DNA of 64,000 nucleotides from positions 496,001-560,000 of the forward strand of contig NZ_JAPNTZ010000005.1 in NCBI RefSeq assembly GCF_026626335.1. Direction: 5' to 3'. The position numbers were made by a program, and so were the translations under genes. The stretch's first letter is position 1; each line of letters opens with the position of its first letter. The notes under the pieces are model-generated. The model saw nothing but the letters and a program-made list of their open reading frames with translations, ran no database searches and was not told where the DNA came from. This DNA comes from Paractinoplanes pyxinae (lineage in GTDB: Bacteria; Actinomycetota; Actinomycetes; Mycobacteriales; Micromonosporaceae). Of this stretch, positions 1 to 64,000 are shown in pieces.

Positions 1-531
1 CCGGACCTCGGCCCCCGACTGGATCAGATCGAACAACACCTGGAGGAGATCGCGGAGGACAACACCTCGGTGGTGGCGGAGTTGCGCCGCATCGAGCACG
101 CCCGGCAGGAATCGGCCGACGCGCTGACCCGCACGGTGGCCGGCCTGCGCGAGGACCTCGAATCGGCTCTGGCCTACAACGCCCTGCGTGACCTCTGCAC
201 GGCGCTGACCGGCCCGCTGGCGGCGATCGAGACGATGGCCGCCGAGGCCGACTTCTCCGACCCGGCCCTTGCCGCCGGGCACGTGCGCGGCCTGGCCCTG
301 ACCCTGCGCGGCGTGCTCACCCGGCTCGGCGCCGAGGTGATCCCGGTGGTCGTCGGCCACGACTTGTACGACCCGATCCGGCACCGCTGCGTCGGCGTTG
401 TGCGGCCGGCCGAGTCACCTTTCCCGGACGCCCGGCCGCACACCGTGGTGCGGGTCGTCGAAGACGGATACGACCTGCGCCGGCGCCAGCTGGCCCCGGC
501 CCAGGTCGAAATTCAGGCCGACGGCCAGTGA
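1..531 (+). CDS. GrpE-like nucleotide exchange factor (5' end cut by window)
   Basis: The reading frame is open from base 1, so the start lies upstream and at least 176 codons are visible. The N-terminal part looks helical and charged (coiled-coil type). The C-terminal 60 residues read like the GrpE beta domain: LYDPIRHRCVGVV followed by HTVVRVVEDGYDLRRRQLAP resembles the family pattern (D)P..H.A.G.V...GY....R.L.PA.V. GrpE releases ADP from Hsp70, and the next gene, 10 bases downstream, is an Hsp70, which supports the call. The protein is divergent, and is probably a dedicated partner of this Hsp70 and not the housekeeping GrpE. A GTG at 70 could serve as an internal start, but the homology-like helical stretch continues upstream of it. 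Confidence 0.75.
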   Translation, partial: PDLGPRLDQIEQHLEEIAEDNTSVVAELRRIEHARQESADALTRTVAGLREDLESALAYNALRDLCTALTGPLAAIETMAAEADFSDPALAAGHVRGLALTLRGVLTRLGAEVIPVVVGHDLYDPIRHRCVGVVRPAESPFPDARPHTVVRVVEDGYDLRRRQLAPAQVEIQADGQ

Positions 532-541
532 GGAGCGCGAC

Positions 542-2416
542 ATGGCCTTTCACAAAGTGATCGGGATCGATCTCGGCACCACCTACTCTGCGGTGACGGT
601 GTGGGACGGCCGGGACACCGTGATCATCGAAAGCCGGATGGGCACCCGGGCCGTGCCGTCGGTGGTCGGCCTCGACCCGGAGGGCCAGGTGATCGTCGGC
701 ACCCCGGCCCAGAACAGCATGGTGAGCAATCCGGAGAACACCGTCATCGAGGTCAAGCGGGACATGGGTGTCTACGCCCGGCAGCCGACCGGGTCGGACG
801 CCGGCCAGCCCAAGTTGATCCCGTTCCGGGGCCGCGACTATCTGCCGCAGGAGATCTCCGCCTTCATCCTCAAGGAGCTCAAGCGGCAGGCCGAGGATTT
901 CATCGGTGAGCCGGTGCACGACGCGGTGATCACCGTGCCGGCCTACTTCCGGGAGCCGCAGCGGCGGGCGACCGAGGAGGCGGCCCGCATTGCCCGGCTC
1001 AACGTGCGCCGGCTGATCAACGAGCCCACCTCGGCCGCCGTCTGCTTCGGCGCCGACAAGGCCGAGGGCGACGAGGTACGCACGTACGCCGTCTACGACC
1101 TCGGCGGGGGCACCTTCGACGTCTCGCTCATCCAGGTCAGCCCGGGCAACGTCAGCGTCGTGGGCACCGGCGGCGACCCGCATCTGGGCGGCGGCGACTT
1201 CGACGATCGCATCGTGGAGTGGGCCCTGGCCGAGATCCAGAAGCGGCACGGTGTCGATCTGAGCGGCGACAAGCGGGTCCGCCGCCGTATCAAGCGCGAA
1301 GCCGAGATCCGCAAGCGGGAGTTGTCGACCGCCACCACGACCATGCTCGACCTGCCTTTCCTGACCGCCGAGGTCAGTGCGAACATCCCGCTGAGCCGGG
1401 CCACCTTCGAGTCGCTGATCAAGGACCTGCTCGACCGCTCGCTGGAATGCCTGGAGGAGGCGCTCGACTCGGCCTATCAGAGCAACGGCATCGAGCGCGC
1501 CGACATCGAGCAGGTGCTGTTGGTCGGCGGCTCGACCCGGATAGCGCGGATCCGGCCGATGCTCGCCGATCACCTCGGGATGGAGATGCGCGACATCCGC
1601 GGCGACATCAACCCGGACGAGGTCGTGGCCCGGGGCGCCGGCATGGTGGCCCGCGAGTTCACACCGGCCGACGGCTACGAGGGCCAGGAGGTCGCCGAGC
1701 CGCAGGCCGAGCCGGCTGGTGCGCCGCAGGACGAGGGCGGCATCCTCATCCTGCAGGACGTCACAAGCCATTCCCTGGGCGTGCACACCGAGCACGGGCG
1801 GTACTCGATCATCCTGCCCAAGGACAGCCGGATCCCGGGCTCGGCCACTCAGCACTACACCAACGCCGGCCCGTTCACCGCCCTCGACATCCTGGTCTTC
1901 CAGGGCGAACAGCCCGCCTCCTTCGACAACGACCTGGTCGGCACCGTCCCGATCACGTTTCCGGAGCCTCGCGAGCGTGGCTACTGGGATCTGGCCACGA
2001 CGTTCTCGCTCGACGTCGACGGGCTGCTCACCGTCGACGTCGTCTGTGTCAACAACAAGGACGCCTGGCAGGCCAAGTTGCACTGCGGCGTGCAGTCCGA
2101 CCGGGCCACGGTGGAACGCAGCGCGGAGCGGGCCGAGCAGGAGATGGCACGGCCCGAGGGGGCGGTCCCACCGCCGCCACCTGAGCCGCCTGCGGCGCCG
2201 CCCGAGCCGGTGCTGCCGCCGCCCACCGACGCCGTTCCCGAGCAGTTCAAATCGATCGCGCGACGGGCCTACAAGCTGATCGGGCGCCTCGACCCGGAGC
2301 CGGCGGCCAGACTACGCGAGGGCTACCTGGCCCTGCTGGCCGTGGCCGAGTCCGGATCCTCCGACCTCGAGGACGTCGGGGACGCCCTGGAGGACCTGTA
2401 CATCGAGGTGCGATGA
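542..2416 (+). CDS. Hsp70-family chaperone with non-canonical C-terminus
   Basis: 624 aa. The start ATG 542 is preceded by a GAGGAG ribosome binding site and gives the classic N-terminus IGIDLGTTYSAV (phosphate-1 loop, residues 8-18). DLGGGTFDVS (about 186-195) is phosphate-2 and LLVGGSTRI (about 326-334) is the adenosine motif, so the ATPase domain looks intact. A beta substrate-binding domain follows (about 398-530), including LPKDSRIP. In place of the usual DnaK helical lid there is a Pro-rich linker (about 540-565) and a roughly 60-residue helical tail. It sits between a GrpE-like gene and a pseudokinase gene that overlaps it by 4 bases. I infer an ATP-driven chaperone specialised for the products of this operon; no J-domain protein is visible in the window. 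Confidence 0.9.
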   Translation: MAFHKVIGIDLGTTYSAVTVWDGRDTVIIESRMGTRAVPSVVGLDPEGQVIVGTPAQNSMVSNPENTVIEVKRDMGVYARQPTGSDAGQPKLIPFRGRDYLPQEISAFILKELKRQAEDFIGEPVHDAVITVPAYFREPQRRATEEAARIARLNVRRLINEPTSAAVCFGADKAEGDEVRTYAVYDLGGGTFDVSLIQVSPGNVSVVGTGGDPHLGGGDFDDRIVEWALAEIQKRHGVDLSGDKRVRRRIKREAEIRKRELSTATTTMLDLPFLTAEVSANIPLSRATFESLIKDLLDRSLECLEEALDSAYQSNGIERADIEQVLLVGGSTRIARIRPMLADHLGMEMRDIRGDINPDEVVARGAGMVAREFTPADGYEGQEVAEPQAEPAGAPQDEGGILILQDVTSHSLGVHTEHGRYSIILPKDSRIPGSATQHYTNAGPFTALDILVFQGEQPASFDNDLVGTVPITFPEPRERGYWDLATTFSLDVDGLLTVDVVCVNNKDAWQAKLHCGVQSDRATVERSAERAEQEMARPEGAVPPPPPEPPAAPPEPVLPPPTDAVPEQFKSIARRAYKLIGRLDPEPAARLREGYLALLAVAESGSSDLEDVGDALEDLYIEVR

Positions 2417-3801
2417 CCGCGGCGCCGGAGACGGCCCGGCTCGGGAACTCCAGCCGTGGATCTCTGCGGCGGGAGGACGACCGGCTTGTGCGTGTGCTGG
2501 ACCCGCGGCAGTGCGACGAGCGGTTCCGGACGGCGCTGGCCGAGATCCGGGGCCGCGAGTGGCCGGACACGCTCCCGATCCTCACCCACGGACCGGCCGG
2601 CGACGGCTACCGCATCGAATACGCCGCGGACGGCATCCTGACCCTGGCCGAGGCATTCGAGGCAGTCACGCACTGGTCGGGCCGGCTGATCCTGGTGGCT
2701 GACGTGTGCGAGGCCGTGGACGTCTGGCACCGGGGCCGCGCGGCCGGCCTGGGACTCGACGCGCACACCGTCGTTGTCAAGTCCGGATCGGGCGGCATCC
2801 GCCTCGCGCCGTGCCCGCCGGTGCGGCCGGCTTCGCCACTCGATCTATCCGACGTGGACCCCGGCGCTCTGGCCGCGGTGGCGCCGGAAGCCGTTCGCGG
2901 CCTCCCGGCGCATCAGCGCGCGGAGGACGTCTACGCCCTCGGCACCCTGGCCGCGCTCGCCCTGGGCATCCGGCCCGAGGCGTCCGGCGACGGCCCCGGA
3001 CGCGTCGAGCGGCAGGCCCGCGGAGTGCTGCTCAAGGTGTCGGCGACGGCCACCGTGGTCGAGCCGTTCCTGCACACTTCGCAGCGGCTCGAGGCGCTGC
3101 TGACGACGATTCGCCGATGCCGTAACGATTCAGTGGACGCCCGGCCGACCGACGGCGCCGGGTTGCGACGCGCGCTGCTGGCGATGGCCGACCTCACCGG
3201 ACTGGCCGAGGAGGTCTGGCTGGCCGGTGATCCGGCCGGGGCGCGGTCGGTCCTGTCCCGGACCGGCCCGGGTTTCCGCAGCGACTGGCTGGCCGCGCGC
3301 ATCGCCACGGCCGAGGGTGACGGGGCCACGGCTTTCGAGCAGTATCGGCGCGCGGTCGAAACCGCACCGACCCAGTACCGGCTGCGGCAGCAGCGGTTCG
3401 ACGACATGTGGGCACTGTGGCAGGCCGCGGCCGATCCACCGCCGGAATGGGCCCGGGCGTTGCTCGACGATCTGGCGTTCCTGCGGCCGTTCGGCGAACT
3501 CCCCCCGGCTGAACTGTGGCTGCGGGAGGCCGAGGTGCACGAGCGGGCCGGGACCGACGGCCTCTACCGCGCCGCCCGGGCCCTGTACGAGGCGACGATC
3601 CGCGAACCCGACTCGTTCGCCGTCCTGCTGCGCTACGCGCGCTGCCAGCGCCGCATAAGCGAAGTCGAGGGGCGGGCCGACGCGGCCGAGGTGGACAAGA
3701 TCCGGCAGGTCGTGAGCAAGCGGCTCGACACGATGCTGCGCATCAAGGCGATCAGCCGGGAGGAGGCACAGCGATGGCGCACCCAGTTCGACGACGTGTG
3801 A
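2413..3801 (+). CDS. Protein-kinase-like pseudokinase with helical C-terminal region
   Basis: 462 aa; ATG 2413 overlaps the Hsp70 stop (ATGA), implying translational coupling. The first 190 residues follow a Ser/Thr kinase layout: a hinge-like stretch (YRIEYAADGILTLAEAF), a helix before the catalytic loop (VADVCEAVDVWHRG), and an APE/DVYALG block (APEAVRG at about 157, DVYALG at about 172). The catalytic loop reads GLGLDAHTVVV where active kinases have HRDLKPENVLL, and no DFG motif follows. The catalytic Asp, Lys and metal Asn/Asp are therefore absent, and it is most likely a pseudokinase. The remaining 270 residues look alpha-helical with TPR-like repeats (LAGDPAGARSVLSR, AFEQYRRAVE). A role as scaffold or client-recognition subunit of the Hsp70 is inference. 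Confidence 0.65.
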   Translation: MTAAPETARLGNSSRGSLRREDDRLVRVLDPRQCDERFRTALAEIRGREWPDTLPILTHGPAGDGYRIEYAADGILTLAEAFEAVTHWSGRLILVADVCEAVDVWHRGRAAGLGLDAHTVVVKSGSGGIRLAPCPPVRPASPLDLSDVDPGALAAVAPEAVRGLPAHQRAEDVYALGTLAALALGIRPEASGDGPGRVERQARGVLLKVSATATVVEPFLHTSQRLEALLTTIRRCRNDSVDARPTDGAGLRRALLAMADLTGLAEEVWLAGDPAGARSVLSRTGPGFRSDWLAARIATAEGDGATAFEQYRRAVETAPTQYRLRQQRFDDMWALWQAAADPPPEWARALLDDLAFLRPFGELPPAELWLREAEVHERAGTDGLYRAARALYEATIREPDSFAVLLRYARCQRRISEVEGRADAAEVDKIRQVVSKRLDTMLRIKAISREEAQRWRTQFDDV

Positions 3802-5567
3802 CCCGGGCCTTGCTCGTCGCGGGCCTGCTGCTGGTGGCCGGGGCGACACCGGCCGCGGCCGCGCCGGCGCCCTCTCCCGGGCCGGCGGCGACGGTGGTCG
3901 TGCCGCTTCCGGCCGGGGCCACCCTGCCTCCCGGCCGCTATCAGGTCACCCTGCGCGGCGGCGGCCGCCAGATCACCACCACCGGCTCGGTGTTGCCGGC
4001 CGCGCCCTCGGCCGCGCCGAGCCCGCCCGCCGAGCCGGACTCCGGCCCCGGCGCGTGGATCGGCCTGGGCGGCGCCGTCCTGCTGGCCGGGATCGGGGCC
4101 GGCCTCTATCTCGCCACGCGGGGTCCTCGGAGCCGCCGCCGAGAGTTCGAGCGGCTGGCCGGCCAGGTCGAGGCGGGCGAGTACCAGGCCGCCGTCGGAG
4201 GGTTGACCCGCCTCGAGAGCCAGCTCCCGCCCGCGCTGCGCGCCGAGGCTCGGTTTCTCTGCGGCTTCGCCCTCTACCAGCTGGGCGACCTCGACGAGGC
4301 CGAGCACCGGTTGGCCGCCTTGAATCGCGAGGATCCGGAGTCGTCCGAGGTGGCCTATCTGCTGGCCTACCTGCGCGTCCAGCGCCGCGACTTCGAGCGC
4401 GCGCAACCGGTGCTGGCCGCCCTCGACCGGCGAGGCCGGCTCGACGTCGGCCAGGCTCGCCGGTTGTACGGGGTTGTGCAGTACCAGTTGGCCGGCCGGG
4501 CGGCGTCCGAGGGACGCATCGACGACGCCGTGACCCTGTTCCGCGACGTCGAGCGGCTGGGCGACTTCCGCGACCGGGTACCGGCCGACCTGCGCAGCAA
4601 GCAGATCGTGCTGGGCACCCGGGCCCTGCTCGACCGGGATCCGGCGACCGCCCGCCGGCACTTCGAGGAGTTGCGTGACGCCGGCGGCGACGATGACCAG
4701 CAGGCTTCGGCCGCACTGGGTCTCGGCCTCACCGTCTGGGCCGAGAACAAGCCAGGCGCCGGCAAGAAGGTGCATCAGCTGCTGAGCCGCTGCTTGCGCC
4801 TGCTCGATCCGGACGGCCCGGCGACCCGGCGCTGGCCCGGTCCACCGTCCGAGACTGTGGCCGACGAGATCTCCCGCGTGCGCCGGGCGGGCGAGGCGCC
4901 CGCCGCCGACCGGGAGCGGGCGCGCCTGCTGGCCGACATCCACCTTTTGCGTGGCTGTGCGCTCGTGCGGGCCTTCGCCGAAGAGACCCCGCTGCTCGGC
5001 AGCGAGCGGCAGCTGCTCGGCGGAACGGCGGAGCGGCTCGCCTACGCACTGACCGACGTCCGGCAACTCGCCGACCCGTACCTGGTCGTCGGCCTGCTGC
5101 GGCACCACCTGGCCCGGGACGCGTCGGAGCGGCGGACGGCGATAGCCGAGCTTCAGGCGGCCCAGGCTCTGGGCGCGCGGGATCCGCTGCTGCTGGAGAT
5201 CCTGCACCGCCACGAGCGTCAGACCCAGCGACGCCGGGCCGTCTGGTCGGGGCACGCCGGGCGATATGGGCGTACGCCGACCGTCGACGACGTGACCTCG
5301 GCCGCGCCGGTCGGCCCGGTCTCCGCGCCGACCGTGGCCGAGCTCAGCGAGCGGGCCGAACTGCTGGCCGCCCGCCTGCATGCGATGGGCGCCGACCTGG
5401 GTGACTCCGGCGCGGCGGCAACCGCGCTGGCGGCCCGCCTGGAGCAGGAGAGCGCGGAGCTGACCCGCCGGGCGCGCGCGGTCGAGGCGACCGAGGCCGA
5501 ACTGCTGGCCCTGATCGGCGGGCGACTGCTGGCCGGGGACTTCGACGAGGACGGGAGCGGGACATGA
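3774..5567 (+). CDS. Membrane-anchored TPR protein of the Hsp70 operon
   Basis: 597 aa. ATG 3774 lies inside the 3' end of the pseudokinase gene (28-base overlap in another frame) behind GGAGGAGGCAC, and gives a signal peptide (RRRVTRALLVAGLLLVAGAT, Ala-rich cleavage region near residue 30). A short outside domain with a beta-like stretch (LPPGRYQVTLRGGG) and Pro/Ala linkers runs to about residue 92. One transmembrane helix follows (about 94-115), then a stop-transfer RGPRSRRR. The cytoplasmic 480 residues are helical repeats of TPR type (for example LCGFALYQLGDLDEAEHRL). It would place the chaperone complex at the membrane. No catalytic motif seen; function unknown. Confidence 0.75.
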   Translation: MAHPVRRRVTRALLVAGLLLVAGATPAAAAPAPSPGPAATVVVPLPAGATLPPGRYQVTLRGGGRQITTTGSVLPAAPSAAPSPPAEPDSGPGAWIGLGGAVLLAGIGAGLYLATRGPRSRRREFERLAGQVEAGEYQAAVGGLTRLESQLPPALRAEARFLCGFALYQLGDLDEAEHRLAALNREDPESSEVAYLLAYLRVQRRDFERAQPVLAALDRRGRLDVGQARRLYGVVQYQLAGRAASEGRIDDAVTLFRDVERLGDFRDRVPADLRSKQIVLGTRALLDRDPATARRHFEELRDAGGDDDQQASAALGLGLTVWAENKPGAGKKVHQLLSRCLRLLDPDGPATRRWPGPPSETVADEISRVRRAGEAPAADRERARLLADIHLLRGCALVRAFAEETPLLGSERQLLGGTAERLAYALTDVRQLADPYLVVGLLRHHLARDASERRTAIAELQAAQALGARDPLLLEILHRHERQTQRRRAVWSGHAGRYGRTPTVDDVTSAAPVGPVSAPTVAELSERAELLAARLHAMGADLGDSGAAATALAARLEQESAELTRRARAVEATEAELLALIGGRLLAGDFDEDGSGT

Positions 5568-5776
5568 CGGCGGACCGTGAGATCACCCGGCGGCATGCCG
5601 GGCTGCTGGACCGCCTCAAGCGGCCGGAGCTCGACGTCGACGAGACCGACGACGAGGACCTGCGCCACCTCGAGCTGCGGCGGGTGGTGCTCGAGGTGGC
5701 CGAGCTCGACCACGCGCAAGAGATAGCCCTGGTGCGGGCGGCGGTGGCACGCTTCGGGAAGGCCGGGCAGGCATGA
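5564..5776 (+). CDS. 70-aa charged helical protein of the Hsp70 operon
   Basis: 70 aa, overlapping the upstream TPR gene by 4 bases and the downstream TPR gene by 4 bases, so it is locked into the operon. The product is very acidic and basic in blocks (ELDVDETDDEDLRHLELRRVV) and predicted helical, with no signal peptide or membrane segment. I do not recognise the family. The double overlap is the best evidence that it is translated. It may be a small adaptor for the neighbouring TPR proteins (inference). Confidence 0.6.
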   Translation: MTADREITRRHAGLLDRLKRPELDVDETDDEDLRHLELRRVVLEVAELDHAQEIALVRAAVARFGKAGQA

Positions 5777-6921
5777 GCGACCCCGACGACTACGGCGGCG
5801 GCCTGGCCGAGCCCGAGAACCTCGCGGAGCGGCGCGACCAGGCGCGACGCCTCCACGGTGGGCTGTCGGGCGGCGGGCCGGCGAGCACCGTGAGCGATCC
5901 CGTCCGGCGACTGGTCGAGCGGGCCTGGCGCAGGTATCAGGAGGACGACTTCCAGGCCGCCATCGGCACGGCCGACGAGGCCTTGGACAAGGACCGGAGC
6001 TGCGCGGACGCCTGGCTGTGCAAGGCCGAGAGCCTCGCCCGGCTCGGGAACACCGACCGCGCCATCGAGGTGCTGCGGGACGCCCGGACCGCCGTCGTGG
6101 CATCCGCCCGGGCCGAGGTCGAACGTGTGCTGGAAGTGATCGTCGGGCAACGGACGACGCTGCAGGTCGAGCAGGCCCGCCGGGCGCTGCGCCGCAACCA
6201 GTCCGGCGAGGCGGCAACCCTGCTCGCCGACGTGGCGGCGGCGTTGCGGGACGATCCCGATTTTTCGGGGCGGCTGACGTACGCGCGGGAGAGAGCTGCC
6301 GCGGCCACCGAGCACCGGTCCCCGTTCACCTCCACGCAGCTCACCAACGCGGTGCTGCAGACCGTGCTCGGGTGGCTCTGCCGAGACGAGTTCGAGCACG
6401 GCGCCAAGGCGCTGGCCGACGAGGACTATCGCCGGGCCGAACAGCTCTTCGTCAACGCCCGCCGCGTCGACCCGCGCAACGCCAAGGCGGCTCTGCAGCT
6501 GGCCGTCGTGCTCGAAATGCAGGTCCGCACGGCCGAGTGGCCGGAGGAGATCCCGCGTCTGGCCGCGATCGTGGCGAAGAGCCGGGAGCGCGCGACCGAG
6601 GCGACCCGGCTGGCCGCCCTGGCAAAGGAGGACCGGACGCTGGCCGCTGAGGCCGAGACGGCGTGGACGCGGATCGACCGCCTGCGTGTGCAGAGCGTCA
6701 AACGACACCGCGTCATCGGGTGTTACGCCAATCTGTACGCGTTGCAGGACTATTACAGCCGGAACTCCGGCTATAAAAGCATTTATCTGAGCTCCTTCGT
6801 TCCGATCGCCGCGGAATCAGACCGCCTGCTCGGCCGCTACGGCCGGGACGACCCCGATGTCGGCATCTTCGTCTCGGCCCTCGCCGACCGGGTCGACCAG
6901 ATACGTCGTCGCACCGGCTGA
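5773..6921 (+). CDS. Cytoplasmic TPR-repeat protein of the Hsp70 operon
   Basis: 382 aa; ATG 5773 overlaps the previous stop (ATGA). Two clear TPR-like blocks are visible: RYQEDDFQAAIGTADEALD with CADAWLCKAESLARLGNTDR near residues 55-100, and ALADEDYRRAEQLFVNARRVDP with AKAALQLAVV near 215-250. There is no signal peptide or membrane helix. The last 70 residues are richer in Tyr and Ser (YANLYALQDYYSRNSGYKS), and the DNA there is AT-richer than the rest. It is the last gene of the run; a large hairpin starts 30 bases after its stop. Probably a protein-interaction module working with the Hsp70 (inference). Confidence 0.75.
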   Translation: MSDPDDYGGGLAEPENLAERRDQARRLHGGLSGGGPASTVSDPVRRLVERAWRRYQEDDFQAAIGTADEALDKDRSCADAWLCKAESLARLGNTDRAIEVLRDARTAVVASARAEVERVLEVIVGQRTTLQVEQARRALRRNQSGEAATLLADVAAALRDDPDFSGRLTYARERAAAATEHRSPFTSTQLTNAVLQTVLGWLCRDEFEHGAKALADEDYRRAEQLFVNARRVDPRNAKAALQLAVVLEMQVRTAEWPEEIPRLAAIVAKSRERATEATRLAALAKEDRTLAAEAETAWTRIDRLRVQSVKRHRVIGCYANLYALQDYYSRNSGYKSIYLSSFVPIAAESDRLLGRYGRDDPDVGIFVSALADRVDQIRRRTG

Positions 6922-6951
6922 CGCCGTTGTCAGCATTTGAACGAGTCGTTA

Positions 6952-7000
6952 CCTCGCGTCGTCGGTGCCGGGCAGAGTCCTCGGCAGCGACGACGCGAGG
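6952..7000 (+). promoter_or_regulatory. Long hairpin covering the alcohol dehydrogenase ribosome binding site
   Basis: A perfect 13-bp inverted repeat, CCTCGCGTCGTCG (6952-6964) and CGACGACGCGAGG (6988-7000), encloses a second 5-bp repeat TGCCG (6966-6970) / CGGCA (6982-6986), giving about 18 pairs with one G-G mismatch and an 11-nt loop. The 3' arm ends in GCGAGG, which forms the first half of the AGGAG ribosome binding site for ATG 7010. The structure could end the upstream operon transcript, hide the ribosome binding site of the next gene, or both. Confidence 0.7.
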
Positions 7001-7009
7001 AGACAGCTG

Positions 7010-8008
7010 ATGAAAGCAGTCCGGGTACACGCGTACGGGAAACGGCCGTCGGTCGACGACGTGCCGGAACCGCAGATCGGCGGGCCGCTCGACGTGATCG
7101 TGCAAGTGGGCGCGGCCGGGTTGTGCCGCACCGACCTGCACATCATCGAGGGGCAGTGGGCCGAGAAGTCGGGCGTGCAGCTGCCGTACACGATCGGGCA
7201 CGAGAACGCGGGGTGGGTGCGCGAGGTCGGCAGCGCGGTCACGAACGTCGCGCCGGGTGACGCGGTCATCTTGCATCCGCTGGTCACCTGCGGGCTGTGC
7301 CGGGCCTGCCGGTCCGGTGACGACGTGCACTGCGAGAACTCGAAGTTCCCGGGCATCGACACCGATGGCGGGATGGCCGACCTGTTGCTGACGAGCGCCC
7401 GGCCGGTGGTCAAGCTGGCCGACGGGCTCGAGCCGGCGGCCGTGGCGGCGCTGGCCGACGCCGGGCTGACCGCCTATCACGCCGTACGGAAAGCTCTGCC
7501 TTTGCTTTATCCGGGCCAGACCGTCGTGGTGATCGGCGCCGGCGGGCTCGGGCACATCGGCATCCAGTGCCTGCTGGCCATGACCGCGGCCCGGGTGGTC
7601 GTGATCGACCCCAACGAGAAGGCCCGCGAGCTCGCCACCGAACTGGGCGCGCACGAAGTCGTGGCTAACGGGAACGACCTGACCGACAGCGCCAACGTGG
7701 TGCTCGACTTCGTCGGGGAGCAGGGCGCCGAATCGCTGGGCCTGGCCATGACGCGGCGGGCCGGCAGCTACTACGTGATCGGCTACGGCGGCGCGGTGAA
7801 CATCCCGACGATCGACCTCATCTCGACCGAGCGCAACATCATCGGCAACCTGGTCGGCTCGTACAACGACCTCGACGAGCTCATGACGCTGGCCGCCCTG
7901 GGCAAGGTCACGCTGCACACCCGGCAGTACCCGCTGGCCGCGGTGAACGAGGCGATGGACGACCTCGAGGCCGGGCGGCTGCAGGGACGCGGCATCCTGG
8001 TGCCCTGA
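7010..8008 (+). CDS. Zinc-dependent NAD(P) alcohol dehydrogenase
   Basis: 332 aa, medium-chain dehydrogenase/reductase. Catalytic-zinc ligands are visible at Cys39 (LCRTDLH) and His64-Glu65 (IGHEN); the structural-zinc loop has four Cys (94, 97, 100, 108 in CGLCRACRSGDDVHC); the Rossmann motif is VIGAGGLGHIG at about residue 174. It would oxidise a short-chain primary or secondary alcohol to aldehyde or ketone in the cytoplasm. From memory it closely resembles the dehydrogenase found beside propane/methane-type di-iron monooxygenases (prm/mim clusters) of Rhodococcus and Mycobacterium. No oxygenase genes lie in the window. ATG 7010 has AGGAG 8 bases upstream, partly inside a hairpin. The amidohydrolase gene starts 1 base after its stop. 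Confidence 0.88.
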   Translation: MKAVRVHAYGKRPSVDDVPEPQIGGPLDVIVQVGAAGLCRTDLHIIEGQWAEKSGVQLPYTIGHENAGWVREVGSAVTNVAPGDAVILHPLVTCGLCRACRSGDDVHCENSKFPGIDTDGGMADLLLTSARPVVKLADGLEPAAVAALADAGLTAYHAVRKALPLLYPGQTVVVIGAGGLGHIGIQCLLAMTAARVVVIDPNEKARELATELGAHEVVANGNDLTDSANVVLDFVGEQGAESLGLAMTRRAGSYYVIGYGGAVNIPTIDLISTERNIIGNLVGSYNDLDELMTLAALGKVTLHTRQYPLAAVNEAMDDLEAGRLQGRGILVP

Positions 8009-8009
8009 G

Positions 8010-8978
8010 GTGTTCCGCCGGGACGGGGAGAGCTGGTTCGTCGTCGACGGGCACACCCAGTTCTGGGACGGCAGCCCGGCCAACCAGATCAACCGGTACG
8101 GCGAGGGCTACGTGCGCTGCCTGCACGACTTCCACCGCCGCCTCTCCCCCGCGGAGCACCGGTGGAGCTTGGCCGAGTTCGAGCGCTACCCCGAGGAAAG
8201 GCTGATCCACGACCTGTTCGAGACCGGGTACGACGACGTGGCGATCCTGCAGCCGGCCGACCGGCCCGACTGGTTCGTCAACGGCTTCGACACCACCGAG
8301 CAGAACGGCGAGGTGGCCGAGCGGCACCCGGGCCGGTTCGTGGTCAATGGCCGCTGGGATCCGCGCGACGGCGAGGCCGGGCTGGACCGGCTGGAGGCGC
8401 TGCATGAGCGGTGGCAACTGCCGGGGGTGATGGTGTGCACGGCCGAGTGGAAAGGAGTGAGCAAGGGCTGGCGACTGAGCGACCCCTGGGCCTGTCGCTA
8501 CCTCGAGAAGTGCGAAGAGCTCGGCATCCGCAACATCCACGTACAGAAGGGACCCGCCTTTTATCCGATGAGCCGGGACGCCGCCGACGTGGCGGATGTC
8601 GACGACGCGGCCACCGCCTTCCCCGGGCTGCGGTTCGTCGTCGAGCACGTCGGGCTCCCGCGGATCGAGGAGTTCTGCTGGATAGCGACGCAGGAGCCCA
8701 ATGTGTACGGCGGTCTTGCGGCCGCCCTGCCCTTCCTGCACACCCGGCCGCGCTATTTCGCGCGCATTCTCGGCGAGCTGCTCTACTGGATCGGCGAGGA
8801 CCGGATCCTGTTCGGCAGTGCGTACGCGATCTGGCACCCGAAATGGCTGATCGAACGGTTCGCCGCCTTCCAGATCCCGGAGGACATGCAGGGCGAGTAC
8901 GGATTGGTCACGCCCGAGATGAAGCGGAAGATCCTGGGTCTGAACGCGGCCCGCCTGTACGACCTCAAGGTGGAGTGA
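8010..8978 (+). CDS. Amidohydrolase-2 family protein, metal site degenerate
   Basis: 322 aa, GTG start one base after the dehydrogenase stop, so the two are co-translated. TIM-barrel amidohydrolase features: the N-terminal VVDGHTQFWDG stands where HxH is expected, with Gln in place of the second His; later blocks are FVVEHVGLPR and RILFGSAYAIW. In this family the last block usually carries a metal-binding Asp (GSDYP/SDYALW type); here it is Ala. Hydrolase activity is therefore doubtful. Similar proteins accompany the prm/mim alkane oxygenases, where the role is not settled as far as I know. The 3' end overlaps the convergent IclR gene by 14 bases. Confidence 0.8.
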   Translation: MFRRDGESWFVVDGHTQFWDGSPANQINRYGEGYVRCLHDFHRRLSPAEHRWSLAEFERYPEERLIHDLFETGYDDVAILQPADRPDWFVNGFDTTEQNGEVAERHPGRFVVNGRWDPRDGEAGLDRLEALHERWQLPGVMVCTAEWKGVSKGWRLSDPWACRYLEKCEELGIRNIHVQKGPAFYPMSRDAADVADVDDAATAFPGLRFVVEHVGLPRIEEFCWIATQEPNVYGGLAAALPFLHTRPRYFARILGELLYWIGEDRILFGSAYAIWHPKWLIERFAAFQIPEDMQGEYGLVTPEMKRKILGLNAARLYDLKVE

Positions 8979-9765
8979 TGCGGCCGGTACGCGCGGCCGT
9001 GCTCAGGGCGACGGCCCGGGTGGCCCGCACCGCGCCCAGCCGCACCGCCCGCTCCACCGACCACCTGTCCTCCCGCAACCGGGTCGTCGGCATCGAGACG
9101 GCCACCGCCCCGACGAAGCGCCCGGCGGCGTCGGTGACCGGGGCGGCCATGCAACTGAGGCCGTGCTGGAACTCGTCGACCTCGACGGCCAGGCCGGTGC
9201 CGGTGACCTGGCGCAACTGCCGGGCCAGCAGGCCGCGGTCGGTGACCGTGGCCGGTGTCACGGCTGGGGTGCCGGTGTGCTCGAGCAGGATCTCGCGGTC
9301 GTCGGCGGGCAGCCGGGCCAGCATCAGCTTGCCGAAGGCGGTGGCGTGCGGGGCCTGGTGGAAGCCGATCGTGAGGGGACGGATGCGTGGGTGCAGGGCG
9401 CACTCGGCCACGTGGGCGACGACCATCTCGGCGTCGCGCAGCGCGGCGTAGTACGCGGCGGCCTGGGCCTCGCGGTGGATCACCGAGGCGACCCGCCGCA
9501 CCTCGGGCGGCGCCTCGATCTGCCGGTGCAGGCCGCGGGCCAGGTCGTCGACCCGGTGGCCGAGGGCGTAGGCCCGCTCGTCGGACAGATGCACCAGATA
9601 GCCGCCGGCGACGAGGGTGGTGAGCAGGTGGTACGTGGTGGGCAGGGTGAGCCCGAGCGCCGCGGCGACGTGCTTGGCCTGCACCGGGCCCGGCGCGGCG
9701 GCGATGTGGTCGAGCACGCGCATGGCCCGCTCGACCGACTGCAGAACCCCGGTGCCCTTGTTCAT
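8965..9765 (-). CDS. IclR-family transcriptional regulator
   Basis: 266 aa. N-terminal winged helix (residues 10-70, with LGLTLPTTYHLLTTLVAGGY as recognition region) followed by the IclR effector domain (HATAFGKLMLA at about 140, and LSCMAAPVTDAAGRFVGAVAVS near 210-230). ATG 9765 is chosen because the HTH begins 10 residues later. It is divergent from the ABM monooxygenase gene (69 bases between starts) and convergent with the amidohydrolase (14-base overlap). IclR regulators usually sense small aromatic or aliphatic acids. Control of the adjacent monooxygenase or of the alcohol dehydrogenase pair is likely by position only. Confidence 0.9.
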   Translation of the reverse strand: MNKGTGVLQSVERAMRVLDHIAAAPGPVQAKHVAAALGLTLPTTYHLLTTLVAGGYLVHLSDERAYALGHRVDDLARGLHRQIEAPPEVRRVASVIHREAQAAAYYAALRDAEMVVAHVAECALHPRIRPLTIGFHQAPHATAFGKLMLARLPADDREILLEHTGTPAVTPATVTDRGLLARQLRQVTGTGLAVEVDEFQHGLSCMAAPVTDAAGRFVGAVAVSMPTTRLREDRWSVERAVRLGAVRATRAVALSTAARTGRITPP

Positions 9766-9834
9766 CACCCCAGCCTGGGGCCCTGGTAGAGATGGTGGAA
9801 GACCGTTGACGGATCGCGCGAAAGGGACATCGAC

Positions 9835-10158
9835 ATGATCTTCATTACCGCCAAGTTCCCGATCAAGCCGGAGTTCGCCGACCGCTGGCCCGAGATCGCG
9901 GGCCCGTTCACCACGGCGACGCGGGGCGAGGAGGGCTGCCTGTGGTTCGACTGGTCCCGCAGCCTCGACGACCCGACCGAGTACGTGCTGGTCGAGGCGT
10001 TCCGGGACGGCGACGCGGGCGCCGCTCACGTCGGGTCGGCCCACTTCAAGCAGGCCCAGCAGGACCTGCCACAGTATCTGCGGGCCACGCCCAAGATCGT
10101 GAGCCAGAACGTCGACCAGGACGGCTGGTCCGAGCTCGGGGAGCTCGCCGTCAAATAG
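9835..10158 (+). CDS. ABM-domain putative quinol monooxygenase
   Basis: 107 aa, the normal length for a single antibiotic-biosynthesis-monooxygenase (ABM) ferredoxin-like fold. Typical features are an early beta strand FITAKFPIKPEF, EEGCLWFDWSRSLDDP (the usual E.GC..F...S..DP block) and YVLVEAFRDGDAGAAHV with SAHFK. Relatives of YgiN oxidise quinols without a cofactor, but many family members are uncharacterised. A GAAAGGGAC ribosome binding site precedes ATG 9835. It is divergent from the IclR gene. Confidence 0.85.
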   Translation: MIFITAKFPIKPEFADRWPEIAGPFTTATRGEEGCLWFDWSRSLDDPTEYVLVEAFRDGDAGAAHVGSAHFKQAQQDLPQYLRATPKIVSQNVDQDGWSELGELAVK

Positions 10159-10226
10159 CAGCCCGGAGGTCACCGCACTTGAGCGCCCTTCCTACCGTGG
10201 GTCCCCCGGGATCCAGGAGGAGACTC

Positions 10227-12173
10227 GTGCGCGTGGCCCTGGCCGCGGTGGTGGTGGCCGTGCTGCTGGCGGTCGGTGGCGTCGTCGTGTGGACCCTCCG
10301 GTCGCCGGTGACGGCCGCCCCGATCACCGCGGCCCGCGGCGGCACGATCACGACCGACAAGGGCCTGTCCGTGCGGTTCGCGCCCGGGGCGCTGAGCGAG
10401 GACGCCGAGGTGCGGATCGTGCCGCGGCCGAGCATCGCCTCGCCGCACGGGCTCACCTGGCTCACCGAGCCGGTCGGCATCGAGCTCGGCGACGCCCGGC
10501 TGCTGACCTCGGCCACCCTCACCCTGCCGCTGCGCGACCCCGGCGCCGACGGGCTGATCACGGTGGTCGCCCGCGACCAGGACGGCGTCTGGAACGGCCA
10601 AGGCGGCACGGTCGACCCGGCCGCCGGCACGATCACCACGGTCGTCGGGCGCCTGTCGATCGTCTCGGCCGGGCGCGCCGACGTCGCCGGCCCCGAGCTC
10701 GCCGCGGGTTCCGGGGCCTACGACGCGCCCGACCCGGAGTGCGGCACCATCCGCTCCGGCCGCTGGACCGCCCGGGCCGAGGGCGGCGCCGTGAAGACGT
10801 GCGTGGCCGCCGGCGCCACGGACCGGCCGGCCCTGCTGCGGGTCGCCAGCAACCGGGCGTCCGGACAGTTCGCCGAGCTGGGCGCCTACCCGCCGATCAC
10901 GATCCCGCAGCCGGGCGGGCCGAGCGTGGCCGGCGCCGTCTGGCGCGGGGTGGCCGAGGCCGACCGCAACCACACGTTCCTGCCCGGCAAGGGCATCCTC
11001 GACCTGGCGCTGCCGGGCCGCTACCGGACGATCGAGTTCGTCACCCGCACCGGCCTCGACGTCACCGTCGCCCAGTACGTCGTCGAGGTGATGAGCCGGG
11101 CCTTCGTCCCGCCCGCGGTGACCGTGGGGGCCGTCCGGTGCGTGCTGGCCCTGCCCGCGAGCGCCCTGACCAGCGGGCCGAGGGTGCCGGCGTGCGTGAC
11201 CGGGGCACTCGAAGGCGAGCGGATCCTGCCGCCCGGAGCCGCCGGCCCGGACGAGAAGCTGGCCCGGGAGGACCGCGAGGGGACGGCCGAGGCGGTGCTG
11301 GCGGCGATGCGCGGGCTGCCCGCCGTGGTGGCCGCCCGCGGCGACCAGGACGACGACGGGTGGCGGGTGGTCGCCGACCGCGGCCCGGTCATCCCCGGCA
11401 AGGCGCTCAACGAGCCGGGCGGCGCGATCCCGGCCGCAGTGGTGGCGACGCAGGAGAAGCTGTACGCGGCGGCGATGCGCGACGCCCTGCCCGAGGCGCT
11501 GCCCCCGGCCGGCCTGGCCTGGTCGAACACGACGCTCACGGGCCGGCCGGTCACCGACGCCGTGGCCGCCCTGGTCACCACGCCGCCGCTGCGCTGGCCG
11601 TGCGACGAGACGGCCCGCGACGGCTACGTCTACGGCCTGGCCGACCCCAACCTGCTCACCTATCCGGCCCGGCTGACCGACCTTGGCCTGCCGCCCGAGG
11701 ACGTCGGAATCGTGCGGCAGACGGCGGCCGACGGCCAGGACTACCGGCTGTGCATCGCGCTCGACGGCACCTGGACGTCGCTCACCCACGACCTGCCGGC
11801 CGGCGGCTTCCCGGCGGCCGAGGCGGCCCGGGTCGGCGCGATGGGGCCCGGTGTCTGCCGGCCGGAGCTGGGCGGGGCGTTCGTGCCGGCCGACGCGTCG
11901 TGCCGGACGGCCGTACGAACGGACCTGGACGGCGACCGCCGGACCGACACGGTGCTGATCTATCAGCGGGCCGGCCGGTGGACGGCGCGGGCAGTGCTGG
12001 CGGCCGGTCGCGTCTTCGACCTCACACTGCCCTACCGGCGGGACGAGCAGCCGGTGCCGGCCGCCGATTTCGATATCGACGGCCGCACAGGCGAGGAAGT
12101 CATTCTTCGCACCGGCTCGAGGCTGTGGCTGCTCGCGCTCGAGCCGGACGGTCTGGCGCTGACGGAGACCTAG
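10227..12173 (+). CDS. Secreted or anchored protein with ZU5-like N-terminal domain
   Basis: 648 aa; GTG 10227 follows a strong AGGAGGAG site by 5 bases. Residues 3-22 form one hydrophobic segment (VALAAVVVAVLLAVGGVVVW) without a clear cleavage site, so it may be membrane-anchored with the bulk outside. Residues 35-65 (GGTITTDKGLSVRFAPGALS then EDAEVRI) match the GG...V..PPGAL pattern of ZU5-type beta domains. The C-terminal 60 residues hold two Asp/Gly-rich loops (RTDLDGDRRTDTVLIY, FDIDGRTGEEVIL) like FG-GAP or dockerin-type calcium loops. The middle has conserved-looking Cys (at least seven). Function unknown. It shares CTAG with the convergent binding-protein gene. Confidence 0.7.
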   Translation: MRVALAAVVVAVLLAVGGVVVWTLRSPVTAAPITAARGGTITTDKGLSVRFAPGALSEDAEVRIVPRPSIASPHGLTWLTEPVGIELGDARLLTSATLTLPLRDPGADGLITVVARDQDGVWNGQGGTVDPAAGTITTVVGRLSIVSAGRADVAGPELAAGSGAYDAPDPECGTIRSGRWTARAEGGAVKTCVAAGATDRPALLRVASNRASGQFAELGAYPPITIPQPGGPSVAGAVWRGVAEADRNHTFLPGKGILDLALPGRYRTIEFVTRTGLDVTVAQYVVEVMSRAFVPPAVTVGAVRCVLALPASALTSGPRVPACVTGALEGERILPPGAAGPDEKLAREDREGTAEAVLAAMRGLPAVVAARGDQDDDGWRVVADRGPVIPGKALNEPGGAIPAAVVATQEKLYAAAMRDALPEALPPAGLAWSNTTLTGRPVTDAVAALVTTPPLRWPCDETARDGYVYGLADPNLLTYPARLTDLGLPPEDVGIVRQTAADGQDYRLCIALDGTWTSLTHDLPAGGFPAAEAARVGAMGPGVCRPELGGAFVPADASCRTAVRTDLDGDRRTDTVLIYQRAGRWTARAVLAAGRVFDLTLPYRRDEQPVPAADFDIDGRTGEEVILRTGSRLWLLALEPDGLALTET

Positions 12174-13330
12174 CGGTCCTCGTCCTCGTCCTTCTTCTTG
12201 TCATCGGCGAACGTGCCGACGCCGTGCTGCTGGCAGAGCGCGAGGTACTTGCCCTTGCACAGGTTGGCCTGCGGGATGTACTTGTCGTCGACGACGACCT
12301 TGTTGATGGTCTCCAGCGTGATCGCCGCCGGGGGAAGGCTCACGAACGGGACGTACGCGCCCGACTCCGGGTCCTTCAGGGTGTTCGTGACGTTCGGCTT
12401 CTCGCCGTTGAACAGCTTGACGGCGAGGTTGGCCGCGTTGACCGCCTCGAGCTTGGTCGCCTTGTAGACCGTCATGCACTGCTCGCCGGTCAGCAGGTTC
12501 TGCAGACCCTCGAGGGTGGCGTCCTGCCCGGTGACCGGGACCTTGCCGGCCAGCCCCTTCTTGCGCAGCACCTTGATGACGGCGTCACCGATGCCGTCGT
12601 TGGCCGCGAGGACGCCCCGGATGTTCGGCGCCTGCGAGAGCATCTGCTCGAAGATCTTGGTGGCGTTGTCCGGGTCCCAGTCCTGCACCCACTGCTCGGG
12701 GCCCTTGGTGAACTCGGCGTTGTCGTACTTCTCGTTCAGCGGGATGTCGTAGCCCTCTTTGAACAGGCTCGCGTTGTTGTCCGACGGCGAGCCGTTGAGC
12801 TGCGCGATCACCGGGTTCTGGGCGCCCTTGGCCTGCAGGCACTTGATCAGCCCGTACGCCTGCAGGTTGCCGACCTCGTTGTTGTTGAAGCTGACGTAGT
12901 AGTCGGCGCCGCCGTTGAGGGTGAGACGGTCGTAGTCGATCGTCGGGATCTTCTTTTCCTTGGCCTTGTCCAGCACGGCCTTGCCGCTGATCGAGTCGAG
13001 GTTGGCGATGACCAGCACCTTGACCCCGCTGTTGATCATCTGCTCGCCGATCTGCACGAACCGGGCCCGGTCGCCCTGGGCGTTCACGATCTCGGCCGAG
13101 ACGTTGGCCTCCTCGAACGCCGCCTTGAGGTACTTCGGGTCCTCGTTCTTCCAGCGGGCCGAGCTCTCGGTGTCGGGCAGGATCACGCCGATACGGGCCT
13201 TGCCGTTGCCCGACGAGTTACCGCCGCCGTTACTACCCGAGTCACCCGAATCACCGGAGTCGTCACACGCAGTCATGGTGGCCGTTGCCATCAGGCCGAC
13301 GGCGGCGATAGCCAACAGTTTCTTGCGCAT
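12170..13330 (-). CDS. Sugar ABC transporter substrate-binding lipoprotein (XylF-like)
   Basis: 386 aa. The signal peptide ends in a lipobox-like ATMTAC followed by an Asp/Ser/Gly-rich tether. The mature part follows periplasmic binding protein family 4, closest to D-xylose-binding XylF: IGVILPDTESSARWKNEDPK, IANLDSISGKAVLDKAKEKK, PTIDYDRL, VSFNNNEVG and VLAANDGIGDAVI. The C-terminal 60 residues extend beyond the usual XylF and end in a charged KKKDEDEDR tail. ATG 13330 has GAGAGGACG upstream. No ATPase or permease gene lies next to it, so transport partners must be elsewhere, or the protein feeds a sensor. Ligand identity is inferred from family only. Confidence 0.82.
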   Translation of the reverse strand: MRKKLLAIAAVGLMATATMTACDDSGDSGDSGSNGGGNSSGNGKARIGVILPDTESSARWKNEDPKYLKAAFEEANVSAEIVNAQGDRARFVQIGEQMINSGVKVLVIANLDSISGKAVLDKAKEKKIPTIDYDRLTLNGGADYYVSFNNNEVGNLQAYGLIKCLQAKGAQNPVIAQLNGSPSDNNASLFKEGYDIPLNEKYDNAEFTKGPEQWVQDWDPDNATKIFEQMLSQAPNIRGVLAANDGIGDAVIKVLRKKGLAGKVPVTGQDATLEGLQNLLTGEQCMTVYKATKLEAVNAANLAVKLFNGEKPNVTNTLKDPESGAYVPFVSLPPAAITLETINKVVVDDKYIPQANLCKGKYLALCQQHGVGTFADDKKKDEDEDR

Positions 13331-13638
13331 CTGGTGGGTCGTCCTCTCCGGTGAAACTCGACCACTGCCCGGGCGGTGGGCCGACCAAGTATCAGGCAGA
13401 CCCGGGCGCGCCCGACAGGGGGTACGGCGGCGGGACAAAAAATAGTTCATTTCCGGTCCGTGAGCACACTCGCATCACAGACTGTGCAGAACCTGATGAT
13501 GTTGCCTGGTCATCCCGCGCCCGCGAGGCTACCCGCCCGGGCCGCCGAAGCCGTGCCGCGGCGGAACAGACGATCAAGATCGGTACACACGGACGAGTGG
13601 ACCGGCCCGATCGTCGCCCGGGCCGGTCCATCCTCCGG
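13331..13638. other. 308-base intergenic region upstream of the XylF-like gene
   Basis: This region lies between the start of the binding protein (minus strand) and the end of the nitroreductase-like gene (minus strand). It contains the ribosome binding site and presumably the promoter of the binding-protein gene. An AT-rich patch GGGACAAAAAATAGTTCATT sits near 13432-13451, and a terminator hairpin at 13599-13629. I see no convincing coding sequence. Confidence 0.5.
13599..13629 (-). terminator. Hairpin terminator after the Rv2466c-like gene
   Basis: Perfect 11-bp stem GGACCGGCCCG (13599-13609) / CGGGCCGGTCC (13619-13629) with a 9-nt loop, placed 9 bases beyond the stop of the minus-strand oxidoreductase gene. 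There is no T-run, as is common for actinobacterial terminators. Confidence 0.75.
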
Positions 13639-14238
13639 TCAGTTGAAGTTCAGGTCCCCGGTACGGGTCCGCTTGAGCTCGAAGAAGTCGGGGTACCCGG
13701 CCAGCGCCGCCGCGCCGTCGAAAATCTTGGCTGCCTGCTCCCCACGCGGGATGCTGCTGAGCACCGGGCCGAAGAACGCGACCCCGTCGATGTGGATGGT
13801 GGGCGTGCCGACGTCCTCGCCGACCGGGTCCATGCCCTCGTGGTGGCTCTTGCGCAGCGCCTCGTCGTACTCGCTGCTGGTGGCCGCCTCGGCCAGGCTC
13901 GCCGGCAGCCCGACCTCGGCCAGCGCCTCGCGGATGACCTGCTCGAAGTCCTTGTTGCCCTGGTTGTGGATGCGGGTACCGAGCGCGGTGTAGAGGTCCC
14001 GCAGCACCTCCTCGCCGTGCTGCTGGGCGGCGGCGATGACCACGCGAACCGTTCCGAGCGAGCGGTCGATCAGCTTGCGGTACTCGTCGGGCAGGTCGCG
14101 GTTCTCGTTCAGCACGTACAGGCTCATCACCCGGAAGCGCAGGTCGAGGTCGCGCTGCTTCTCGACCTCGAGGATCCAGCGGGAGCTGATCCAGGCGAAC
14201 GGGCAGGCCGGGTCGAAGTAGAAATCAACTTTTGTCAC
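13639..14238 (-). CDS. Rv2466c-like mycothiol-linked DsbA-fold oxidoreductase
   Basis: 199 aa, thioredoxin fold with helical insertion. Diagnostic stretches recalled from M. tuberculosis Rv2466c are present: [46 protein letters not shown] and FFELKRTRT. Rv2466c is a mycothiol-dependent nitroreductase that reduces electrophiles with mycothiol as cofactor. The active site here is CPFA (Cys12), a single-cysteine version of Rv2466c's CPWC, so a monothiol mechanism with mycothiol is expected. GTG 14238 is the only sensible start. It supports a mycothiol-producing actinobacterial host. Confidence 0.88.
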
Positions 14239-14245
14239 GTGTCCA

Positions 14246-14932
14246 TCATCGCCGATCGGGTTGATCTGATTTGGTGGCCAGCACGATTCCCGGGACGGTC
14301 CGCACGGTGAAACCGGCGGCTCTCAGGTCCGCGGAGACCTCCGGCAGCTGGTTGGGCCGGTAGTACATGACGAACGGCGGGCGCCACACCGCGTTGCGCA
14401 CCCGCATGACCAGGTCGAAGCCGGCCGCGGCCCAGTACGCGACCGACGTCACCGGCGGCGGCGAGCCCAGGGCGAGCGCGAAAACCCCACCCGGCCGCAG
14501 CGCCCGGAAAATTCCCTCGAACAGGGCCGGCCGCTCGGCCGGCAGGAAGTGGCCGAGCGCGCCGAACGAGACCGCCACGTCGAAGCCCTCGGCGAACGGC
14601 AGCGCCCGCGCGTCGGCCCGGACGAAGGACGCCGCCGGGTGCGCGGCGCGGGCCTGAGCGAGCATGCCGGCGCTGAAGTCGACGCCGGTGATCCCGCCGT
14701 CGCACACCTTCGCCAGCACGCCCAGGCCGGCGCCGGTGCCGCAGCAGACGTCCAGCCCGGCGCCGAACGGCCCGAGGCCCGACAGCGCCTCGGCCGTGGC
14801 GTCGAGGATGCTGTCGGGCGTACGGAAAGGGGTGAGATCGAACTTGGGCGCCAGCAGGTCGTAGCCGCGCTCGACCGACGACAGGGCCTGCACGGCCAAT
14901 TCCCGCAGCGTCGGCCCCTGAGGCGAGAACAT
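14246..14932 (-). CDS. Class I SAM-dependent methyltransferase
   Basis: 228 aa. Motif I is [14 protein letters not shown] (about residue 55), motif II region [16 protein letters not shown], then [26 protein letters not shown] and [15 protein letters not shown], the normal order for a Rossmann-fold methyltransferase. The substrate cannot be read from the sequence. In-frame TTG 14938 and GTG 14935 precede ATG 14932; I choose the ATG because its A is the last base of the upstream aldehyde dehydrogenase stop (TGATG), a standard coupling arrangement. Confidence 0.85.
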
Positions 14933-16371
14933 CACCAATTGACCGCGATGTACTTCGACTCGAGGTATTCGAGCAGGCCCTCGTGTCCGCCCTCACGGCC
15001 GATGCCGCTCTGCTTCACGCCGCCGAACGGCGCCGCCGGATCGCTGACCAGGCCACGGTTGAGGCCCACCATGCCGGCCTCGATCCGCTCGCTGACCCGC
15101 AGGCCGCGGGCCAGGTCGCCGGTGTAGACGTACGCCACCAGCCCGTACTCGGTGTCGTTGGCCAGCCGCACGGCCTCGTCCTCGCCGGTGAAGGTGACGA
15201 TCGGGGCGACGGGGCCGAAGATCTCTTCCCGCAGGATGGCCGCGTCGGGCGCCACGCCGGTGAGCACCGTGGGCGGGTAGTAGAAGCCGGCCCCCTCGGG
15301 GCGGCTGCCGCCGGTCTCGGCCTTGGCCCCCGATTCCAGGGCGCCCTGGACCAGCGAGTCGACCTTGGCCACCGTGTCTTCGTTGACGAGCGGGCCGACC
15401 TGGGTCGACTCGTCGGTGCCAGGGCCCACCTTGAGCTGTGACATGCGCGAGGCGAGCCGCTGCGAGAAATCGGCCGCGACCGAGGCCTCGACGTAGAAGC
15501 GGTTGGCCGCCGTGCAGGCCTCGCCGCCGTTGCGCATCTTGGCGATCATGGCGCCCTCGATGGCCGCGTCCAGGTCGGCGTCGGCGAACACGACGAACGG
15601 CGCGTTGCCGCCGAGCTCCATCGACGTGTTGATCACACCCTCGGCCGCCTGGGCCAGCAGGATCCGGCCGACCTCGGTCGAGCCGGTGAACGACAGCTTC
15701 CGCACCCGGGGGTCCTTCAGCATGCGGCCCACGGTCTTGCCCGAACTGCGCGACGGCAGCACGTTGACCACGCCCGAGGGCACGCCCGCCTCGGCCAGGA
15801 TGGCGGCCATGGCCAGCGCGGTCAGCGGGGTGTCGCTGGCCGGCTTGAGCACGACCGTGCAGCCGGCGGCCAGCGCCGGGCCGATCTTGCGGGTGGCCAT
15901 CGCGGCCGGGAAATTCCACGGCGTGACCAGCACACACACGCCGACCGGCTGGCGGGTGACCAGGATCCGGTTGGCGCCCGAGGGGGCGGTGTTCAGCTCG
16001 CCGGCGCCGCGGACGGCCTCCTCGGCGAACCAGCGGAAGAACTCGGCCGCGTACGTGACCTCGCCCTTCGCGTCGACCAGGGCCTTGCCGTTCTCGAGGC
16101 TGATGAGCTTGGCCAGGTCGTCGGCCCGCTCGGTCATGAGCTCCCAGGCTCGGCGCAGGGCTTCGGAGCGTACGCGCGGAGGGGTGGCCGCCCAGGCCGG
16201 GCCCGCCTCGGCCGCCGCGTCCACCGCCGCGATCGCGTCACTCTCGCCGCCGTCGGCGACCGAGGCGACCACATCACCCGTCGCGGGGTCCAGAACGTCG
16301 AAACGGTTCCCGGAGGAGGCGGGAACCCACTTGCCGGCGATGAAGAGATCAGTTTCCACAGCTCCCAGCAT
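14932..16371 (-). CDS. NAD(P)-dependent succinate-semialdehyde dehydrogenase (GabD-like)
   Basis: 479 aa, normal for the aldehyde dehydrogenase superfamily. Visible motifs: VTPWNFPAAMATRKIGPALA (cofactor cleft), LSFTGSTEVG, the catalytic Glu in SMELGGNAPFVVFADAD, catalytic Cys in NGGEACTAANRFYV, and EEIFGPVAP. FPAAMATRKIGPALAAGCT, SMELGGNAPF and the PFGGVKQSGIGREGG terminus fit the GabD branch, which oxidises succinate semialdehyde to succinate in 4-aminobutyrate breakdown. No aminotransferase is adjacent. It is translationally coupled to the methyltransferase and divergent from the peptide transporter (48 bases between starts). Confidence 0.88.
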   Translation of the reverse strand: MLGAVETDLFIAGKWVPASSGNRFDVLDPATGDVVASVADGGESDAIAAVDAAAEAGPAWAATPPRVRSEALRRAWELMTERADDLAKLISLENGKALVDAKGEVTYAAEFFRWFAEEAVRGAGELNTAPSGANRILVTRQPVGVCVLVTPWNFPAAMATRKIGPALAAGCTVVLKPASDTPLTALAMAAILAEAGVPSGVVNVLPSRSSGKTVGRMLKDPRVRKLSFTGSTEVGRILLAQAAEGVINTSMELGGNAPFVVFADADLDAAIEGAMIAKMRNGGEACTAANRFYVEASVAADFSQRLASRMSQLKVGPGTDESTQVGPLVNEDTVAKVDSLVQGALESGAKAETGGSRPEGAGFYYPPTVLTGVAPDAAILREEIFGPVAPIVTFTGEDEAVRLANDTEYGLVAYVYTGDLARGLRVSERIEAGMVGLNRGLVSDPAAPFGGVKQSGIGREGGHEGLLEYLESKYIAVNW

Positions 16372-16419
16372 GGTCCAGGTCGCTTTTCAGCGCCACGGTT
16401 GCGGGGTAAGCGACGCCCC

Positions 16420-17841
16420 ATGACCTTCTTCGGGCAGCCGCGACCCCTCGCCAACCTCTTCGGCGTGGAGCTGTGGGAACGGTTCTCGTTCTACGGCATG
16501 CAGGGCATCCTGCTCATCTACCTGTACTACGAGGCCTCCCGCGGCGGCCTGGGGATCAACGAGGCCACGGCGACCAGCATCGTCGGCGCGTACGGCGGGT
16601 CGGTCTACCTCTCGACGGTGGTCGGGGCGTGGCTGTCCGACCGGATGTTCGGCCCCGAGCGGGTGCTGTTCGGCAGCGCCATCATGGTGATGGCCGGGCA
16701 CATCGCCCTGGCCCTGATCCCGGGCGTAGCCGGGGTGGCCGTCGGCCTGGTGCTGGTGGCGCTGGGCAGCGGCGGCGTGAAGGCGACGGCCACCACCATC
16801 GTCGGCCTGCTCTACGAGCCCGGTGACGAGCGCCGCGACGCCGGTTTCTCGCTGTTCTACCTGGGCATCAACCTCGGCGCCTTCGCCGGGCCGCTGCTGA
16901 CCGGCCTGCTGCAGTCCGAGCTCGGCTTCCACTGGGGCTTCGGCCTGGCCGCGATCGGCATGGCGATCGGTCTCACCCAGTACGCGTTCGGGCGGCGCGG
17001 CCTGCCGCCGGAGGCCCACGAGATCGCCAACCCGCTGCCCGCGTCCCGCCGCCCGCTCGTGTTCGGCCTGGCCGCGCTGGTGGTCGTCGTCGTGCTGGTG
17101 CTCGCGTTCACCGGCCTGATCAAGGCCGACTGGCTGTCCAACATCGTGATCGTGCTCAGCATCCTGGCCGCCGTGGCCTACTTCGTGGTGATCCTGTCCA
17201 GCCACCGGGTCGACGGCGTGGAACGCCGCCGGGTGCTGGCCTTCATCCCGATGTTCATCGCCAGCGCCGCCTTCTGGTCGCTCTACCAGCAGCAGTTCAC
17301 GGTGGTGACGATCTATTCGGACAAGCGGCTCGACCGGAACCTGTTCGGCTGGGAGATGCCGGTCTCGTGGGTGCAGTCGATCAACCCGGTGTTCATCATC
17401 ATTCTCTCCGGTGTGTTCGCCGCGATCTGGACCCGGCTCGGCGACCGCCAGCCCTCGACCCCGGTCAAGTTCGCGGCCGGCACCGCCATCATGGGCGTGG
17501 CCTTCCTGCTGTTCCTGCCGTTCGCGGGCACCGAGAGCGTGCCGCTGCTCGGGCTGACCGGCATCCTGCTCGTCTTCACGATCGCCGAGCTGCTGCTCTC
17601 CCCGGTCGGCCTGTCGCTGACCACCAAGCTGGCCCCGGAGGCTTTCCGCACCCAGATGGTGGCGCTGTTCTTCCTGTCGATCGCCCTGGGCACGGCCCTG
17701 TCGGGCACCCTGGCCGGCTACTACAGCGAGGACAACGAGGTTCCGTACTTCGGCATCCTGGGCGCGATCGCCATCGTGCTCGGCGGCGCCCTGCTGGCCC
17801 TGGCCCCGATGCTGCGCCGGCTGATGGGCGGCGTGAAGTAG
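16420..17841 (+). CDS. POT-family proton-coupled peptide transporter (DtpT-like)
   Basis: 473 aa with about 14 hydrophobic segments, typical of POT/PTR2 in bacteria. The ExxER proton-coupling motif is present (E17-L-W-E20-R21 followed by FSFYGMQGILLIYL). The second signature is FSLFYLGINLGAFAGPLLTG. It imports di- and tripeptides with protons across the cytoplasmic membrane. ATG 16420 gives the family N-terminus; a TTG at 16399 is in frame but adds a charged, unlikely extension. The gene is monocistronic, with the convergent small gene ending 2 bases away. Confidence 0.92.
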   Translation: MTFFGQPRPLANLFGVELWERFSFYGMQGILLIYLYYEASRGGLGINEATATSIVGAYGGSVYLSTVVGAWLSDRMFGPERVLFGSAIMVMAGHIALALIPGVAGVAVGLVLVALGSGGVKATATTIVGLLYEPGDERRDAGFSLFYLGINLGAFAGPLLTGLLQSELGFHWGFGLAAIGMAIGLTQYAFGRRGLPPEAHEIANPLPASRRPLVFGLAALVVVVVLVLAFTGLIKADWLSNIVIVLSILAAVAYFVVILSSHRVDGVERRRVLAFIPMFIASAAFWSLYQQQFTVVTIYSDKRLDRNLFGWEMPVSWVQSINPVFIIILSGVFAAIWTRLGDRQPSTPVKFAAGTAIMGVAFLLFLPFAGTESVPLLGLTGILLVFTIAELLLSPVGLSLTTKLAPEAFRTQMVALFFLSIALGTALSGTLAGYYSEDNEVPYFGILGAIAIVLGGALLALAPMLRRLMGGVK

Positions 17842-17843
17842 CG

Positions 17844-18086
17844 TCAGGCCGGCGGCGGCGGGATCTGGGCGACCTCGGCCAGGCGGGCGATGGCGGTGGC
17901 GGCACGGACGAAGTCGTTGGCGGCCAGGTCGCCGATGGTGGCGATGCCGAAGGCCAGGCGCAGGCCTTCGGCCTCTTCGTCGCTCACCCCGGAGAGGGCG
18001 GCCACGGGCGCGTTGACCAGGTCGGTCAGGGGAAGGTCACGGAAGGGCTCGTCGAGCAGGGCGTCCAGGTTCACCGAGACGGGCAT
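17844..18086 (-). CDS. 80-aa helix-hairpin-helix-like protein
   Basis: 80 aa, helical. The central block LSGVSDEEAEGLRLAFGIAT followed by IGDLAANDFVRAATAI resembles a helix-hairpin-helix pair of the kind found in small binding modules. It has no signal or membrane segment and ends in IPPPPA. It lies 33 bases downstream of the GNAT gene on the opposite side of its stop and is convergent with the peptide transporter. I do not recognise a named family. Confidence 0.6.
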   Translation of the reverse strand: MPVSVNLDALLDEPFRDLPLTDLVNAPVAALSGVSDEEAEGLRLAFGIATIGDLAANDFVRAATAIARLAEVAQIPPPPA

Positions 18087-18119
18087 GCCCGCAGCATCTC
18101 ACAGTCCATTGTGTACGGG

Positions 18120-18653
18120 TCACTGGCTGATGTCCTTGCGCATTCGCACAATCGGGACAGGGGCGCCACCCCGGGCGTCCTCGGTCCGCTCCACCTCCCG
18201 AAACCCGTAGGCGCGATACAGCGGCTCCCCGGACAGGGTGGCCATCAGCTCGAGCCGCCCGAACCCCTCGGCCGCGGCGGCCCGCTCGCACAGGCTCAGG
18301 ATCAGCCGCCCGACCCCGCGCCGGGCGAAGCCGGGATGCGTGTACATGGCCCGCACCTTGGCCGGGTCCTTCGCCGGGTCGAGCAGAGCCGAATCGCGCG
18401 AGGCAGAGTGGTCGCCGCCGTAGAGCGTCGCCCGCCGGCTCCACCCGCCACACCCGGCGAGCACCCCGTCCGACTCGATCACGAAGTACGTCCCGTCGTC
18501 GACCAGCTGCGTGTCCAGCCCCATGATCGCCGCACTGCTGCGGATCTGCTCGTCGTCGAGAAACCCTTTCTGCAGCTCCGCGATCGCAAGGCCGATCAGC
18601 ACCTGGAGGTCGTCGAGGTCGCCGCGCGTCGCAAGCCGGTGAGTAAGAGCCAT
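18120..18653 (-). CDS. GNAT-family N-acetyltransferase
   Basis: 177 aa. The acetyl-CoA-binding motif A is VRAMYTHPGFARRGVGRLILSLCE (R-x-x-G-x-G type) and motif B is PLYRAYGFREVERTEDARGG. N-terminal LATRGDLDDLQVLIGLAI is the usual first helix. ATG 18653 is chosen; an upstream in-frame ATG at 18716 would add 21 residues with no family resemblance and overlap the neighbouring gene end. Substrate unknown. Confidence 0.85.
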   Translation of the reverse strand: MALTHRLATRGDLDDLQVLIGLAIAELQKGFLDDEQIRSSAAIMGLDTQLVDDGTYFVIESDGVLAGCGGWSRRATLYGGDHSASRDSALLDPAKDPAKVRAMYTHPGFARRGVGRLILSLCERAAAAEGFGRLELMATLSGEPLYRAYGFREVERTEDARGGAPVPIVRMRKDISQ

Positions 18654-18684
18654 TTCTCGATCCAACCGCACGGTGGGCGGCTTG

Positions 18685-21077
18685 TCAGGGACAAACGCGG
18701 GGATACGCGGAGCCACCGCCGTAGCGTTGCCACACCTCAGGTTCCACGCCCGCGTCGGTGTCTCGGCACGCCATGGCCGGGGCGTCCACCTGCATCCGGC
18801 GGACCCGGTCCAGTCCCCAGCCCTTGACGACCCGGTCGGCGCCCGTCGGCGAACCGCCCACCCAGACCGTCCGGTCGTCCGGCGCGAAGGCGATCGCGGA
18901 AACCTGTTCGCTCGGGAAGGCGGCGACGAACTGGCCGAGCTGTCGCGGATCGAGCGGATCGGCCATGTCCCACACGCTCAGCCGCCCGTCCAGGTCGGCC
19001 GCCGCCAGCATGGTGCCGTCGTGGCTGAACGTGACGAGGCCGCCGGAGCCGACCAGTGTCTTGGCCAGCCGAACCGGACGGGCCGGGTCTGAGACGTCAT
19101 AGAGGCGGGTGTCGGTCCCATCGGCCACGGCCAGCACAGGCTGACTCGGAGCGAAAGCGACGGACTGGAAGTCGGATCCGCCGGTGGAGCTGATCCGGGC
19201 GAGCCGGCGCGGATACACCTTGCTACGGAAGTCGTAGAGCGCGACGGACGTCGCTCCGTCGGTCAATTCGTCGTCCACCATATCGATGGCGAACAGATTC
19301 CCATCGGCGGACATCGCGGACACCGCTGGTCGGCCCGGCAGCGGGGATCCGAGGCGCCGGGGACGGGTCCGATCCTTGATGTCCCACACCTGCATGTACT
19401 CGCGCACCTGCCCGTTGCGGTCGACGTTGGCGGCGGGCGCGACGAGATAGCGGGACGTGGGGTCGAAGCGCGACATTCCGGAGGCGTCCAAGTCGATGCC
19501 GGGCCACGTATCCGCCGACGCCGGCAGATCGGCCAGCCGCTTCGGCGGTCGGCCCGCCGTCACGTCCCAGAGGGCGGCGGTTTCCAAGCCGATCCTGGCC
19601 TGGGTACGCCCGTCCGGTGCCGTGGTCGCCTGCAGATCCCCGTACAACTGTGTTCCCCACGTGTCAGTGAGTTCCAGGAACTCTGTTCCCGTGGCGCCGG
19701 CCCAGCTGTTCAGATTCCCGCTGTTCCAAGGCAGCGGGCGAGTAGCCGGGCGTGATGTCAGGCCGGTGCGGCTGCGCGCTTGATGCGATCCCGGTTGCTG
19801 ATGTCCAGAAGGGTCAGGACACCGTCCGAATTGCGCTGCTGCCCACCCGCGACCACAGTGCACCCGTCGGGCGCGACGGCCAGCGCTGCGACCGGGCCGA
19901 GCCGTACGGTGCCGCGGCGGCGCAACCGGGTGCCGTCCCGCACCTGCCAGCCGGTCACAGTGCCGCTGATGTCGTCTCCGTCGCCCTCCCCCGTTCCCGC
20001 GATCAACAGCCGCCCGTCCGGCGTCGCCGCGAGACTGGTGACCGCACCGGCCTGGCCGGAGTCACGAAACGACAGGTCGCGGGCCTCGGACCAGGAATTC
20101 ACCTCCCACAGATGGACCTGGCCGGAAGGCGAGTTGCCATCGGTCGTCGACGTCGCCATGAGGTTGCCGCCCGGCAGGAACGTCAACGCCGTCATGCTGC
20201 CCGGCTGACGATAGACGCGGTGCGCCCCGGCGAACGGTCGGCTGACGTCCCAGAGCACTATCGGGGTCGACAGCTGTTCCTCGTGGTCGTTCCACGCTCC
20301 GATGGCCAGCAACGTCGAACCGGGACGGAACGCCAGCATCTCGATCCGCCCGATGCCCACGTCGACCGGTCCGGCGACACGTTTGTGCCGGACCGGATCC
20401 GTCAGGTCCCACACGTTGACCAGACCGTCGGCGCCCGCGGTCGCCAGGAGGCGGCCGGGCGAGGCGAACGCGACCTCGGTGATGCGCTCCCGGTGCCCGC
20501 CCAGCGTGCTGATGTACCGGGTTCCGGCGAGCGCCCGGAAGACCGCGTGCTTGGACTCCGGGGCGGGATACAGCCGATGGGCGGCCAGGCCGAGACCGAT
20601 GGCCGTCCGCGGATCGCTCGGAAGCGCGGCCTCGGACAGCGCCCGCAACTGGCGGGAGGTCGCGATGGCCGTCTGGCGTTCGGCCGGCTCGGTCTGGCGG
20701 CGGGCGTCGACGAAGGCGATGACTGCTGACAGCAGCAGAACGCACAGAGCGGCGACGACCGAGACGAGCAGGCGCGTGGTCCGGCGGCGTTGCCTCACGT
20801 GCTCGCCGACCAGAGTGTCTTTGTCGACGCCGAGGACCGGCGCGGCCAGATCGGCCACGATGTCGCCGAGTTGCGACGGGCCGGTCCTCCCCGCGTACGG
20901 CCTGAGGTCGGCCCACAGCGGCTCGCGGCGGAAGCGCCCGGCCAGCTCCGGCGACAACGAGTCGGTCACCGCCCAGTCGAAATCCTCACCGGTCCAGCTG
21001 ATCGTGCCCGCGGTCAAGGCGATCAGCAGACGGCCGGGCGGGCGGTTGTCCAGCCACCAGGAGACCTCACGGCTCAC
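18685..21077 (-). pseudogene. Broken TIR-like / transmembrane / WD40 protein
   Basis: Two reading frames together resemble actinomycete TIR-WD40 proteins. The first (GTG 21077 to a stop at 19758) begins within the last third of a TIR domain ([38 protein letters not shown]). The same frame is open up to 21182 and reads [16 protein letters not shown], typical TIR, but stops at 21183-21185 before the first two thirds. A TM helix ([20 protein letters not shown]), a helical [16 protein letters not shown] region and several WD40 blades follow. The second frame, shifted, carries further blades from about 19800 down to 18685. So the gene is 5'-truncated and frameshifted or internally deleted. The 3' frame could also start at GTG 19863 as a separate product, which I think less likely. 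The full-length protein would have been a membrane-linked defence or signalling protein. Confidence 0.65.
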
Positions 21078-21195
21078 CCAGACCGAACGGGCGGAGGCCG
21101 GAGAGGCCAGGAGGATGAACCGGGACGCGACCGGTGAGCCACGACCCTCCGATTGGCTGGCGCGGTGGGACGGATCGCCGACTTACGGTCTGCGC

Positions 21196-22035
21196 ATGAG
21201 CGTGGGGTTTGTCGGGCTCGGCGTGATGGGGCGGCCGATGGCGGCCAATCTGGTGAAGGCCGGCGTCGAGCTGATCGTGTGGAGTCGTACGGACCGGGGG
21301 GACACGCCGCCGGGGGCGGTGCGCGTGAGCGAGGTGGGTGAGGTGTTCGCTCGGGCCGAGGTTGTGATTCTCATGCTGGCGACCGAGCAGGCCATCGACG
21401 AGGTGCTGCCGGCGAAGCTTGACGGGAACCTGGTCGTGCACATGGGCACCACCAGCCCGGAGTATTCGGCCGGGCTGGGGGCGCGGATCGCGGCGGCGGG
21501 CGGGCGGTATGTCGAGGCGCCGGTGTCGGGGTCGCGGGGGCCGGCCGAGGCGGGTGAGCTCGTCGGGATGATCGCCGGCGACCCCGAAGACCTTTCCCGC
21601 GTACGACCATTGCTGGCGCCGCTGTGCAAGCAGGTGTTCACGTGCGGCGCCGTGCCGGGGGCGTTGCTGATGAAGCTGGCCGTCAACACGTTCCTGATCA
21701 GCATGGTGACCGGGCTGGCCGAGGCGTTCCACTTCGCCGAGGGGCACGGGCTGGACGCGGCCCTGCTGCGGCAAGTGCTCGACGCCGGGCCGATGGCCAG
21801 CGCCGTATCCCGCGGCAAGGGCGGCAAGCTGGCCGACCGGGACTTCGAGGTGCAGGCGGCCATCCACGACGTGCTCAAGAACAACGAGCTGATCGTCGCG
21901 GCCGCCCGCGCCCGCGGCATCGCCTCGCCGCTGCTGGACGCCTGCCGCGACCTGTACGCCTCGGCCGCCGCCCGCGGTCACGCCCAGGCGGACATGGCGG
22001 CGGTTGTGCACGCCTTCCGGGAGCCGACTCACTAG
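21196..22035 (+). CDS. 3-hydroxyisobutyrate dehydrogenase-family oxidoreductase
   Basis: 279 aa. N-terminal NAD(P) motif [16 protein letters not shown], substrate motif [18 protein letters not shown] and the catalytic-lysine block [16 protein letters not shown] are all present in the right order for beta-hydroxyacid dehydrogenases. ATG 21196 begins directly with the Rossmann strand. Substrate could be 3-hydroxyisobutyrate, tartronate semialdehyde or a related acid; the sequence does not decide. The Sua5-like gene starts 9 bases downstream. Confidence 0.88.
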
Positions 22036-22044
22036 GCTGCGCTG

Positions 22045-22662
22045 GTGGCGAAGTACTTCGACGTGCACCCGGACAACCCGCAGGCGCGTTCCATCCGGCA
22101 GGTGGTCGAGATCGTCCGGGCCGACGGGGTGATCGCGTACCCGACCGACTCGTTGTTCGCGCTCGGGTGCCGGATGGGCAGCAAGGAGGGGCTGGACCGG
22201 ATCCGCGAGATCCGGCACCTCGACGACCGGCACCACTTCACGCTGATGTGCCGCGACTTCGCCCAGCTGGGCCAGTTCGTGCAGATCAACAACGCGGCCT
22301 TCCGGGCGGTGAAGGCGGCCACCCCGGGCCCGTACACGTTCATTCTGCCCGCCACCAAAGAGGTGCCCCGGCGGCTGCTGCACCCGAAGAAGAAGACGGT
22401 CGGCGCGCGCATCCCCGACCACGTGGTGGCCCAGGCGATCCTGGCCGAGCTGGGCGAGCCGCTGGTGTCGACGACGCTGCTGCTGCCCGGTCAGGACGAG
22501 CCGATGACCATGGGCTGGGAGATCAAGGAGACCCTGGACCATGTGGTCGACGCCGTGATCGACTCGGGTGAGGGCGGCCTCGAGCCGACCACCGTCGTGG
22601 ACCTTTCCGAGGGCGAGGCCGAAATCCTGCGGGTCGGCGCGGGCGACCCGTCACGCTTCTAG
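22045..22662 (+). CDS. Sua5/YciO/YrdC-family protein
   Basis: 205 aa. The YrdC fold is recognisable from VVEIVRADGVIAYPTDSLFA with LGCRMGSKEGLDRIREIR, then HFTLMCRDFAQLGQF, TPGPYTFILPATKEVPRRLL and ARIPDH. This length and the HPKKKTVGARIP stretch fit the YciO branch. Sua5/TsaC members make threonylcarbamoyl-AMP for tRNA t6A; YciO relatives have a less certain role. GTG 22045 follows the dehydrogenase stop by 9 bases, implying co-transcription. The stop shares CTAG (22659-22662) with the convergent WD40 gene. Confidence 0.85.
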   Translation: MAKYFDVHPDNPQARSIRQVVEIVRADGVIAYPTDSLFALGCRMGSKEGLDRIREIRHLDDRHHFTLMCRDFAQLGQFVQINNAAFRAVKAATPGPYTFILPATKEVPRRLLHPKKKTVGARIPDHVVAQAILAELGEPLVSTTLLLPGQDEPMTMGWEIKETLDHVVDAVIDSGEGGLEPTTVVDLSEGEAEILRVGAGDPSRF

Positions 22663-24083
22663 CTCGACAGCGCGCCGTCGGCCCCGAGGGCGAGAATGAC
22701 CAGCTCGCCGCGGTGGTCGGTCGCGGTCAGGCGCTGCTCGTCCAGGCGCTGCAGGGCGGCCACGCCGGCGCCGAACTCGCCGGCCAGCGTCGGGCCGACC
22801 GGCGGACCGGTCCAGTCGACGGTCCACGAGAACAGGCGGAACTCGTACGACGCGGCGACCACCACGGTCGTCTCGGGCGTGCCGAGCAGGGCCACCGTCC
22901 GGATCGGTTCGGGGGCGCGCAGCGTGATCCCCCGCTCCACCTCGTAGGCCGCCGGGTCGAGCCGGGCCACCCGCACCGCGTGGTGCGCGGCCGACACGAT
23001 CACCCGGTCGTCCAGGGAGTCGATCGCGCCCACCCGAAGATCGTGCTCGACCACGACGACGCGGTTGCCGGCCGGGCCGGCCGTGACAACGCGGCCCTCG
23101 GCGGCCAGCACCCCGTCGCGGAACGGGCGGGTCGGCGCGGGCAGCGCGGGCAGCGACAGCCCGGGCGTGAGCGGGACGCCCGAGGTCGCGTCGAGCAGGT
23201 AAGGCCGGCTGGCGAAGGTGGCGGTGGCCAGCACCGGGCCGCCCACGGCGAGCGATCCGGTGCGGATGGTCGGGTCGGTGAGCCGCCACACCGGACGGCT
23301 CGACGGGTCGACGGCGAACACCGCCCCGTCGTACGCACCTGCGAGCACATGCCGTCCGTCGGCCGACCAGGTGACCGAGCGCAACGGCGCCTCGCCCGCG
23401 CGCAGGGTGCGGATCGGGTCGAGGTGGGTGTTGCGCAGCTCGATCGCGCCGTCGCGGCGGGCCAGCGCGAGCGTCGACGCGTCGGGCGACCACGCGCAGG
23501 CCTCCACCGCAGGCGCCGCGCGGCCGGCCAGCGGGGCCCTGTCCTGGGCGAGGTCGCGCACGGCGACGAAGCCGCTCGTGCCGACCGTGGCCACCAGGCC
23601 GGTCGGGCTCACGTCCAGGCGTACGCAGTCGTCGAGCTCACCCAGGTACGTCTCGCCGAAGGCCTGCCACACGGCCGCGCGGCCGTCGGCCAGCTGGCAG
23701 AGCAGATGCTGACCGTCGGGCATCCACGAGACGCCGGTGACCGCCGCCGGGTGGCCACCGAGGACCTTCATGAGATGTGGCGGGCGGTCGTCGACGACGC
23801 GCCACACGGCGGCCGTGCCGTCGGCCGAGCCGGTGGCCAGCAGGTCGGACGCGCCCGGGTTCCAGGAGGCGGCCAGCACGGCCAAGCGATGGGCAAATTC
23901 GGTCAGGCTGATCGGCCGGGCGGGATCGCTGGTGTCCTGGACGGTCACCGTGCCCGCCTCGGTGCCACTGGCCAGCCGCCGGCCGTCGGCCCGGAAGGCA
24001 ACGCAGCTGACCGGCGCGGCTGGCGCCGGGGCGCTCCCTGGTGTCACGCGACATATGCTGGACACCAAGCCGCAATGAGTCAA
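22659..24083 (-). CDS. WD40 beta-propeller protein downstream of the helicase
   Basis: 474 aa with repeated blades of the form VSCVAFRADGRRLASGTEAG, LAASWNPGASDLLATGSADG, VTGVSWMPDGQHLLCQLADG and SVTWSADGRHVLAGAYDG. No signal peptide, membrane helix or enzyme domain is seen, so it is probably a cytoplasmic protein-interaction scaffold. TTG 24083 has AAGGA 12 bases upstream; GTG 24047 is an alternative start that loses 12 residues. The gene starts 26 bases after the helicase stop on the same strand, so the two may form a functional pair, although a hairpin spans the helicase stop. Confidence 0.8.
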   Translation of the reverse strand: MTHCGLVSSICRVTPGSAPAPAAPVSCVAFRADGRRLASGTEAGTVTVQDTSDPARPISLTEFAHRLAVLAASWNPGASDLLATGSADGTAAVWRVVDDRPPHLMKVLGGHPAAVTGVSWMPDGQHLLCQLADGRAAVWQAFGETYLGELDDCVRLDVSPTGLVATVGTSGFVAVRDLAQDRAPLAGRAAPAVEACAWSPDASTLALARRDGAIELRNTHLDPIRTLRAGEAPLRSVTWSADGRHVLAGAYDGAVFAVDPSSRPVWRLTDPTIRTGSLAVGGPVLATATFASRPYLLDATSGVPLTPGLSLPALPAPTRPFRDGVLAAEGRVVTAGPAGNRVVVVEHDLRVGAIDSLDDRVIVSAAHHAVRVARLDPAAYEVERGITLRAPEPIRTVALLGTPETTVVVAASYEFRLFSWTVDWTGPPVGPTLAGEFGAGVAALQRLDEQRLTATDHRGELVILALGADGALSS

Positions 24084-24102
24084 TACCGTCTTCGGTCCTT
24101 AG

Positions 24103-24120
24103 CGGTCGGTCAGCCGACCG
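24103..24120 (-). terminator. Hairpin flanking the helicase stop codon
   Basis: CGGTCGG (24103-24109) and CCGACCG (24114-24120) form a perfect 7-bp stem with a 4-nt loop TCAG. The helicase stop codon (24110-24112) lies in the loop. It may attenuate transcription into the downstream WD40 gene. Confidence 0.5.
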
Positions 24121-27100
24121 GTTGCAGACGCAGCAATCCGGGCCTACGAGCGGGCAGCGGCCCCACGGCAGCCTTGATCGCCTCGCGCAGCCGGTCCTCC
24201 TCGGCCACCCGATCGTGGTGCCACGCCGTTCCCCAGACGCGGTGCAGCCGCCAGCCGAGCCCGGCCAGCACGGCCGGGCCGAGCCGGTCGCGGTCGCGGG
24301 CCGAGCCGATCGAGCCGTAGGGCGGGCCGTCGCACTCCACACCAAGCACGTAGCCGTGGCCCGGTGTCGGGTGCCGCACGCCGATGTCCAGGCGGTACCC
24401 GTAACTGCCCACATGAGAGTCGGCGTCGTAGCCCCACGAGCGGACGGTGTCGAGCACCGACTGCACGAACGGGTCGGGCGGCGTGGTCGCCGGGGTCGAG
24501 GCCAGGCCGCGCTCCGCGTATTCCAGGTACGCGGCGAGATGACGTACGCCGGGATTGGCCGACTCGGGGATGTCGCGCGACCGGATCGACGAGATGATCT
24601 CCACCCTGCGCCGGGCCCGGGTGATGGCGACGTTGAGCCGGCGCCACCCGTTGGGCTGGTTGAGCGCGCCGAAGTTGGTGCTGACCCGGCCGTGCTCGTC
24701 ACGCCCGTACCCGATCGAGAAGATCATCACGTCGCGTTCGTCGCCCTGCACCGATTCCAGGCTCTTCACGAAGAAGCCGGTGAGCCGGTCGCCCTCCAGG
24801 AAGCGGTCGAGCCCGGGATGGCGGGCGGCCGCGCGTTCGACGGCCGCCTCGATCGCCTCGGCCTGCGCCACCGAGAAGGTGACCACCCCCAGCGACAGCT
24901 CGGGCCGGGTGGTCAGGCAGGCGATGATGCGGGCGGCGACCGCCTCGGCCTCGACCGGGTTGTCACGGGCGCCGCCGCGGCGATAGGTGCCCGCGGCCGG
25001 GATCAGCTCGACGCCGGTCTCCGGGTCGGCGTTGGCGCCCGGGAACGTCAGCAGCCGGCCCTGATAGAAGCGGTGGTTGGCGAAGGCGATCAACGCCTCG
25101 TGCCGGCTGCGGTAGTGCCAGCCCAGCCCGAGGGCCGGGAACGCGCCACAGGCCTCGGCCAGCTCCAGCACCGACTGGAAGTCGTTGACGTCGGTGCCTT
25201 CGTCACGGTCGGCGCGGGTCGAGAAGAAGGTGCTCGGCGGCAGCTGCCGGTCGTCGCCCGCCGCGATCAGGGCGTCGGCCCGGTAGACGCAGTTGATGGC
25301 GTCGGCCGGCGCCACCTGGGACGCCTCGTCGAAGATGACGACGTCGAACCGCAGGTCGGGCGGCAGGTACTGGCTGACCGCGAGCGGCGACATCAGAAAA
25401 CACGGCTTGGCCGACTGCACGGTCGCCCGGGCCTGGCCGATCAGGTCGCGGACGGGCAGGTGGCGGCTCTGCTTGCGACCCTCCCGCCGAAGCAGCGCGA
25501 TTTCTTCCGGTACGGCGGTCCGGCGCGATTCCACGGCGGCGCTGATGGTCGCGGGCGCCTCGGACATGAGGGCGGCGTCCAAGATGCGGAACTCGTCGAC
25601 CAGTCGGTCGTGCTCGAGGCCGTCGACCGGGCGCAGGCGGTCGTCGTCGCGCAGGACGGCGTCGGCCCAGGCCGTCCACAGGGCACGCTCGACCACCGGC
25701 CGGATCTGATCGGACGGCAGCTCCAGGCAGAACGCGATGGTCTCCTCGGCCAGCAGGCCGCGCGCGTGCTGAAAACCGAGCCACTCGTCCTGGCCGTGCG
25801 GGTCGTCCAGCAGCCGCGCCAGCCGGTCGCCGTCGATCTCCCCCAGTCCCGCCGCAGACAACTCGTCGCGAACGCTGTGCCAAGCGGCGACACACTCGGC
25901 CAGAGCGTCGGCGTCCCCGTCGAGGAGTGGTTTCCCCTGATACAGGCGTCGGGCCTCCCGGGCCCAGGCGATCGCGCGGGCGTCGTAGGCGGTGGCGTGG
26001 CCGGCGGCGGCCCGGCGCAGACCGTCCAGCCGGGTGGCCTCGGCCAGGTCGATGTGGCGGCCGAGGGCACGGTCGAAGGCCGTGAGGGCCGCGGCCGCCT
26101 CGGTCAACGGGCCGACCAGCGCGCGGCGACGGGCGGCGGCCTGAATCAGGGTTTCGGTGGGCGGCTCCCACCCGGCGACGATGCGGGCCTGGGTGGCCAG
26201 CCGGACCAGGGCCGGATCCGGCGCCGGGCGGCCGATCTGATCGGCCAGGGCCGGCAGGGCGTCGGGCGGGCTGAGCCGCACGAGGTCGGCCGCGGTTCGC
26301 AGGGCGTCGTCGACCTCCACCCCTCCCCGCCGGTAGCGGCCAAGCAAGGGCGCGTACCGCCGCTCGGCCAGCGCCCTTTCCCGCAGCGCACGCTGCCAGG
26401 CCACGGCCGTGCCGAGATGCGCGACGGCGTCGGCCGGCGCAACCGAAGGCAGGGCGTACGCGGCGACGGCGTCCCAGTCGCGGCGGTACGCGGGCAGCAG
26501 CTTGCGCAGCCCGCGGTGCTCGTTGGTGAGCCGGTCGGCCAGCTGCTCCACCGGCTGGTCGACGATCGCGTCGAGAAACCAGCGGCGGCACTCCAGCCCG
26601 GTCGCGGTGACGGCGTCGGCGCACCGGCGCAGCACGGCCGCCGCCTCGGCCACCCCGGCCAGCACCCCCGGCGAGAACCAGAACGGCTCCGGCCGGTTGG
26701 CCCGCCCCGCCAGCTCGGCCACCGCGGCGAACCCGGCCAGACCACCGAACGTGGTGGCGTCCGGCAGTCCGAGCCGCGCGGCGAGCGGCCCGACCTCGCG
26801 CAAGAGGTCGTCGAGGGTCGCGGCCTCGGTGCTGTGGCGGCGCACGGCCGACTCGGCCCCGGCGGCGGTCAGCGTGGCCTGGTCGAGGGCGGGCGGCTCA
26901 ACCTCGGGCAGTTCGTGCCACTCGACGCCGGCCGCCACCCGCACCTGCCGGGCGGCGTCCTCGAACCAGCGGTGCTGCTCAGCGGCCCGATCAAGCAGCA
27001 CGGGGCCCTCGGCGCCCAGCCATTCGTCCGGCACGGGTGCGGGCCGCTTCGCCGCATGCGTAACCAGAGTAACGAGAGCCCCGACGTCGGCGGGCAGGCT

Positions 27101-29161
27101 CAACTCGTACGTCGCAGCAATTCGCTCGTACGGCTCGAGCGCGGCCTCGAAGGCCCGGAGGGCCGCCTGCGCCTCCCGGAGCGTGTCCCCTAACGGCCTG
27201 GTCTCGACCACATCCCGCCACGGAAAGTCCTCGGCCGCCGCCCGCCGGCACCGGGCCAGCTCATCGGCCGCGTCGAGCATCCGCCGCAACTGCTCGGCGT
27301 CGAACTGCCCCGGATCCACCGTAGGCATCGGCGCGGCCGGCGAATCACTCAGCCGGGCACACTCCCCCAGCACCTCATGCAGCGACTTCCCCAGCGGTTC
27401 CCGGCGCTCGTTCATGGCTCGCGCATAGCCGTCGAGCCGCGCCCGCACCTCCTCCAACCGCTCCCGATCCACCCCCGTGGCGGCCACTGGTCCCGGCTCG
27501 GATCCGCCCGTGCCACCGTGCGCGGTTCCGTCCGAGGCCGACGCCGCATCACCCAGCCGGGTTCCGCCCGAGGTCAACGCCGCGCCACCCAGAGGGGTTC
27601 CGCCCGAGGTCAACGCCGCGCCGCCCAGGGGGGTTCCGCCCGAGGCCGACGCCGCGCCACCGAGCGCGACGCCGATCCGCGTGGTCGCGCCCTCACGCGG
27701 CAACGGCTCGACGGACTCGGCCAGCGCGCGAGCCACCTCGCGACGGGTCGCCTTGTGGCTGTGCAGCTCCAGCAGGTACGGATCCAGCCCGACCGCCGCC
27801 AGCCGGTTACGCACGACCTCGAGCGCGGCCGCCTTCTCGGACACGAAGAGGACGCGCTTCCCCGCATGCATCAGGCAGCCGATCATGTTCGCGATCGTCT
27901 GCGACTTCCCCGTCCCCGGAGGCCCGTCGAGCACAAAGCTGCGCCCAGCAACGGCGGCCTCGACACAGGCCCGCTGAGTGGCATCCGCATCAAGAACAAG
28001 CGGCAGCTCGTCGCCGGCTCTGGACACGATCCGCGCGCTGCCCGGCGCACCCGACACGACCGGCGCGCTGCCCGGCGCACCCGACACGACCGGCGCACTG
28101 CCCGGCGCACCCGACACGACCGGCGCACTGCCCGGCGCACTGGAAACGACCGGCGCACTGAACACGACCCGCCCACTGAGGGAGGGGGAGGTGGTGGCCG
28201 ATTTTACGCCGCTCGAAACGCCGTCATCCCGTTGTCCACAGGCAGCGCCGCCTCCATCCGTGCCAACTTCAGAAACGTCCCGGCCGGCTGCACCTGGGTC
28301 GCCCGCACCCGCCCGAGACGAGCGCACGGCCAGCCCTCCTGCCTCAGCCGTCGCGCTCAGTGCGCCCGTTCCAAAGCCCGCACCGCTTCGTGCCCCCGAC
28401 TCACTTGGCGCGCTCGGTCCGCCCGTTCCAAAGCCCGCCCCGCCCAACTCCGCGACCCCGTGCCCGGCCAGCGCCGCCACCAGCGGATGACCCACGATCC
28501 GGGACTCGTTGTCGGACAAGTCTCGGTACATCGCCTCCTTGTGGAAGCTGAAGCACGACAGCACCACGCTCTCGTCGGCCCGCCAGTCCCGGTTGTCGAC
28601 GGTCGCCCGTAACGCTGCGAGATACGCCCGCACGTCCAGCGGCCCGCTGCCCAGCCCCGGCACCGTGATCCCCATGCGGCGCAGCCGGAGGGTCAGCGCC
28701 GGGTTCACCACCGGCTCGTCGTCGCGGGAGCGCAGGGCGGGCACCTCCCCCGGCGCCCGCGCCACCAGTTCGACCGGCAGCAGCAGGACGGGGCTGGTGT
28801 ACGACGTCTCTTCCTCGTCGCGCCAGTGCAGGGCGCCGACCGCCAGGTACAGCGTTCCCACTCCGCGGTCGAGGAAGTCCTGGCGGGACTTGCCCAGCAG
28901 CCGGCGCAGCGTAGTGCCGAGTGGCAGGGGCCCCAGCCCGGTGCGCAGCAGGCAGCCGGGGGCCGGCTTGGCGCCCGCCGGCAGGAAACCGTACGCCCGG
29001 TCTTCGTTGAGGGCGGCCACCAGGTCCGGGGTGGCCGGGCCGACGATGGTCAGGCTGCCGGCCGCCGACGCGCGGTAGTTCAGCAGGCGGTTGCCCGCGT
29101 CGAGGTTGACCAGGCCGTCACGCCAGGCGCGTACGGCCGCTCTTGGCGTTTCTGCCCCCAT
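24110..29161 (-). CDS. DUF4011 - superfamily I helicase - Vsr/MTES_1575-like nuclease fusion
   Basis: 1683 aa. The N-terminal 230 residues (RAWRDGLVNLDAGNRLLNYR, AYGFLPAG, LYLAVGALHWRDEEE) fit DUF4011. Walker A is LDGPPGTGKSQTIANMIG (about 411), Walker B VVIFDEASQVAPADA (about 1275) with GDDRQLPPS, and motif VI RRLNVAITRARRRVEI (about 1512). The last 100 residues (YGYRLDIGVRHP, GVECDGPPYGS, RLHRVWGTAW) look like a Vsr/PD-(D/E)XK-type endonuclease domain. Two in-frame repeat tracts (about residues 338-377 and 498-545) interrupt it with low-complexity Gly/Ala/Ser/Pro segments. From memory this three-domain order is reported as a single-gene anti-phage system (called Hhe in defence catalogues). 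Start ATG 29161. Confidence 0.85.
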   Translation of the reverse strand: MGAETPRAAVRAWRDGLVNLDAGNRLLNYRASAAGSLTIVGPATPDLVAALNEDRAYGFLPAGAKPAPGCLLRTGLGPLPLGTTLRRLLGKSRQDFLDRGVGTLYLAVGALHWRDEEETSYTSPVLLLPVELVARAPGEVPALRSRDDEPVVNPALTLRLRRMGITVPGLGSGPLDVRAYLAALRATVDNRDWRADESVVLSCFSFHKEAMYRDLSDNESRIVGHPLVAALAGHGVAELGGAGFGTGGPSAPSESGARSGAGFGTGALSATAEAGGLAVRSSRAGAGDPGAAGRDVSEVGTDGGGAACGQRDDGVSSGVKSATTSPSLSGRVVFSAPVVSSAPGSAPVVSGAPGSAPVVSGAPGSAPVVSGAPGSARIVSRAGDELPLVLDADATQRACVEAAVAGRSFVLDGPPGTGKSQTIANMIGCLMHAGKRVLFVSEKAAALEVVRNRLAAVGLDPYLLELHSHKATRREVARALAESVEPLPREGATTRIGVALGGAASASGGTPLGGAALTSGGTPLGGAALTSGGTRLGDAASASDGTAHGGTGGSEPGPVAATGVDRERLEEVRARLDGYARAMNERREPLGKSLHEVLGECARLSDSPAAPMPTVDPGQFDAEQLRRMLDAADELARCRRAAAEDFPWRDVVETRPLGDTLREAQAALRAFEAALEPYERIAATYELSLPADVGALVTLVTHAAKRPAPVPDEWLGAEGPVLLDRAAEQHRWFEDAARQVRVAAGVEWHELPEVEPPALDQATLTAAGAESAVRRHSTEAATLDDLLREVGPLAARLGLPDATTFGGLAGFAAVAELAGRANRPEPFWFSPGVLAGVAEAAAVLRRCADAVTATGLECRRWFLDAIVDQPVEQLADRLTNEHRGLRKLLPAYRRDWDAVAAYALPSVAPADAVAHLGTAVAWQRALRERALAERRYAPLLGRYRRGGVEVDDALRTAADLVRLSPPDALPALADQIGRPAPDPALVRLATQARIVAGWEPPTETLIQAAARRRALVGPLTEAAAALTAFDRALGRHIDLAEATRLDGLRRAAAGHATAYDARAIAWAREARRLYQGKPLLDGDADALAECVAAWHSVRDELSAAGLGEIDGDRLARLLDDPHGQDEWLGFQHARGLLAEETIAFCLELPSDQIRPVVERALWTAWADAVLRDDDRLRPVDGLEHDRLVDEFRILDAALMSEAPATISAAVESRRTAVPEEIALLRREGRKQSRHLPVRDLIGQARATVQSAKPCFLMSPLAVSQYLPPDLRFDVVIFDEASQVAPADAINCVYRADALIAAGDDRQLPPSTFFSTRADRDEGTDVNDFQSVLELAEACGAFPALGLGWHYRSRHEALIAFANHRFYQGRLLTFPGANADPETGVELIPAAGTYRRGGARDNPVEAEAVAARIIACLTTRPELSLGVVTFSVAQAEAIEAAVERAAARHPGLDRFLEGDRLTGFFVKSLESVQGDERDVMIFSIGYGRDEHGRVSTNFGALNQPNGWRRLNVAITRARRRVEIISSIRSRDIPESANPGVRHLAAYLEYAERGLASTPATTPPDPFVQSVLDTVRSWGYDADSHVGSYGYRLDIGVRHPTPGHGYVLGVECDGPPYGSIGSARDRDRLGPAVLAGLGWRLHRVWGTAWHHDRVAEEDRLREAIKAAVGPLPARRPGLLRLQPVG
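27525..27668 (-). repeat. 36-bp tandem repeat, four units, inside the helicase gene
   Basis: Units start at 27525, 27561, 27597 and 27633, each beginning GTTCCG(C/T)CCGAGG on the plus strand. The period is exactly 36 bp, so the array encodes a 12-residue repeat of the type GGTPLGGAALTS just after the Walker A region without breaking the frame. Confidence 0.9.
28031..28150 (-). repeat. 30-bp tandem repeat, four units plus partial, inside the helicase gene
   Basis: The unit CGGCGC(G/A)CTGCCCGGCGCAC continues with CCGACACGAC, with a period of exactly 30 bp from 28031 to 28150 and a partial fifth unit. It encodes the ten-residue repeat APVVSGAPGS in the linker before Walker A. Confidence 0.92.
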
Positions 29162-29202
29162 GGCGACAATTGCACCAAGTCGAGCACCTGTCCCGCTGGG
29201 GT

Positions 29203-30201
29203 TCAGGCGTACTGCTCCTCATCCGCCTTCCGGTAGTCGTTGATCTCGTCGTGGCGGCCCGCCTCGGCCAGCTTCACCCAGGCCGGATTGCCGAGCAGCA
29301 CCCGGCCCAGGGCCATCAGGTCGTACTCGCCGCGGGCACGCCGATCGAGCAGTTCGCGCATCCGGGCGGAGCGGGCGAAGTCGCGGGTGAGGCCGATCGA
29401 GCCGACCGTGATCGACGGCAGGCCGGTGAGGTGTTTGGCCCAGCCGGCCAGGTTGCGGTCGCTGCCTTCGAACACCGGCTCCCAGAAGCGGCGCTGCGAG
29501 GCGTGCAGCACGTCGGCGCCCGCGTTCCGGAAACCCTCCAGCAGAACGCCGAGCTCATCCGGCGTCGAGGCGATGCGGGCGCTGTAGTCGCGCTCCTTGA
29601 ACTGCGAGAACCGGACGATCAACGGCATGCAGGCGGGGATTTCGGTACGGATGACCCGCACCACCTCGGCCGGGAAGTCGCGGTGCCGGCCGCTCGGGTT
29701 GGTCACCGGCCACAGGAACTCGTCGAGCAGGTAGCCGTGCGCGGCGTGCACCTCGACCGCGTCGAAGCCGGCCCAGACGGCGACGCGAGCGCTTTCGGCG
29801 TACGCACGAAGAAGCGCATCGAAATCGCCGCCCGACATGGTCTGCGGCGTCCAGGCGCCGTCCCCCTCGAACTGGCTGCCCAGGTGCCACAGCTGGGCCG
29901 CGATCCGGCCGCCGGCCGCGTGCACCTCGGCGGTGACGTGCCGCCAGCCGTCCTCGGCCGCGCCCTCGGTGAGCCGCGGGACGTCGCGCTGGTGGCCGGC
30001 GCTGGGGTGGTCGACGAGCACGCCCTCGGTGATGATCAGGCCGACGCCGTTCTCGGCCCGGCGGCGGTAGTAGGCGGCGACCTCCGGTGTGGGCACGCCG
30101 CCCGGCGAGTGCTCGCGGGTCATCGGGGCCATGACGAAGGGGCTGGTCAGCGGCAGGCCGGCCAGGGTGACCGGCTCGATCAGGGCGGTGGTGGTGGTCA
30201 T
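29203..30201 (-). CDS. NADH:flavin oxidoreductase / old yellow enzyme family
   Basis: 332 aa TIM-barrel flavoprotein. Typical blocks: LPLTSPFVMAPMTREHSPGG, FDAVEVHAAHGYLLDEFLWP with TNPSGRHRDFP, and the phosphate-binding end TVGSIGLTRDF then YDLMALGRVLLGNPAWV. It should bind FMN and reduce activated C=C bonds (enones, nitroesters) with NAD(P)H. ATG 30201 faces a divergent MerR gene with a 51-base intergenic region holding an operator-like dyad, so the MerR protein probably controls it. The helicase gene begins 41 bases downstream on the same strand. Confidence 0.9.
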   Translation of the reverse strand: MTTTTALIEPVTLAGLPLTSPFVMAPMTREHSPGGVPTPEVAAYYRRRAENGVGLIITEGVLVDHPSAGHQRDVPRLTEGAAEDGWRHVTAEVHAAGGRIAAQLWHLGSQFEGDGAWTPQTMSGGDFDALLRAYAESARVAVWAGFDAVEVHAAHGYLLDEFLWPVTNPSGRHRDFPAEVVRVIRTEIPACMPLIVRFSQFKERDYSARIASTPDELGVLLEGFRNAGADVLHASQRRFWEPVFEGSDRNLAGWAKHLTGLPSITVGSIGLTRDFARSARMRELLDRRARGEYDLMALGRVLLGNPAWVKLAEAGRHDEINDYRKADEEQYA

Positions 30202-30216
30202 GCCCGTACGGTAAAA

Positions 30217-30240
30217 CTTGACATCCGTGTAAGGGTCAAG
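30217..30240 (+). promoter_or_regulatory. MerR-type operator between the flavin oxidoreductase and its regulator
   Basis: CTTGAC (30217-30222) and GTCAAG (30235-30240) are perfect inverted arms separated by 12 bases. TTGAC also serves as a -35-like element. MerR-family activators bind long-spacer promoters at such dyads. It lies between divergent starts at 30201 and 30253. Confidence 0.75.
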
Positions 30241-30252
30241 CACTTTCGGAAG

Positions 30253-30597
30253 ATGCGCATCGGCGATCTTTCGGCGGCCACCGGCGCGAGCGCCCGGTCC
30301 CTGCGGTACTACGAGGAGCAGGGCCTGCTCGCGAGCACGCGCAGCGGCGGCGGCCAGCGGCACTATCCCGAGACGGCGGTGGAACGCGTCTCGCTGATCC
30401 AGTCGCTGCTGGCGGCCGGTCTGAACAGCGCCACCATTCAGGACGTGCTGCCCTGCATCAGCAACGAGGCCATACGCACGCCCTGGCTGGCCGACCGCCT
30501 CACCTCGGAGCTCGAACGGGTGACCAAGCAGATCCAAGACTTGCACCGTACGCGTGACATCCTGGCCGGTCTCGTCGAGCAGTACCGCGTGCCGTAG
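30253..30597 (+). CDS. MerR-family transcriptional regulator
   Basis: 114 aa. N-terminal winged helix MRIGDLSAATGASARSLRYY then EEQGLLASTRSGGGQRHY is the canonical MerR DNA-binding head; a dimerising coiled coil follows (ERVTKQIQDLHRTRDILAGL). There is no metal-binding Cys cluster, so it is of the drug- or redox-responsive type, with only Cys79 (VLPCISN) visible. ATG 30253 starts exactly at the HTH. It is divergent from the old-yellow-enzyme gene over a shared dyad. Confidence 0.92.
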   Translation: MRIGDLSAATGASARSLRYYEEQGLLASTRSGGGQRHYPETAVERVSLIQSLLAAGLNSATIQDVLPCISNEAIRTPWLADRLTSELERVTKQIQDLHRTRDILAGLVEQYRVP

Positions 30598-30685
30598 CCC
30601 CCGGTCTCAGGAAACCGCCAGTCGGGTCACAGCGTGTACTGGACTTGGCCACCTACCGTGGTACTCACCAGTCGAGGAGGCCACA

Positions 30686-30886
30686 TTGAGCGGTTCCGTC
30701 AAGAGGTTGCTGATGTCGCTGATCGCGTCGAAGCTGCAGAAACGGGGCCACCACGGTCACTACCGTCAGGGCGGCTACGGCCACGGCGCCTACGGGCCGC
30801 CGCCCACGTACGGCTATCACGGCCACTACAAGCATCACGGTCACTACCGCCACCACGGCCACTACAAGAAGCGCCGCGGCTGGTAG
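30686..30886 (+). CDS. His/Gly/Tyr-rich basic microprotein
   Basis: 66 aa from TTG 30686, which sits 6 bases after a strong GAGGAGG site. The first 20 residues (SGSVKRLLMSLIASKLQKRG) form an amphipathic basic helix. The rest is a low-complexity tail rich in His, Tyr and Gly with a near-repeat (Y/H)HGHY(K/R) occurring about four times. There is no membrane segment. His-Tyr-Gly repeats suggest metal binding, nucleic-acid contact or cell-surface assembly, but none is demonstrated. Nested short inverted repeats (ACTGG/CCAGT and CCAC/GTGG, 30638-30672) lie just before the start. Confidence 0.7.
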   Translation: MSGSVKRLLMSLIASKLQKRGHHGHYRQGGYGHGAYGPPPTYGYHGHYKHHGHYRHHGHYKKRRGW

Positions 30887-30931
30887 CCGCCGCACAGGCT
30901 GGGGCCGTCCGTCCGTTGTCCCCCGGCTTCG

Positions 30932-30993
30932 GACGGGCGCGCCCTACCAAAAGACGGGTGCCCTACAAAAAAGACGGGCGCGCCCTACAAAAT
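30932..30993. repeat. Three ~20-bp direct repeats with GGGCGCGCCC core
   Basis: Units GACGGGCGCGCCCTACCAAAA (30932), GACGGGTGCCCTACAAAAAA (30953) and GACGGGCGCGCCCTACAAAA (30973) lie head to tail between the microprotein and DUF1905 genes. The third unit contains the DUF1905 stop codon (30985-30987). Read on the minus strand each unit is a GC palindrome flanked by a T-run, which is terminator-like. Confidence 0.8.
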
Positions 30994-31296
30994 CAGCTCC
31001 ACAGAGACGGTCGCCACGTCGCCGACGTCCAGCTTCTGCGCCTGACGCACGGCTTTCTTGACCGGCAGCACGTACGCGCCCTCACCCCCGCCGGGGAAGA
31101 TCGACGTCATCCAGTGGCTCGTGCCGATGGACGCCTTGACGCGCACCGAGCCGAACCCGCGCCGCAGCCCCTCCGTCCGCTCGCGGATCACGTCGGACGC
31201 GCCGACCGGCAGGCTGACGAAGACCCAGCTCTCGGTCTTGCGCGCCTCCCACAGCCACAGCTCACTCTCGAAGTCGACGTTCACGGCCCCGAGCAT
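30985..31296 (-). CDS. DUF1905 domain protein
   Basis: 103 aa. FESELWLWEARKTESWVFVS with LPVGASDVI, then GFGSVRVKASIGTSHWMTSI with FPGGGEGAYVLPVKKAVRQA, is the DUF1905 beta-barrel pattern. The function of the family is not established to my knowledge. ATG 31296 is used; a GTG a few codons in is possible. It lies 23 bases after the sulfotransferase-like stop in a three-gene run (HNH, sulfotransferase, DUF1905). Its stop codon falls in a repeated palindrome. Confidence 0.85.
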   Translation of the reverse strand: MLGAVNVDFESELWLWEARKTESWVFVSLPVGASDVIRERTEGLRRGFGSVRVKASIGTSHWMTSIFPGGGEGAYVLPVKKAVRQAQKLDVGDVATVSVELIL

Positions 31297-31319
31297 GGCA
31301 CGGGGGTACGACAACCCCG

Positions 31320-31913
31320 CTATGACGGCCGCCGGTTGAGATGCGGGAAGGACTCGTCCGGCACCGGCACGCCCAGCGCCCCGGCGATCGGCCCCCACCC
31401 GTCGGCCACGGTCCACTCGATCAGCCGATCCGGTGGGCAGTTCTCGCGTACGGACTGGTTGTGCCACCGGAAGCGGTCGATCGTCCCGGCCCGGTCGGCG
31501 GCGACGCGATCCCACCCGCCGAAGTCGACCTCCCACAGCCGAGCCAGCAGCTCGATCACCGGCGGCGGCCCGAAGTCGGTGCCGGGCGTGGTCCACAGGT
31601 GGATCGAGGCCAGCACACTCTCGTACCACTCGTCGGGGTCACGGACGGAGAGGATCACCGGCGCCTGCGGCCACAACGCCGCGAACTCCTGCCACTGCCA
31701 GCAGCCGGGCCAGTCGGCAGTCGCGTTCCACCCGCGCAGCTCCGCCGGCCAGTCGATCCGCTCACCGTCGAGGTGGCGCACCCAGAGCTCGGCCAGCTCC
31801 GGGTGCGGCCACGTCTCTTGCATCTGCAGCACCGGCCCCGCGCCGAGCCGGTCGAGCGCCGCGGCGAGCGAGGTGGTTCCCGTCCGGCCCCACCCCGCCC
31901 CGATCACGCGCAC
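31320..31913 (-). CDS. Sulfotransferase-family protein
   Basis: 197 aa. The N-terminus VIGAGWGRTGTTSLAAALDR is the 5'-PSB/PAPS loop of sulfotransferases, and PVILSVRDPDEWYESVL is the 3'-phosphate motif (R..S/D...W..S). Proteins of this size with LGAGPVLQMQE near the N-terminus belong to the Sulfotransfer_4-like group, about 200 residues. The acceptor is unknown. GTG 31913 starts 3 bases after the HNH stop, so the two genes are linked. Confidence 0.85.
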   Translation of the reverse strand: MRVIGAGWGRTGTTSLAAALDRLGAGPVLQMQETWPHPELAELWVRHLDGERIDWPAELRGWNATADWPGCWQWQEFAALWPQAPVILSVRDPDEWYESVLASIHLWTTPGTDFGPPPVIELLARLWEVDFGGWDRVAADRAGTIDRFRWHNQSVRENCPPDRLIEWTVADGWGPIAGALGVPVPDESFPHLNRRPS

Positions 31914-31916
31914 CGC

Positions 31917-32366
31917 TCACGCCCGGCTGACCGCGAACGACGTCCAGGTCGGGGTGGCCGGCTGGACGTGCAGGGGCATCCGGGCCTCGGCCGGGGTGCG
32001 GTTGCCCTTGCGCTGGTTGCAGGGGTAACACGCGGCGACCGTGTTGAGCCAGCTGTTGGCGCCGCCGCGCGAGCGGGGCAGCACGTGGTCGATGGTGGAG
32101 GCGGCTCGGTTGCAGTAGGCGCAGCGCCGCCCGTCGCGGGCCAGCACGCCGGCTCGCGACCAGGACGGGCCCCGGCTGTGGCGCCAGCGGGTCACGACGT
32201 ACGTCACCAGGCGCACGACAGTCGGCACGGGCCACACGCCGATGACGCTGTCGGGGCGGGCCTCGTGCACCTCGGCCACCTGCCGCACGAGCATCCGCAC
32301 GGCGTGGCGCAGGCTCACCCGGTGCAGCGGCCCCAGGTCGGCGTTGAGCACCAGCACATCACTCAC
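31917..32366 (-). CDS. HNH endonuclease domain protein
   Basis: 149 aa. C-terminal HNH with two zinc-binding CxxC pairs (CAYC and CYPC) and the catalytic segment STIDHVLPRSRGGANSWLN, matching the actinobacterial McrA-type HNH layout. The N-terminal 70 residues (VLVLNADLGPLHRVSLRHAV) are the usual lead-in of this widespread chromosomal family. No phage genes are near, so a homing or phage role is not indicated. Start GTG 32366. Confidence 0.88.
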   Translation of the reverse strand: MSDVLVLNADLGPLHRVSLRHAVRMLVRQVAEVHEARPDSVIGVWPVPTVVRLVTYVVTRWRHSRGPSWSRAGVLARDGRRCAYCNRAASTIDHVLPRSRGGANSWLNTVAACYPCNQRKGNRTPAEARMPLHVQPATPTWTSFAVSRA

Positions 32367-32513
32367 CGGGTCACCTCCCTCATAGACACATGCGTCCGGG
32401 AAGCGCCCACGGCGTCACCCGGATATGCGGTCGGGACGCACGGCGGCCACGCCACCGTACGACTTGAGAAGAAACATGCGATCTCCCGACCTGTTGGTGA
32501 TCTCTACGGTAGG

Positions 32514-32532
32514 GTCCGGCCGCCCGCCGGAC
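32514..32532 (-). terminator. Terminator of the rhamnoside-use operon
   Basis: GTCCGGC (32514-32520) / GCCGGAC (32526-32532), perfect 7-bp stem and 5-nt loop, starting 6 bases after the stop of the minus-strand dehydrogenase gene. Confidence 0.7.
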
Positions 32533-32538
32533 AATGGA

Positions 32539-33501
32539 TTAACCGTTGGGGTGGACAACCACTTTCAGGCCCGTACGCGCGGCCGCCGCTTCGAATGCGT
32601 CGGACACGTTGGTGAGCGGGTAGGTGTCGCTCACGACCGATGACAGATCGACCAGTTTCTGTGCCGCGAGGGCGATCGCCCGCGGGTAGACCTCACCCAT
32701 CCGGCGGGCCGTGACCAGCGTCAGCCCCTTGCGGCGGGCGATCGACGCGCTGAACGTCGTCGTGTCCCCGTCGGGAATGCCGACCAGCACGACGCGGGCG
32801 CCCGGCTTGGCCACCCGCAGGGCCCGATCGACGGCCGGCTCCGCGCCGGACACCTCGAAGACGACGTCGGCCACCGAGTCGTTCTCGATCGGAGCCGCGC
32901 CCATGGCGACGGCAGCGGCCAGGCGGTGTGGCAAGGGCTCGGCCGCGAGCACTCGCGTAGCCCCACCGCGGAAGGCCAACTGCACCAGCAACAACCCGAT
33001 CGGCCCGCAGCCCACGACGGCCACGGTCGACGCCATCCGGACGTGTCCCAGGTCGTACGCGTGAATCGCCACCCCGAGCGGCTCGAGCATCGCCCCGTCG
33101 TCGTCCGACAAGGAGGAAGGCAGCCGGTGAAGCCGGTTCGCCGGCCAGGACATGAGCTGCCGCAACCCGCCGTCGGTCGCCCCGTGCCCCGCGAAGACGA
33201 TGTTCAGGCAGAGGTTCGGCCACCCGGACAGGCACGGCTCGCAGTGGTGACACGGGACGGCCGGGTCGATCGCCACCCGTACGCCGTCGTCGGGACCGCC
33301 CCGGATGACCCCGGCCATCTCGTGCCCGAGCACCAGCGGCTTGGCCGGCACCGCGTCGCCGATGCCGCCCTCGGTGAACCAGTGCAGGTCCGACCCGCAG
33401 ATCCCGACCGAGGTCACCTCGACCAGGGCGCCGTCGCCGGTCGGGTCGGGCTCGTCGTGGAGCCGCACGTCACCGGCGGCGTGCAGGCGGGACACGAGCA
33501 T
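32539..33501 (-). CDS. Zinc alcohol dehydrogenase (L-idonate/sorbitol dehydrogenase-like)
   Basis: 320 aa, slightly short for the family. Catalytic zinc ligands in VGICGSDLHWF and LGHEMAG; structural zinc Cys in PCHHCEPCLSGWPNLC (four Cys); Rossmann motif VAVVGCGPIGLLLVQLA. FTEGGIGDAVPAKPLVLGHE is close to L-idonate 5-dehydrogenases from memory. It would oxidise a sugar or polyol hydroxyl. It is the last gene after the sugar permeases but is separated from them by 60 bases containing a strong hairpin, so its expression may be lower or separate. Confidence 0.85.
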   Translation of the reverse strand: MLVSRLHAAGDVRLHDEPDPTGDGALVEVTSVGICGSDLHWFTEGGIGDAVPAKPLVLGHEMAGVIRGGPDDGVRVAIDPAVPCHHCEPCLSGWPNLCLNIVFAGHGATDGGLRQLMSWPANRLHRLPSSLSDDDGAMLEPLGVAIHAYDLGHVRMASTVAVVGCGPIGLLLVQLAFRGGATRVLAAEPLPHRLAAAVAMGAAPIENDSVADVVFEVSGAEPAVDRALRVAKPGARVVLVGIPDGDTTTFSASIARRKGLTLVTARRMGEVYPRAIALAAQKLVDLSSVVSDTYPLTNVSDAFEAAAARTGLKVVVHPNG

Positions 33502-33519
33502 GAAGACCTCCGAAGGCGA

Positions 33520-33551
33520 GGGGGCCGCGCTGAGGCAACAGCGCGACCCCC
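33520..33551 (-). terminator. Hairpin between inner permease and dehydrogenase genes
   Basis: GGGGGCCGCGCTG (33520-33532) pairs with CAGCGCGACCCCC (33539-33551), 12 of 13 positions, around a 6-nt loop. It lies 10 bases beyond the permease stop and 19 bases before the dehydrogenase start, a position suited to partial termination or 3' end stabilisation within an operon. Confidence 0.75.
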
Positions 33552-33561
33552 AGTCTCTCCC

Positions 33562-34413
33562 CTACCCCTTGATGGCGCCCGCTGTCATGCCGGCCACGAT
33601 GCGCTTGTTGAAGAACAAGAACATGATCAGCGGCGGGATCGTGATCAGCAGGATGTCCATGAAGAGCAGGTTGTACTGGGTCGAGTAGGAGCTCGAGAAG
33701 TTGTAGAGCGTCAGCTGGACCGTGGCGTTCTGGTCGCCCGGCAGCAAGTACAGCGGGTTGACGAAGTCGTTGAACACCGTCACCGACTGCACCACCACGA
33801 TCGTGATGATCACCGACCGGAGCAGGGGCAGGATCACCCGGAAGAACAGCCGCATCGGGCCGGCGCCGTCGATGATCGCCGCCTCGTCCAGCTCGCGCGG
33901 GATCGTGGCGATGAACGCGCGGAACAGCAGGATGCAGAACGACAGACCGAACGCGACCTCGACGAGGATGAGGCCGGGCATCGTACGGAACAAGCCCAGT
34001 TTTTGAAGAACCCAGATCGTCGGCACGACGGCCGGCGGGATGATCAGGCCCGAGAGCACGAGGAAGTTGACCAGCCCGGTCCACCGGGTGCGCCGCCGCT
34101 GCAGCACGAACGCCACCATCGCCGCCAGCACCACCATGATCGCCACCGAGGCCACGGTGAGGATCGTGCTGTTGATGAAGGCGATGATCAGCATGTAGTC
34201 GCGGGCCTGCACCACGTCCACGAAGTTCTGCACGAACTGGAACTGCGTGGGCCACGAGAAGTCGAGCCGCGACGCCTCCTGCCGGCTCTTCACCGCGGTC
34301 AGCAGGATGAAGACGAACGGCACCACGAACACCACGATGGACAGCAGGATCGCCACGATGCTGAGGGTGACGTTCTTCCGGGGCTTCCGGCGGACTTCGA
34401 CAGCGGCGGTCAC
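33562..34413 (-). CDS. Carbohydrate ABC transporter permease (MalG-type)
   Basis: 283 aa with six membrane segments. The EAA loop is [20 protein letters not shown] (E-A-A-x-x-D-G-A), which docks to the ATPase. GTG 34413 overlaps the upstream permease stop (GTGA) and has a near-perfect AAGGAGGTGG site. No ATPase gene is in the operon; a shared MsiK-type ATPase encoded elsewhere is usual for such importers in actinomycetes. Confidence 0.92.
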
Positions 34414-35315
34414 AGGTCCACCTCCTTCGAGTTCAGGAACCGCGAGAGCGGGAAGATGATCGCCGTCACCAGCAGGAACAGCACCACGTTGCCCGCCGTC
34501 GACAGGCCGTAGAAGCCGGCCTGGTACTGCTTGTAGATCACCGACGCGATCACGTCCGAGGTGAAGCCGGGACCGCCGCGGGTCATGGCCCAGATCAGGT
34601 CGAACGACCGCAGGCCGCCGATCAGCGAGAGCAGGATGACGGTGAACGTGGCCGGCCGGGCCAGCGGCAGCACGATGCGGCGGAAGTTCTGCCACGCCGT
34701 GGCGCCGTCGACGCGGGCCGCTTCGAAGTACTCCTGCGGGATCGAGACGATGCCGGCGATGTAGATGAGCGTGGCCAGGCCGACGCCCTTCCACACGTCG
34801 ACCAGGGCGACCGACACCAACGCGTACGAAGGGTCGGTGAGCCAGCCCGGTCCCTGGATGCCGATCAGCGACAGCGACTCGTTGATCAGGCCTTCCTCCG
34901 GGTCCATGAGGATCGTGAAGGTCAGGCCGACGCCGATCGTGCTGACCAGCACCGGGAAGAACACCACCGAGCGCAGGTAGCCGCGGCCGATGATCTGCGA
35001 GGTGAGCAGCACGGCCAGGCCGAGACCGAGCACGACCTTGAGCCCCGACGTGATCACGGCGTAGACCACGGTGTGCCACAGGCCCGAGACCAGGGCCGGC
35101 TCGCGGAAGAACGTGACGTAGTTGTCGAACCCGATGAACTGGGAGTCGAAGATGCTCCACCGGGTCAGGCTGAAGTAGAACGACGTCACCGTGGGCACCA
35201 GGAACAGCACCGCGTAGACGATGGCGGCCGGCAGGTAGAACCAGCTCGGGTACGGGCTCTTCTTGCGGCCGGGGGCGGCCGGCCCGGCCACGCTGGTGCG
35301 CGGCCGGGCCTCCAC
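34410..35315 (-). CDS. Carbohydrate ABC transporter permease (MalF/UgpA-type)
   Basis: 301 aa from GTG 35315, or 304 aa from TTG 35324. The GTG is preferred because GAGG lies 10 bases upstream of it and directly against the TTG. Six membrane segments follow a cytoplasmic N-terminus ([20 protein letters not shown]). The EAA loop is [20 protein letters not shown]. It forms a heterodimeric pore with the next permease. The start overlaps or nearly abuts the binding-protein stop (35318-35320), so synthesis is coupled. Confidence 0.92.
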
Positions 35316-35317
35316 GG

Positions 35318-36631
35318 TTACCAACCCTCAAGTCCCAACTGCTGGGCCTGCTTCTTCACGTCCTCGTCGTACAGCTTGGCCGCGGCGTCGGCCTTGCGGA
35401 TGCCGGAGCCGACCTCGACGCAGATCTGCTCGAGGGCCGGGCCCTTGACCGGGGACAGGAACTCCAGGGCCAGGCTGGACGCGCCCTGCTTGTCGATGTA
35501 GGTCTGCATGTCCTTGACCGCCTGCGGCACGGAGTCGGGGAGCTTGCAGCCGGTCACCGCGTACGGGCCGCTGGGCTGCGACGCCTTGCCCATCGAGGCG
35601 CAGCCGTCGGGGCTGGCCACGAAGCCGGCGAACTTCTTGGCCGCCTCCAGCTTGTCGCCGGTGGTGCTGCTCGGGATGTAGAGGCCGTTGGGCGCCCACA
35701 CGGTCAGGCCGTTCTTGGCCGCGTCGGAGCCCGGGATGGCGAACAGGCCGATCTTGTTCTCGGTGCCCGGGTTGTCGGCGATCAGCTGGCTGAGCATGGC
35801 CGACAGGATCGGGTACTGCGCACCCTGCCCCTTGGCCAGCTTGTTCAGGCCGTCGGTGAGCTTGGCCGAGGCGAAGTCCTTGTTGACGTACCCGGCGTCG
35901 TGCACCTGCTGCAGGTGGTCGAAGCCGGCCTTGGCGGCGGGCGTCGTCGCGTACTTGGCCTGGTTCTTGGTGTACTGGTCGGCCCAGCCCGGGTTGGCCG
36001 CCTCGACGTTGTGGTAGTCGCCCAGGATGAACAGCTGCGAGGTCCAGGTCTCGCCGTAGGTCTGGATGACCGGGTCGACGCCGGCCGCCTTGAGCTTGGC
36101 GTTGTTGGCCTGGAACTCGTCCCAGGTCGTCGGCACCTTGAGGCCGTTCTTGTCGTACACGTCCTTGTTGTAGAGGATCGCGCCGGCCATGTAGTTACCG
36201 AAGGGCACGCCGTAGATCTTGCCGTCCGAGCCGACCGATTTCTTGAAGTTGTCGTCGAGCTGCCCGGCGAAGTCGTCCAGCGCGGTCAGGTTCTTCTGCG
36301 GCGCCAGCGCCTGCATCAGCGAACCCGAGTTGTACATGAACAGGTCGGTCATGTCGCCGGTGGAGAGCCGGGTCTTGACGATGTTGTCGCCCTCGGTGCC
36401 CTGCGGCCGGGTCTCGACGTTGATCGTGATGTCGGGGTTCTTGGCCGTGAAGTCCTTGGCCAGGCCCTCCGCCATCTTGACCGTCTCGGGCTGGTTGTCG
36501 GTCAGGAACGACAGCGTGACCTTGCCCCCGCCGCTCTCGTCGTCGCTGCTGCCGAGGCTGCCGGCGCTGCACGCGCCGAGGGCCAGGGTGGCGGCGGACA
36601 ACACGGCGAGCGCTATACGGCTTCGTGTCAT
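35318..36631 (-). CDS. Sugar ABC transporter substrate-binding lipoprotein
   Basis: 437 aa. Signal peptide with lipobox LALGAC, then an Asp/Ser/Gly tether and a family 1 solute-binding fold ([60 protein letters not shown]). The start ATG 36631 has GAGGAG upstream; a GTG or ATG a few codons earlier is possible. It begins 11 bases after the GH78 stop. The pairing with a rhamnosidase suggests rhamnose, a rhamnoside or an oligosaccharide as ligand (inference). Confidence 0.9.
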
Positions 36632-36642
36632 GGATTGACTCC

Positions 36643-39438
36643 TCATTTGTCGGAAGAGGGGGAGAGAAGGGCGGTCAGTCGGGCGGCGAGCTGGTCGCCG
36701 CCGGGGACGAAGCCGTGCGCGGTGGCGGCGTCGGCGAACTCGGTGGCGGGCGCGTCCAGGTAGCGCTCGAGCCGGTCGGCCAGGTCGGCCTCGCCGCCGG
36801 CCACGCCCGCTTCGCGAGCGGTGGCGACGAGCTTGTCCCAGGTGGGTGCGTGGTCCATCAGCTGCCGGATGGTCGGCTCGGCGGGCAGGTCGGCTTCCCC
36901 GGCGTACGGGTCCTCGACCACCCACTCGTGCGTCCCATGGCGTACGTCGACCTCTTGATCACGGCCGGGCAGGTGCACCGTGGCCGTCGCGCCGACCGGC
37001 ACCACCACCTCGAGCCGCAGCTCACCGCCGTCCCGTTTCCAGGCGACCGAGGCTTCCCCGTACGGCGTGAGGTGCCTGGCGGCGGCGTGGGTGAGCAGCC
37101 GGCCGGGCAGCGGACGCACGTCGATCCGGCGGTAGCCGATCCCGCCGGGCGCCAGGCCGGCCACGCGCCGGTGCAGCCAGTCGGCCACCGCCCCGAGCGC
37201 GTAGTGGTTGAACGAGGTCATCTGGCCCGGGTTGATCGAGCCGTCCGGCAGCATGCTGTCCCAGCGCTCCCAGACCGTGGTGGCGCCCATCGTCACCGGG
37301 TAGAGCCAGCTCGGCACGCCGGTCTGCAGCAGCAGCCGGTACGCCAGTTCGGGGTGGCCGGCGTCGGCCAGAGCGTCGGTCATCAGCGGGGTGCCGACGA
37401 AGCCGGTGCTGATCCGGAAGCCGGCCGCGCGGACCAGGTCGGCCAGCCGGTCCCCCGCCTCCTGACGCTGCTCGGGGGTGGGGAGCAGCGCCCACTGCAG
37501 GGCGAGGGCATAGGTGGTGGCGGCGTCGCTGAGCACCCGGCCGCCGTCGGTCACGTACTCGCGGGCGAACGCGGCCCGCACCCGCTCGGCCAGCTCGCCG
37601 TACTCCCGGGCGACCTCCCCGTCGCCGACGGCCAGCGCGGCCTGGGCCACGATCTCGGCCGAGCGGGCCAGGTGCGCGGTGGCCACCACGTCCGGGTCGG
37701 CCTTGGCCCGGAACGGGTCCTCGGGCGGGGCGGCCGGGTCGAGCCAGTCGCCGAACTGGAAGCCGCCCGCCCACAGCAGGCCGTCCCCGGCCAGCCCGGC
37801 GATCCGATCGACCCAGGCCCGCATGCTGGGCAGCTGCCGCTCGAGCAGGCCGGCGTCGCCGGTGCGCTGATAGACCACCCAGGGCACGATGGCGGCGGCG
37901 TCGCCCCAGGCCGCGGCGGCCGGGCCGGGCTGGCGGATCACGTCCGGCACGACGTGCGGCACCGAGCCGTCCTTCTGCTGCTCGGCGGCCAGGTCGGCGA
38001 GCCAGTTGGTGAGGAAGCCGGCGCTGTCGAACAGGAACGACGCGGTGGGCGAGAAGACCTGGATGTCGCCGGTCCAGCCCAGCCGCTCGTCGCGCTGCGG
38101 GCAGTCGGTCGGCACGTCGACGAAGTTGCCGCGCATGCCCCACACGACGTTCTCGTGGAAGCGGTTGAGCAGCTCGTGCGACGACTCGAACCATCCGGTA
38201 CGCCGCAGATCGCTGCCGACCACGACCGCCTCGATGTCCTCCTTCCGCAGCCCGTCGACGCCGGTGACCTCCGCGTACCGGAAGCCGTGGAACGTCAGGC
38301 TGGGCTCGAGAACGACCTCGTCGCCGTCCTTCAGGACCCATTCGTCGGTGGCCTTGGCGGTGCGCAGCGGGCGCACGCCCAGCTCGCCGTCCTCGAGCAC
38401 TTCGGCGTGCCTGACCGTGACGGTCTGCCCGTCGGCGCCGCCGCGAACGGTGAGGCGCACCCAGCCGACGAGGTTCTGCCCGAAGTCGACGAGCGTTTTC
38501 CCGGACGGCGAGGTGGTCACCTCGACCGTCGGGAGCACATCGGTGACGCGCACAGGCGGGCCGTCCGGGGCGACCAGCAGGCCGAGGTCGGCGTCGAGCA
38601 CGTCGACCGCGGACTCGGGCCCGGGCTCGCGGCGCAGGTCGGTGCGCTGGCCGTTGTAGATGTCGTCCACCACGACGGCGCCCTCGCGGGCGGTCCAGGA
38701 GCCGTCGGTGGCCAGGGTGAGCACCCGGCCGTCGGCCGTCTCGACCTCGAGCTGGGCCAGCAGCGCGAGGCGGTCGCCGTAGAGGCTGTGCTGCTCGCGG
38801 AAGCCGAGGTAGCCGCGGAACCATCCGTTGCCGAGCTGAACCTCGAGCCGGTTCGCGCCCTCGGTCAGAAGGCCGGTGACGTCGTGCGTCTGGTAGCGCA
38901 GCCGGTGCTGGTAGGCGGTCCAGCCCGGGGCCAGCTGCTCGTCCCCGACCCGGGTGCCATTGAGCCACGCCTCGTACAGGCCGTGCGCGGTGGCGTACAG
39001 GCGGCCCTTGACGACGCCGGCGGGCAGCTCGATCGTGCCGCTGAGAATCGGCGACGGGCTGCCCCAGCCCCCGATCTCACGGGCGCTCACGAAGCGGGCC
39101 GTCCAGTCGCCCGCCTCGAGCAGGCCGGTCTCGACGGTCGCGGGCTCGCTCCAGTCGCTCCAGCTCGCCGAGTCCCCGACCCGCACCCGTACGGTCGCCG
39201 CCTCTCGCGACCCCAGCGGCGCCCCCGGCCACGGCACCAGCACCTGCTCCCCCGACGCGACCTCGAACACCTGCGTCTCGCCGGCGCGAGTGACCTCGAT
39301 TTCGTAGCGGGTCTGGGTGTAGTTGTCGGGGGCCGACGGCACCTGCCACGAGAGGCGCGGGGTGGCGGAGCCGAGGCCGAGCACAGGGGCGGGGTGGTGG
39401 TCGAAGCGGAGGGCGGTGGGTGGCGCGATGTCCGGCAT
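36643..39438 (-). CDS. Alpha-L-rhamnosidase, glycoside hydrolase family 78
   Basis: 931 aa, in the usual 900-1000 range. Beta-sandwich N-terminal domains (PRLSWQVPSAPDNYTQTRYE, YATAHGLYEAWLNGTRVGDE, LGNGWFRGYLGFREQHS) precede the (alpha/alpha)6 barrel with the signature VPTDCPQRDERLGWTGDIQ (about residues 440-460), which holds the acidic catalytic residues of GH78. TSFNHYALGAVADWLHR is also typical. There is no signal peptide, so it is probably cytoplasmic and cleaves imported rhamnosides. It is the first gene of the operon and divergent from an AraC regulator. An unusual C-terminal extension of about 90 residues (PTIRQLMDHAPTWDKLVATA) is present. Confidence 0.93.
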   Translation of the reverse strand: MPDIAPPTALRFDHHPAPVLGLGSATPRLSWQVPSAPDNYTQTRYEIEVTRAGETQVFEVASGEQVLVPWPGAPLGSREAATVRVRVGDSASWSDWSEPATVETGLLEAGDWTARFVSAREIGGWGSPSPILSGTIELPAGVVKGRLYATAHGLYEAWLNGTRVGDEQLAPGWTAYQHRLRYQTHDVTGLLTEGANRLEVQLGNGWFRGYLGFREQHSLYGDRLALLAQLEVETADGRVLTLATDGSWTAREGAVVVDDIYNGQRTDLRREPGPESAVDVLDADLGLLVAPDGPPVRVTDVLPTVEVTTSPSGKTLVDFGQNLVGWVRLTVRGGADGQTVTVRHAEVLEDGELGVRPLRTAKATDEWVLKDGDEVVLEPSLTFHGFRYAEVTGVDGLRKEDIEAVVVGSDLRRTGWFESSHELLNRFHENVVWGMRGNFVDVPTDCPQRDERLGWTGDIQVFSPTASFLFDSAGFLTNWLADLAAEQQKDGSVPHVVPDVIRQPGPAAAAWGDAAAIVPWVVYQRTGDAGLLERQLPSMRAWVDRIAGLAGDGLLWAGGFQFGDWLDPAAPPEDPFRAKADPDVVATAHLARSAEIVAQAALAVGDGEVAREYGELAERVRAAFAREYVTDGGRVLSDAATTYALALQWALLPTPEQRQEAGDRLADLVRAAGFRISTGFVGTPLMTDALADAGHPELAYRLLLQTGVPSWLYPVTMGATTVWERWDSMLPDGSINPGQMTSFNHYALGAVADWLHRRVAGLAPGGIGYRRIDVRPLPGRLLTHAAARHLTPYGEASVAWKRDGGELRLEVVVPVGATATVHLPGRDQEVDVRHGTHEWVVEDPYAGEADLPAEPTIRQLMDHAPTWDKLVATAREAGVAGGEADLADRLERYLDAPATEFADAATAHGFVPGGDQLAARLTALLSPSSDK

Positions 39439-39477
39439 GTCACTCCTGTGCGGGCGTTACGTATCGCCATCCGTCGC

Positions 39478-39489
39478 TGAAACGATTCA
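39478..39489. promoter_or_regulatory. LacI/CRE-like operator upstream of the GH78 gene
   Basis: TGAAACGATTCA differs by one base from the TGAAACGTTTCA core typical of LacI-family operators. It is 40 bases upstream of the rhamnosidase start (39438) in the 205-base divergent region. The regulator would have to be encoded outside this window. Confidence 0.5.
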
Positions 39490-39643
39490 AGAACCAACGC
39501 GACGAAGGGACGAGCTCAATGTTTCTTTTTCGTGGCGAGAAGGTTTCGCCGTGACCCCGATCCTCTGGGTCAGTGTGGCCCACGACATAGCCCGTGATGA
39601 ACCGGAGGTAGCACGAAATTCACCTCGGGGCCTACGGTGGGGC

Positions 39644-40540
39644 ATGACCGAAGACCCCCCGGTCGAGAACACCCGGACGTTGCTGCACTTCATCGACGGG
39701 TCGGTGGCCTACGCCGGCCACTACCTGCACGAGGACTCGCATCCCGTGCACACGCACAGCTTCGTCGAGATCGCCGTGGTCATGAGCGGGTCGGGCGTCC
39801 ACCACAGTCTCGCCGGCCGCCAGGAGCTGCAAGTCGGCGACGCTATTCTGCTGCGCCCCGGAGTCTGGCACGGCTACGAGAACTGCCGCCGCCTGGACCT
39901 CTACAACTGCTGCTTCTCCCCCGAGCTGCTGCAGCGGGAACTGGCCTGGACCAGGCAGGACCCCCAGCTGGGCCACCTTCTCTGGACCGGCCCGTACGCC
40001 GCCCAGCGCCGCGGGATCCTCTACACCCACCTGCACGACGACGCCCTTACCGGCTGCCTGGAACACCTGGACGGCCTGCAGAAACTCCGCACCCTCCCGC
40101 CGGCCGACTACCGGGGCGACCTGATCGGCCGCCTGATGCTGTTCCTGAGCGGCCTGGCCCGCGTGGTGGCCGAGACCGACCAGGTAACCGGCGGCTCGGC
40201 CGGCACCCACCCCGCCGTGCTGGACGCGATGCGCATGATGGAGGACCGCCCGGCCCACCAGTGGACCCTGACCGACCTGGCCGCCGACCTGCACCTGGCC
40301 CCCGGCTACCTGGTCCGCCTGTTCAAGGCGGCCACCGGCCTGCCGCCCATGGCCTACCTGTCCCGCTTCCGCGTCGAGCTGGCCGCCAGCCGCCTCCTGC
40401 ACACCGACCAGCCCATCAACCGCATAGGAGAGTCGGTCGGCTGGCCCGACCAGAACTACTTCGCCCGCCGCTTCAAGTCCCACTACGGCCTGAGCGCGTC
40501 CACCTACCGCTCCCGGTTCACCAAGTCCATCCGCCACTGA
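39644..40540 (+). CDS. AraC-family transcriptional regulator, cupin sensor (RhaR/RhaS-like)
   Basis: 298 aa. The N-terminal cupin (HSFVEIAVVMSGSGVHHSLA, DAILLRPGVWHGYENC) is the sugar-binding half; the C-terminal double HTH is intact (WTLTDLAADLHLAPGYLVRL, then INRIGESVGWPDQNYFARRF and HYGLSASTYR). ATG 39644 fits the family length. Divergent orientation over the GH78 operon makes it the likely pathway-specific activator responding to rhamnose or a rhamnoside (inference). It is followed by a repeat cluster. Confidence 0.92.
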   Translation: MTEDPPVENTRTLLHFIDGSVAYAGHYLHEDSHPVHTHSFVEIAVVMSGSGVHHSLAGRQELQVGDAILLRPGVWHGYENCRRLDLYNCCFSPELLQRELAWTRQDPQLGHLLWTGPYAAQRRGILYTHLHDDALTGCLEHLDGLQKLRTLPPADYRGDLIGRLMLFLSGLARVVAETDQVTGGSAGTHPAVLDAMRMMEDRPAHQWTLTDLAADLHLAPGYLVRLFKAATGLPPMAYLSRFRVELAASRLLHTDQPINRIGESVGWPDQNYFARRFKSHYGLSASTYRSRFTKSIRH

Positions 40541-40543
40541 CCC

Positions 40544-40750
40544 GAACGCCCGCCTCGGCGCACGCGGGCCGCCCCCACGGGAAATGGCCGAACCCGTGCA
40601 AAGAGAGGACGCCCGCGTCGGCGCACGCGGACCGCCGGCTCGCGCAAGGGACGATCACGTGCGGAAAGGGATGCCTGCGGGCCGTCGCCACGGGCAAGTT
40701 CGATCACGTGCGGAGAAAGGACGCCCGCGTCGGCGCACGCGGGCCATCGC
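40544..40750. repeat. Three hairpin-forming repeats with interspersed CACGTG boxes
   Basis: Copies at about 40544-40573, 40607-40636 and 40719-40748 share GACGCCCGCGTCGGCGCACG followed by CGG. Each folds as GCCCGCG / CGCGGGC (perfect in copy 3, one mismatch each in copies 1 and 2). A second shared element, CGATCACGTGCGGA(G)AAAGG, occurs at 40651-40670 and 40701-40720 before copy 3 and in decayed form near 40764. The 298 bases between the AraC and TetR gene ends hold no convincing gene. Confidence 0.8.
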
Positions 40751-40838
40751 GTCGAGCAACGGGCGATCACAGGAACGGCGGCGGACAGACACGTCGGCGC
40801 GATCGGGCAGGTCCGGCCGGGCGCCTGCACGCCTGCGG

Positions 40839-41561
40839 CTACCGTCCTCCGGCGGGTTCGCTGTCGTCGGCCACTTCCACGTCCGGGCCGGAGGATGGGG
40901 CCGGGCCGGCCTTGCGTTCGTCGGCTACTTCCACGTCCGGGGCGGAGGATGCGGCCAGGCCGGTGCGGAACTCCCACTTCGGCTCGGCGGGATCACGGGT
41001 GCCGAAGAGCAGGTCGAGGTGGGCGTCGAGGGCGTTCAGGGCCTGGTCGGGCTCGTACTGGCCGCCGAGCAGGTAGACGCCCAGGCCTTCCATCAGCGCG
41101 AGCAGGCCGGCCGCCTGGCCGGGGTCGCCGCTGGGCAGCTGGGAGGCGATGAAGTGCACGAACTCCATGGAGCTGGGGCGCAGCTCGGCCGACGCCGCCG
41201 GGCGCACCGCCGTCCAGGCGAGGAAGGCCAGGGCCACCCGGCCGTCCTCGCGGGCCGGGCCGTCGAGCGGCAGCAACGTGGCGATCATGGTGCGCAGCAG
41301 CTCGCGCGGCGACGGATCGGGGGCGAGGGCACCCAGGGCGAAGCGCACCCGGGCCTCGCTGCGCTCGCTCACCGCCGTCAGCGCGAACGACATCATCTCG
41401 TCCTTGGTGCGGAAGTAGTGCTGCACCATCCCGGTCGAGACCCCGGCCGCCGCGGCCACGTGCCGCAGGCTCACCGCCTCCAGCCCCTGCTCGGCCGCCA
41501 CCCGCATCAACGCGTCGGCGATCAGGCGGCGGCGCTCGTCATGGTCGACCTTCTTGGGCAT
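40839..41561 (-). CDS. TetR-family transcriptional regulator with duplicated tail
   Basis: 240 aa. The N-terminal HTH is DERRRLIADALMRVAAEQGL and VSLRHVAAAAGVSTGMVQHY with FRTKDEM, standard TetR. ATG 41561 (MPKKVDHDE) is the natural start; it begins 4 bases after the stop of the membrane protein gene, so it is the last gene of a three-gene run. The C-terminal 35 residues are a duplicated low-complexity tail (APDVEVADE... then GPDVEVADD...) encoded by a 54-bp tandem duplication. It may autoregulate the PEP-synthase-like operon through repeats near that promoter (inference). Confidence 0.9.
   Translation of the reverse strand: MPKKVDHDERRRLIADALMRVAAEQGLEAVSLRHVAAAAGVSTGMVQHYFRTKDEMMSFALTAVSERSEARVRFALGALAPDPSPRELLRTMIATLLPLDGPAREDGRVALAFLAWTAVRPAASAELRPSSMEFVHFIASQLPSGDPGQAAGLLALMEGLGVYLLGGQYEPDQALNALDAHLDLLFGTRDPAEPKWEFRTGLAASSAPDVEVADERKAGPAPSSGPDVEVADDSEPAGGR
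40863..40951 (-). repeat. 54-bp tandem duplication at the 3' end of the TetR gene
   Basis: TCGGCCACTTCCACGTCCGG (from 40867) recurs as TCGGCTACTTCCACGTCCGG (from 40921), offset 54 bp, extending through GGAGGATG in both copies. The duplication is in frame (18 residues) and lies in the non-conserved C-terminal tail. Confidence 0.8.
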
Positions 41562-41565
41562 GTCG

Positions 41566-42174
41566 TCACTCCGCGTATGCCTCGAGGTGCACCCGGGCGG
41601 CCCGCACCAGGCCGTCCGAGTCGTCGGCGTACAGGCGTACCTCATCGACCGCCTCGCCCGACCCCCGGGGCAGCTCGAACGCCAGCGGCCGCCGCAGCCG
41701 CACGTCGATGCTGGTCTGACTGCCGACGACGATGTGCAGCCCGCCGTCCTCGTACTGCACCGACTTGCTGGACGGCATCGACCGGTAGCGCTTGCTCACC
41801 GAGGCGATCGCCTCCCACGGCACGGTGAGGTCGATCCCCGGGCCCATGCGCACCCGCAGCCCCTCGGCCACCACCAGGTGCGGATGCCGGATGAGCCCGC
41901 CGAGGAAGCCGAGCATCCACAGCAGACCCCACACACTGATCGCCAGCATGATCAGGCGAGCCGGCCCCCACGGGATCACGTGCTTGACGATCAGGTCGAG
42001 CACCGGAATCTCCACCACCGACAGCACGAGGAAGACCCCGAGGATCGGCTTCACGACCCCGAGATACCCGAACGCCTCACCCCCGTGCCGCTCCACCGGC
42101 CTGCGGGCGACCCACAGGAAGAGATTCCGCCAGGTGGCCGCCTCAGCCGCCGCGGCGCGACGCCAAACGCTCAT
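41566..42174 (-). CDS. Membrane protein with PH-like cytoplasmic domain
   Basis: 202 aa. Two hydrophobic segments (GVVKPILGVFLVLSVVEIPV and ARLIMLAISVWGLLWMLGFL) are followed by a beta-rich region (LVVAEGLRVRMGPGIDLTVP then WEAIASVSKRYRS) typical of bacterial PH-like domains that follow two TM helices. ATG 42174 overlaps the stop of the PEP-synthase-like gene (TGATG), so it is translationally coupled, and the TetR gene starts 4 bases after it. Function unknown. Confidence 0.75.
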   Translation of the reverse strand: MSVWRRAAAAEAATWRNLFLWVARRPVERHGGEAFGYLGVVKPILGVFLVLSVVEIPVLDLIVKHVIPWGPARLIMLAISVWGLLWMLGFLGGLIRHPHLVVAEGLRVRMGPGIDLTVPWEAIASVSKRYRSMPSSKSVQYEDGGLHIVVGSQTSIDVRLRRPLAFELPRGSGEAVDEVRLYADDSDGLVRAARVHLEAYAE

Positions 42175-44516
42175 GACATTCCCTTCGCGACGACAACATC
42201 GGCCGCGGCGTCCTCCGGTGCGGCGACGGTTACGGTTCCGGCGGCGGCGTCGACGGTGACGGTCTGGCCGGTGCGCAGGTGGCGGGTGGCGCCGGGCACG
42301 CAGATGACGGCGGGGATGCCGTATTCACGTGCGACCGTCGGGCCGTGGGCCATCACCGCGCCGGTCTCGGTGACCAGGGCCGCCGCCGTGAGGAAGAGCG
42401 GCGTCCAGCCCGGGTCGGTCGTCGAGGTGACCAGCACTTCGCCCGGCTCGAGGTGGGCGGTGGCCGGGTCGTGCACCACGCGGACGCGACCCGTCGCCCG
42501 GCCCGCCGAAGCACCCACGCCGTGCAGCGCCGACGGATCGACCGCGCCCGGCAGCACCGCTTCGACGTCGGTGCCGTCGGAGAGCAGCGCCACCGGCACC
42601 GACCGCCGCCGCGACTCGCGCTCGTACTCGGCGCGCCGGTCGGCGACCAGCTGCCGGTGTCCGGCGGACGGATCGCCGTCGAAGGCGTCGTCGGCCCGCA
42701 GCTTGCGGGCAATCCGGGCCGCGTTGTCGGCCTCGTCGAGCGTCAGGAACATGATGTCGTCCGGCCGCTGCAGAACGCCCACCTCGGTTAGGTCGGCGCC
42801 GACGGCCAGCAGGTGGCGGCGCATCTCGGCCAGCCGATAGAGGCCCGCGAACTTGCCCGCCTCGCGCAGCCCGGCCAGCCGGCGCGCCCGGCCCAGCAGG
42901 AAGATCGCCAGCCGCCCGCGCACCGGCCGGCGCCGCCGGGCCCGTTGCCCGAGTTCGGCCAGCGTCGCCTCGGCCCGCTCGGCGGCGCGGGCGAACCGGC
43001 GGTCGGGCGCCTGCTCCGGATCGGTCACGCGCATCAGGTTGGCCACGGCCGCCCGCACCGGCGCCGGGTCTTCCGACCAGCGCGGCACGCCCAGGTCGAC
43101 CTCAGCCGCGGCCCGATGCCCGTACTTCTCGAGGAAGCCCGAGAGGTCGACCGCCTCCGGGTCGTCGGCGTCCCGGGCCAGTTGCCACAGGGCGAGGTCC
43201 ATCTCGATGGTGACGTTGTGCGGCATGCCGCCGAGCACGGCGTGGATTTCGCCCGGCCGCGCGACGTCGCCCAGCAGCCGCGGCGGCAGCGCACTGGCCA
43301 GCATGCCGGCCACGATGGGCCAGATGAGGGCATCGGGCCCCTCGCCCTGGTCGTGCTCGCGCACGAGCTTCAGCCGCTCGGCCGTGGAGAGCGCGGTGGG
43401 GCTGCCGGCGGACGCGCGGCGGATGCGGTCGACCGCGTCGTCGAGCCGGACCCGCGCCCGATCGGGGTTGGCCAGCGCGCCGAGCACCCCGCGGACGGCC
43501 CGGCCGACGGGCGGCATCGCACCCGCGCGCTTCGTCCGGGCGCCCTTACGCGGGGCGAATCGGGGATCGTCGAGCACGTGGCGCACGACGGCCTGTGCCC
43601 GCGGCCCGAAGTCGACCGCCATGAGGGCCACCAGCCGCCGCCGCGCGACCGGGTCGCGGACGAGGTCGCTCAGGTCGCCGTAGAGCCGCCCGCCGATGTC
43701 GGTGATCTCGACCCGCAGCCCCAGCGGCACCAGCATCGCCGTGACCAGTTGCTTCAGCGTGTCGAGGCCCATCGGAGTGACCGGCTGCAGCATGCCCTGC
43801 ACGTGCCCGAATTCGAGGTAGACCCGGGGCGGCCCCTCGGTGGGTGGCGGCGCCGGGAAGAGGGTGGTGATCGGCCGAGACTGGAGAACCCACAGCTCGC
43901 CGTGCTCGTCGACCGCCCATTCGACGTCTTGCGGCGAGCCGAACAGAGCCTGCAGCCGCTCGCCGACGGCGTGCAGCGGGTCGTCGGGAGTGACCAGGCG
44001 GCGATCCACCTCGGCCCGGCCGTCGACCACCGCGGAGCCGGAGCCCGCGGCCGATTCGACCAGCATCTCGGTGCGGCAGCCGGTCACCGGGTTGGCCGTG
44101 AACAGGACGCCCGCCCGCCGGGCGGCGACCATGCGCTGGACGACGACGCCCATGCGGACATCGCCCGAGTGGTAGGCCGAGGCGCGGGGGCCGGACGCCG
44201 ACGCCCGGACGGTTTCGATCGCGGCGAGCAGGGCCTCGGCGCCGTGGACGTCGAGGACGGTGTCGAACATGCCGGCATAGCTCGCCCCGGGCGAGTCTTC
44301 GACAGTTGCGCTGGAGCGCACCGCCACCGCTCCCCCGCCCAGACGTTCGTACGCCGCCATTATTTGATCTTCAGGCAGTTCGGCCTGGCCGGCGGGGATG
44401 CAGAAGCCGGGCGGCACCCGTTCACCGGCCCGCGACAGCTCGCCCAGACCGGCGGCCTTGCCCCCGACCTGGGCGACCATGCCGGCCGAGACGTCACGCA
44501 GATCGACGATCGCCAT
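42171..44516 (-). CDS. PEP-synthase / rifampin phosphotransferase-like protein
   Basis: 781 aa. N-terminal ATP-grasp: VGGKAAGLGELSRAGERVPP (PPDK/PEPS N-terminus), VAVRSSATVEDSPGASYAGM, and VEWAVDEHGELWVLQSRPIT. A variable helical middle follows. The C-terminal swivelling phosphohistidine domain reads TETGAVMAHGPTVAREYGIP, with the catalytic His near residue 722. The order ATP-grasp / middle / His domain and the size resemble rifamycin phosphotransferases, which inactivate rifamycins by phosphorylation. The middle domain, which sets substrate, cannot be assigned by eye. Start ATG 44516 with AAGGAGGG upstream. Co-transcribed with a membrane protein and a TetR regulator. Confidence 0.82.
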   Translation of the reverse strand: MAIVDLRDVSAGMVAQVGGKAAGLGELSRAGERVPPGFCIPAGQAELPEDQIMAAYERLGGGAVAVRSSATVEDSPGASYAGMFDTVLDVHGAEALLAAIETVRASASGPRASAYHSGDVRMGVVVQRMVAARRAGVLFTANPVTGCRTEMLVESAAGSGSAVVDGRAEVDRRLVTPDDPLHAVGERLQALFGSPQDVEWAVDEHGELWVLQSRPITTLFPAPPPTEGPPRVYLEFGHVQGMLQPVTPMGLDTLKQLVTAMLVPLGLRVEITDIGGRLYGDLSDLVRDPVARRRLVALMAVDFGPRAQAVVRHVLDDPRFAPRKGARTKRAGAMPPVGRAVRGVLGALANPDRARVRLDDAVDRIRRASAGSPTALSTAERLKLVREHDQGEGPDALIWPIVAGMLASALPPRLLGDVARPGEIHAVLGGMPHNVTIEMDLALWQLARDADDPEAVDLSGFLEKYGHRAAAEVDLGVPRWSEDPAPVRAAVANLMRVTDPEQAPDRRFARAAERAEATLAELGQRARRRRPVRGRLAIFLLGRARRLAGLREAGKFAGLYRLAEMRRHLLAVGADLTEVGVLQRPDDIMFLTLDEADNAARIARKLRADDAFDGDPSAGHRQLVADRRAEYERESRRRSVPVALLSDGTDVEAVLPGAVDPSALHGVGASAGRATGRVRVVHDPATAHLEPGEVLVTSTTDPGWTPLFLTAAALVTETGAVMAHGPTVAREYGIPAVICVPGATRHLRTGQTVTVDAAAGTVTVAAPEDAAADVVVAKGMS

Positions 44517-44532
44517 CGGCCCTCCTTTTCCA

Positions 44533-44578
44533 ATACGACTGCAACGCAAAGGCTAGCCGGTTTCCGATACGACTGCAA
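44533..44578 (-). promoter_or_regulatory. Promoter and direct-repeat operator of the PEP-synthase-like operon
   Basis: On the minus strand TTGCAG (44573-44578) and TAGCCT (44550-44555) are spaced 17 bases, a good housekeeping-type promoter. ATACGACTGCAA (plus strand) occurs twice, at 44533-44544 and 44567-44578, offset 34 bases, one copy covering the -35 and one downstream of the -10. This is a plausible binding site for the operon's TetR protein. Confidence 0.65.
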
Positions 44579-44650
44579 TGCCAAGCGTGGGGTGGGCGAA
44601 TTTCTCGAAACGACCGGAACCACCGGCCGCCCCGAATCGTCTGAACGGGC

Positions 44651-45556
44651 ATGACTCGTCTCCGCGGCACCCTGATGGCCGCCGCCGTTCCCCTGTTCCT
44701 GCTCGCCGCGTGCGCGCAGCCCGGCACCACGAGCGCGGGCTCGCCAGCCTCCCGGGAAAGCGCCTCCTCCTATCCGCAGGGCGGCGACGAGACCCAGGAC
44801 GGAGACAAACTCGTCGCACGCGTGGAATCGGTCGGGGGCTTCGTGCCGCCGGACCGCACGGTCGGCACCCTGCCCGCGATCAGCGTCTACGCCGACGGCC
44901 GGGTGATCACCCAGGGCCCCACGCCCGCCATCTATCCCGGGCCCGCGCTGCCCAACCTGCAGGTCGTGACGCTCAGCCCCGACCAGGTGCAGCAGCTGCT
45001 GAAAGAGGCCACCGAGGCCGGCGTCCGCTCCGGCGCCGACTTCGGCCGCCCCAACGTGGCCGACGCGCCGACCACCCGGGTCACCGTCACCACGGCCCAG
45101 GGCACCCAGTCGGTCGCGGTCGAGGCGCTCAACGAGGCCCAGGTCAACGACCCGATGCTCACCGACGCCCAGAAGACGGCGCGCAAGAATCTGGCCGCCT
45201 TCGTCGACAAGCTGAGCGACCTGCCGGCCGCCGCCGAGCCGAGCGCCAGCGCCCCGTACGACGCCGAGTCGCTGGCCGTGCTGGCCCGCCCGTACATCAA
45301 GCAGCAGGGCGACGACCAGCCGGCGCAGACCGAGATGGCCTGGCCCGGTCCGGCCCTGCCCGGCGACTACCTCAACCCGGCCTTCAAGATCGGCTGTGTC
45401 GTCGTGAGCGGCGCCGAGGCCGACAAGGTGCTGGCCGCGGCCAAGAAGGCCAACCAGATGACCCCGTGGACCGCCGGCGGTGAGAAGTACCTGATCACCT
45501 TCCGGCCGCTGCTGCCCGACGAGAAGGGCTGCGCGCAGTTCAAGGGGAACCGATGA
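44651..45556 (+). CDS. Predicted lipoprotein, function unknown
   Basis: 301 aa. Signal peptide MTRLRGTLMAAAVPLFLLAAC ends in a lipobox (LAAC, Cys21), followed by a Ser/Gly/Gln-rich tether. The mature part has beta-rich blocks (ISVYADGRVITQGP, TPAIYPGPALPNLQVVTLSP) and two more Cys late in the protein (GCVVVSG, EKGCAQF) that could pair. It has no enzyme motif that I recognise. Divergent from the PEP-synthase-like gene and followed by a nested hairpin. Confidence 0.8.
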   Translation: MTRLRGTLMAAAVPLFLLAACAQPGTTSAGSPASRESASSYPQGGDETQDGDKLVARVESVGGFVPPDRTVGTLPAISVYADGRVITQGPTPAIYPGPALPNLQVVTLSPDQVQQLLKEATEAGVRSGADFGRPNVADAPTTRVTVTTAQGTQSVAVEALNEAQVNDPMLTDAQKTARKNLAAFVDKLSDLPAAAEPSASAPYDAESLAVLARPYIKQQGDDQPAQTEMAWPGPALPGDYLNPAFKIGCVVVSGAEADKVLAAAKKANQMTPWTAGGEKYLITFRPLLPDEKGCAQFKGNR

Positions 45557-45575
45557 CTCCTCTCGGGGAGCCGTT

Positions 45576-45616
45576 CGATTCCGGCCGCGACGACGTCGCG
45601 GGGGACGACGGAATCG
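45576..45616. terminator. Nested hairpin between convergent genes
   Basis: Outer arms CGATTCCG (45576-45583) / CGGAATCG (45609-45616) and inner arms CGCGAC / GTCGCG (45586-45600) form a stacked structure 20 bases after the lipoprotein stop. It can end the plus-strand transcript; the convergent minus-strand gene ends at 45696. Confidence 0.7.
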
Positions 45617-45695
45617 ATCGCGGGCCGGAGCGGACCGAGTCCGTTCCGGCCCGCCAGGGCTGCCGCCCGGCGATCACCGCACCCAGAAACAAGCG

Positions 45696-46295
<600 letters not shown>

Positions 46296-46409
46296 GACGC
46301 GACCGCCTTCCACATCCGATGGGCAACCTCCTCCGCCATGACCGGACAGCCCGCAGAACTGTGACGAGGTCACTGTCACTAATTCGCGTACGGTGGTGTC
46401 CTTGAAGGC

Positions 46410-46598
46410 ATGGCTGTCATCACGAAGACGCATGCCCTCAACGTCCTCCGCCGCGCCTACGGGCCGGACTACGCCGAGTCCGTGAAGGACCAGCTGCCCG
46501 ACCGGCTCGACCTCGACGAGCCGAAGGACACCGCCGTGCTCTACAAACTCGGCCTGACCCCGGACCGGCTGGTCAGCGCGCTGGGCGGCGAATACTAG
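46410..46598 (+). CDS. 62-aa hypothetical protein
   Basis: 62 aa from ATG 46410, with AAGG close upstream. The sequence THALNVLRRAYGPDYAESVK then DQLPDRLDLDEPKDTAVLYK is regular helical with GLTPDRLVSALGGEY at the end. Composition and codon pattern look coding. There is no signal or membrane segment and I do not know the family. A short dyad GTGACGAGGTCAC lies upstream at 46361-46373. Confidence 0.6.
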   Translation: MAVITKTHALNVLRRAYGPDYAESVKDQLPDRLDLDEPKDTAVLYKLGLTPDRLVSALGGEY

Positions 46599-46620
46599 AG
46601 CCCTGTCACGAATCGCTCCC

Positions 46621-46652
46621 CCGCACGGTCTGAGAGGGCAGAAGCCGTGCGG
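46621..46652 (+). promoter_or_regulatory. Hairpin abutting the ribosome binding site of the YidB-like gene
   Basis: CCGCACGG (46621-46628) and CCGTGCGG (46645-46652) form a perfect 8-bp stem; the 3' arm runs directly into GGAGGGAG, the ribosome binding site for ATG 46665, sharing its first GG. Confidence 0.5.
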
Positions 46653-46664
46653 AGGGAGACCGTG

Positions 46665-47096
46665 ATGCCCGACATCGCCAAACTGTCCACGTTGCTCGAC
46701 GACCCCGAGGTGCGGGACCTGCTCTTCGGCCTCGCGCACACCGGCTCGCCCGCAGCCGGACCGGCCCATCTGCACGCCGTCGTGCTGCGGCTGGCCGAGA
46801 CGACCACGCCCGAGCAGTACGGGAGCTGGCTGTCGGACACCTCGCACAACCAGCCGATGACTGTCGATCAGGTGCGCCGGACGGTCGGCGACGGCCCCCT
46901 GGACGACCTGGCCACCTTCGCCGGTGGCAGTTCCGGCGCCGTGGCCTGGCAGCTCGCCTCGGTGCTGCCCGACCTGGTGGACGCGGTGAGCCCGGGCGGC
47001 CGGGTCGTCGGGGCCGACCAGCTGGGCCGTGAGATCACCGACGCGATCGACGGCGACGACCGCTCGGCCGGAGCCTTCGGCGCCCACATCCACTGA
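46665..47096 (+). CDS. YidB/DUF937-like protein
   Basis: 143 aa from ATG 46665, 6-7 bases after GGAGGGAG; an in-frame GTG at 46647 would include the ribosome binding site and is rejected. The C-terminal half (LDDLATFAGGSSGAVAWQLA then SVLPDLVDAVSPGGRV) matches the YidB/DUF937 helical pattern in which a Gly-Gly loop precedes LP.LVD..TP.G. The N-terminal half is a separate helical region. Function of the family is poorly known. Confidence 0.75.
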   Translation: MPDIAKLSTLLDDPEVRDLLFGLAHTGSPAAGPAHLHAVVLRLAETTTPEQYGSWLSDTSHNQPMTVDQVRRTVGDGPLDDLATFAGGSSGAVAWQLASVLPDLVDAVSPGGRVVGADQLGREITDAIDGDDRSAGAFGAHIH

Positions 47097-47167
47097 GGAT
47101 CTAAAGCGTTCCCGCGTACGCGTCACAGGGCCTGGAAAGTGTCGGACCCCCGGCCTACCTTGTCGCC

Positions 47168-47539
47168 ATGGACATGAAGATTGAGCTCATCCCCGTGCCC
47201 GTGACCGACGTCGACCGGGCCAAGGCCTTCTACGAGCGCGTGGGCTTCCACGCCGATCACGACCATCGCGTGCAGCCGGGCTTGCGGTTCGTGCAGCTCA
47301 CACCGCCGGGCTCGGCCTGCTCGATCGTGATCGGCGACGGCATCACGGAAAAGACGCCGGGCACGCAAGAGATCCAGTGCGTGGTGGCCGACGCCGAGGC
47401 CGCCCGCGCCGGCCTGGTCGAGGCCGGCGTCGAGGCGAGCGACGTCGACAAACAGCCGTGGGGAAATTTCGTGTACTTCCGCGACCCCGACGGCAACAGC
47501 TGGTCGCTGCAGGCGATGGAGACGCGGCCCAACGGCTAA
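47168..47539 (+). CDS. VOC-family (glyoxalase/bleomycin-resistance fold) protein
   Basis: 123 aa, single VOC module. Starts with IELIPVPVTDVDRAKAFYER and VGF, ends with FVYFRDPDGNSWSLQAME, the standard paired beta-alpha-beta units. Potential metal ligands His/Gln and Glu are partly present. Substrate cannot be read. Its stop overlaps the convergent DUF4331 gene end by 4 bases. Confidence 0.88.
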   Translation: MDMKIELIPVPVTDVDRAKAFYERVGFHADHDHRVQPGLRFVQLTPPGSACSIVIGDGITEKTPGTQEIQCVVADAEAARAGLVEAGVEASDVDKQPWGNFVYFRDPDGNSWSLQAMETRPNG

Positions 47540-48651
47540 GCGGGCACCACGTACGGGAACGCTTCCTGGCGGGTGTCGGCAGTGGCGGCCGGGGGCAGGC
47601 CGGTGCCGACGGCCGAGTTGGTCACGAGCGAGAAGACGACCTCGGGGGCGTTGTCGACCAGGGCGCGGCCGTTGAAGTCGGTGAAGCCGAAGACGGCCGG
47701 CGTGCCCACCTGATAGGGCAGGGCGTCCGGCAGCAGGCGCTGCACCACGGCTTCGGCGTACGCCTCGGGGCGCTCGGTCGTGCCGAGCCGCCGCACGGTG
47801 GCCGCCACCAGTTCGCGCATGCCCTTGCCGTAGGCAGCAGAGTCGTCGGCCGGGTGGGCCTCGTTGGCCGCGCTCGCGGCGTCACTGTCGGCGTCGCGGA
47901 AGATCGGCCAGATCATCGGCAGGCCGGCCCGCCCGATCGGCCGCCAGCCGCCGGCGTCGGTGGCCAGCCGGGTGGTGCTCCAGACCCGGATGATCCGGTC
48001 ACGGAAGAGCTGCGGGTCGCTGTGCGGGATGCGGAGGACGATGCTGTTGACCGTCGAACCGGCGAACGTGTTGACCGCTTCACCGGGCACGAAGCCGGTG
48101 ATCGTGGCCGGTTCGCCGTGCTGCACGAGCAGGTCGATCGCGGCGAGCTGGCCGAGGTCGAGATAGAAGGGGTCGCGCACCCGACCGGCCCAGGCGGTCA
48201 GTCCGTCGGCGCCGCGCACGGTCTCGCCGGTGCGGCCGCGGGCGACCTCGACGCCCGGCGCAGCGTCGTCGAGGACCACCGCGGTGCCCGGTGTTGCGTC
48301 GTCGAGACCCGCCGCGGCGCCCGGTGTTGCGTCGTCGAGACCCGCCGCGGCGCCCGGTGTTGCGTCGTCGGCGGCTCCTTCGACGCGGTGCACGGTGTAG
48401 TTCTGCGCGCCCTCGGGGCCGGGCTCGAAGGCGACGCGGAACGCGAGCGCGTCCTCGTGCGCGCCGTCGAGCCATACGCGGAACTCGTAGCGGGCCTCGT
48501 CGTGGAAGCCGGCGGGCTGGTCCGGCCCGGCCAGCGAGGTGCCGGCGTTCAGGATCAGCACCGTGGCCCCGGCGTCGTCGAATACGTACTGGTCGGTGAT
48601 GTTGAGCCGGGGGTCGCGGCGGGCGAGCGGCGAATCGAGATGGTGAGACAT
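47536..48651 (-). CDS. DUF4331 family protein with internal repeat
   Basis: 371 aa. The N-terminus SHHLDSPLARRDPRLNITDQ then YVFDDAG is the DUF4331 signature, shared with the second DUF4331 protein at 56259. Later blocks VNTFAGSTVNSIVLRIPHSD and RVWSTTRL also fit. There is no signal peptide. A 33-bp tandem repeat inserts three copies of DDATPGAAAGL-like sequence near residue 100. The family is uncharacterised; members are sometimes near ECF sigma factors and oxidative-stress genes. It is 52 bases downstream of the AraC gene end. Confidence 0.85.
   Translation of the reverse strand: MSHHLDSPLARRDPRLNITDQYVFDDAGATVLILNAGTSLAGPDQPAGFHDEARYEFRVWLDGAHEDALAFRVAFEPGPEGAQNYTVHRVEGAADDATPGAAAGLDDATPGAAAGLDDATPGTAVVLDDAAPGVEVARGRTGETVRGADGLTAWAGRVRDPFYLDLGQLAAIDLLVQHGEPATITGFVPGEAVNTFAGSTVNSIVLRIPHSDPQLFRDRIIRVWSTTRLATDAGGWRPIGRAGLPMIWPIFRDADSDAASAANEAHPADDSAAYGKGMRELVAATVRRLGTTERPEAYAEAVVQRLLPDALPYQVGTPAVFGFTDFNGRALVDNAPEVVFSLVTNSAVGTGLPPAATADTRQEAFPYVVPA
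48268..48366 (-). repeat. 33-bp tandem repeat, three units, inside a DUF4331 gene
   Basis: Units at 48268, 48301 and 48334, each GTCGAG..CC.CCGCGG.GCC followed by CGGTGTTGCGTC. The period of 33 keeps frame and encodes 11-residue DDATPGAAAGL repeats. Confidence 0.9.
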
Positions 48652-48703
48652 GCCGCCACCCTGGCAGCGCCCCGGCTCCGAAATCTTCAGTCGGACGACT
48701 GCA

Positions 48704-49738
48704 TCAGGCGCGGGACAAGCGGTAGGCGCGCGGCGATTGGCCGGTCACCCGCTTGAAGGCGGTGCTCAGGGCGCTCTCGGAGCCGTAGCCGACCTCGTGG
48801 GCGATCGCGGCCACGGTGTGGTCGCCGTGGCGCAGGCGGGCGGCGGCCAGCTCGATGCGCCACTGGGTCAGGTAGTCGAGCGGGCCCTGGCCGACCACCT
48901 GCTTGAAGCGGGCGGCCAGCGTGGAGCGCGAGACGGCGGCCACCGCGGCCAGGTCGGCCACCGTCCAGGCGTACGCGGGTTTGCCGTGCATGGCCCGCAG
49001 GGCCGGACCGACGACCGGGTCGGCCAAGCCGGCCAGCCAGCCCCCGGCCGGCGGCGCGGCGGCCAGGTGCAGGCGCAGCAGGTGGATCAGCATGACCAGC
49101 GCCAGGTGTTCGGTGAGCAGGCTGGACGCGGGTGGGCGGTCGCGCAGCTCGGCGTCGATCTGTTCCAGCGCCCACCGCACGGCGGCCGCCGCCGTGCTCG
49201 CGCCGGGCACGTGGACGACCGGCGGCAGGGCGTCGAGCAGCAGCTCCTGCGCCCGCTCGCCGAAACCGAAGCGGCCGCCGATCAGGAACACGTCGTCGGC
49301 GTCGTGGCCGAGCTGCGCCCCGCCGAGGCCGCCGACATCATGGCCGAACCGCGCCCCGCCGAGGCCGCCGGCGTCGTAGCCGGACCGCGCCCCGGCGGTC
49401 CGCATACTGTCGTTGTCGCGGCGGGTGGCTCGGGCGATGCCGTCGTCGCCCGCGGCGGCGAAGATGGGGCCGGCCGGTTCCGGTGGCACGTCGGGGCCAC
49501 TGGCCAGCGTGAACGCGACCGGACGGGTGAGCAGGAAGCAGTCGCCCGGTTCGAGGCGGAAATCCTGCCCCTCGGCCCGCAGCAGGCAGCTCCCCCGGCG
49601 TACGGCGTTGAACTTGACCGCCGGTGGCGGCTCGAACGCCACCGCCCACTCGCCGGCGGCGACCAGACCGGCCGACAGGCTGCTGGTTGTGCCCACGAGC
49701 GCCAAGACATCATCGAGCGGATCGGCCTGGACTCTCAC
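48704..49738 (-). CDS. AraC-family regulator with cupin-6 sensor and inserted repeat
   Basis: 344 aa from GTG 49738; an in-frame start at 49804 would run through the divergent gene's start, so it is not used. N-terminal cupin (FEPPPAVKFNAVRRGSCLLR, DFRLEPGDCFLLTRPVAF) and C-terminal HTH pair (WTVADLAAVAAVSRSTLAAR, HTVAAIAHEVGYGSESALST, GQSPRAYR) fit AraC regulators of the cupin_6 group. A Gly-rich repeated insertion (GGLGGARFGHDV) sits between the cupin strands, near residue 125-155. It probably controls the divergent SDR through the dyad at 49748-49774. Confidence 0.9.
   Translation of the reverse strand: MRVQADPLDDVLALVGTTSSLSAGLVAAGEWAVAFEPPPAVKFNAVRRGSCLLRAEGQDFRLEPGDCFLLTRPVAFTLASGPDVPPEPAGPIFAAAGDDGIARATRRDNDSMRTAGARSGYDAGGLGGARFGHDVGGLGGAQLGHDADDVFLIGGRFGFGERAQELLLDALPPVVHVPGASTAAAAVRWALEQIDAELRDRPPASSLLTEHLALVMLIHLLRLHLAAAPPAGGWLAGLADPVVGPALRAMHGKPAYAWTVADLAAVAAVSRSTLAARFKQVVGQGPLDYLTQWRIELAAARLRHGDHTVAAIAHEVGYGSESALSTAFKRVTGQSPRAYRLSRA
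49291..49392 (-). repeat. 36-bp tandem repeat inside the AraC gene
   Basis: Units CGCCGAGGCCGCCGACATCA... at 49321 and CGCCGAGGCCGCCGGCGTCG... at 49357, preceded by a partial unit from 49291; period 36 bp, in frame. Encodes GGLGGARFGHDV-like 12-residue repeats. Confidence 0.85.
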
Positions 49739-49747
49739 GCAACTATC

Positions 49748-49774
49748 TTGGACCCTGAGCCATTCAGGATCCAA
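49748..49774. promoter_or_regulatory. Palindromic operator between AraC and SDR genes
   Basis: TTGGACCCTGA (49748-49758) and TCAGGATCCAA (49764-49774) are inverted arms with one mismatch and a 5-base spacer. It sits between divergent starts at 49738 and 49798 and is the obvious regulator site. Confidence 0.7.
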
Positions 49775-49797
49775 CCCGGCCGCCGCACAGTAGAGCC

Positions 49798-50691
49798 ATG
49801 ACAAGGATCATTACCCCGTTCACCGCTCAGTCCACCGCCGCCGAGGTGCTGGCCGGAGTCGACCTGACCGGCCGGCGCATGCTGATCACCGGGGGCGGTT
49901 CGGGGCTGGGCCGCGCCGCCGCCGACGCGCTGCGCGAGGCGGGCGCCGAGGTCATCGCCCCGGCCCGCCGCGAGCTCGACCTCTCCGACCTCGACTCGGT
50001 GCGCGCCTACGCCGAGGCCTGGACCGGGCCCGTCGACGCGATCATCGCCAACGCCGGGATCATGGCCGTGCCCGAGCGCCGGACCGCCGACAACGGCTGG
50101 GAGCTGCAGCTCGCGACCAACTTCCTGGGCCACTTCGCGCTGATCAAGGGCCTCGAGAACCACCTGACCGAAGGCGCCCGGATCGTTCTGGTGAGCTCGG
50201 GCGCCCAGCTCAGGGCCGGCGTCGACTTCGACGACCCCCACTTCGAGACCCGCCCGTACGACCCCTGGGTCGCCTACGGCCAGTCCAAGACCGCCGTGGT
50301 TCTGCTGGCCGTGGCCGTCGGCCGCCACCTGGACGGCGTGACCGCCAACGCGATGGCCCCCGGCCGCATCCACACCAATCTGCAGCGCCACATCGACGAG
50401 GCGACCATGCGCGCGCTGGGCGCCATGGACGACGACGGCAACCTGCTGCACCCCGAGGGCTACAAGACCCCCGAGCAGGGCGCCGCGGCCGAGGTCATGC
50501 TGGCCGCCTCCCCGCTGCTGGCCGGCGTCACCGGCCGCTACTTCGACGAGGACAACCAGGAGGCCCAGGTCGTCCCGGGCGGACCCGAGCCCATGGTCGG
50601 TGTGGCCGATTGGTCGGTCGACCCGGCCGCCGCCGACCGCCTGTGGGAGCTGGCCGAGCAGGCCCTCAAGCAGCCTCGAGGGGCGCGCTGA
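49798..50691 (+). CDS. Short-chain dehydrogenase/reductase
   Basis: 297 aa. Cofactor motif TGGGSGLGRA (residues 31-40), NAG at AIIANAGIMAV, catalytic Ser in VLVSSGAQ and Tyr/Lys in YGQSK, all in order for classical SDRs. Its length and the PGRIHTNLQRHIDE and YFDEDNQEAQ blocks place it with the extended WW-oxidoreductase/retinol-dehydrogenase-like group. Substrate unknown. Divergent from the AraC regulator; 3' end overlaps the convergent hydrolase gene by 26 bases. Confidence 0.9.
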   Translation: MTRIITPFTAQSTAAEVLAGVDLTGRRMLITGGGSGLGRAAADALREAGAEVIAPARRELDLSDLDSVRAYAEAWTGPVDAIIANAGIMAVPERRTADNGWELQLATNFLGHFALIKGLENHLTEGARIVLVSSGAQLRAGVDFDDPHFETRPYDPWVAYGQSKTAVVLLAVAVGRHLDGVTANAMAPGRIHTNLQRHIDEATMRALGAMDDDGNLLHPEGYKTPEQGAAAEVMLAASPLLAGVTGRYFDEDNQEAQVVPGGPEPMVGVADWSVDPAAADRLWELAEQALKQPRGAR

Positions 50692-52285
50692 CCGGCCCCT
50701 CGTTGCCCGACCGGTCGAGGCCGCTGAGGCAGTACGTGGCCGGACCGTCCGGCGCCGCCGGGTCGGCCACCTCGGTGCCGGCCCGGCCCGTGGCCACCAG
50801 CGCCGCCGAGTCGCCGCCGACCCGGTAGAGCGCCCAGCTGGTTGCTCCCGTGGCCGCCGTCTCGAACTTCATCGCCGAGCCGCTGCGGGCCGCCGACACC
50901 AGCCGCGGGGCGGGCGGCGGCGCGGCCGGCAGCCGGGCCATCCGCGGCACGAGCGCCGGCGACGCGTAGTGCTTGCTCTGGTAAAGCGCCACCGACCCCA
51001 GCCGGTTGGCCCGGATCTGTTTGGCGCTGAAGTGCACCTGGCCCTGCACCCCGGCCTTCTCGTTCATGGTCATCTGCCGGTCGAGCTGGGCCGGGTCGCT
51101 CCACGGGCCCGGCTCGCCGACCCGGTAGTCGGCCATTCCGATGTACAGCTGCACGTCCGTGCCCTTGACCAGCGCCGTCCACCACGGCAGCAGCTTGGCG
51201 TAGTCCGCCTTGTCGAAGCCGACGTGCCAGTAGAGCTGGGGCACGATGTAGTCGAGCCAGCCCTGCTGCACCCATTTGCGGGTGTCGGCGTAGATCGCGT
51301 CGTACGCCTCGAGCCCCTTGCTGACCGACCCGGCGGGGTCGCTGGTCTTGTTGCGCCAGATGCCGAACGGGCTGATGCCGAACTTGACCCACGGCTTGAG
51401 CTGCTGAATGCGCTGGTCCATCTCGCGGACCAGGGTGTCCACGTTGTCGCGCCGCCACTGGGCCCGCGACTTGCCGGCGCCGTAGCGCGCGAAGCTCGCG
51501 TCGTCCGGGAAGTCCTCGCCGGCCTCGGGGTACGGGTAGAAGAAGTCGTCGAAGTGCACGCCGTCGACGTCGTACTTGCGGACCGCCTCGAGCATCGAGT
51601 CCTCGACGAACTTGCGGGCCTCGGGGATGCCCGGGTCGAAGTACAGGCGGCCGTTCTTGCCCTTCGGGTACGAGATGGCCCAGCTGCGGTGCTTGATCAG
51701 CGGGTGGTTGGGCGCCAGCTTGGCGAAGTCGGCGCCGGGGCCGGCCGGGGCGGGCTGGGTGCCTCGGTACGGGTTGAACCAGGCGTGGAACTCGAGGTTG
51801 CGGGCGTGGGCCTCGCTCACCATGTACGCCATCGGGTCCCACCCGGGCGACTTGCCGTCACGCTTGCCGGTCAGCCATTCCGACCAGGGCGCGTACGCCG
51901 AGGGCCAGAACGCGTCGCCGCTGGGCCGCACATGCACGAAGATCGCGTTGTGGCGCTGGGCCACGGCCAGGTCGAGCCAGCGCTGGTACTCGGCCTTGAC
52001 CTGGGCCTGGCTCAGCCCCTTGCGACTCGGGAAGTCGATGTTCATGACCGTGGTGAGCCACATGCCCCGCAGCTGACGGGTGGCCCGTACCGGAACCGAA
52101 CCGCACTTGCCCTCGGCCCCGGGCGGCGCGGGCGACGCGGTTGCCACCGGCCGGGGCACGCCGGCCCCCGATTCCGGCTGGTAGGTGGCCGCGCGCAGCA
52201 TGCCGACCCCGAGAACCGCGGTCGCGAAGAACACCGAGACGACGACCAGGGTCAGCTTCACAGGGGGCCGGGGGACGCGGGGCAT
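50666..52285 (-). CDS. GHL10/DUF187-family glycoside hydrolase-like protein
   Basis: 539 aa. One N-terminal hydrophobic anchor (KLTLVVVSVFFATAVLGVGM), then RQLRGMWLTTVMNIDFPSRK, FHAWFNPYRGT, RKYDVDGVHFDDFFYPYPEA and WLDYIVPQLYWHVGF, the GHL10 TIM-barrel signature with acidic residues at VHFDD. The C-terminal 110 residues form a fibronectin-III-like beta domain (ATGATSWALYRVGG, ATYCLSGLDRSGNEGPVS). Relatives such as YngK are thought to act on cell-wall or extracellular polysaccharide. Extracellular and membrane-tethered or secreted. Confidence 0.88.
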   Translation of the reverse strand: MPRVPRPPVKLTLVVVSVFFATAVLGVGMLRAATYQPESGAGVPRPVATASPAPPGAEGKCGSVPVRATRQLRGMWLTTVMNIDFPSRKGLSQAQVKAEYQRWLDLAVAQRHNAIFVHVRPSGDAFWPSAYAPWSEWLTGKRDGKSPGWDPMAYMVSEAHARNLEFHAWFNPYRGTQPAPAGPGADFAKLAPNHPLIKHRSWAISYPKGKNGRLYFDPGIPEARKFVEDSMLEAVRKYDVDGVHFDDFFYPYPEAGEDFPDDASFARYGAGKSRAQWRRDNVDTLVREMDQRIQQLKPWVKFGISPFGIWRNKTSDPAGSVSKGLEAYDAIYADTRKWVQQGWLDYIVPQLYWHVGFDKADYAKLLPWWTALVKGTDVQLYIGMADYRVGEPGPWSDPAQLDRQMTMNEKAGVQGQVHFSAKQIRANRLGSVALYQSKHYASPALVPRMARLPAAPPPAPRLVSAARSGSAMKFETAATGATSWALYRVGGDSAALVATGRAGTEVADPAAPDGPATYCLSGLDRSGNEGPVSAPLEAA

Positions 52286-52312
52286 GGGGACCAGTGTGCC
52301 TCGGGGAATCGA

Positions 52313-53512
52313 TCAGAGGACGGACCGGTAGACCGCCATCGTCTCCTCGGCGATCCGCGCCCAGCTGAACTTCTCGACCGCGCGGCGGCGGCCGGCCAGC
52401 CCCATCTCGCGGGCGCGGGCCGGGTCCTGCAGCAGCTCGGTCATGCCCGCGGCCAGGTCGGCCACGAACTTGTCGGGGTCGACCGGCGTGCCCGTGCCGT
52501 CCTGCACCTGCTCGATGGGCACCAGCAGACCGGTCTCGCCGTCGGCCACCACCTCGGGGATGCCGCCGGTGGCCGTGGCTACCACGGCCGTCTCGCAGGC
52601 CATCGCCTCGAGGTTGACGATGCCCATGGGCTCGTAGATCGACGGGCAGACGAAGACGGTGGCGTGCGTGAGCACCTGGATGACCTCGTGCTTGGGCAGC
52701 ATCTCCTGCACCCAGATCACGCCGTGCTCGTCGCGGGCGGCGCGCAGCTCGTCGGCCAGCGCCTCGACCTCGGCCGCGATCTCTTTGGTGTCGGGCGCGC
52801 CCGCGAGCAGCACGATCTGCGCCTCGGGGGGCAGGCTGCGACAGGCCCGCAGCAGGTAGGGCAGGCCCTTCTGGCGGGTGATGCGGCCGACGAAGACCAC
52901 GCTGGGCCGGTTGAGGTCGATGCCCAGCCGCTCGATGACGTCGGTGCCGTGGTTGGGCGCGTAGAGCGTGGTGTCGATGCCGTTGTAGACGACCTGGATC
53001 TTGTCGGGGTCGACCGAGGGGTACGCGGTCAGCACGTCCCGCTTCATGCCGCCCGACACCGCGATGACCGCGTCGGCGTTCTCGATGGCCACCCGCTCGC
53101 AGAACGACGACAGCGCGTAACCGCCGCCCAGCTGCTCGGCCTTCCACGGCCGCAGCGGCTCGAGACTGTGCGTGGTGACGACGTGCGGCACCCCGTGCAG
53201 CAGCTTGGCCGTGTGCCCGGCGAAGTTGGCGTACCAGGTGTGGCTGTGCACGATGTCGGTGCCCTCGGCCCCGGCCGCGATCTCGAGGTCGACGCCCATG
53301 GTGCGCAGCGCGGCGTTGGCCCCGGCCAGCTCGGCCGGCTCGGGGTAGGCGGTGACGCCCGGCTCGTCGCGCGGCGCTCCGAAGCAGTGCACCCGGACGT
53401 CGGCCAGGTCGCGCAGGTCGCGGGTGAGGTATTCCAGGTGCACACCGGCGCCGCCGTACACCTCCGGCGGGTACTCCCGGGTGATGAGGTCCACGCGCAG
53501 TCTCTCGGTCAC
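52313..53512 (-). CDS. glgA: Glycogen synthase / maltose-1-phosphate synthase (actinobacterial GlgA/GlgM, GT4)
   Basis: 399 aa, the length of the actinobacterial GT4 enzyme. N-terminal LITREYPPEVYGGAGVHLEY, HSHTWYANFAGHTAK, VVFVGRITRQKGLPYLLRAC and the donor-site Glu motif SIYEPMGIVNLEAMACETAV are all present. In mycobacteria this protein (Rv1212c type) makes maltose-1-phosphate from ADP-glucose and glucose-1-phosphate for the GlgE route. Divergent from glgC with 135 bases between starts, the classic actinobacterial arrangement. GTG start 53512. Confidence 0.93.
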   Translation of the reverse strand: MTERLRVDLITREYPPEVYGGAGVHLEYLTRDLRDLADVRVHCFGAPRDEPGVTAYPEPAELAGANAALRTMGVDLEIAAGAEGTDIVHSHTWYANFAGHTAKLLHGVPHVVTTHSLEPLRPWKAEQLGGGYALSSFCERVAIENADAVIAVSGGMKRDVLTAYPSVDPDKIQVVYNGIDTTLYAPNHGTDVIERLGIDLNRPSVVFVGRITRQKGLPYLLRACRSLPPEAQIVLLAGAPDTKEIAAEVEALADELRAARDEHGVIWVQEMLPKHEVIQVLTHATVFVCPSIYEPMGIVNLEAMACETAVVATATGGIPEVVADGETGLLVPIEQVQDGTGTPVDPDKFVADLAAGMTELLQDPARAREMGLAGRRRAVEKFSWARIAEETMAVYRSVL

Positions 53513-53647
53513 GCCCGCAGCCTAATGCTTGATCCGATGTCTCGCGCTCGGGGACCAAGATCAGTTACCCTGGCCGTCGCCGCGATGACCACGGCGAGTT
53601 CCCTTCTTCGGCTGGCGCTCCGGCTGGCGGAAAGTTAGCGTCCTTCC

Positions 53648-54880
53648 ATGGCTGTCAAGGTGCTTGCGATCGTTCTGGCCGGTGGTGAAGGTAAGCGCCT
53701 GATGCCCCTGACGGCCGACCGGGCTAAGCCCGGCGTCCCGTTCGGTGGCATCTACCGCATGATCGACTTCGTGCTGTCGAATCTTGCCAACGGCGGTTAC
53801 CTCAAGATGGTCGTCCTGACCCAGTACAAGTCCCATTCGCTCGACCGGCACATCTCCAAGACGTGGCGCATGTCGACCCTGCTCGGCAACTACGTCACGC
53901 CGGTGCCCGCCCAGCAGCGGCTGGGCCCCCGCTGGTTCGCCGGCTCGGCCGACGCCATCTACCAGAGCCTCAACCTGATCAACGACGAGTCCCCCGACTA
54001 CGTCATCGTGTTCGGCGCCGACCACATCTACCGCATGGACCCGAAGCAGATGGTCAACGACCACATCGCCTCGGGGGCCGCGGTCACGGTGGCCGGCATC
54101 CGCCAGCCCAAGTCGCTGTCCGACCAGTTCGGCGTCATCGACGTGGCCGAGGACGGCAAGCGCATCAAGGCCTTCCGCGAGAAGCCGAAAGAGGTCGACG
54201 GGCTGCCCGACGCCCCCGACGAGATCTTCGCCTCGATGGGCAATTACATCTTCACCACCCGGGCCCTGTGCGAGGCGGTCACCAAGGACGCGCAGGACCC
54301 CGACAGCAAGCACGACATGGGCGGCAACATCATCCCCATGCTCGTCGAGCGGGGCGAGGCCAACGTCTACGACTTCCGCGACAACGACGTGCCGGGCAGC
54401 CACGACCGCGACCGCGGCTACTGGCGCGACGTGGGAACCCTCGACTCGTTCTACGAGGCTCACATGGACCTCATCGCGACCGAGCCGATCTTCAACCTCT
54501 ACAACCACGACTGGCCGATCTTCACGAACTACGGCTCGTGGCCGCCGGCCAAGTTCGTGCACGGCTACGACGACCGGCAGGGCCGCTCGATCGAGTCGAT
54601 GATCTCGCCCGGGGTCGTGGTGTCGGGCGCGCTCGTCGAGCGGTCGGTGATCTCCCCCAACGTACGGGTCAATTCCTGGGCCCACGTCGAGGGCTCGGTG
54701 CTGATGGAGGGCGTGAAGGTGGGCCGCCGCGCGGTCATCCGCAACGCGATCCTCGACAAGAACGTCATCGTGCCCGAGGGCGCCCAGATCGGCGTCGACC
54801 TCGACCGCGACCGGAAGCTCTACACGGTCTCGGACAATGGCGTGGTTGTCATCGGCAAGGGTCAGAAAGTAGAGCTCTAG
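53648..54880 (+). CDS. glgC: Glucose-1-phosphate adenylyltransferase
   Basis: 410 aa. Nucleotidyltransferase motif [20 protein letters not shown], then [39 protein letters not shown] and the substrate loop [19 protein letters not shown]; the C-terminal left-handed beta helix is intact. It makes ADP-glucose from ATP and glucose-1-phosphate, the first committed step of glycogen/alpha-glucan synthesis, allosterically controlled in the family. Paired with the divergent glgA. The stop shares CTAG (54877-54880) with the convergent AraC gene. Confidence 0.96.
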
Positions 54881-55902
54881 CGGCGTTCGCGCAGGGTCTG
54901 CGACGGCGAGACGCCGTAGCGGGCCCGGTACGCGCCGGCGAACCGTCCGAGGTGGGTGAACCCCCAGCGATAGGCCACCTCGGACACGTTCACCTGCCAC
55001 GGGTCCGAACGCGACAGTTCCGCGTGCACCCCGTCGAGCCGTAATCGCCGCAGGTAGGTCAGCGGCGACATGCCCACGTGCTGACGGAACGACTCTTGCA
55101 GCACCCGCACGCCGACCCCGGCTATGGCGGCCAGGTCGGTCGCGGTGAACGGGCGCCACGGCTCGGCGTGCATGGCGTCGAGGGTGCGCTTGACCGTCCG
55201 CGGGCGGTTGGGCCCGCGCATGCCGGCCGGCTCCTCGCCGTACGGATGCTCGACCGTCAACGCCAGGCCGCTGACCACCATGTCGCGCCAGCGGGCGGCC
55301 ATGCGCGGCTGCGTGGTCAGGCCCCGGCCCCGCATGAGCTCGCCGAAGAAGAGCCGGACCAGCGACACCCACGTACGCCCGGGCGCCTCGACGACGTTGA
55401 AGCTGTCGCCCAGCAGCAGCGGGGTGACGATCTGCTGGTCGAGCGCGGCGTCCAGCTCCCGTTCCAGGGCCGCCCGCTCGACCTTGACGCTGAGCAGCCG
55501 GCACTCGCCCGGCCAGTCCAGGTCGATGTCGCCGACCGGCCGGTAGACCGCGGCCCGGGTCTGGTCGGCCAGCACCGTCGTGCCCCGGTGCCGCGACCGC
55601 AGCATGCCGGTCAGCGGGGCCAGCACGTGGTAGGACGTCTCGAGGTCGGCGATCTCGACGTGGATGTCGCTGCCGTAGCTGATCTCGCCGACCGTGATCG
55701 GGCCGAGCGCCACCACGTCACCGCGGAAGGCGAAGCGGGACCGGTCACCGACCGGGTCGACCCGCAGGGGGCCGTAGAACATGCTGCGGCAGAACGTGCG
55801 CGCCTCGTCCACATCGGTCGTGGCGAGAGAGAAGTGGACGGGCGCGTCCGACCCGGGTGAACCCGGACGAGTCGTCAGGGGGACGCCGACCATGGCGTCC
55901 AC
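54877..55902 (-). CDS. AraC-family transcriptional regulator
   Basis: 341 aa from GTG 55902 (ATG 55893 is an equally good start, 338 aa). N-terminal AraC-binding-2-like beta domain ([34 protein letters not shown]); C-terminal HTH pair ([49 protein letters not shown]). It is 18 bases downstream of the 113-aa gene on the same strand and may be the last gene of the DUF4331 run. Effector unknown. Confidence 0.9.
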
Positions 55903-55920
55903 CCTAGACCCGGCGACCGC

Positions 55921-56262
55921 CTAAACGGGGACGGAAGCCATCGGCCAGGTGAACTCGGCGACCGCCCCGCCGGGCACATCGATCTCGCCCAGCGGCGTGA
56001 CCGGGTTGTCCCAGACGGTGTAGCGGCCCTCGGGCAGGCTGTCGAGCACGACGCTGAAGCAGACCCCGCCCCATACGTAGCGGGCGCGCACGGCCGCGTG
56101 CGTGCGCCGGGTCGGGTCCTCGACCGGGCTGACCTCGATTTCGCGCCCGTGCATGCCGCCGGGCGTGTTGATGATCAGCGCGCCGATTCCGGCCCCGATG
56201 TTGAGCATGACGGTGCCCTGCCCGGAAGGGGTCATGCTGTGCCAGGAGTGCTCGTGGTTCAT
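55921..56262 (-). CDS. 113-aa beta-rich protein coupled to DUF4331
   Basis: 113 aa; ATG 56262 overlaps the DUF4331 stop (TGATG). The N-terminus is His-rich (MNHEHSWH). Later blocks GALIINTPGGMHGREIEVSP, CFSVVLDSLPEGRYTVWDNP and GAVAEFTWP look like a small beta-sandwich similar to carbohydrate- or surface-binding modules. No signal peptide. Small proteins of this type often follow DUF4331 genes in my recollection, but I cannot name the family. Confidence 0.65.
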   Translation of the reverse strand: MNHEHSWHSMTPSGQGTVMLNIGAGIGALIINTPGGMHGREIEVSPVEDPTRRTHAAVRARYVWGGVCFSVVLDSLPEGRYTVWDNPVTPLGEIDVPGGAVAEFTWPMASVPV

Positions 56263-57653
56263 GAGGGGTTACCGAATCCGTCGAAGGGCGTGCCGAGGTA
56301 GGGGAACTTCTTGAGCAGCGGGGCGCTCGCGTCCTTGATGCTGAGGCCCTGCTCGACCAGCGTCGCCGCCGCGTCCGGCTTGAAGTCCTTCTCGACCAGC
56401 GGCAGCGTCGCGCCCGCGATGGCCCGGATCGAGATCGAGACGACGTCGTCGGCGATGCGCCGCCCGTTCGGGAAGCCGGCCAGGTCGCCGCCGAGGATCC
56501 CGAACTTGCTCGGCTCCTTGGCCGGCGGCACGGCGGTGTTCAGGCGCAGCATGTCGGCCTGCACCTCGCCGGTGTTGTTCTGGAAGTTCTCGATGACCCC
56601 GTCCGGGATGCCGGTGAGCAGGATCGCCACCAGGTCGGCGCGGGCCTTGTCCTTCTTGTCGCGGGCGGCCAGGTTGTCGAACAGGCCCGGGTAGAGCACC
56701 GGCAGCAGCGTCTGCAGCTCGGGCTTCTCGACGAACTGGGCGAAGCGCTTGTCCTCGGCCGGGGACAGGCTGTTCCACTTGTCCTTCTCGGCCATCGGCA
56801 CGATGACCTCGTTGAACAGCGGGTTGCCGAGACGCGAGACCTGCACCTGCGGGCCGACCACGACGTCGTCGTTCTTCTTGTCGCCGTTACGCACCTGCAC
56901 CTGACGCCGGCTGGCCGACGTCCACACGCCGATGACCGCCTCGGGGTCGCGCCCACGCACCTTCTTCTTACCGTCACGGCGTACGGCGGAAAGAGGAACT
57001 TGAATCGCGATGCTGTGCACGTTGAGCTTGTCGGTGGCGTTGACCGCCTTGCCCGCGTAATTGAACAGCGTCGAGCCGACCAGGTGCTTGTCCTGGAAGG
57101 GGCGCAGGGTGCCGAGGTCGAAGATGGCGCCCAGGTCGACGAAGAACGCGTCGGCCCGCTGACCGGCGAAGACCTTCTCGCCCGTCTTCAGCTTGGCCAC
57201 GGCGTCGGCAGCCAGGGCGTCGTAGTCCGGGATGGACAGCTTGCCCACGTTGCAGGGCGGGCAGGGCAACTTCTTGGCCAGTACGGTGCTCTTGCCGTAC
57301 GCGTCGACCTTGGTGACCGAATAGAACTGGCGCCGGTTCCAGTTCTCGCTGTCCAGCGCGTCGATCGGCCCCGTGTTGTAGAGGAACGTCTTCTCGTTGC
57401 GCAGCTCGGTGCGGAACCGGAACTGGTACGTCAGGTCGGGGCGGGCGTCGCCGTTCGAGTCGACGTGGATCTCGTACAGGACGTCGTCGCCGAACTCGAA
57501 GAAGTTGGGGCCGCTGGCCGGCAGCTGCAGCGGGACGTAGTTCGCGATGATCGTCACGGTGTCCGGGTCGTCCGGGCTGACGAACGCGTACAGATCGGAG
57601 CTGTCGGCCACCGGATCCTTGCTGATCTCGGGCGCTTCGCGGTGCGATGACAT
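56259..57653 (-). CDS. DUF4331 family protein
   Basis: 464 aa, full length for the family. Starts SSHREAPEISKDPVADSSDL then YAFVSPDD, the DUF4331 signature, with PLQLPASGPNFFEFGDDVLY, VHSIAIQVPLSAVR, RLGNPLFNEVIVPMAEKDKW and GFPNGRRIADDVV. A CPPC pair occurs near residue 131-134 (KLPCPPCNVG), which might be redox-active or bind metal. No signal peptide of its own, although the upstream gene encodes a Tat-type peptide 11 bases away. Biochemical function of the family is unknown. Coupled to the 113-aa gene. Confidence 0.88.
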   Translation of the reverse strand: MSSHREAPEISKDPVADSSDLYAFVSPDDPDTVTIIANYVPLQLPASGPNFFEFGDDVLYEIHVDSNGDARPDLTYQFRFRTELRNEKTFLYNTGPIDALDSENWNRRQFYSVTKVDAYGKSTVLAKKLPCPPCNVGKLSIPDYDALAADAVAKLKTGEKVFAGQRADAFFVDLGAIFDLGTLRPFQDKHLVGSTLFNYAGKAVNATDKLNVHSIAIQVPLSAVRRDGKKKVRGRDPEAVIGVWTSASRRQVQVRNGDKKNDDVVVGPQVQVSRLGNPLFNEVIVPMAEKDKWNSLSPAEDKRFAQFVEKPELQTLLPVLYPGLFDNLAARDKKDKARADLVAILLTGIPDGVIENFQNNTGEVQADMLRLNTAVPPAKEPSKFGILGGDLAGFPNGRRIADDVVSISIRAIAGATLPLVEKDFKPDAAATLVEQGLSIKDASAPLLKKFPYLGTPFDGFGNPS

Positions 57654-57664
57654 GCGGTTCCCCC

Positions 57665-57937
57665 TCAGCCCTTCGCCGACTTGAGCAGCTTGGCGGCGAG
57701 CTTCTTGTCGGTGAGCGTGCTCTTGGAGCCGCCGACGAACACGTCAAACGTGCCCTTCTCGGCGTCGCGCAGCGACAGGACCAGCGGACCGGCGCCCTTG
57801 GGGGCCTCGCCGCCGGACTCGCCGGCCAGGCTCAGACCGGCCACGCCGGCCACCGAGACACCGACACCCGCGGTGGCGGCGATCGCCAGGACGCGACGCC
57901 GGTTCACACCCTGGTGACCGTAACGAACTCGCCTCAT
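57665..57937 (-). CDS. Small Tat-signal protein preceding DUF4331
   Basis: 90 aa. ATG 57937 gives a twin-arginine signal: NRRRVLAIAATAGVGVSVAG then VAGLSLA. The mature part is only about 55 residues (GPLVLSLRDAEKGTFDVFVG then GSKSTLTDKKLAAKLLKSAK), beta-strand then helix. It starts the run Tat peptide / DUF4331 / 113-aa / AraC and is 11 bases upstream of DUF4331. Exported in folded form, so its partner could be a cofactor-containing protein (inference). Confidence 0.75.
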   Translation of the reverse strand: MRRVRYGHQGVNRRRVLAIAATAGVGVSVAGVAGLSLAGESGGEAPKGAGPLVLSLRDAEKGTFDVFVGGSKSTLTDKKLAAKLLKSAKG

Positions 57938-58009
57938 TGCTCGGCCTTTCGTGTTTCCTTGGGGGGAGGAACGGACCTGCTTGCGATGTCGACGACCATC
58001 AGTACGAGG

Positions 58010-58040
58010 CGCGAACCGTTGCGGTTCAACGGTTTTCGCG
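58010..58040 (-). terminator. Hairpin spanning the copper-oxygenase stop codon
   Basis: CGCGAACCGTTG (58010-58021) pairs with CAACGGTTTTCGCG (58027-58040) with a two-base bulge and a 5-nt loop. The stop codon of the AA10 gene (58026-58028) lies at the loop/arm junction. Confidence 0.6.
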
Positions 58041-58940
58041 GCGTCTGCGAAGAATTGATCCCGTGCCTGCCCAGGCCGCCGCACCGATTCCCAGAAGGAG
58101 GGCGGCGGCGACTATCCAGTGACCGAGGGTGACTCGGCTGTTGTCACTCACCGGTTGGATCGCTTGCGTCTTCCGAGGGGCGACAGGCTTGGCCGTTGCC
58201 TTCACGATCGCGGGGGCTACGCTCTTCGCTTTCGCAGCAGGTCGCGCTTTCGGGGCTTGAGTGGCTTCGGTGGCTTTTGTCGCTTTCGGTGGCGTCGCTG
58301 CTTTCTCGGCCGCCTTCGCGGCCGCCGGGAAAGTGAGGTCCGAGCACGAGTAGTACGTGTCAGGGGTGCTCGACGTCTCCCAGACGATGTAGAGGATGTG
58401 GCGGCCGGTCCGCTCGGGCAGCTTCGCCTTCAACTCGTACGCGCCGTCCTCCAGCGCCGGGTCGGTGACCGACACGAGCGGCTTGCTGCCGAGGTCGGCC
58501 CACCTCAGTCGCTCCGTGGGGTCGTACCCGGCCTTGGTCAGGAAGACCCGGAACTCGCCCGCGTGCGGAATCGTCGCCCGGTAGCGGATGGTCAAGGTCT
58601 TGCCCGAGGTGACCTTGGTGGCCGGGAAGTCGTCGCGCGGCAGGTCGAGACCGCGGAACGCGTCCAGCCCGCCGCTGCACAGCTTCCCGTCCGGCACGAC
58701 TTGGCGATCCTTGCCGTTGACGTTAGCGATGCGCAGGTTGTCGAACTTGCCGAAGCTGCGGCCGTTCGCCTTCCGGGCCGCCTGGCAGGCCGCGGCGTCC
58801 GTCTGTTCGCCGCCGTTCGCGCAGGCGGCGGTGCGGCTGATCGGCGTGGTGGGCGCCCCGTGCGCCTCGGCCGGGGCGGGCGCGAGAGCGGCAGCCGCGG
58901 TCACAGCCAGTGCCGCGGCGGCCAGACGATGAATCCTCAC
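58026..58940 (-). CDS. AA10 lytic polysaccharide monooxygenase, C-terminally membrane-anchored
   Basis: 304 aa. Signal peptide cleaved after AEA exposes His27 (HGAPTTPISR), the N-terminal copper ligand; His126 in YRATIPHAGEFRVF is the second histidine-brace ligand. YIVWETSSTPDTYYSCSDLT is the conserved C-terminal AA10 block. Residues about 215-262 are an Ala/Lys/Pro-rich linker and 270-295 a transmembrane helix (WIVAAALLLGIGAAAWAG) followed by LRRRRENR. Most actinobacterial AA10 enzymes are free or carry a carbohydrate-binding module, so the membrane tether is notable. Acts outside the cell on chitin or cellulose by oxidative cleavage. GTG 58940 start. Confidence 0.9.
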   Translation of the reverse strand: MRIHRLAAAALAVTAAAALAPAPAEAHGAPTTPISRTAACANGGEQTDAAACQAARKANGRSFGKFDNLRIANVNGKDRQVVPDGKLCSGGLDAFRGLDLPRDDFPATKVTSGKTLTIRYRATIPHAGEFRVFLTKAGYDPTERLRWADLGSKPLVSVTDPALEDGAYELKAKLPERTGRHILYIVWETSSTPDTYYSCSDLTFPAAAKAAEKAATPPKATKATEATQAPKARPAAKAKSVAPAIVKATAKPVAPRKTQAIQPVSDNSRVTLGHWIVAAALLLGIGAAAWAGTGSILRRRRENR

Positions 58941-59046
58941 GCCCGTGCAGTACGGATAATCCGCGTGAGTCGTTCAGCACGTCCGCCACCGACTGTGACG
59001 GGGCGTGTGATTGCATGGGGCTCGACTGTCAACGAATGGAGTTCCC

Positions 59047-59415
59047 ATGGACAAGCCCGACGTCGGTCCGATCGAGGGCGCGCCCCCGGCCGACCTCGTG
59101 ATCGAGGACATCACCGTCGGCGAGGGGCCCGAGGCGACGCCCGGCCAGTACGTCAACGTGCACTACGTGGGCGTGGCGCACTCGACGGGCCGCGAGTTCG
59201 ACGCCTCCTACAACCGTGGCGAGCCCTTCGCCTTCCCGCTCGGCGGCGGCCAGGTCATCGCCGGCTGGGACCAGGGCGTGGTCGGCATGAAGGTCGGCGG
59301 CCGCCGCAAGCTCACCATCCCGCCGCAGCTGGGCTATGGCGCGCGCGGCGCCGGCGGCGTCATCAAGCCGAACGAGACCCTGATCTTCGTGGTGGATCTG
59401 CTCGGCGTGCAGTGA
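59047..59415 (+). CDS. FKBP-type peptidyl-prolyl cis-trans isomerase
   Basis: 122 aa single FKBP domain: GQYVNVHYVGVAHSTGREFD, ASYNRGEPFAFPLGGGQVIA with GWDQGVVGMKVGGRRKLTIP, and LGYGARGAGGVIKPNETLIF. Conserved Tyr, Asp, Trp of the active pocket are visible. No signal peptide, so cytoplasmic. ATG 59047 has GGAG upstream; an earlier in-frame start at 59011 lacks it. It accelerates prolyl isomerisation in protein folding. A strong bidirectional hairpin follows directly. Confidence 0.93.
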   Translation: MDKPDVGPIEGAPPADLVIEDITVGEGPEATPGQYVNVHYVGVAHSTGREFDASYNRGEPFAFPLGGGQVIAGWDQGVVGMKVGGRRKLTIPPQLGYGARGAGGVIKPNETLIFVVDLLGVQ

Positions 59416-59418
59416 CCC

Positions 59419-59459
59419 GTCACCGTGGCGCTGTCCCTCGCGGGCAGCGCCGCGGTCAC
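59419..59459. terminator. Bidirectional terminator between FKBP and sigma-factor genes
   Basis: An 18-nt arm (59419-59436, GTCACCGTGGCGCTGTCC) pairs with 59442-59459 (15 Watson-Crick pairs, two G-T wobbles, one mismatch) around a CTCGC loop. It starts 3 bases after the FKBP stop, and its far arm contains the sigma-factor stop codon (59456-59458). Confidence 0.85.
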
Positions 59460-60058
59460 GCCCTTCCCGGTCGGGGCTTCAGCTCCTGCTCGAGTTCGGC
59501 CAGACTTCCCGTACGCGCGGCAACCAGCACGAGTCGCACGAGCCGCCGGTGTTCGTCGTCGTCGACCGGCCGCTGCCGCTCCGAGCCCAGCCCGTCGTGC
59601 GCCCGCCGCACCAACTGCCGGGCGCTGTCCCCGCTGACTTCCAGAATCTCGGCGATCCGCTGGTAGGGGTAGTCGAACGCCTTGCGCAGCAGGTAGGCCG
59701 CCCGCTCGGCCGCCGTCATCTTCTGCAGCATCAACCGGACCGCCCCGTCGAGCGCGTCGTGCCGCTCCACCTCGGCCGCCGGGTCGGCCTCCCGGTCGAC
59801 CGGCTCGGGCATCCAGGACCCCGCCGTCGTCTCCCGCCGCTTCCGAGCCGACTGGGCCACATTGATGGCCAGCCGCGTGGTCGTGGTCGCGAGGAAAGCC
59901 GGCGCGTTGACCACCCCCGACCGGTCCTCCCGCCGCCAGCGCAGCCACGCCTCCTGCACCACGTCCTGCGCCTCCCCCGGGTCCCCCAGCACCCGCAGGG
60001 CCAACGCCATCAGCCGCGGCCGCGCCGCGACGAACACCTCCGCCTCCCCAACGCTCAC
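59456..60058 (-). CDS. ECF sigma factor, ECF41/SigJ-like but lacking the SnoaL-like tail
   Basis: 200 aa. Sigma region 2 (RPRLMALALRVLGDPGEAQD then VVQEAWLRWRR) and region 4 (MTAAERAAYLLRKAFDYPYQ then RIAEILEVSGDSARQLVRRA) are intact. In ECF41/SigJ proteins, which are about 290 residues, region 4 leads into a SnoaL-like domain that adjusts activity. Here RRLVRLVLVAARTGSLAELE, its first helix, is present and the protein then stops after KPRPGRA. GTG 60058 is the likely start. No carboxymuconolactone-decarboxylase-type partner gene, usual beside ECF41, is adjacent. Activity may be unregulated or lost. Confidence 0.82.
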   Translation of the reverse strand: MSVGEAEVFVAARPRLMALALRVLGDPGEAQDVVQEAWLRWRREDRSGVVNAPAFLATTTTRLAINVAQSARKRRETTAGSWMPEPVDREADPAAEVERHDALDGAVRLMLQKMTAAERAAYLLRKAFDYPYQRIAEILEVSGDSARQLVRRAHDGLGSERQRPVDDDEHRRLVRLVLVAARTGSLAELEQELKPRPGRA

Positions 60059-60129
60059 GGTCCTACCGTCGCGGTACGTCCCGGTGGGTCGCGCCCCGGA
60101 AACCACGTGGCCACCCCGTGGTCCGTGGC

Positions 60130-60744
60130 CTACGACAGGTGCGGCTCATCCCAATCGGGTGAGAGCGCCGGCACGGGCCAGGCGGGGTCGGGGCGGAAGG
60201 TGGTCCAGCGGCCGTCGAACGGGGGCTCGGCGGCGGTGGCGAGAGCGATCAGCTCGGTGGCGGTGGCGCGGATGGCGGCGGCCTCGGCCGGAGTCCAGCG
60301 GCCCGGGCGGCCGGTCAGGAAGGCGAACTCGTCCTCGTCCTTCCAGTGGGGCACACGGTCGGGGGTGACCCACACATCGAGAGCCTGGTCGGTGCTGTCC
60401 AGGCCCAGGCGGTGGCGGACGGGCTGGGATTCCAGGTTGATGTACCAGCCCCGGAACTCTCCGGTGTCGGTGAAGAACCACGAGATCGAGTACTCGCCCT
60501 TGGTGGGCGCGAACTGGACTATGCCGGGTCCGCGCCACGTGGTCTCGCGGCGGATGCGGGGCAGGTCGCAGCGCTCGGCCAGGGAAACTGAGCGCAGCGG
60601 GCGGCCGTCCGCGAGCACCGACTCGATCTGCGGGGAGCCGGGGGCGATCCACAGCGTCACGCCGTCCGCGTTGTCGGCGACGACCCGGCCGGTGCGGGCG
60701 AACCGGGTGCGTCCGTCGCGGCCGTAACGGTAGAGAAAGGTCAT
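60130..60744 (-). CDS. DUF402 domain protein
   Basis: 204 aa. GVTLWIAPGSPQIESVLADG and the block SISWFFTDTGEFRGWYINLE followed by LDVWVTPDRVPHWKDEDEF fit DUF402, whose FomD/ribonuclease-like members act on nucleotides (FomD hydrolyses a cytidylyl phosphonate). ATG 60744 overlaps the GNAT stop (ATGA), so the two are coupled. Exact substrate unknown. Confidence 0.85.
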   Translation of the reverse strand: MTFLYRYGRDGRTRFARTGRVVADNADGVTLWIAPGSPQIESVLADGRPLRSVSLAERCDLPRIRRETTWRGPGIVQFAPTKGEYSISWFFTDTGEFRGWYINLESQPVRHRLGLDSTDQALDVWVTPDRVPHWKDEDEFAFLTGRPGRWTPAEAAAIRATATELIALATAAEPPFDGRWTTFRPDPAWPVPALSPDWDEPHLS

Positions 60745-61235
60745 AGGGGCGCGTACATGATGTGCAGCCCGACGCGGCCGTGAATCGGGTGGGCGAACGC
60801 CCCGGGCACCGTGCCGACGATGGTGAAGCCCTCGCGCAGGTAGAGGTCGACCGCCGACTTGTTGGACTCGGCCACGGCGTTGAACTGCATTCCCGCGTAC
60901 CGGCGACGGCGGGCCCACTCGAGCGCGTACCGCACCAGGGCGGTGCCCACGCCCTGACCACGGCTGGCCGGGGCGACCATGAAGCTGGCCGTGGCCACGT
61001 GCGAGCCGGGGCCGGGCCGGTTGGTGCCCACCTTGGCCGTGCCCAGCACCTCGTCCCCGTCGACGGCCACCACCGTCTCACCCGGCGGCGCCTCGATCCA
61101 GACGGCGCGGGCCTCCCGTTCGGTCATCCCCGGGTCATAGGTGAACGTGTCCGCGGCGCGGACCACCGGCCGCACGATCTGCCACACCTGAGCCCAGTCG
61201 GACTCGGCGAACTCCCGGATCAACACGATGCGCAC
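60741..61235 (-). CDS. GNAT-family N-acetyltransferase (phosphinothricin acetyltransferase-like)
   Basis: 164 aa from GTG 61235. Acetyl-CoA motif VAPASRGQGVGTALVRYALE (R-G-Q-G-V-G), then MQFNAVAESNKSAVDLYLRE with GFTIVGTVPGAFAHP and HGRVGLHIMY, the layout of PAT/YncA-type acetyltransferases. The start is 5 bases after the serine hydrolase stop and the stop overlaps DUF402, giving a three-gene run. Confidence 0.88.
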   Translation of the reverse strand: MRIVLIREFAESDWAQVWQIVRPVVRAADTFTYDPGMTEREARAVWIEAPPGETVVAVDGDEVLGTAKVGTNRPGPGSHVATASFMVAPASRGQGVGTALVRYALEWARRRRYAGMQFNAVAESNKSAVDLYLREGFTIVGTVPGAFAHPIHGRVGLHIMYAPL

Positions 61236-61240
61236 GACGC

Positions 61241-62143
61241 TCAGTCTTCTCCCATCGCGGTGAGCAGCTCGAGGGCGGGGCCGTCCATCATGCGCGCCGT
61301 GTTGCTCAAGGCCAGCACGGCCACGCCGCGCGCCGGTTCCAGGCCGGCGAACGAGCAGAAACCTCCAGTGCCGCCGTTGTGCCACAGCTGCTCCCGGCCG
61401 CCGGGCAGGCGGCGCCCCATCCAGCCCAGATGCACCCACGCGTACGGGTTGATCTCATGCCGAACCGAGCGGGTGAAACGGATGGCCTCGTCCTCGGCCG
61501 CCAGCTGGGCGCGCAGGAACGTCACCATGTCCGCCGCCGTCGAGCGCAGTCCGCCCGCTCCGGCCAGGTCGGCGAGATTCCAGGGCGGAACGGGCTTGCC
61601 GCGGGCGTTGTGCCCCTGGATCGGCGGGAGGAAGACGCCGGTGGAGTCCAGGCCGGCCGGCCGCAGCAGTTCGTCGTACCCCGAACCGGTCCGGCGCGAC
61701 AAGGCCAGCCCGAGCAGTCCCACCCCGAAGTTGGAGTAGCGGAATTCCGGGGCCTTCAATCGCGTACGCCGCAGGGCCGCCAGCAGGAATTCGGCATCGC
61801 AGCCGGCGTACGGGTCAGGCCGCCCGGGTCGCAGAAGAGCCGGAAGCAGCATGCCGGTCGGCAGGCGAGGCAACCCGGAGGTGTGCGTGGCCAGGTCCCG
61901 CAGCCGGATCCGGGGCGGCGCGGCCGGCAGGAGATCGGCGAGGGGCTCGTCGAGCGCGACCACGCCGGCGAGGGTCAGCCGGGCCAGGGCCAGCGACGTG
62001 AACACCTTCGTGATCGAGCCGATCTCGTAGACCGCGTCGGCGTCCCCGACGATCTCCACGGTGTCGCCGGCGACGGCGGCGACGACCACGCGGTCCCGCT
62101 TCGGTCCGAGCAGTTCCGCGGTACGCCGTACGCGATCCCTCAT
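61241..62143 (-). CDS. Serine hydrolase of the beta-lactamase / class C penicillin-binding fold
   Basis: 300 aa. SxxK nucleophile motif SITK in EIGSITKVFTSLALARL, YxN in FRYSNFGVGLLG, and HNGGTGG near the C-terminus replace the KTG triad as in esterase or DD-peptidase relatives. DLATHTSGLPRLP is also typical. No signal peptide, so a cytoplasmic esterase or peptidase is more likely than a secreted beta-lactamase. First gene of a run with GNAT and DUF402. Confidence 0.9.
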   Translation of the reverse strand: MRDRVRRTAELLGPKRDRVVVAAVAGDTVEIVGDADAVYEIGSITKVFTSLALARLTLAGVVALDEPLADLLPAAPPRIRLRDLATHTSGLPRLPTGMLLPALLRPGRPDPYAGCDAEFLLAALRRTRLKAPEFRYSNFGVGLLGLALSRRTGSGYDELLRPAGLDSTGVFLPPIQGHNARGKPVPPWNLADLAGAGGLRSTAADMVTFLRAQLAAEDEAIRFTRSVRHEINPYAWVHLGWMGRRLPGGREQLWHNGGTGGFCSFAGLEPARGVAVLALSNTARMMDGPALELLTAMGED

Positions 62144-62193
62144 CAGGACATGTTCTCAGCGCCCTGTCAGCGGGGCGGGCCGAGGATCTGGTC

Positions 62194-63054
62194 ATGACAG
62201 CCGCCACCCTCGTGGTCGCCGTGTCGCGGCCCTGGTTCTGGCCCGTGTCGTGGGTGCCCGCCTACCTCGGCACGGTGCTGGCCGGACGGCAGTGGGTTCC
62301 GGCCGACCTGCCCCGGGCGCTCGTCGCCCTGCTGGTGCTGGGGCCGCTGGTCTGGGGCGCCGTGCTGGCCCAGAACGACCGGCACGACCTGGCCAGCGAC
62401 CGCGCCAACCCCCGCAAGTCGACGGCGCCCCTGGTCACCGGCGCCGTCGACGAGCGGACGCTGCGTACCTGGTACTTCCGGATGGCTGTGGCCTGCCTGG
62501 TCGCCGCCCTGTTGGTGGGCCCGCTGTTCGTGCTGGGCGTGGCCGGCGTGCTGGTGCTGGGCTGGGCGTACAGCGCTCCCCCGCTGCGCCTCAAGACCCG
62601 CCCGGGCTGGGACGTCGCCGTGAACGCGCTGGTCGTCGGCTTGGTCTCGCCGGCCGCGGGCTGGTCGATCACCCGCGACCCCTGGGACTTCCCGTGGCCG
62701 CTGGGCCTGATCGGCGTGCTCTTCGCGGCCGCCCTCTACGTGCCCACCACCGTCACCGACCTGCCGGCCGACGAGAAGGCGGGCGACAGAACCTTCGCCG
62801 TACGCTTCGGAGCCCGCCCGGCGTACGCGGTGGGCGTCGCCCTGTGGTCGGCGGCCCTCGCCATCAGCGTCGTCTGCGCCGCCCTCGACACCGTCGTCCC
62901 CCGGTCCACACTGACCGGTCAGCTCCTGACGATTCCCGTGCTCGTCACCGCGTACGCAATTCTGACCCGCCGCCCGTCGATCCCCCGCCTGGCGATCCTC
63001 TCGCTGTTCTTCGCCATCCCGACCGCCGGATTCGCCTTGGCGATCGTCGGCTGA
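62194..63054 (+). CDS. UbiA-family prenyltransferase
   Basis: 286 aa with eight or nine hydrophobic helices. The two Asp-rich diphosphate/Mg motifs are visible: AQNDRHDLASDRANPRKSTA (N61-D62-x-x-D65 type) and TDLPADEKAGDRTFAVRFGA. YSAPPLRLKTRPGWDVAVNA is a further family block. It transfers a prenyl chain to an acceptor in the membrane; chlorophyll synthase- and MenA-like members share these motifs, and the acceptor is not evident. Divergent from the serine hydrolase, alone on its strand. Confidence 0.9.
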   Translation: MTAATLVVAVSRPWFWPVSWVPAYLGTVLAGRQWVPADLPRALVALLVLGPLVWGAVLAQNDRHDLASDRANPRKSTAPLVTGAVDERTLRTWYFRMAVACLVAALLVGPLFVLGVAGVLVLGWAYSAPPLRLKTRPGWDVAVNALVVGLVSPAAGWSITRDPWDFPWPLGLIGVLFAAALYVPTTVTDLPADEKAGDRTFAVRFGARPAYAVGVALWSAALAISVVCAALDTVVPRSTLTGQLLTIPVLVTAYAILTRRPSIPRLAILSLFFAIPTAGFALAIVG

Positions 63055-63061
63055 GCGCCGG

Positions 63062-63988
63062 TCAGGGGCAAGGTGGACAGGGCGGCGGAGGAGGCAGGTA
63101 CTTGAAGGTCGCGCGTTCATCCGGTTCCAGGTCGTGCTCGTCCCGGAACAATCTGGTCAGAAGTTCGGCGCGAGTCTCGTACTCAACATCGAGATCGGCT
63201 GGACGGTCGAGGGACAACGCATCCCACAGCGCCAGATGGTGCAGATCGAAAGCGACTGCGAGGCCTTGACTGAAGCGCCTTGCCGCGGCGACCGCAGACC
63301 GGTAGGAGGTCCATGCGAACAGATAACAGCCGACCGCGACCAGAAGCCAGACGTCGTATTGGATCAACAACAGAGTGGTAGTCAAAACGCCAAGCAAACC
63401 CACACTCGCCAGCCGTGCGGCGGCATCCAGCTGATTTCGCGCATCACCCAGCTGGCTTCGGATCTGGTCGGATAGAAGCGGCATAAGCCTCGGCCAGACA
63501 ACCTCGGTCCAGTATCCGTATCGGCTGCCTGCTCGAACCTCACCCGCGAACAGCACGTTGCCCAGCATGGTCGGACGAACCGGATTGTTGCCTGGTGGGA
63601 GCCAGTACAGCAAGGCAGCGACATCGGCGCCGTTCGCGCCGCGGCGGCGCAGCTCACGCCGATACAGGTTTCCTCGCGCCTCCGCAGACCGCTGAAGCTG
63701 ATCGCCGAACGGCAAGCCGCGCCAGTAGCCCTCCATCAATTGCACGAGCGTGTAGTTGAGTGGGTGCAGAGCCACCGAGAAGGCCAGAACTGACACACCC
63801 AGAAGCACGACGCCGACGACAGACAAGTCTTGGAGACGTTGCTCGAGCCGGTGCCAGTCGGGCCGATGGGACGGTGCGCCAGCAAACATCAACGCTCCGA
63901 TGAGCAACGCGAAGACGAGGTTGGGAAACAACGTGACGATGAGGAATCGCGAGCCGATCCGTAACGTCAACACATCCGGCGTGCTCAT
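63062..63988 (-). CDS. Membrane protein of unknown function, lower GC
   Basis: 308 aa. Hydrophobic segments near the N-terminus (FLIVTLFPNLVFALLIGALM, VVGVVLLGVSVLAFSVALHP) and centre (ASVGLLGVLTTTLLLIQYDV then WLLVAVGCYLFAW) suggest four membrane helices with a soluble middle (residues about 85-190). It ends in a Cys/Pro cluster, PPPPPCPPCP. ATG 63988 is 12 bases from the window edge. Its DNA is clearly less GC-rich than its neighbours (34 of 60 in 63301-63360), a hint of recent acquisition. No family recognised. Confidence 0.7.
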   Translation of the reverse strand: MSTPDVLTLRIGSRFLIVTLFPNLVFALLIGALMFAGAPSHRPDWHRLEQRLQDLSVVGVVLLGVSVLAFSVALHPLNYTLVQLMEGYWRGLPFGDQLQRSAEARGNLYRRELRRRGANGADVAALLYWLPPGNNPVRPTMLGNVLFAGEVRAGSRYGYWTEVVWPRLMPLLSDQIRSQLGDARNQLDAAARLASVGLLGVLTTTLLLIQYDVWLLVAVGCYLFAWTSYRSAVAAARRFSQGLAVAFDLHHLALWDALSLDRPADLDVEYETRAELLTRLFRDEHDLEPDERATFKYLPPPPPCPPCP

Positions 63989-64000
63989 TCCTGGATCTTG

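What the first reader, a model, noticed from the sequence alone, without database searches (positions are those of the whole stretch)
1..6921. Hsp70-centred operon with GrpE-like, pseudokinase, membrane TPR and cytoplasmic TPR partners
Five genes overlap by 4-28 bases behind a GrpE-like gene, so their products are made together. Seen directly: Hsp70 with intact ATPase motifs but no normal lid, a kinase-fold protein without catalytic residues, a signal-peptide/TM/TPR protein and a soluble TPR protein. Known: Hsp70 plus GrpE forms a chaperone cycle. Inferred: a membrane-docked, dedicated chaperone machine in which the pseudokinase and TPR proteins recognise clients, possibly in stress or conflict signalling. 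I know of no characterised system with this exact composition.
Basis: partly seen in the sequence, partly recalled or inferred. Interest (0 to 1): 0.75.

Follow-up and report, generated by a model that had tools for sequence, protein, structure and literature searches.

The report
Hsp70 chaperone operon with TIR effector
A block of nine actinobacterial genes that is present or absent as one unit ties a private set of chaperones to a TIR domain like those of immune NAD-cutting enzymes, which suggests a chaperone-controlled defence or cell-death system not found in the papers searched.

Summary
The operon starts about 4.6 kb upstream and has nine genes: TIR–β-propeller, TPR1, J-domain-like protein without HPD, GrpE, Hsp70, pseudokinase-TPR, signal/TM-TPR, a 70-aa protein and TPR2, all overlapping by 4-28 bases except for a 10-base gap between GrpE and Hsp70. 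Five Micromonosporaceae genomes carry the genes in this order (one lacks GrpE); a sixth, divergent copy has six of them rearranged. The J-like marker was found in 6 of 354 family genomes; three class searches (394 genomes) found only the window's own copy. In 4 of 8 relatives examined the two flanking genes are adjacent, with no operon, so the nine genes come or go as a block. The Hsp70 is not the housekeeping DnaK, which has its own operon elsewhere. The kinase fold is confirmed on a structure model and its catalytic residues are missing. The TIR glutamate that aligns with a Glu of the solved NADase AbTIR is kept in 6 of 6. Best reading: a conflict (probably anti-phage) system in which a dedicated, non-canonical Hsp70 complex at the membrane holds or assembles a TIR effector. 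Function is inferred; nothing was tested at the bench.

The parts
1..531 (+). GrpE-like nucleotide exchange factor, 190 aa; its first 42 bases lie outside the window (L009:9959-10531)
   Evidence: PF01025 E 7.9e-6, 26.1 bits against a cut-off of 25.8; orthologue L047 8.1e-14; aligned with the genome's housekeeping GrpE
542..2416 (+). Dedicated Hsp70, 624 aa: NBD + SBD-beta, Pro-rich linker, short C-terminal stretch instead of the usual lid
   Evidence: PF00012 2.1e-121, profile 1-517/599; identity 61% in L017 and L018, 68% in L047, 64% in L048, 43.6% in L049; 34.8% to the genome's DnaK
2413..3801 (+). Pseudokinase domain (about residues 4-265) followed by TPR-like helices
   Evidence: AlphaFold2 pLDDT 87.4; Foldseek and VIA kinase fold; catalytic Lys, HRD Asp and DFG Asp absent as read by eye on alignments A2 and A6; APE kept 6/6
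3774..5567 (+). Signal-peptide-like segment, small outside segment, TM helix, cytoplasmic TPR, 597 aa (topology inferred)
   Evidence: hydropathy peaks at about 12 and 96 with a basic stretch after the second; TPR_19 7.4e-8 and TPR-S 0.0014, the latter below cut-off
5564..5776 (+). Small conserved protein, 70 aa, no family
   Evidence: no Pfam match; 47-59% identical in 4 other loci
5773..6921 (+). Soluble TPR protein (TPR2), 382 aa; the block ends at its stop codon
   Evidence: TPR_19 4.2e-9; 31-39% identical in 4 other loci; junction alignment

Best explanation
A nine-gene conflict (most likely anti-phage, cell-suicide-type) system. Shown: a private chaperone set (Hsp70, HPD-less J-like protein, usually GrpE) is encoded as one unit with a TIR–β-propeller protein, a pseudokinase-TPR protein, two further TPR proteins and a membrane TPR protein, and the unit is present or absent as a block. 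Inferred: the TPR and pseudokinase proteins form a scaffold tethered to the inner face of the membrane; the Hsp70, with its altered J partner, holds the TIR effector inactive or sets a threshold for its assembly; when infection or proteotoxic stress draws the Hsp70 away or changes a guarded component, the TIR domains cluster and cleave NAD+ (or make a signal from it), stopping the infected cell.
For: Operon extends into a TIR–propeller gene (model pLDDT 78.3; WD40 propeller matches). The TIR aligns with solved bacterial TIRs including NAD(+) hydrolase AbTIR (1.7e-6) across the W-x3-E stretch; this Glu (E81) is invariant 6 of 6 (that it is the catalytic one is recalled). Same gene order in four other genomes and a rearranged copy in a sixth, whose pseudokinase, TM and propeller proteins are related by profile comparison (E 7.8e-6, 4.7e-6, 1.9e-6; probability 84-90%). 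Patchy: J-like marker in 6 of 354 family genomes. MMPL and ADH flanking genes adjacent with no operon in 4 of 8 relatives examined; native intergenic DNA resumes after the TPR2 stop; none of the window locus's flanking genes found in the stretches fetched for the other five loci. Weak matches of the TIR gene to ThsB, retron-TIR and other defence TIR models. Not housekeeping: a complete dnaK-grpE-dnaJ set with a MerR-type regulator lies elsewhere. Precedents in print: HSP70+GrpE in predicted actinobacterial conflict systems (PMC7159879, passages); DnaJ needed for phage sensing by bNACHT25 (PMC12169576, abstract).
Against: No function has been tested. The window locus's neighbours look ordinary: luciferase-like monooxygenase, SmpB, MMPL, alcohol dehydrogenase, amidohydrolase, IclR regulator, with no integrase and no tRNA; the pseudokinase has no match in 72,556 plasmid or 50,697 phage records. 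Of flanks searched by family at four loci (L009, L017/L019, L018/L020, L048, and L049) only Dactylosporangium's look conflict-like; L047's were not searched. PADLOC models gave nothing for the eight non-TIR proteins. The TIR Glu region also aligns with scaffold TIRs such as MyD88. One of six copies (L018) has an in-frame stop in hsp70 between NBD and SBD. Hsp70s have many non-immune roles.
Confidence: 0.45

Rival explanations
1. A dedicated chaperone machine for folding, assembling or inserting particular envelope or secreted proteins; the TIR domain is only a scaffold (as in MyD88-type adaptors) and there is no immune role.
For: Membrane TPR protein with signal-like and TM segments; three TPR proteins (TPR1 below cut-off in the window copy) plus TPR-like helices on the pseudokinase; the TIR also matches MyD88/TIRAP adaptors, more weakly; ordinary neighbours.
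Against: Best solved matches are bacterial TIRs including a named NAD+ hydrolase, and E81 is invariant; the J-like marker was not found in 348 of 354 family genomes, unlike a core envelope machine; no shared client gene in the flanks.
Confidence: 0.25
2. A physiological signalling unit (development, stress) in which the TIR makes an NAD-derived messenger read by an unlinked receptor, with the Hsp70 as sensor of protein damage.
For: TIR Glu conserved; chaperone sensor logic is plausible (inference).
Against: Restricted, block-wise distribution fits an accessory conflict gene set better; no messenger receptor domain among the operon's Pfam matches.
Confidence: 0.12
3. A divergent branch of the GAP1-N2/DO-GTPase conflict systems with HSP70 and GrpE described by Kaur et al. 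2020.
For: Those systems also pair HSP70 with GrpE, and with DnaJ- or TPR-fused proteins, in actinobacteria (PMC7159879, passage).
Against: No GAP1-N2, GTPase or FNIII domain matched in the operon's nine genes; the one GAP1-N2 match in the genome is on another contig, C44:378079.
Confidence: 0.08

Closest known systems
HSP70/GrpE-containing GAP1-N2 (DO-GTPase) conflict systems, Kaur et al. 2020 eLife (PMC7159879, passages)
   Same: HSP70 with GrpE and DnaJ/TPR partners in actinobacterial multi-gene loci predicted to act by thresholding of effectors
   Different: Here no GAP1-N2, GTPase or FNIII match; instead TIR-propeller, pseudokinase-TPR, membrane TPR and an HPD-less J-like protein
TIR-effector anti-phage systems (Thoeris, TIR-containing retrons and others)
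   Same: TIR domain with the conserved Glu; weak model matches ThsB 8.8e-7, retron TIR 8.4e-7, far below the latter's cut-off
   Different: No SLOG, STAND or reverse-transcriptase partner matched in the operon; chaperones stand in their place
Housekeeping DnaK-GrpE-DnaJ (own genome, L010)
   Same: Hsp70 ATPase motifs, GrpE, a J-domain-like protein
   Different: 34.8% identity to own DnaK; lid profile not matched; J-like protein has neither HPD nor DnaJ central and C-terminal domains
MoxR-vWA ternary conflict systems (PMC7159879, passages)
   Same: NTPase chaperone core with TPRs, propellers, kinases with disrupted catalytic residues and TIRs among the parts
   Different: No MoxR or vWA match here; Hsp70 instead
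bNACHT25-DnaJ (PMC12169576, abstract)
   Same: Immune sensing that goes through an Hsp70-class co-chaperone
   Different: Uses the host DnaJ and a NACHT protein; here the chaperones are private and the putative effector is a TIR

Membership tests
Hsp70 chaperone superfamily | Actin-like ATPase with phosphate-1 and phosphate-2 motifs | tested here: met
   PF00012 2.1e-121; IGIDLGTTYSAV and VYDLGGGTFDVS
Housekeeping DnaK | DnaK equivalog score and full-length Hsp70 profile with lid | tested here: not met
   TIGR02350 431.3 bits against a cut-off of 822.55; profile ends at 517/599, whereas own DnaK reaches 598/599
J-domain proteins (DnaJ/Hsp40) | J-domain by sequence | tested here: met
   PF00226 over cut-off in L018 only (2.4e-7, 31.2 against 27.8 bits); below cut-off in L047 (3.8e-5) and in the window copy (9.1e-5, 22.9 bits); profile A4 hits ordinary DnaJs; L017, L048, L049 not scanned
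J-domain proteins (DnaJ/Hsp40) | HPD motif | tested here: not met
   Absent in 6 of 6 against the genome's own DnaJ, which has it
Protein kinase-like fold | Bilobal kinase fold | tested here: met
Active protein kinases | VAIK Lys, HRD Asp, DFG Asp | tested here: not met
   By eye with the model's strands: Arg (R27) at the Lys position and PCP at DFG, both invariant in the five close copies; no HRD Asp; the sixth (L049) also lacks them
TIR NADases | TIR domain with the Glu of the W-x3-E stretch | tested here: met
   PF13676 3.4e-18; alignment with AbTIR; E81 6/6
TIR NADases | NAD+ hydrolysis in vitro | not testable with these tools
   needs an enzyme assay
GAP1-N2/DO-GTPase HSP70 systems | GAP1-N2 and DO-GTPase genes in the locus | tested here: not met
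   no such Pfam match in the operon genes; PF20013 in the genome only at C44
Thoeris | ThsA-type partner gene | tested here: not met
   no ThsA or SLOG match in the operon by Pfam or PADLOC

The most novel reading that the evidence does not exclude
A chaperone-gated TIR immune machine: a dedicated Hsp70 whose J partner has lost its ATPase-triggering motif acts, with a pseudokinase and TPR scaffold at the membrane, as the guard and threshold for a TIR NADase, a bacterial counterpart of chaperone- and pseudokinase-guarded TIR immunity (the plant comparison is recalled, not searched).
Probability: 0.35. Interest if true: 0.85.

Novelty: new variant of a known kind. Interest (0 to 1): 0.62.

Why it matters
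If true, it shows Hsp70 chaperones recruited as the dedicated regulatory core of a bacterial immune or cell-death system, with a J-protein that lacks HPD in all six copies seen, and gives a testable model of how chaperones set the firing threshold of TIR enzymes. Even if the immune reading is wrong, it is a compact Hsp70 machine, present or absent as a block, with an altered J partner and a pseudokinase, useful for asking how an Hsp70 works without HPD.

Tried and rejected
Housekeeping DnaK: rejected. GAP1-N2 membership: rejected. Movement by plasmid, phage or tRNA-integrated element: no support (no integrase among the neighbours scanned). Foreign base composition: the operon's 1-kb bins are 0.69-0.76 GC, the flanking bins 0.68-0.73, so not informative. 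No sigma-70-like promoter site between 5200 and 17100 of L009.

In one search the fourth protein (L009:9526-9962) was given in the wrong frame, as was the translation; the true J-like frame (9516-9962) was scanned.

Hsp70 side of the J contact: I looked at the positions of DnaK R167, D393 and D481 (named in PMC7289447, passages); the correspondence was made by eye and E. coli DnaK itself was not aligned. R167 position: R, K, M, R, R, Q (window, L047, L048, L017, L018, L049); D393 position kept in 5 of 6; D481 position D, N, D, H, N, N, but the genome's own DnaK also has N. Only the first is suggestive and half the copies keep R; I do not rest the case on it.

Hits not counted as members: J-domain-only matches in 86 of 394 class genomes (none beyond profile position 92) and in 15 of 354 family genomes, plus extra ones in G075 and G115 (none beyond 107); of these only G075:C65 (L050) was looked at and it holds a 372-aa DnaJ-like gene. 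Searches score only some candidates per genome (11, 10, 3, 5), and the Hsp70 class search used a strict 1e-140, so distant relatives may be missed. The divergent pseudokinase found only its own genome in 270 family genomes. The genome-contig scan with three J-like sequences returned only Virgisporangium and Dactylosporangium. A2 against solved structures was dominated by TPR matches, kinases only at E 0.02 or weaker, so the kinase call rests on the model. In the rearranged copy L049 the window's own TIR, pseudokinase and TM proteins gave no tblastn hit at 0.01; their relation rests (TIR 6.8e-17), and TPR1 matched over its first 100 residues only. At the insertion site only 8 of the 28 same-genus genomes with a 71-87% MMPL match were examined; four of the eight have neither ADH nor operon there. 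Gain rather than loss is not settled.
Full report
OBSERVATION. Hsp70 (542-2416) matches PF00012 at 2.1e-121 over profile positions 1-517 of 599, so the ATPase and beta substrate-binding parts are matched and the lid part is not; the genome's own DnaK is matched to 598. GrpE just passes its cut-off in the window copy (26.1 against 25.8 bits) and clearly in an orthologue (52.1 bits).

THE OPERON IS LARGER. The window lies at G000:C41:496001-560000. In the upstream DNA (L009; window x = L009 x+10000) the chain of overlapping genes continues: a J-like gene (L009:9516-9962, overlaps grpE by 4), an 801-aa TPR gene (7124-9529, overlaps the J-like gene by 14) and a TIR gene (about 5364-7127, overlaps TPR1 by 4). 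Before it lies an MMPL gene; after TPR2 lies a zinc alcohol dehydrogenase gene (ADH). Both flanks are ordinary: luciferase-like monooxygenase and SmpB on one side, amidohydrolase and IclR regulator on the other.

NEIGHBOURHOOD. A pseudokinase search found the window genome and two others among 150 family genomes. A J-like profile searched 354 family genomes: 21 had a match at 1e-5, of which five are full length (200-273 bits; window, G075, G115, G636, G586), one is divergent but reaches position 143 (G559, 32.8 bits), and 15 match the J-domain part only. All five full-length loci have TIR, TPR1, J-like, Hsp70, pseudokinase, membrane TPR, small protein and TPR2 in that order; four also have GrpE, Virgisporangium does not. 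The divergent G559 locus (L049) carries J-like, Hsp70 (43.6%), pseudokinase-TPR, a TM protein, TIR-propeller and TPR1, in that different order and without GrpE; the small gene and TPR2 were not found there. Its pseudokinase, TM and propeller proteins are related to the five-copy profiles at 7.8e-6, 4.7e-6 and 1.9e-6. In 394 class genomes only the window's own copy was found with the pseudokinase, at full length with the J-like profile, or past the Hsp70 threshold.

PRESENT OR ABSENT AS A BLOCK. 38 of 40 same-genus genomes, own included, have an MMPL relative at 1e-120; 28 of the 39 others have one at 71-87% identity. I fetched eight of these 28. In four (L073, L074, L075, L077) the MMPL match is followed about 110 bp later by the ADH match (94% identical), with no operon; in the window genome the same two points are about 11.8 kb apart. 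The other four (L072, L076, L078, L079) have no ADH match in the stretch fetched and no operon between MMPL and the next conserved gene. The native intergenic DNA is recognisable straight after the TPR2 stop. None of the tested flanking genes of the window locus occur in the stretches fetched for the other five loci.

NOT HOUSEKEEPING. The genome has 13 Hsp70 match places, about ten genes. Its real DnaK (822 bits) lies with grpE, dnaJ (HPD present) and a MerR-type regulator, HspR-like by position. The operon's Hsp70 scores 431 bits against a DnaK cut-off of 823.

MECHANISM. Shown: composition, order, block-wise presence, kinase fold without catalytic residues, J-like protein without HPD, TIR with its Glu. 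Inferred: membrane tether with the TPRs inside (basic residues follow the second hydrophobic segment); chaperone gating of the TIR; infection as trigger. In known pairs the HPD faces R167 of DnaK, J-domain contact is essential for ATPase stimulation and the D35N change of HPD is non-functional (PMC7289447, passages), so the J-like protein is more likely a docking or restraining subunit than a normal activator.

LITERATURE. Six searches aimed at the gene set (one search listed 20 of 22) showed no paper that by title or abstract start describes it; only open-licence PMC papers are held, no supplements were read, and PMC7159879's locus tables were not seen. Closest is PMC7159879 (passages): HSP70+GrpE neighbourhoods with GAP1-N2 and, separately, TIR effectors, propellers and inactive kinases in chaperone-based conflict systems. 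PMC12169576 (abstract) reports DnaJ needed for phage sensing by a bacterial NLR-like protein. PMC8195603 (passages) has HSP70 only in animal proteins and a reference.

VERDICT.

Noticed in passing
L012:6568-12268 (G000:C7): A second unusual Hsp70 in the same genome: Hsp70 domain plus WD40-like repeats (859 aa) beside two dynamin-family GTPase genes on the opposite strand.
   Followed up: partly
L010:7679-9394 (G000:C9): A dynamin-family GTPase gene lies beside the housekeeping dnaK operon.
   Followed up: partly
L011:7483-9450 (G000:C42): Another Hsp70 whose N-terminal part is 51% identical to the operon's Hsp70, closer than DnaK; none of the operon's other genes were matched in the 16 kb around it.
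   Followed up: partly
L018:8859-8861: Dactylosporangium vinaceum hsp70 carries an in-frame TAG between the ATPase and substrate-binding parts, so this copy may be split or decaying.
   Followed up: partly
L018:14003-18889: Next to the Dactylosporangium operon lie a subtilase, a CHAT-TPR protein and an EAL protein.
   Followed up: no
L017:14861-17476 and L018:2211-4706: TIR-propeller proteins with a kinase-like stretch (below cut-off) between the two domains, absent from the window genome's version.
   Followed up: partly
G000:C44:378079-378480: The genome also has a GAP1-N2 match, on another contig than this operon.
   Followed up: no
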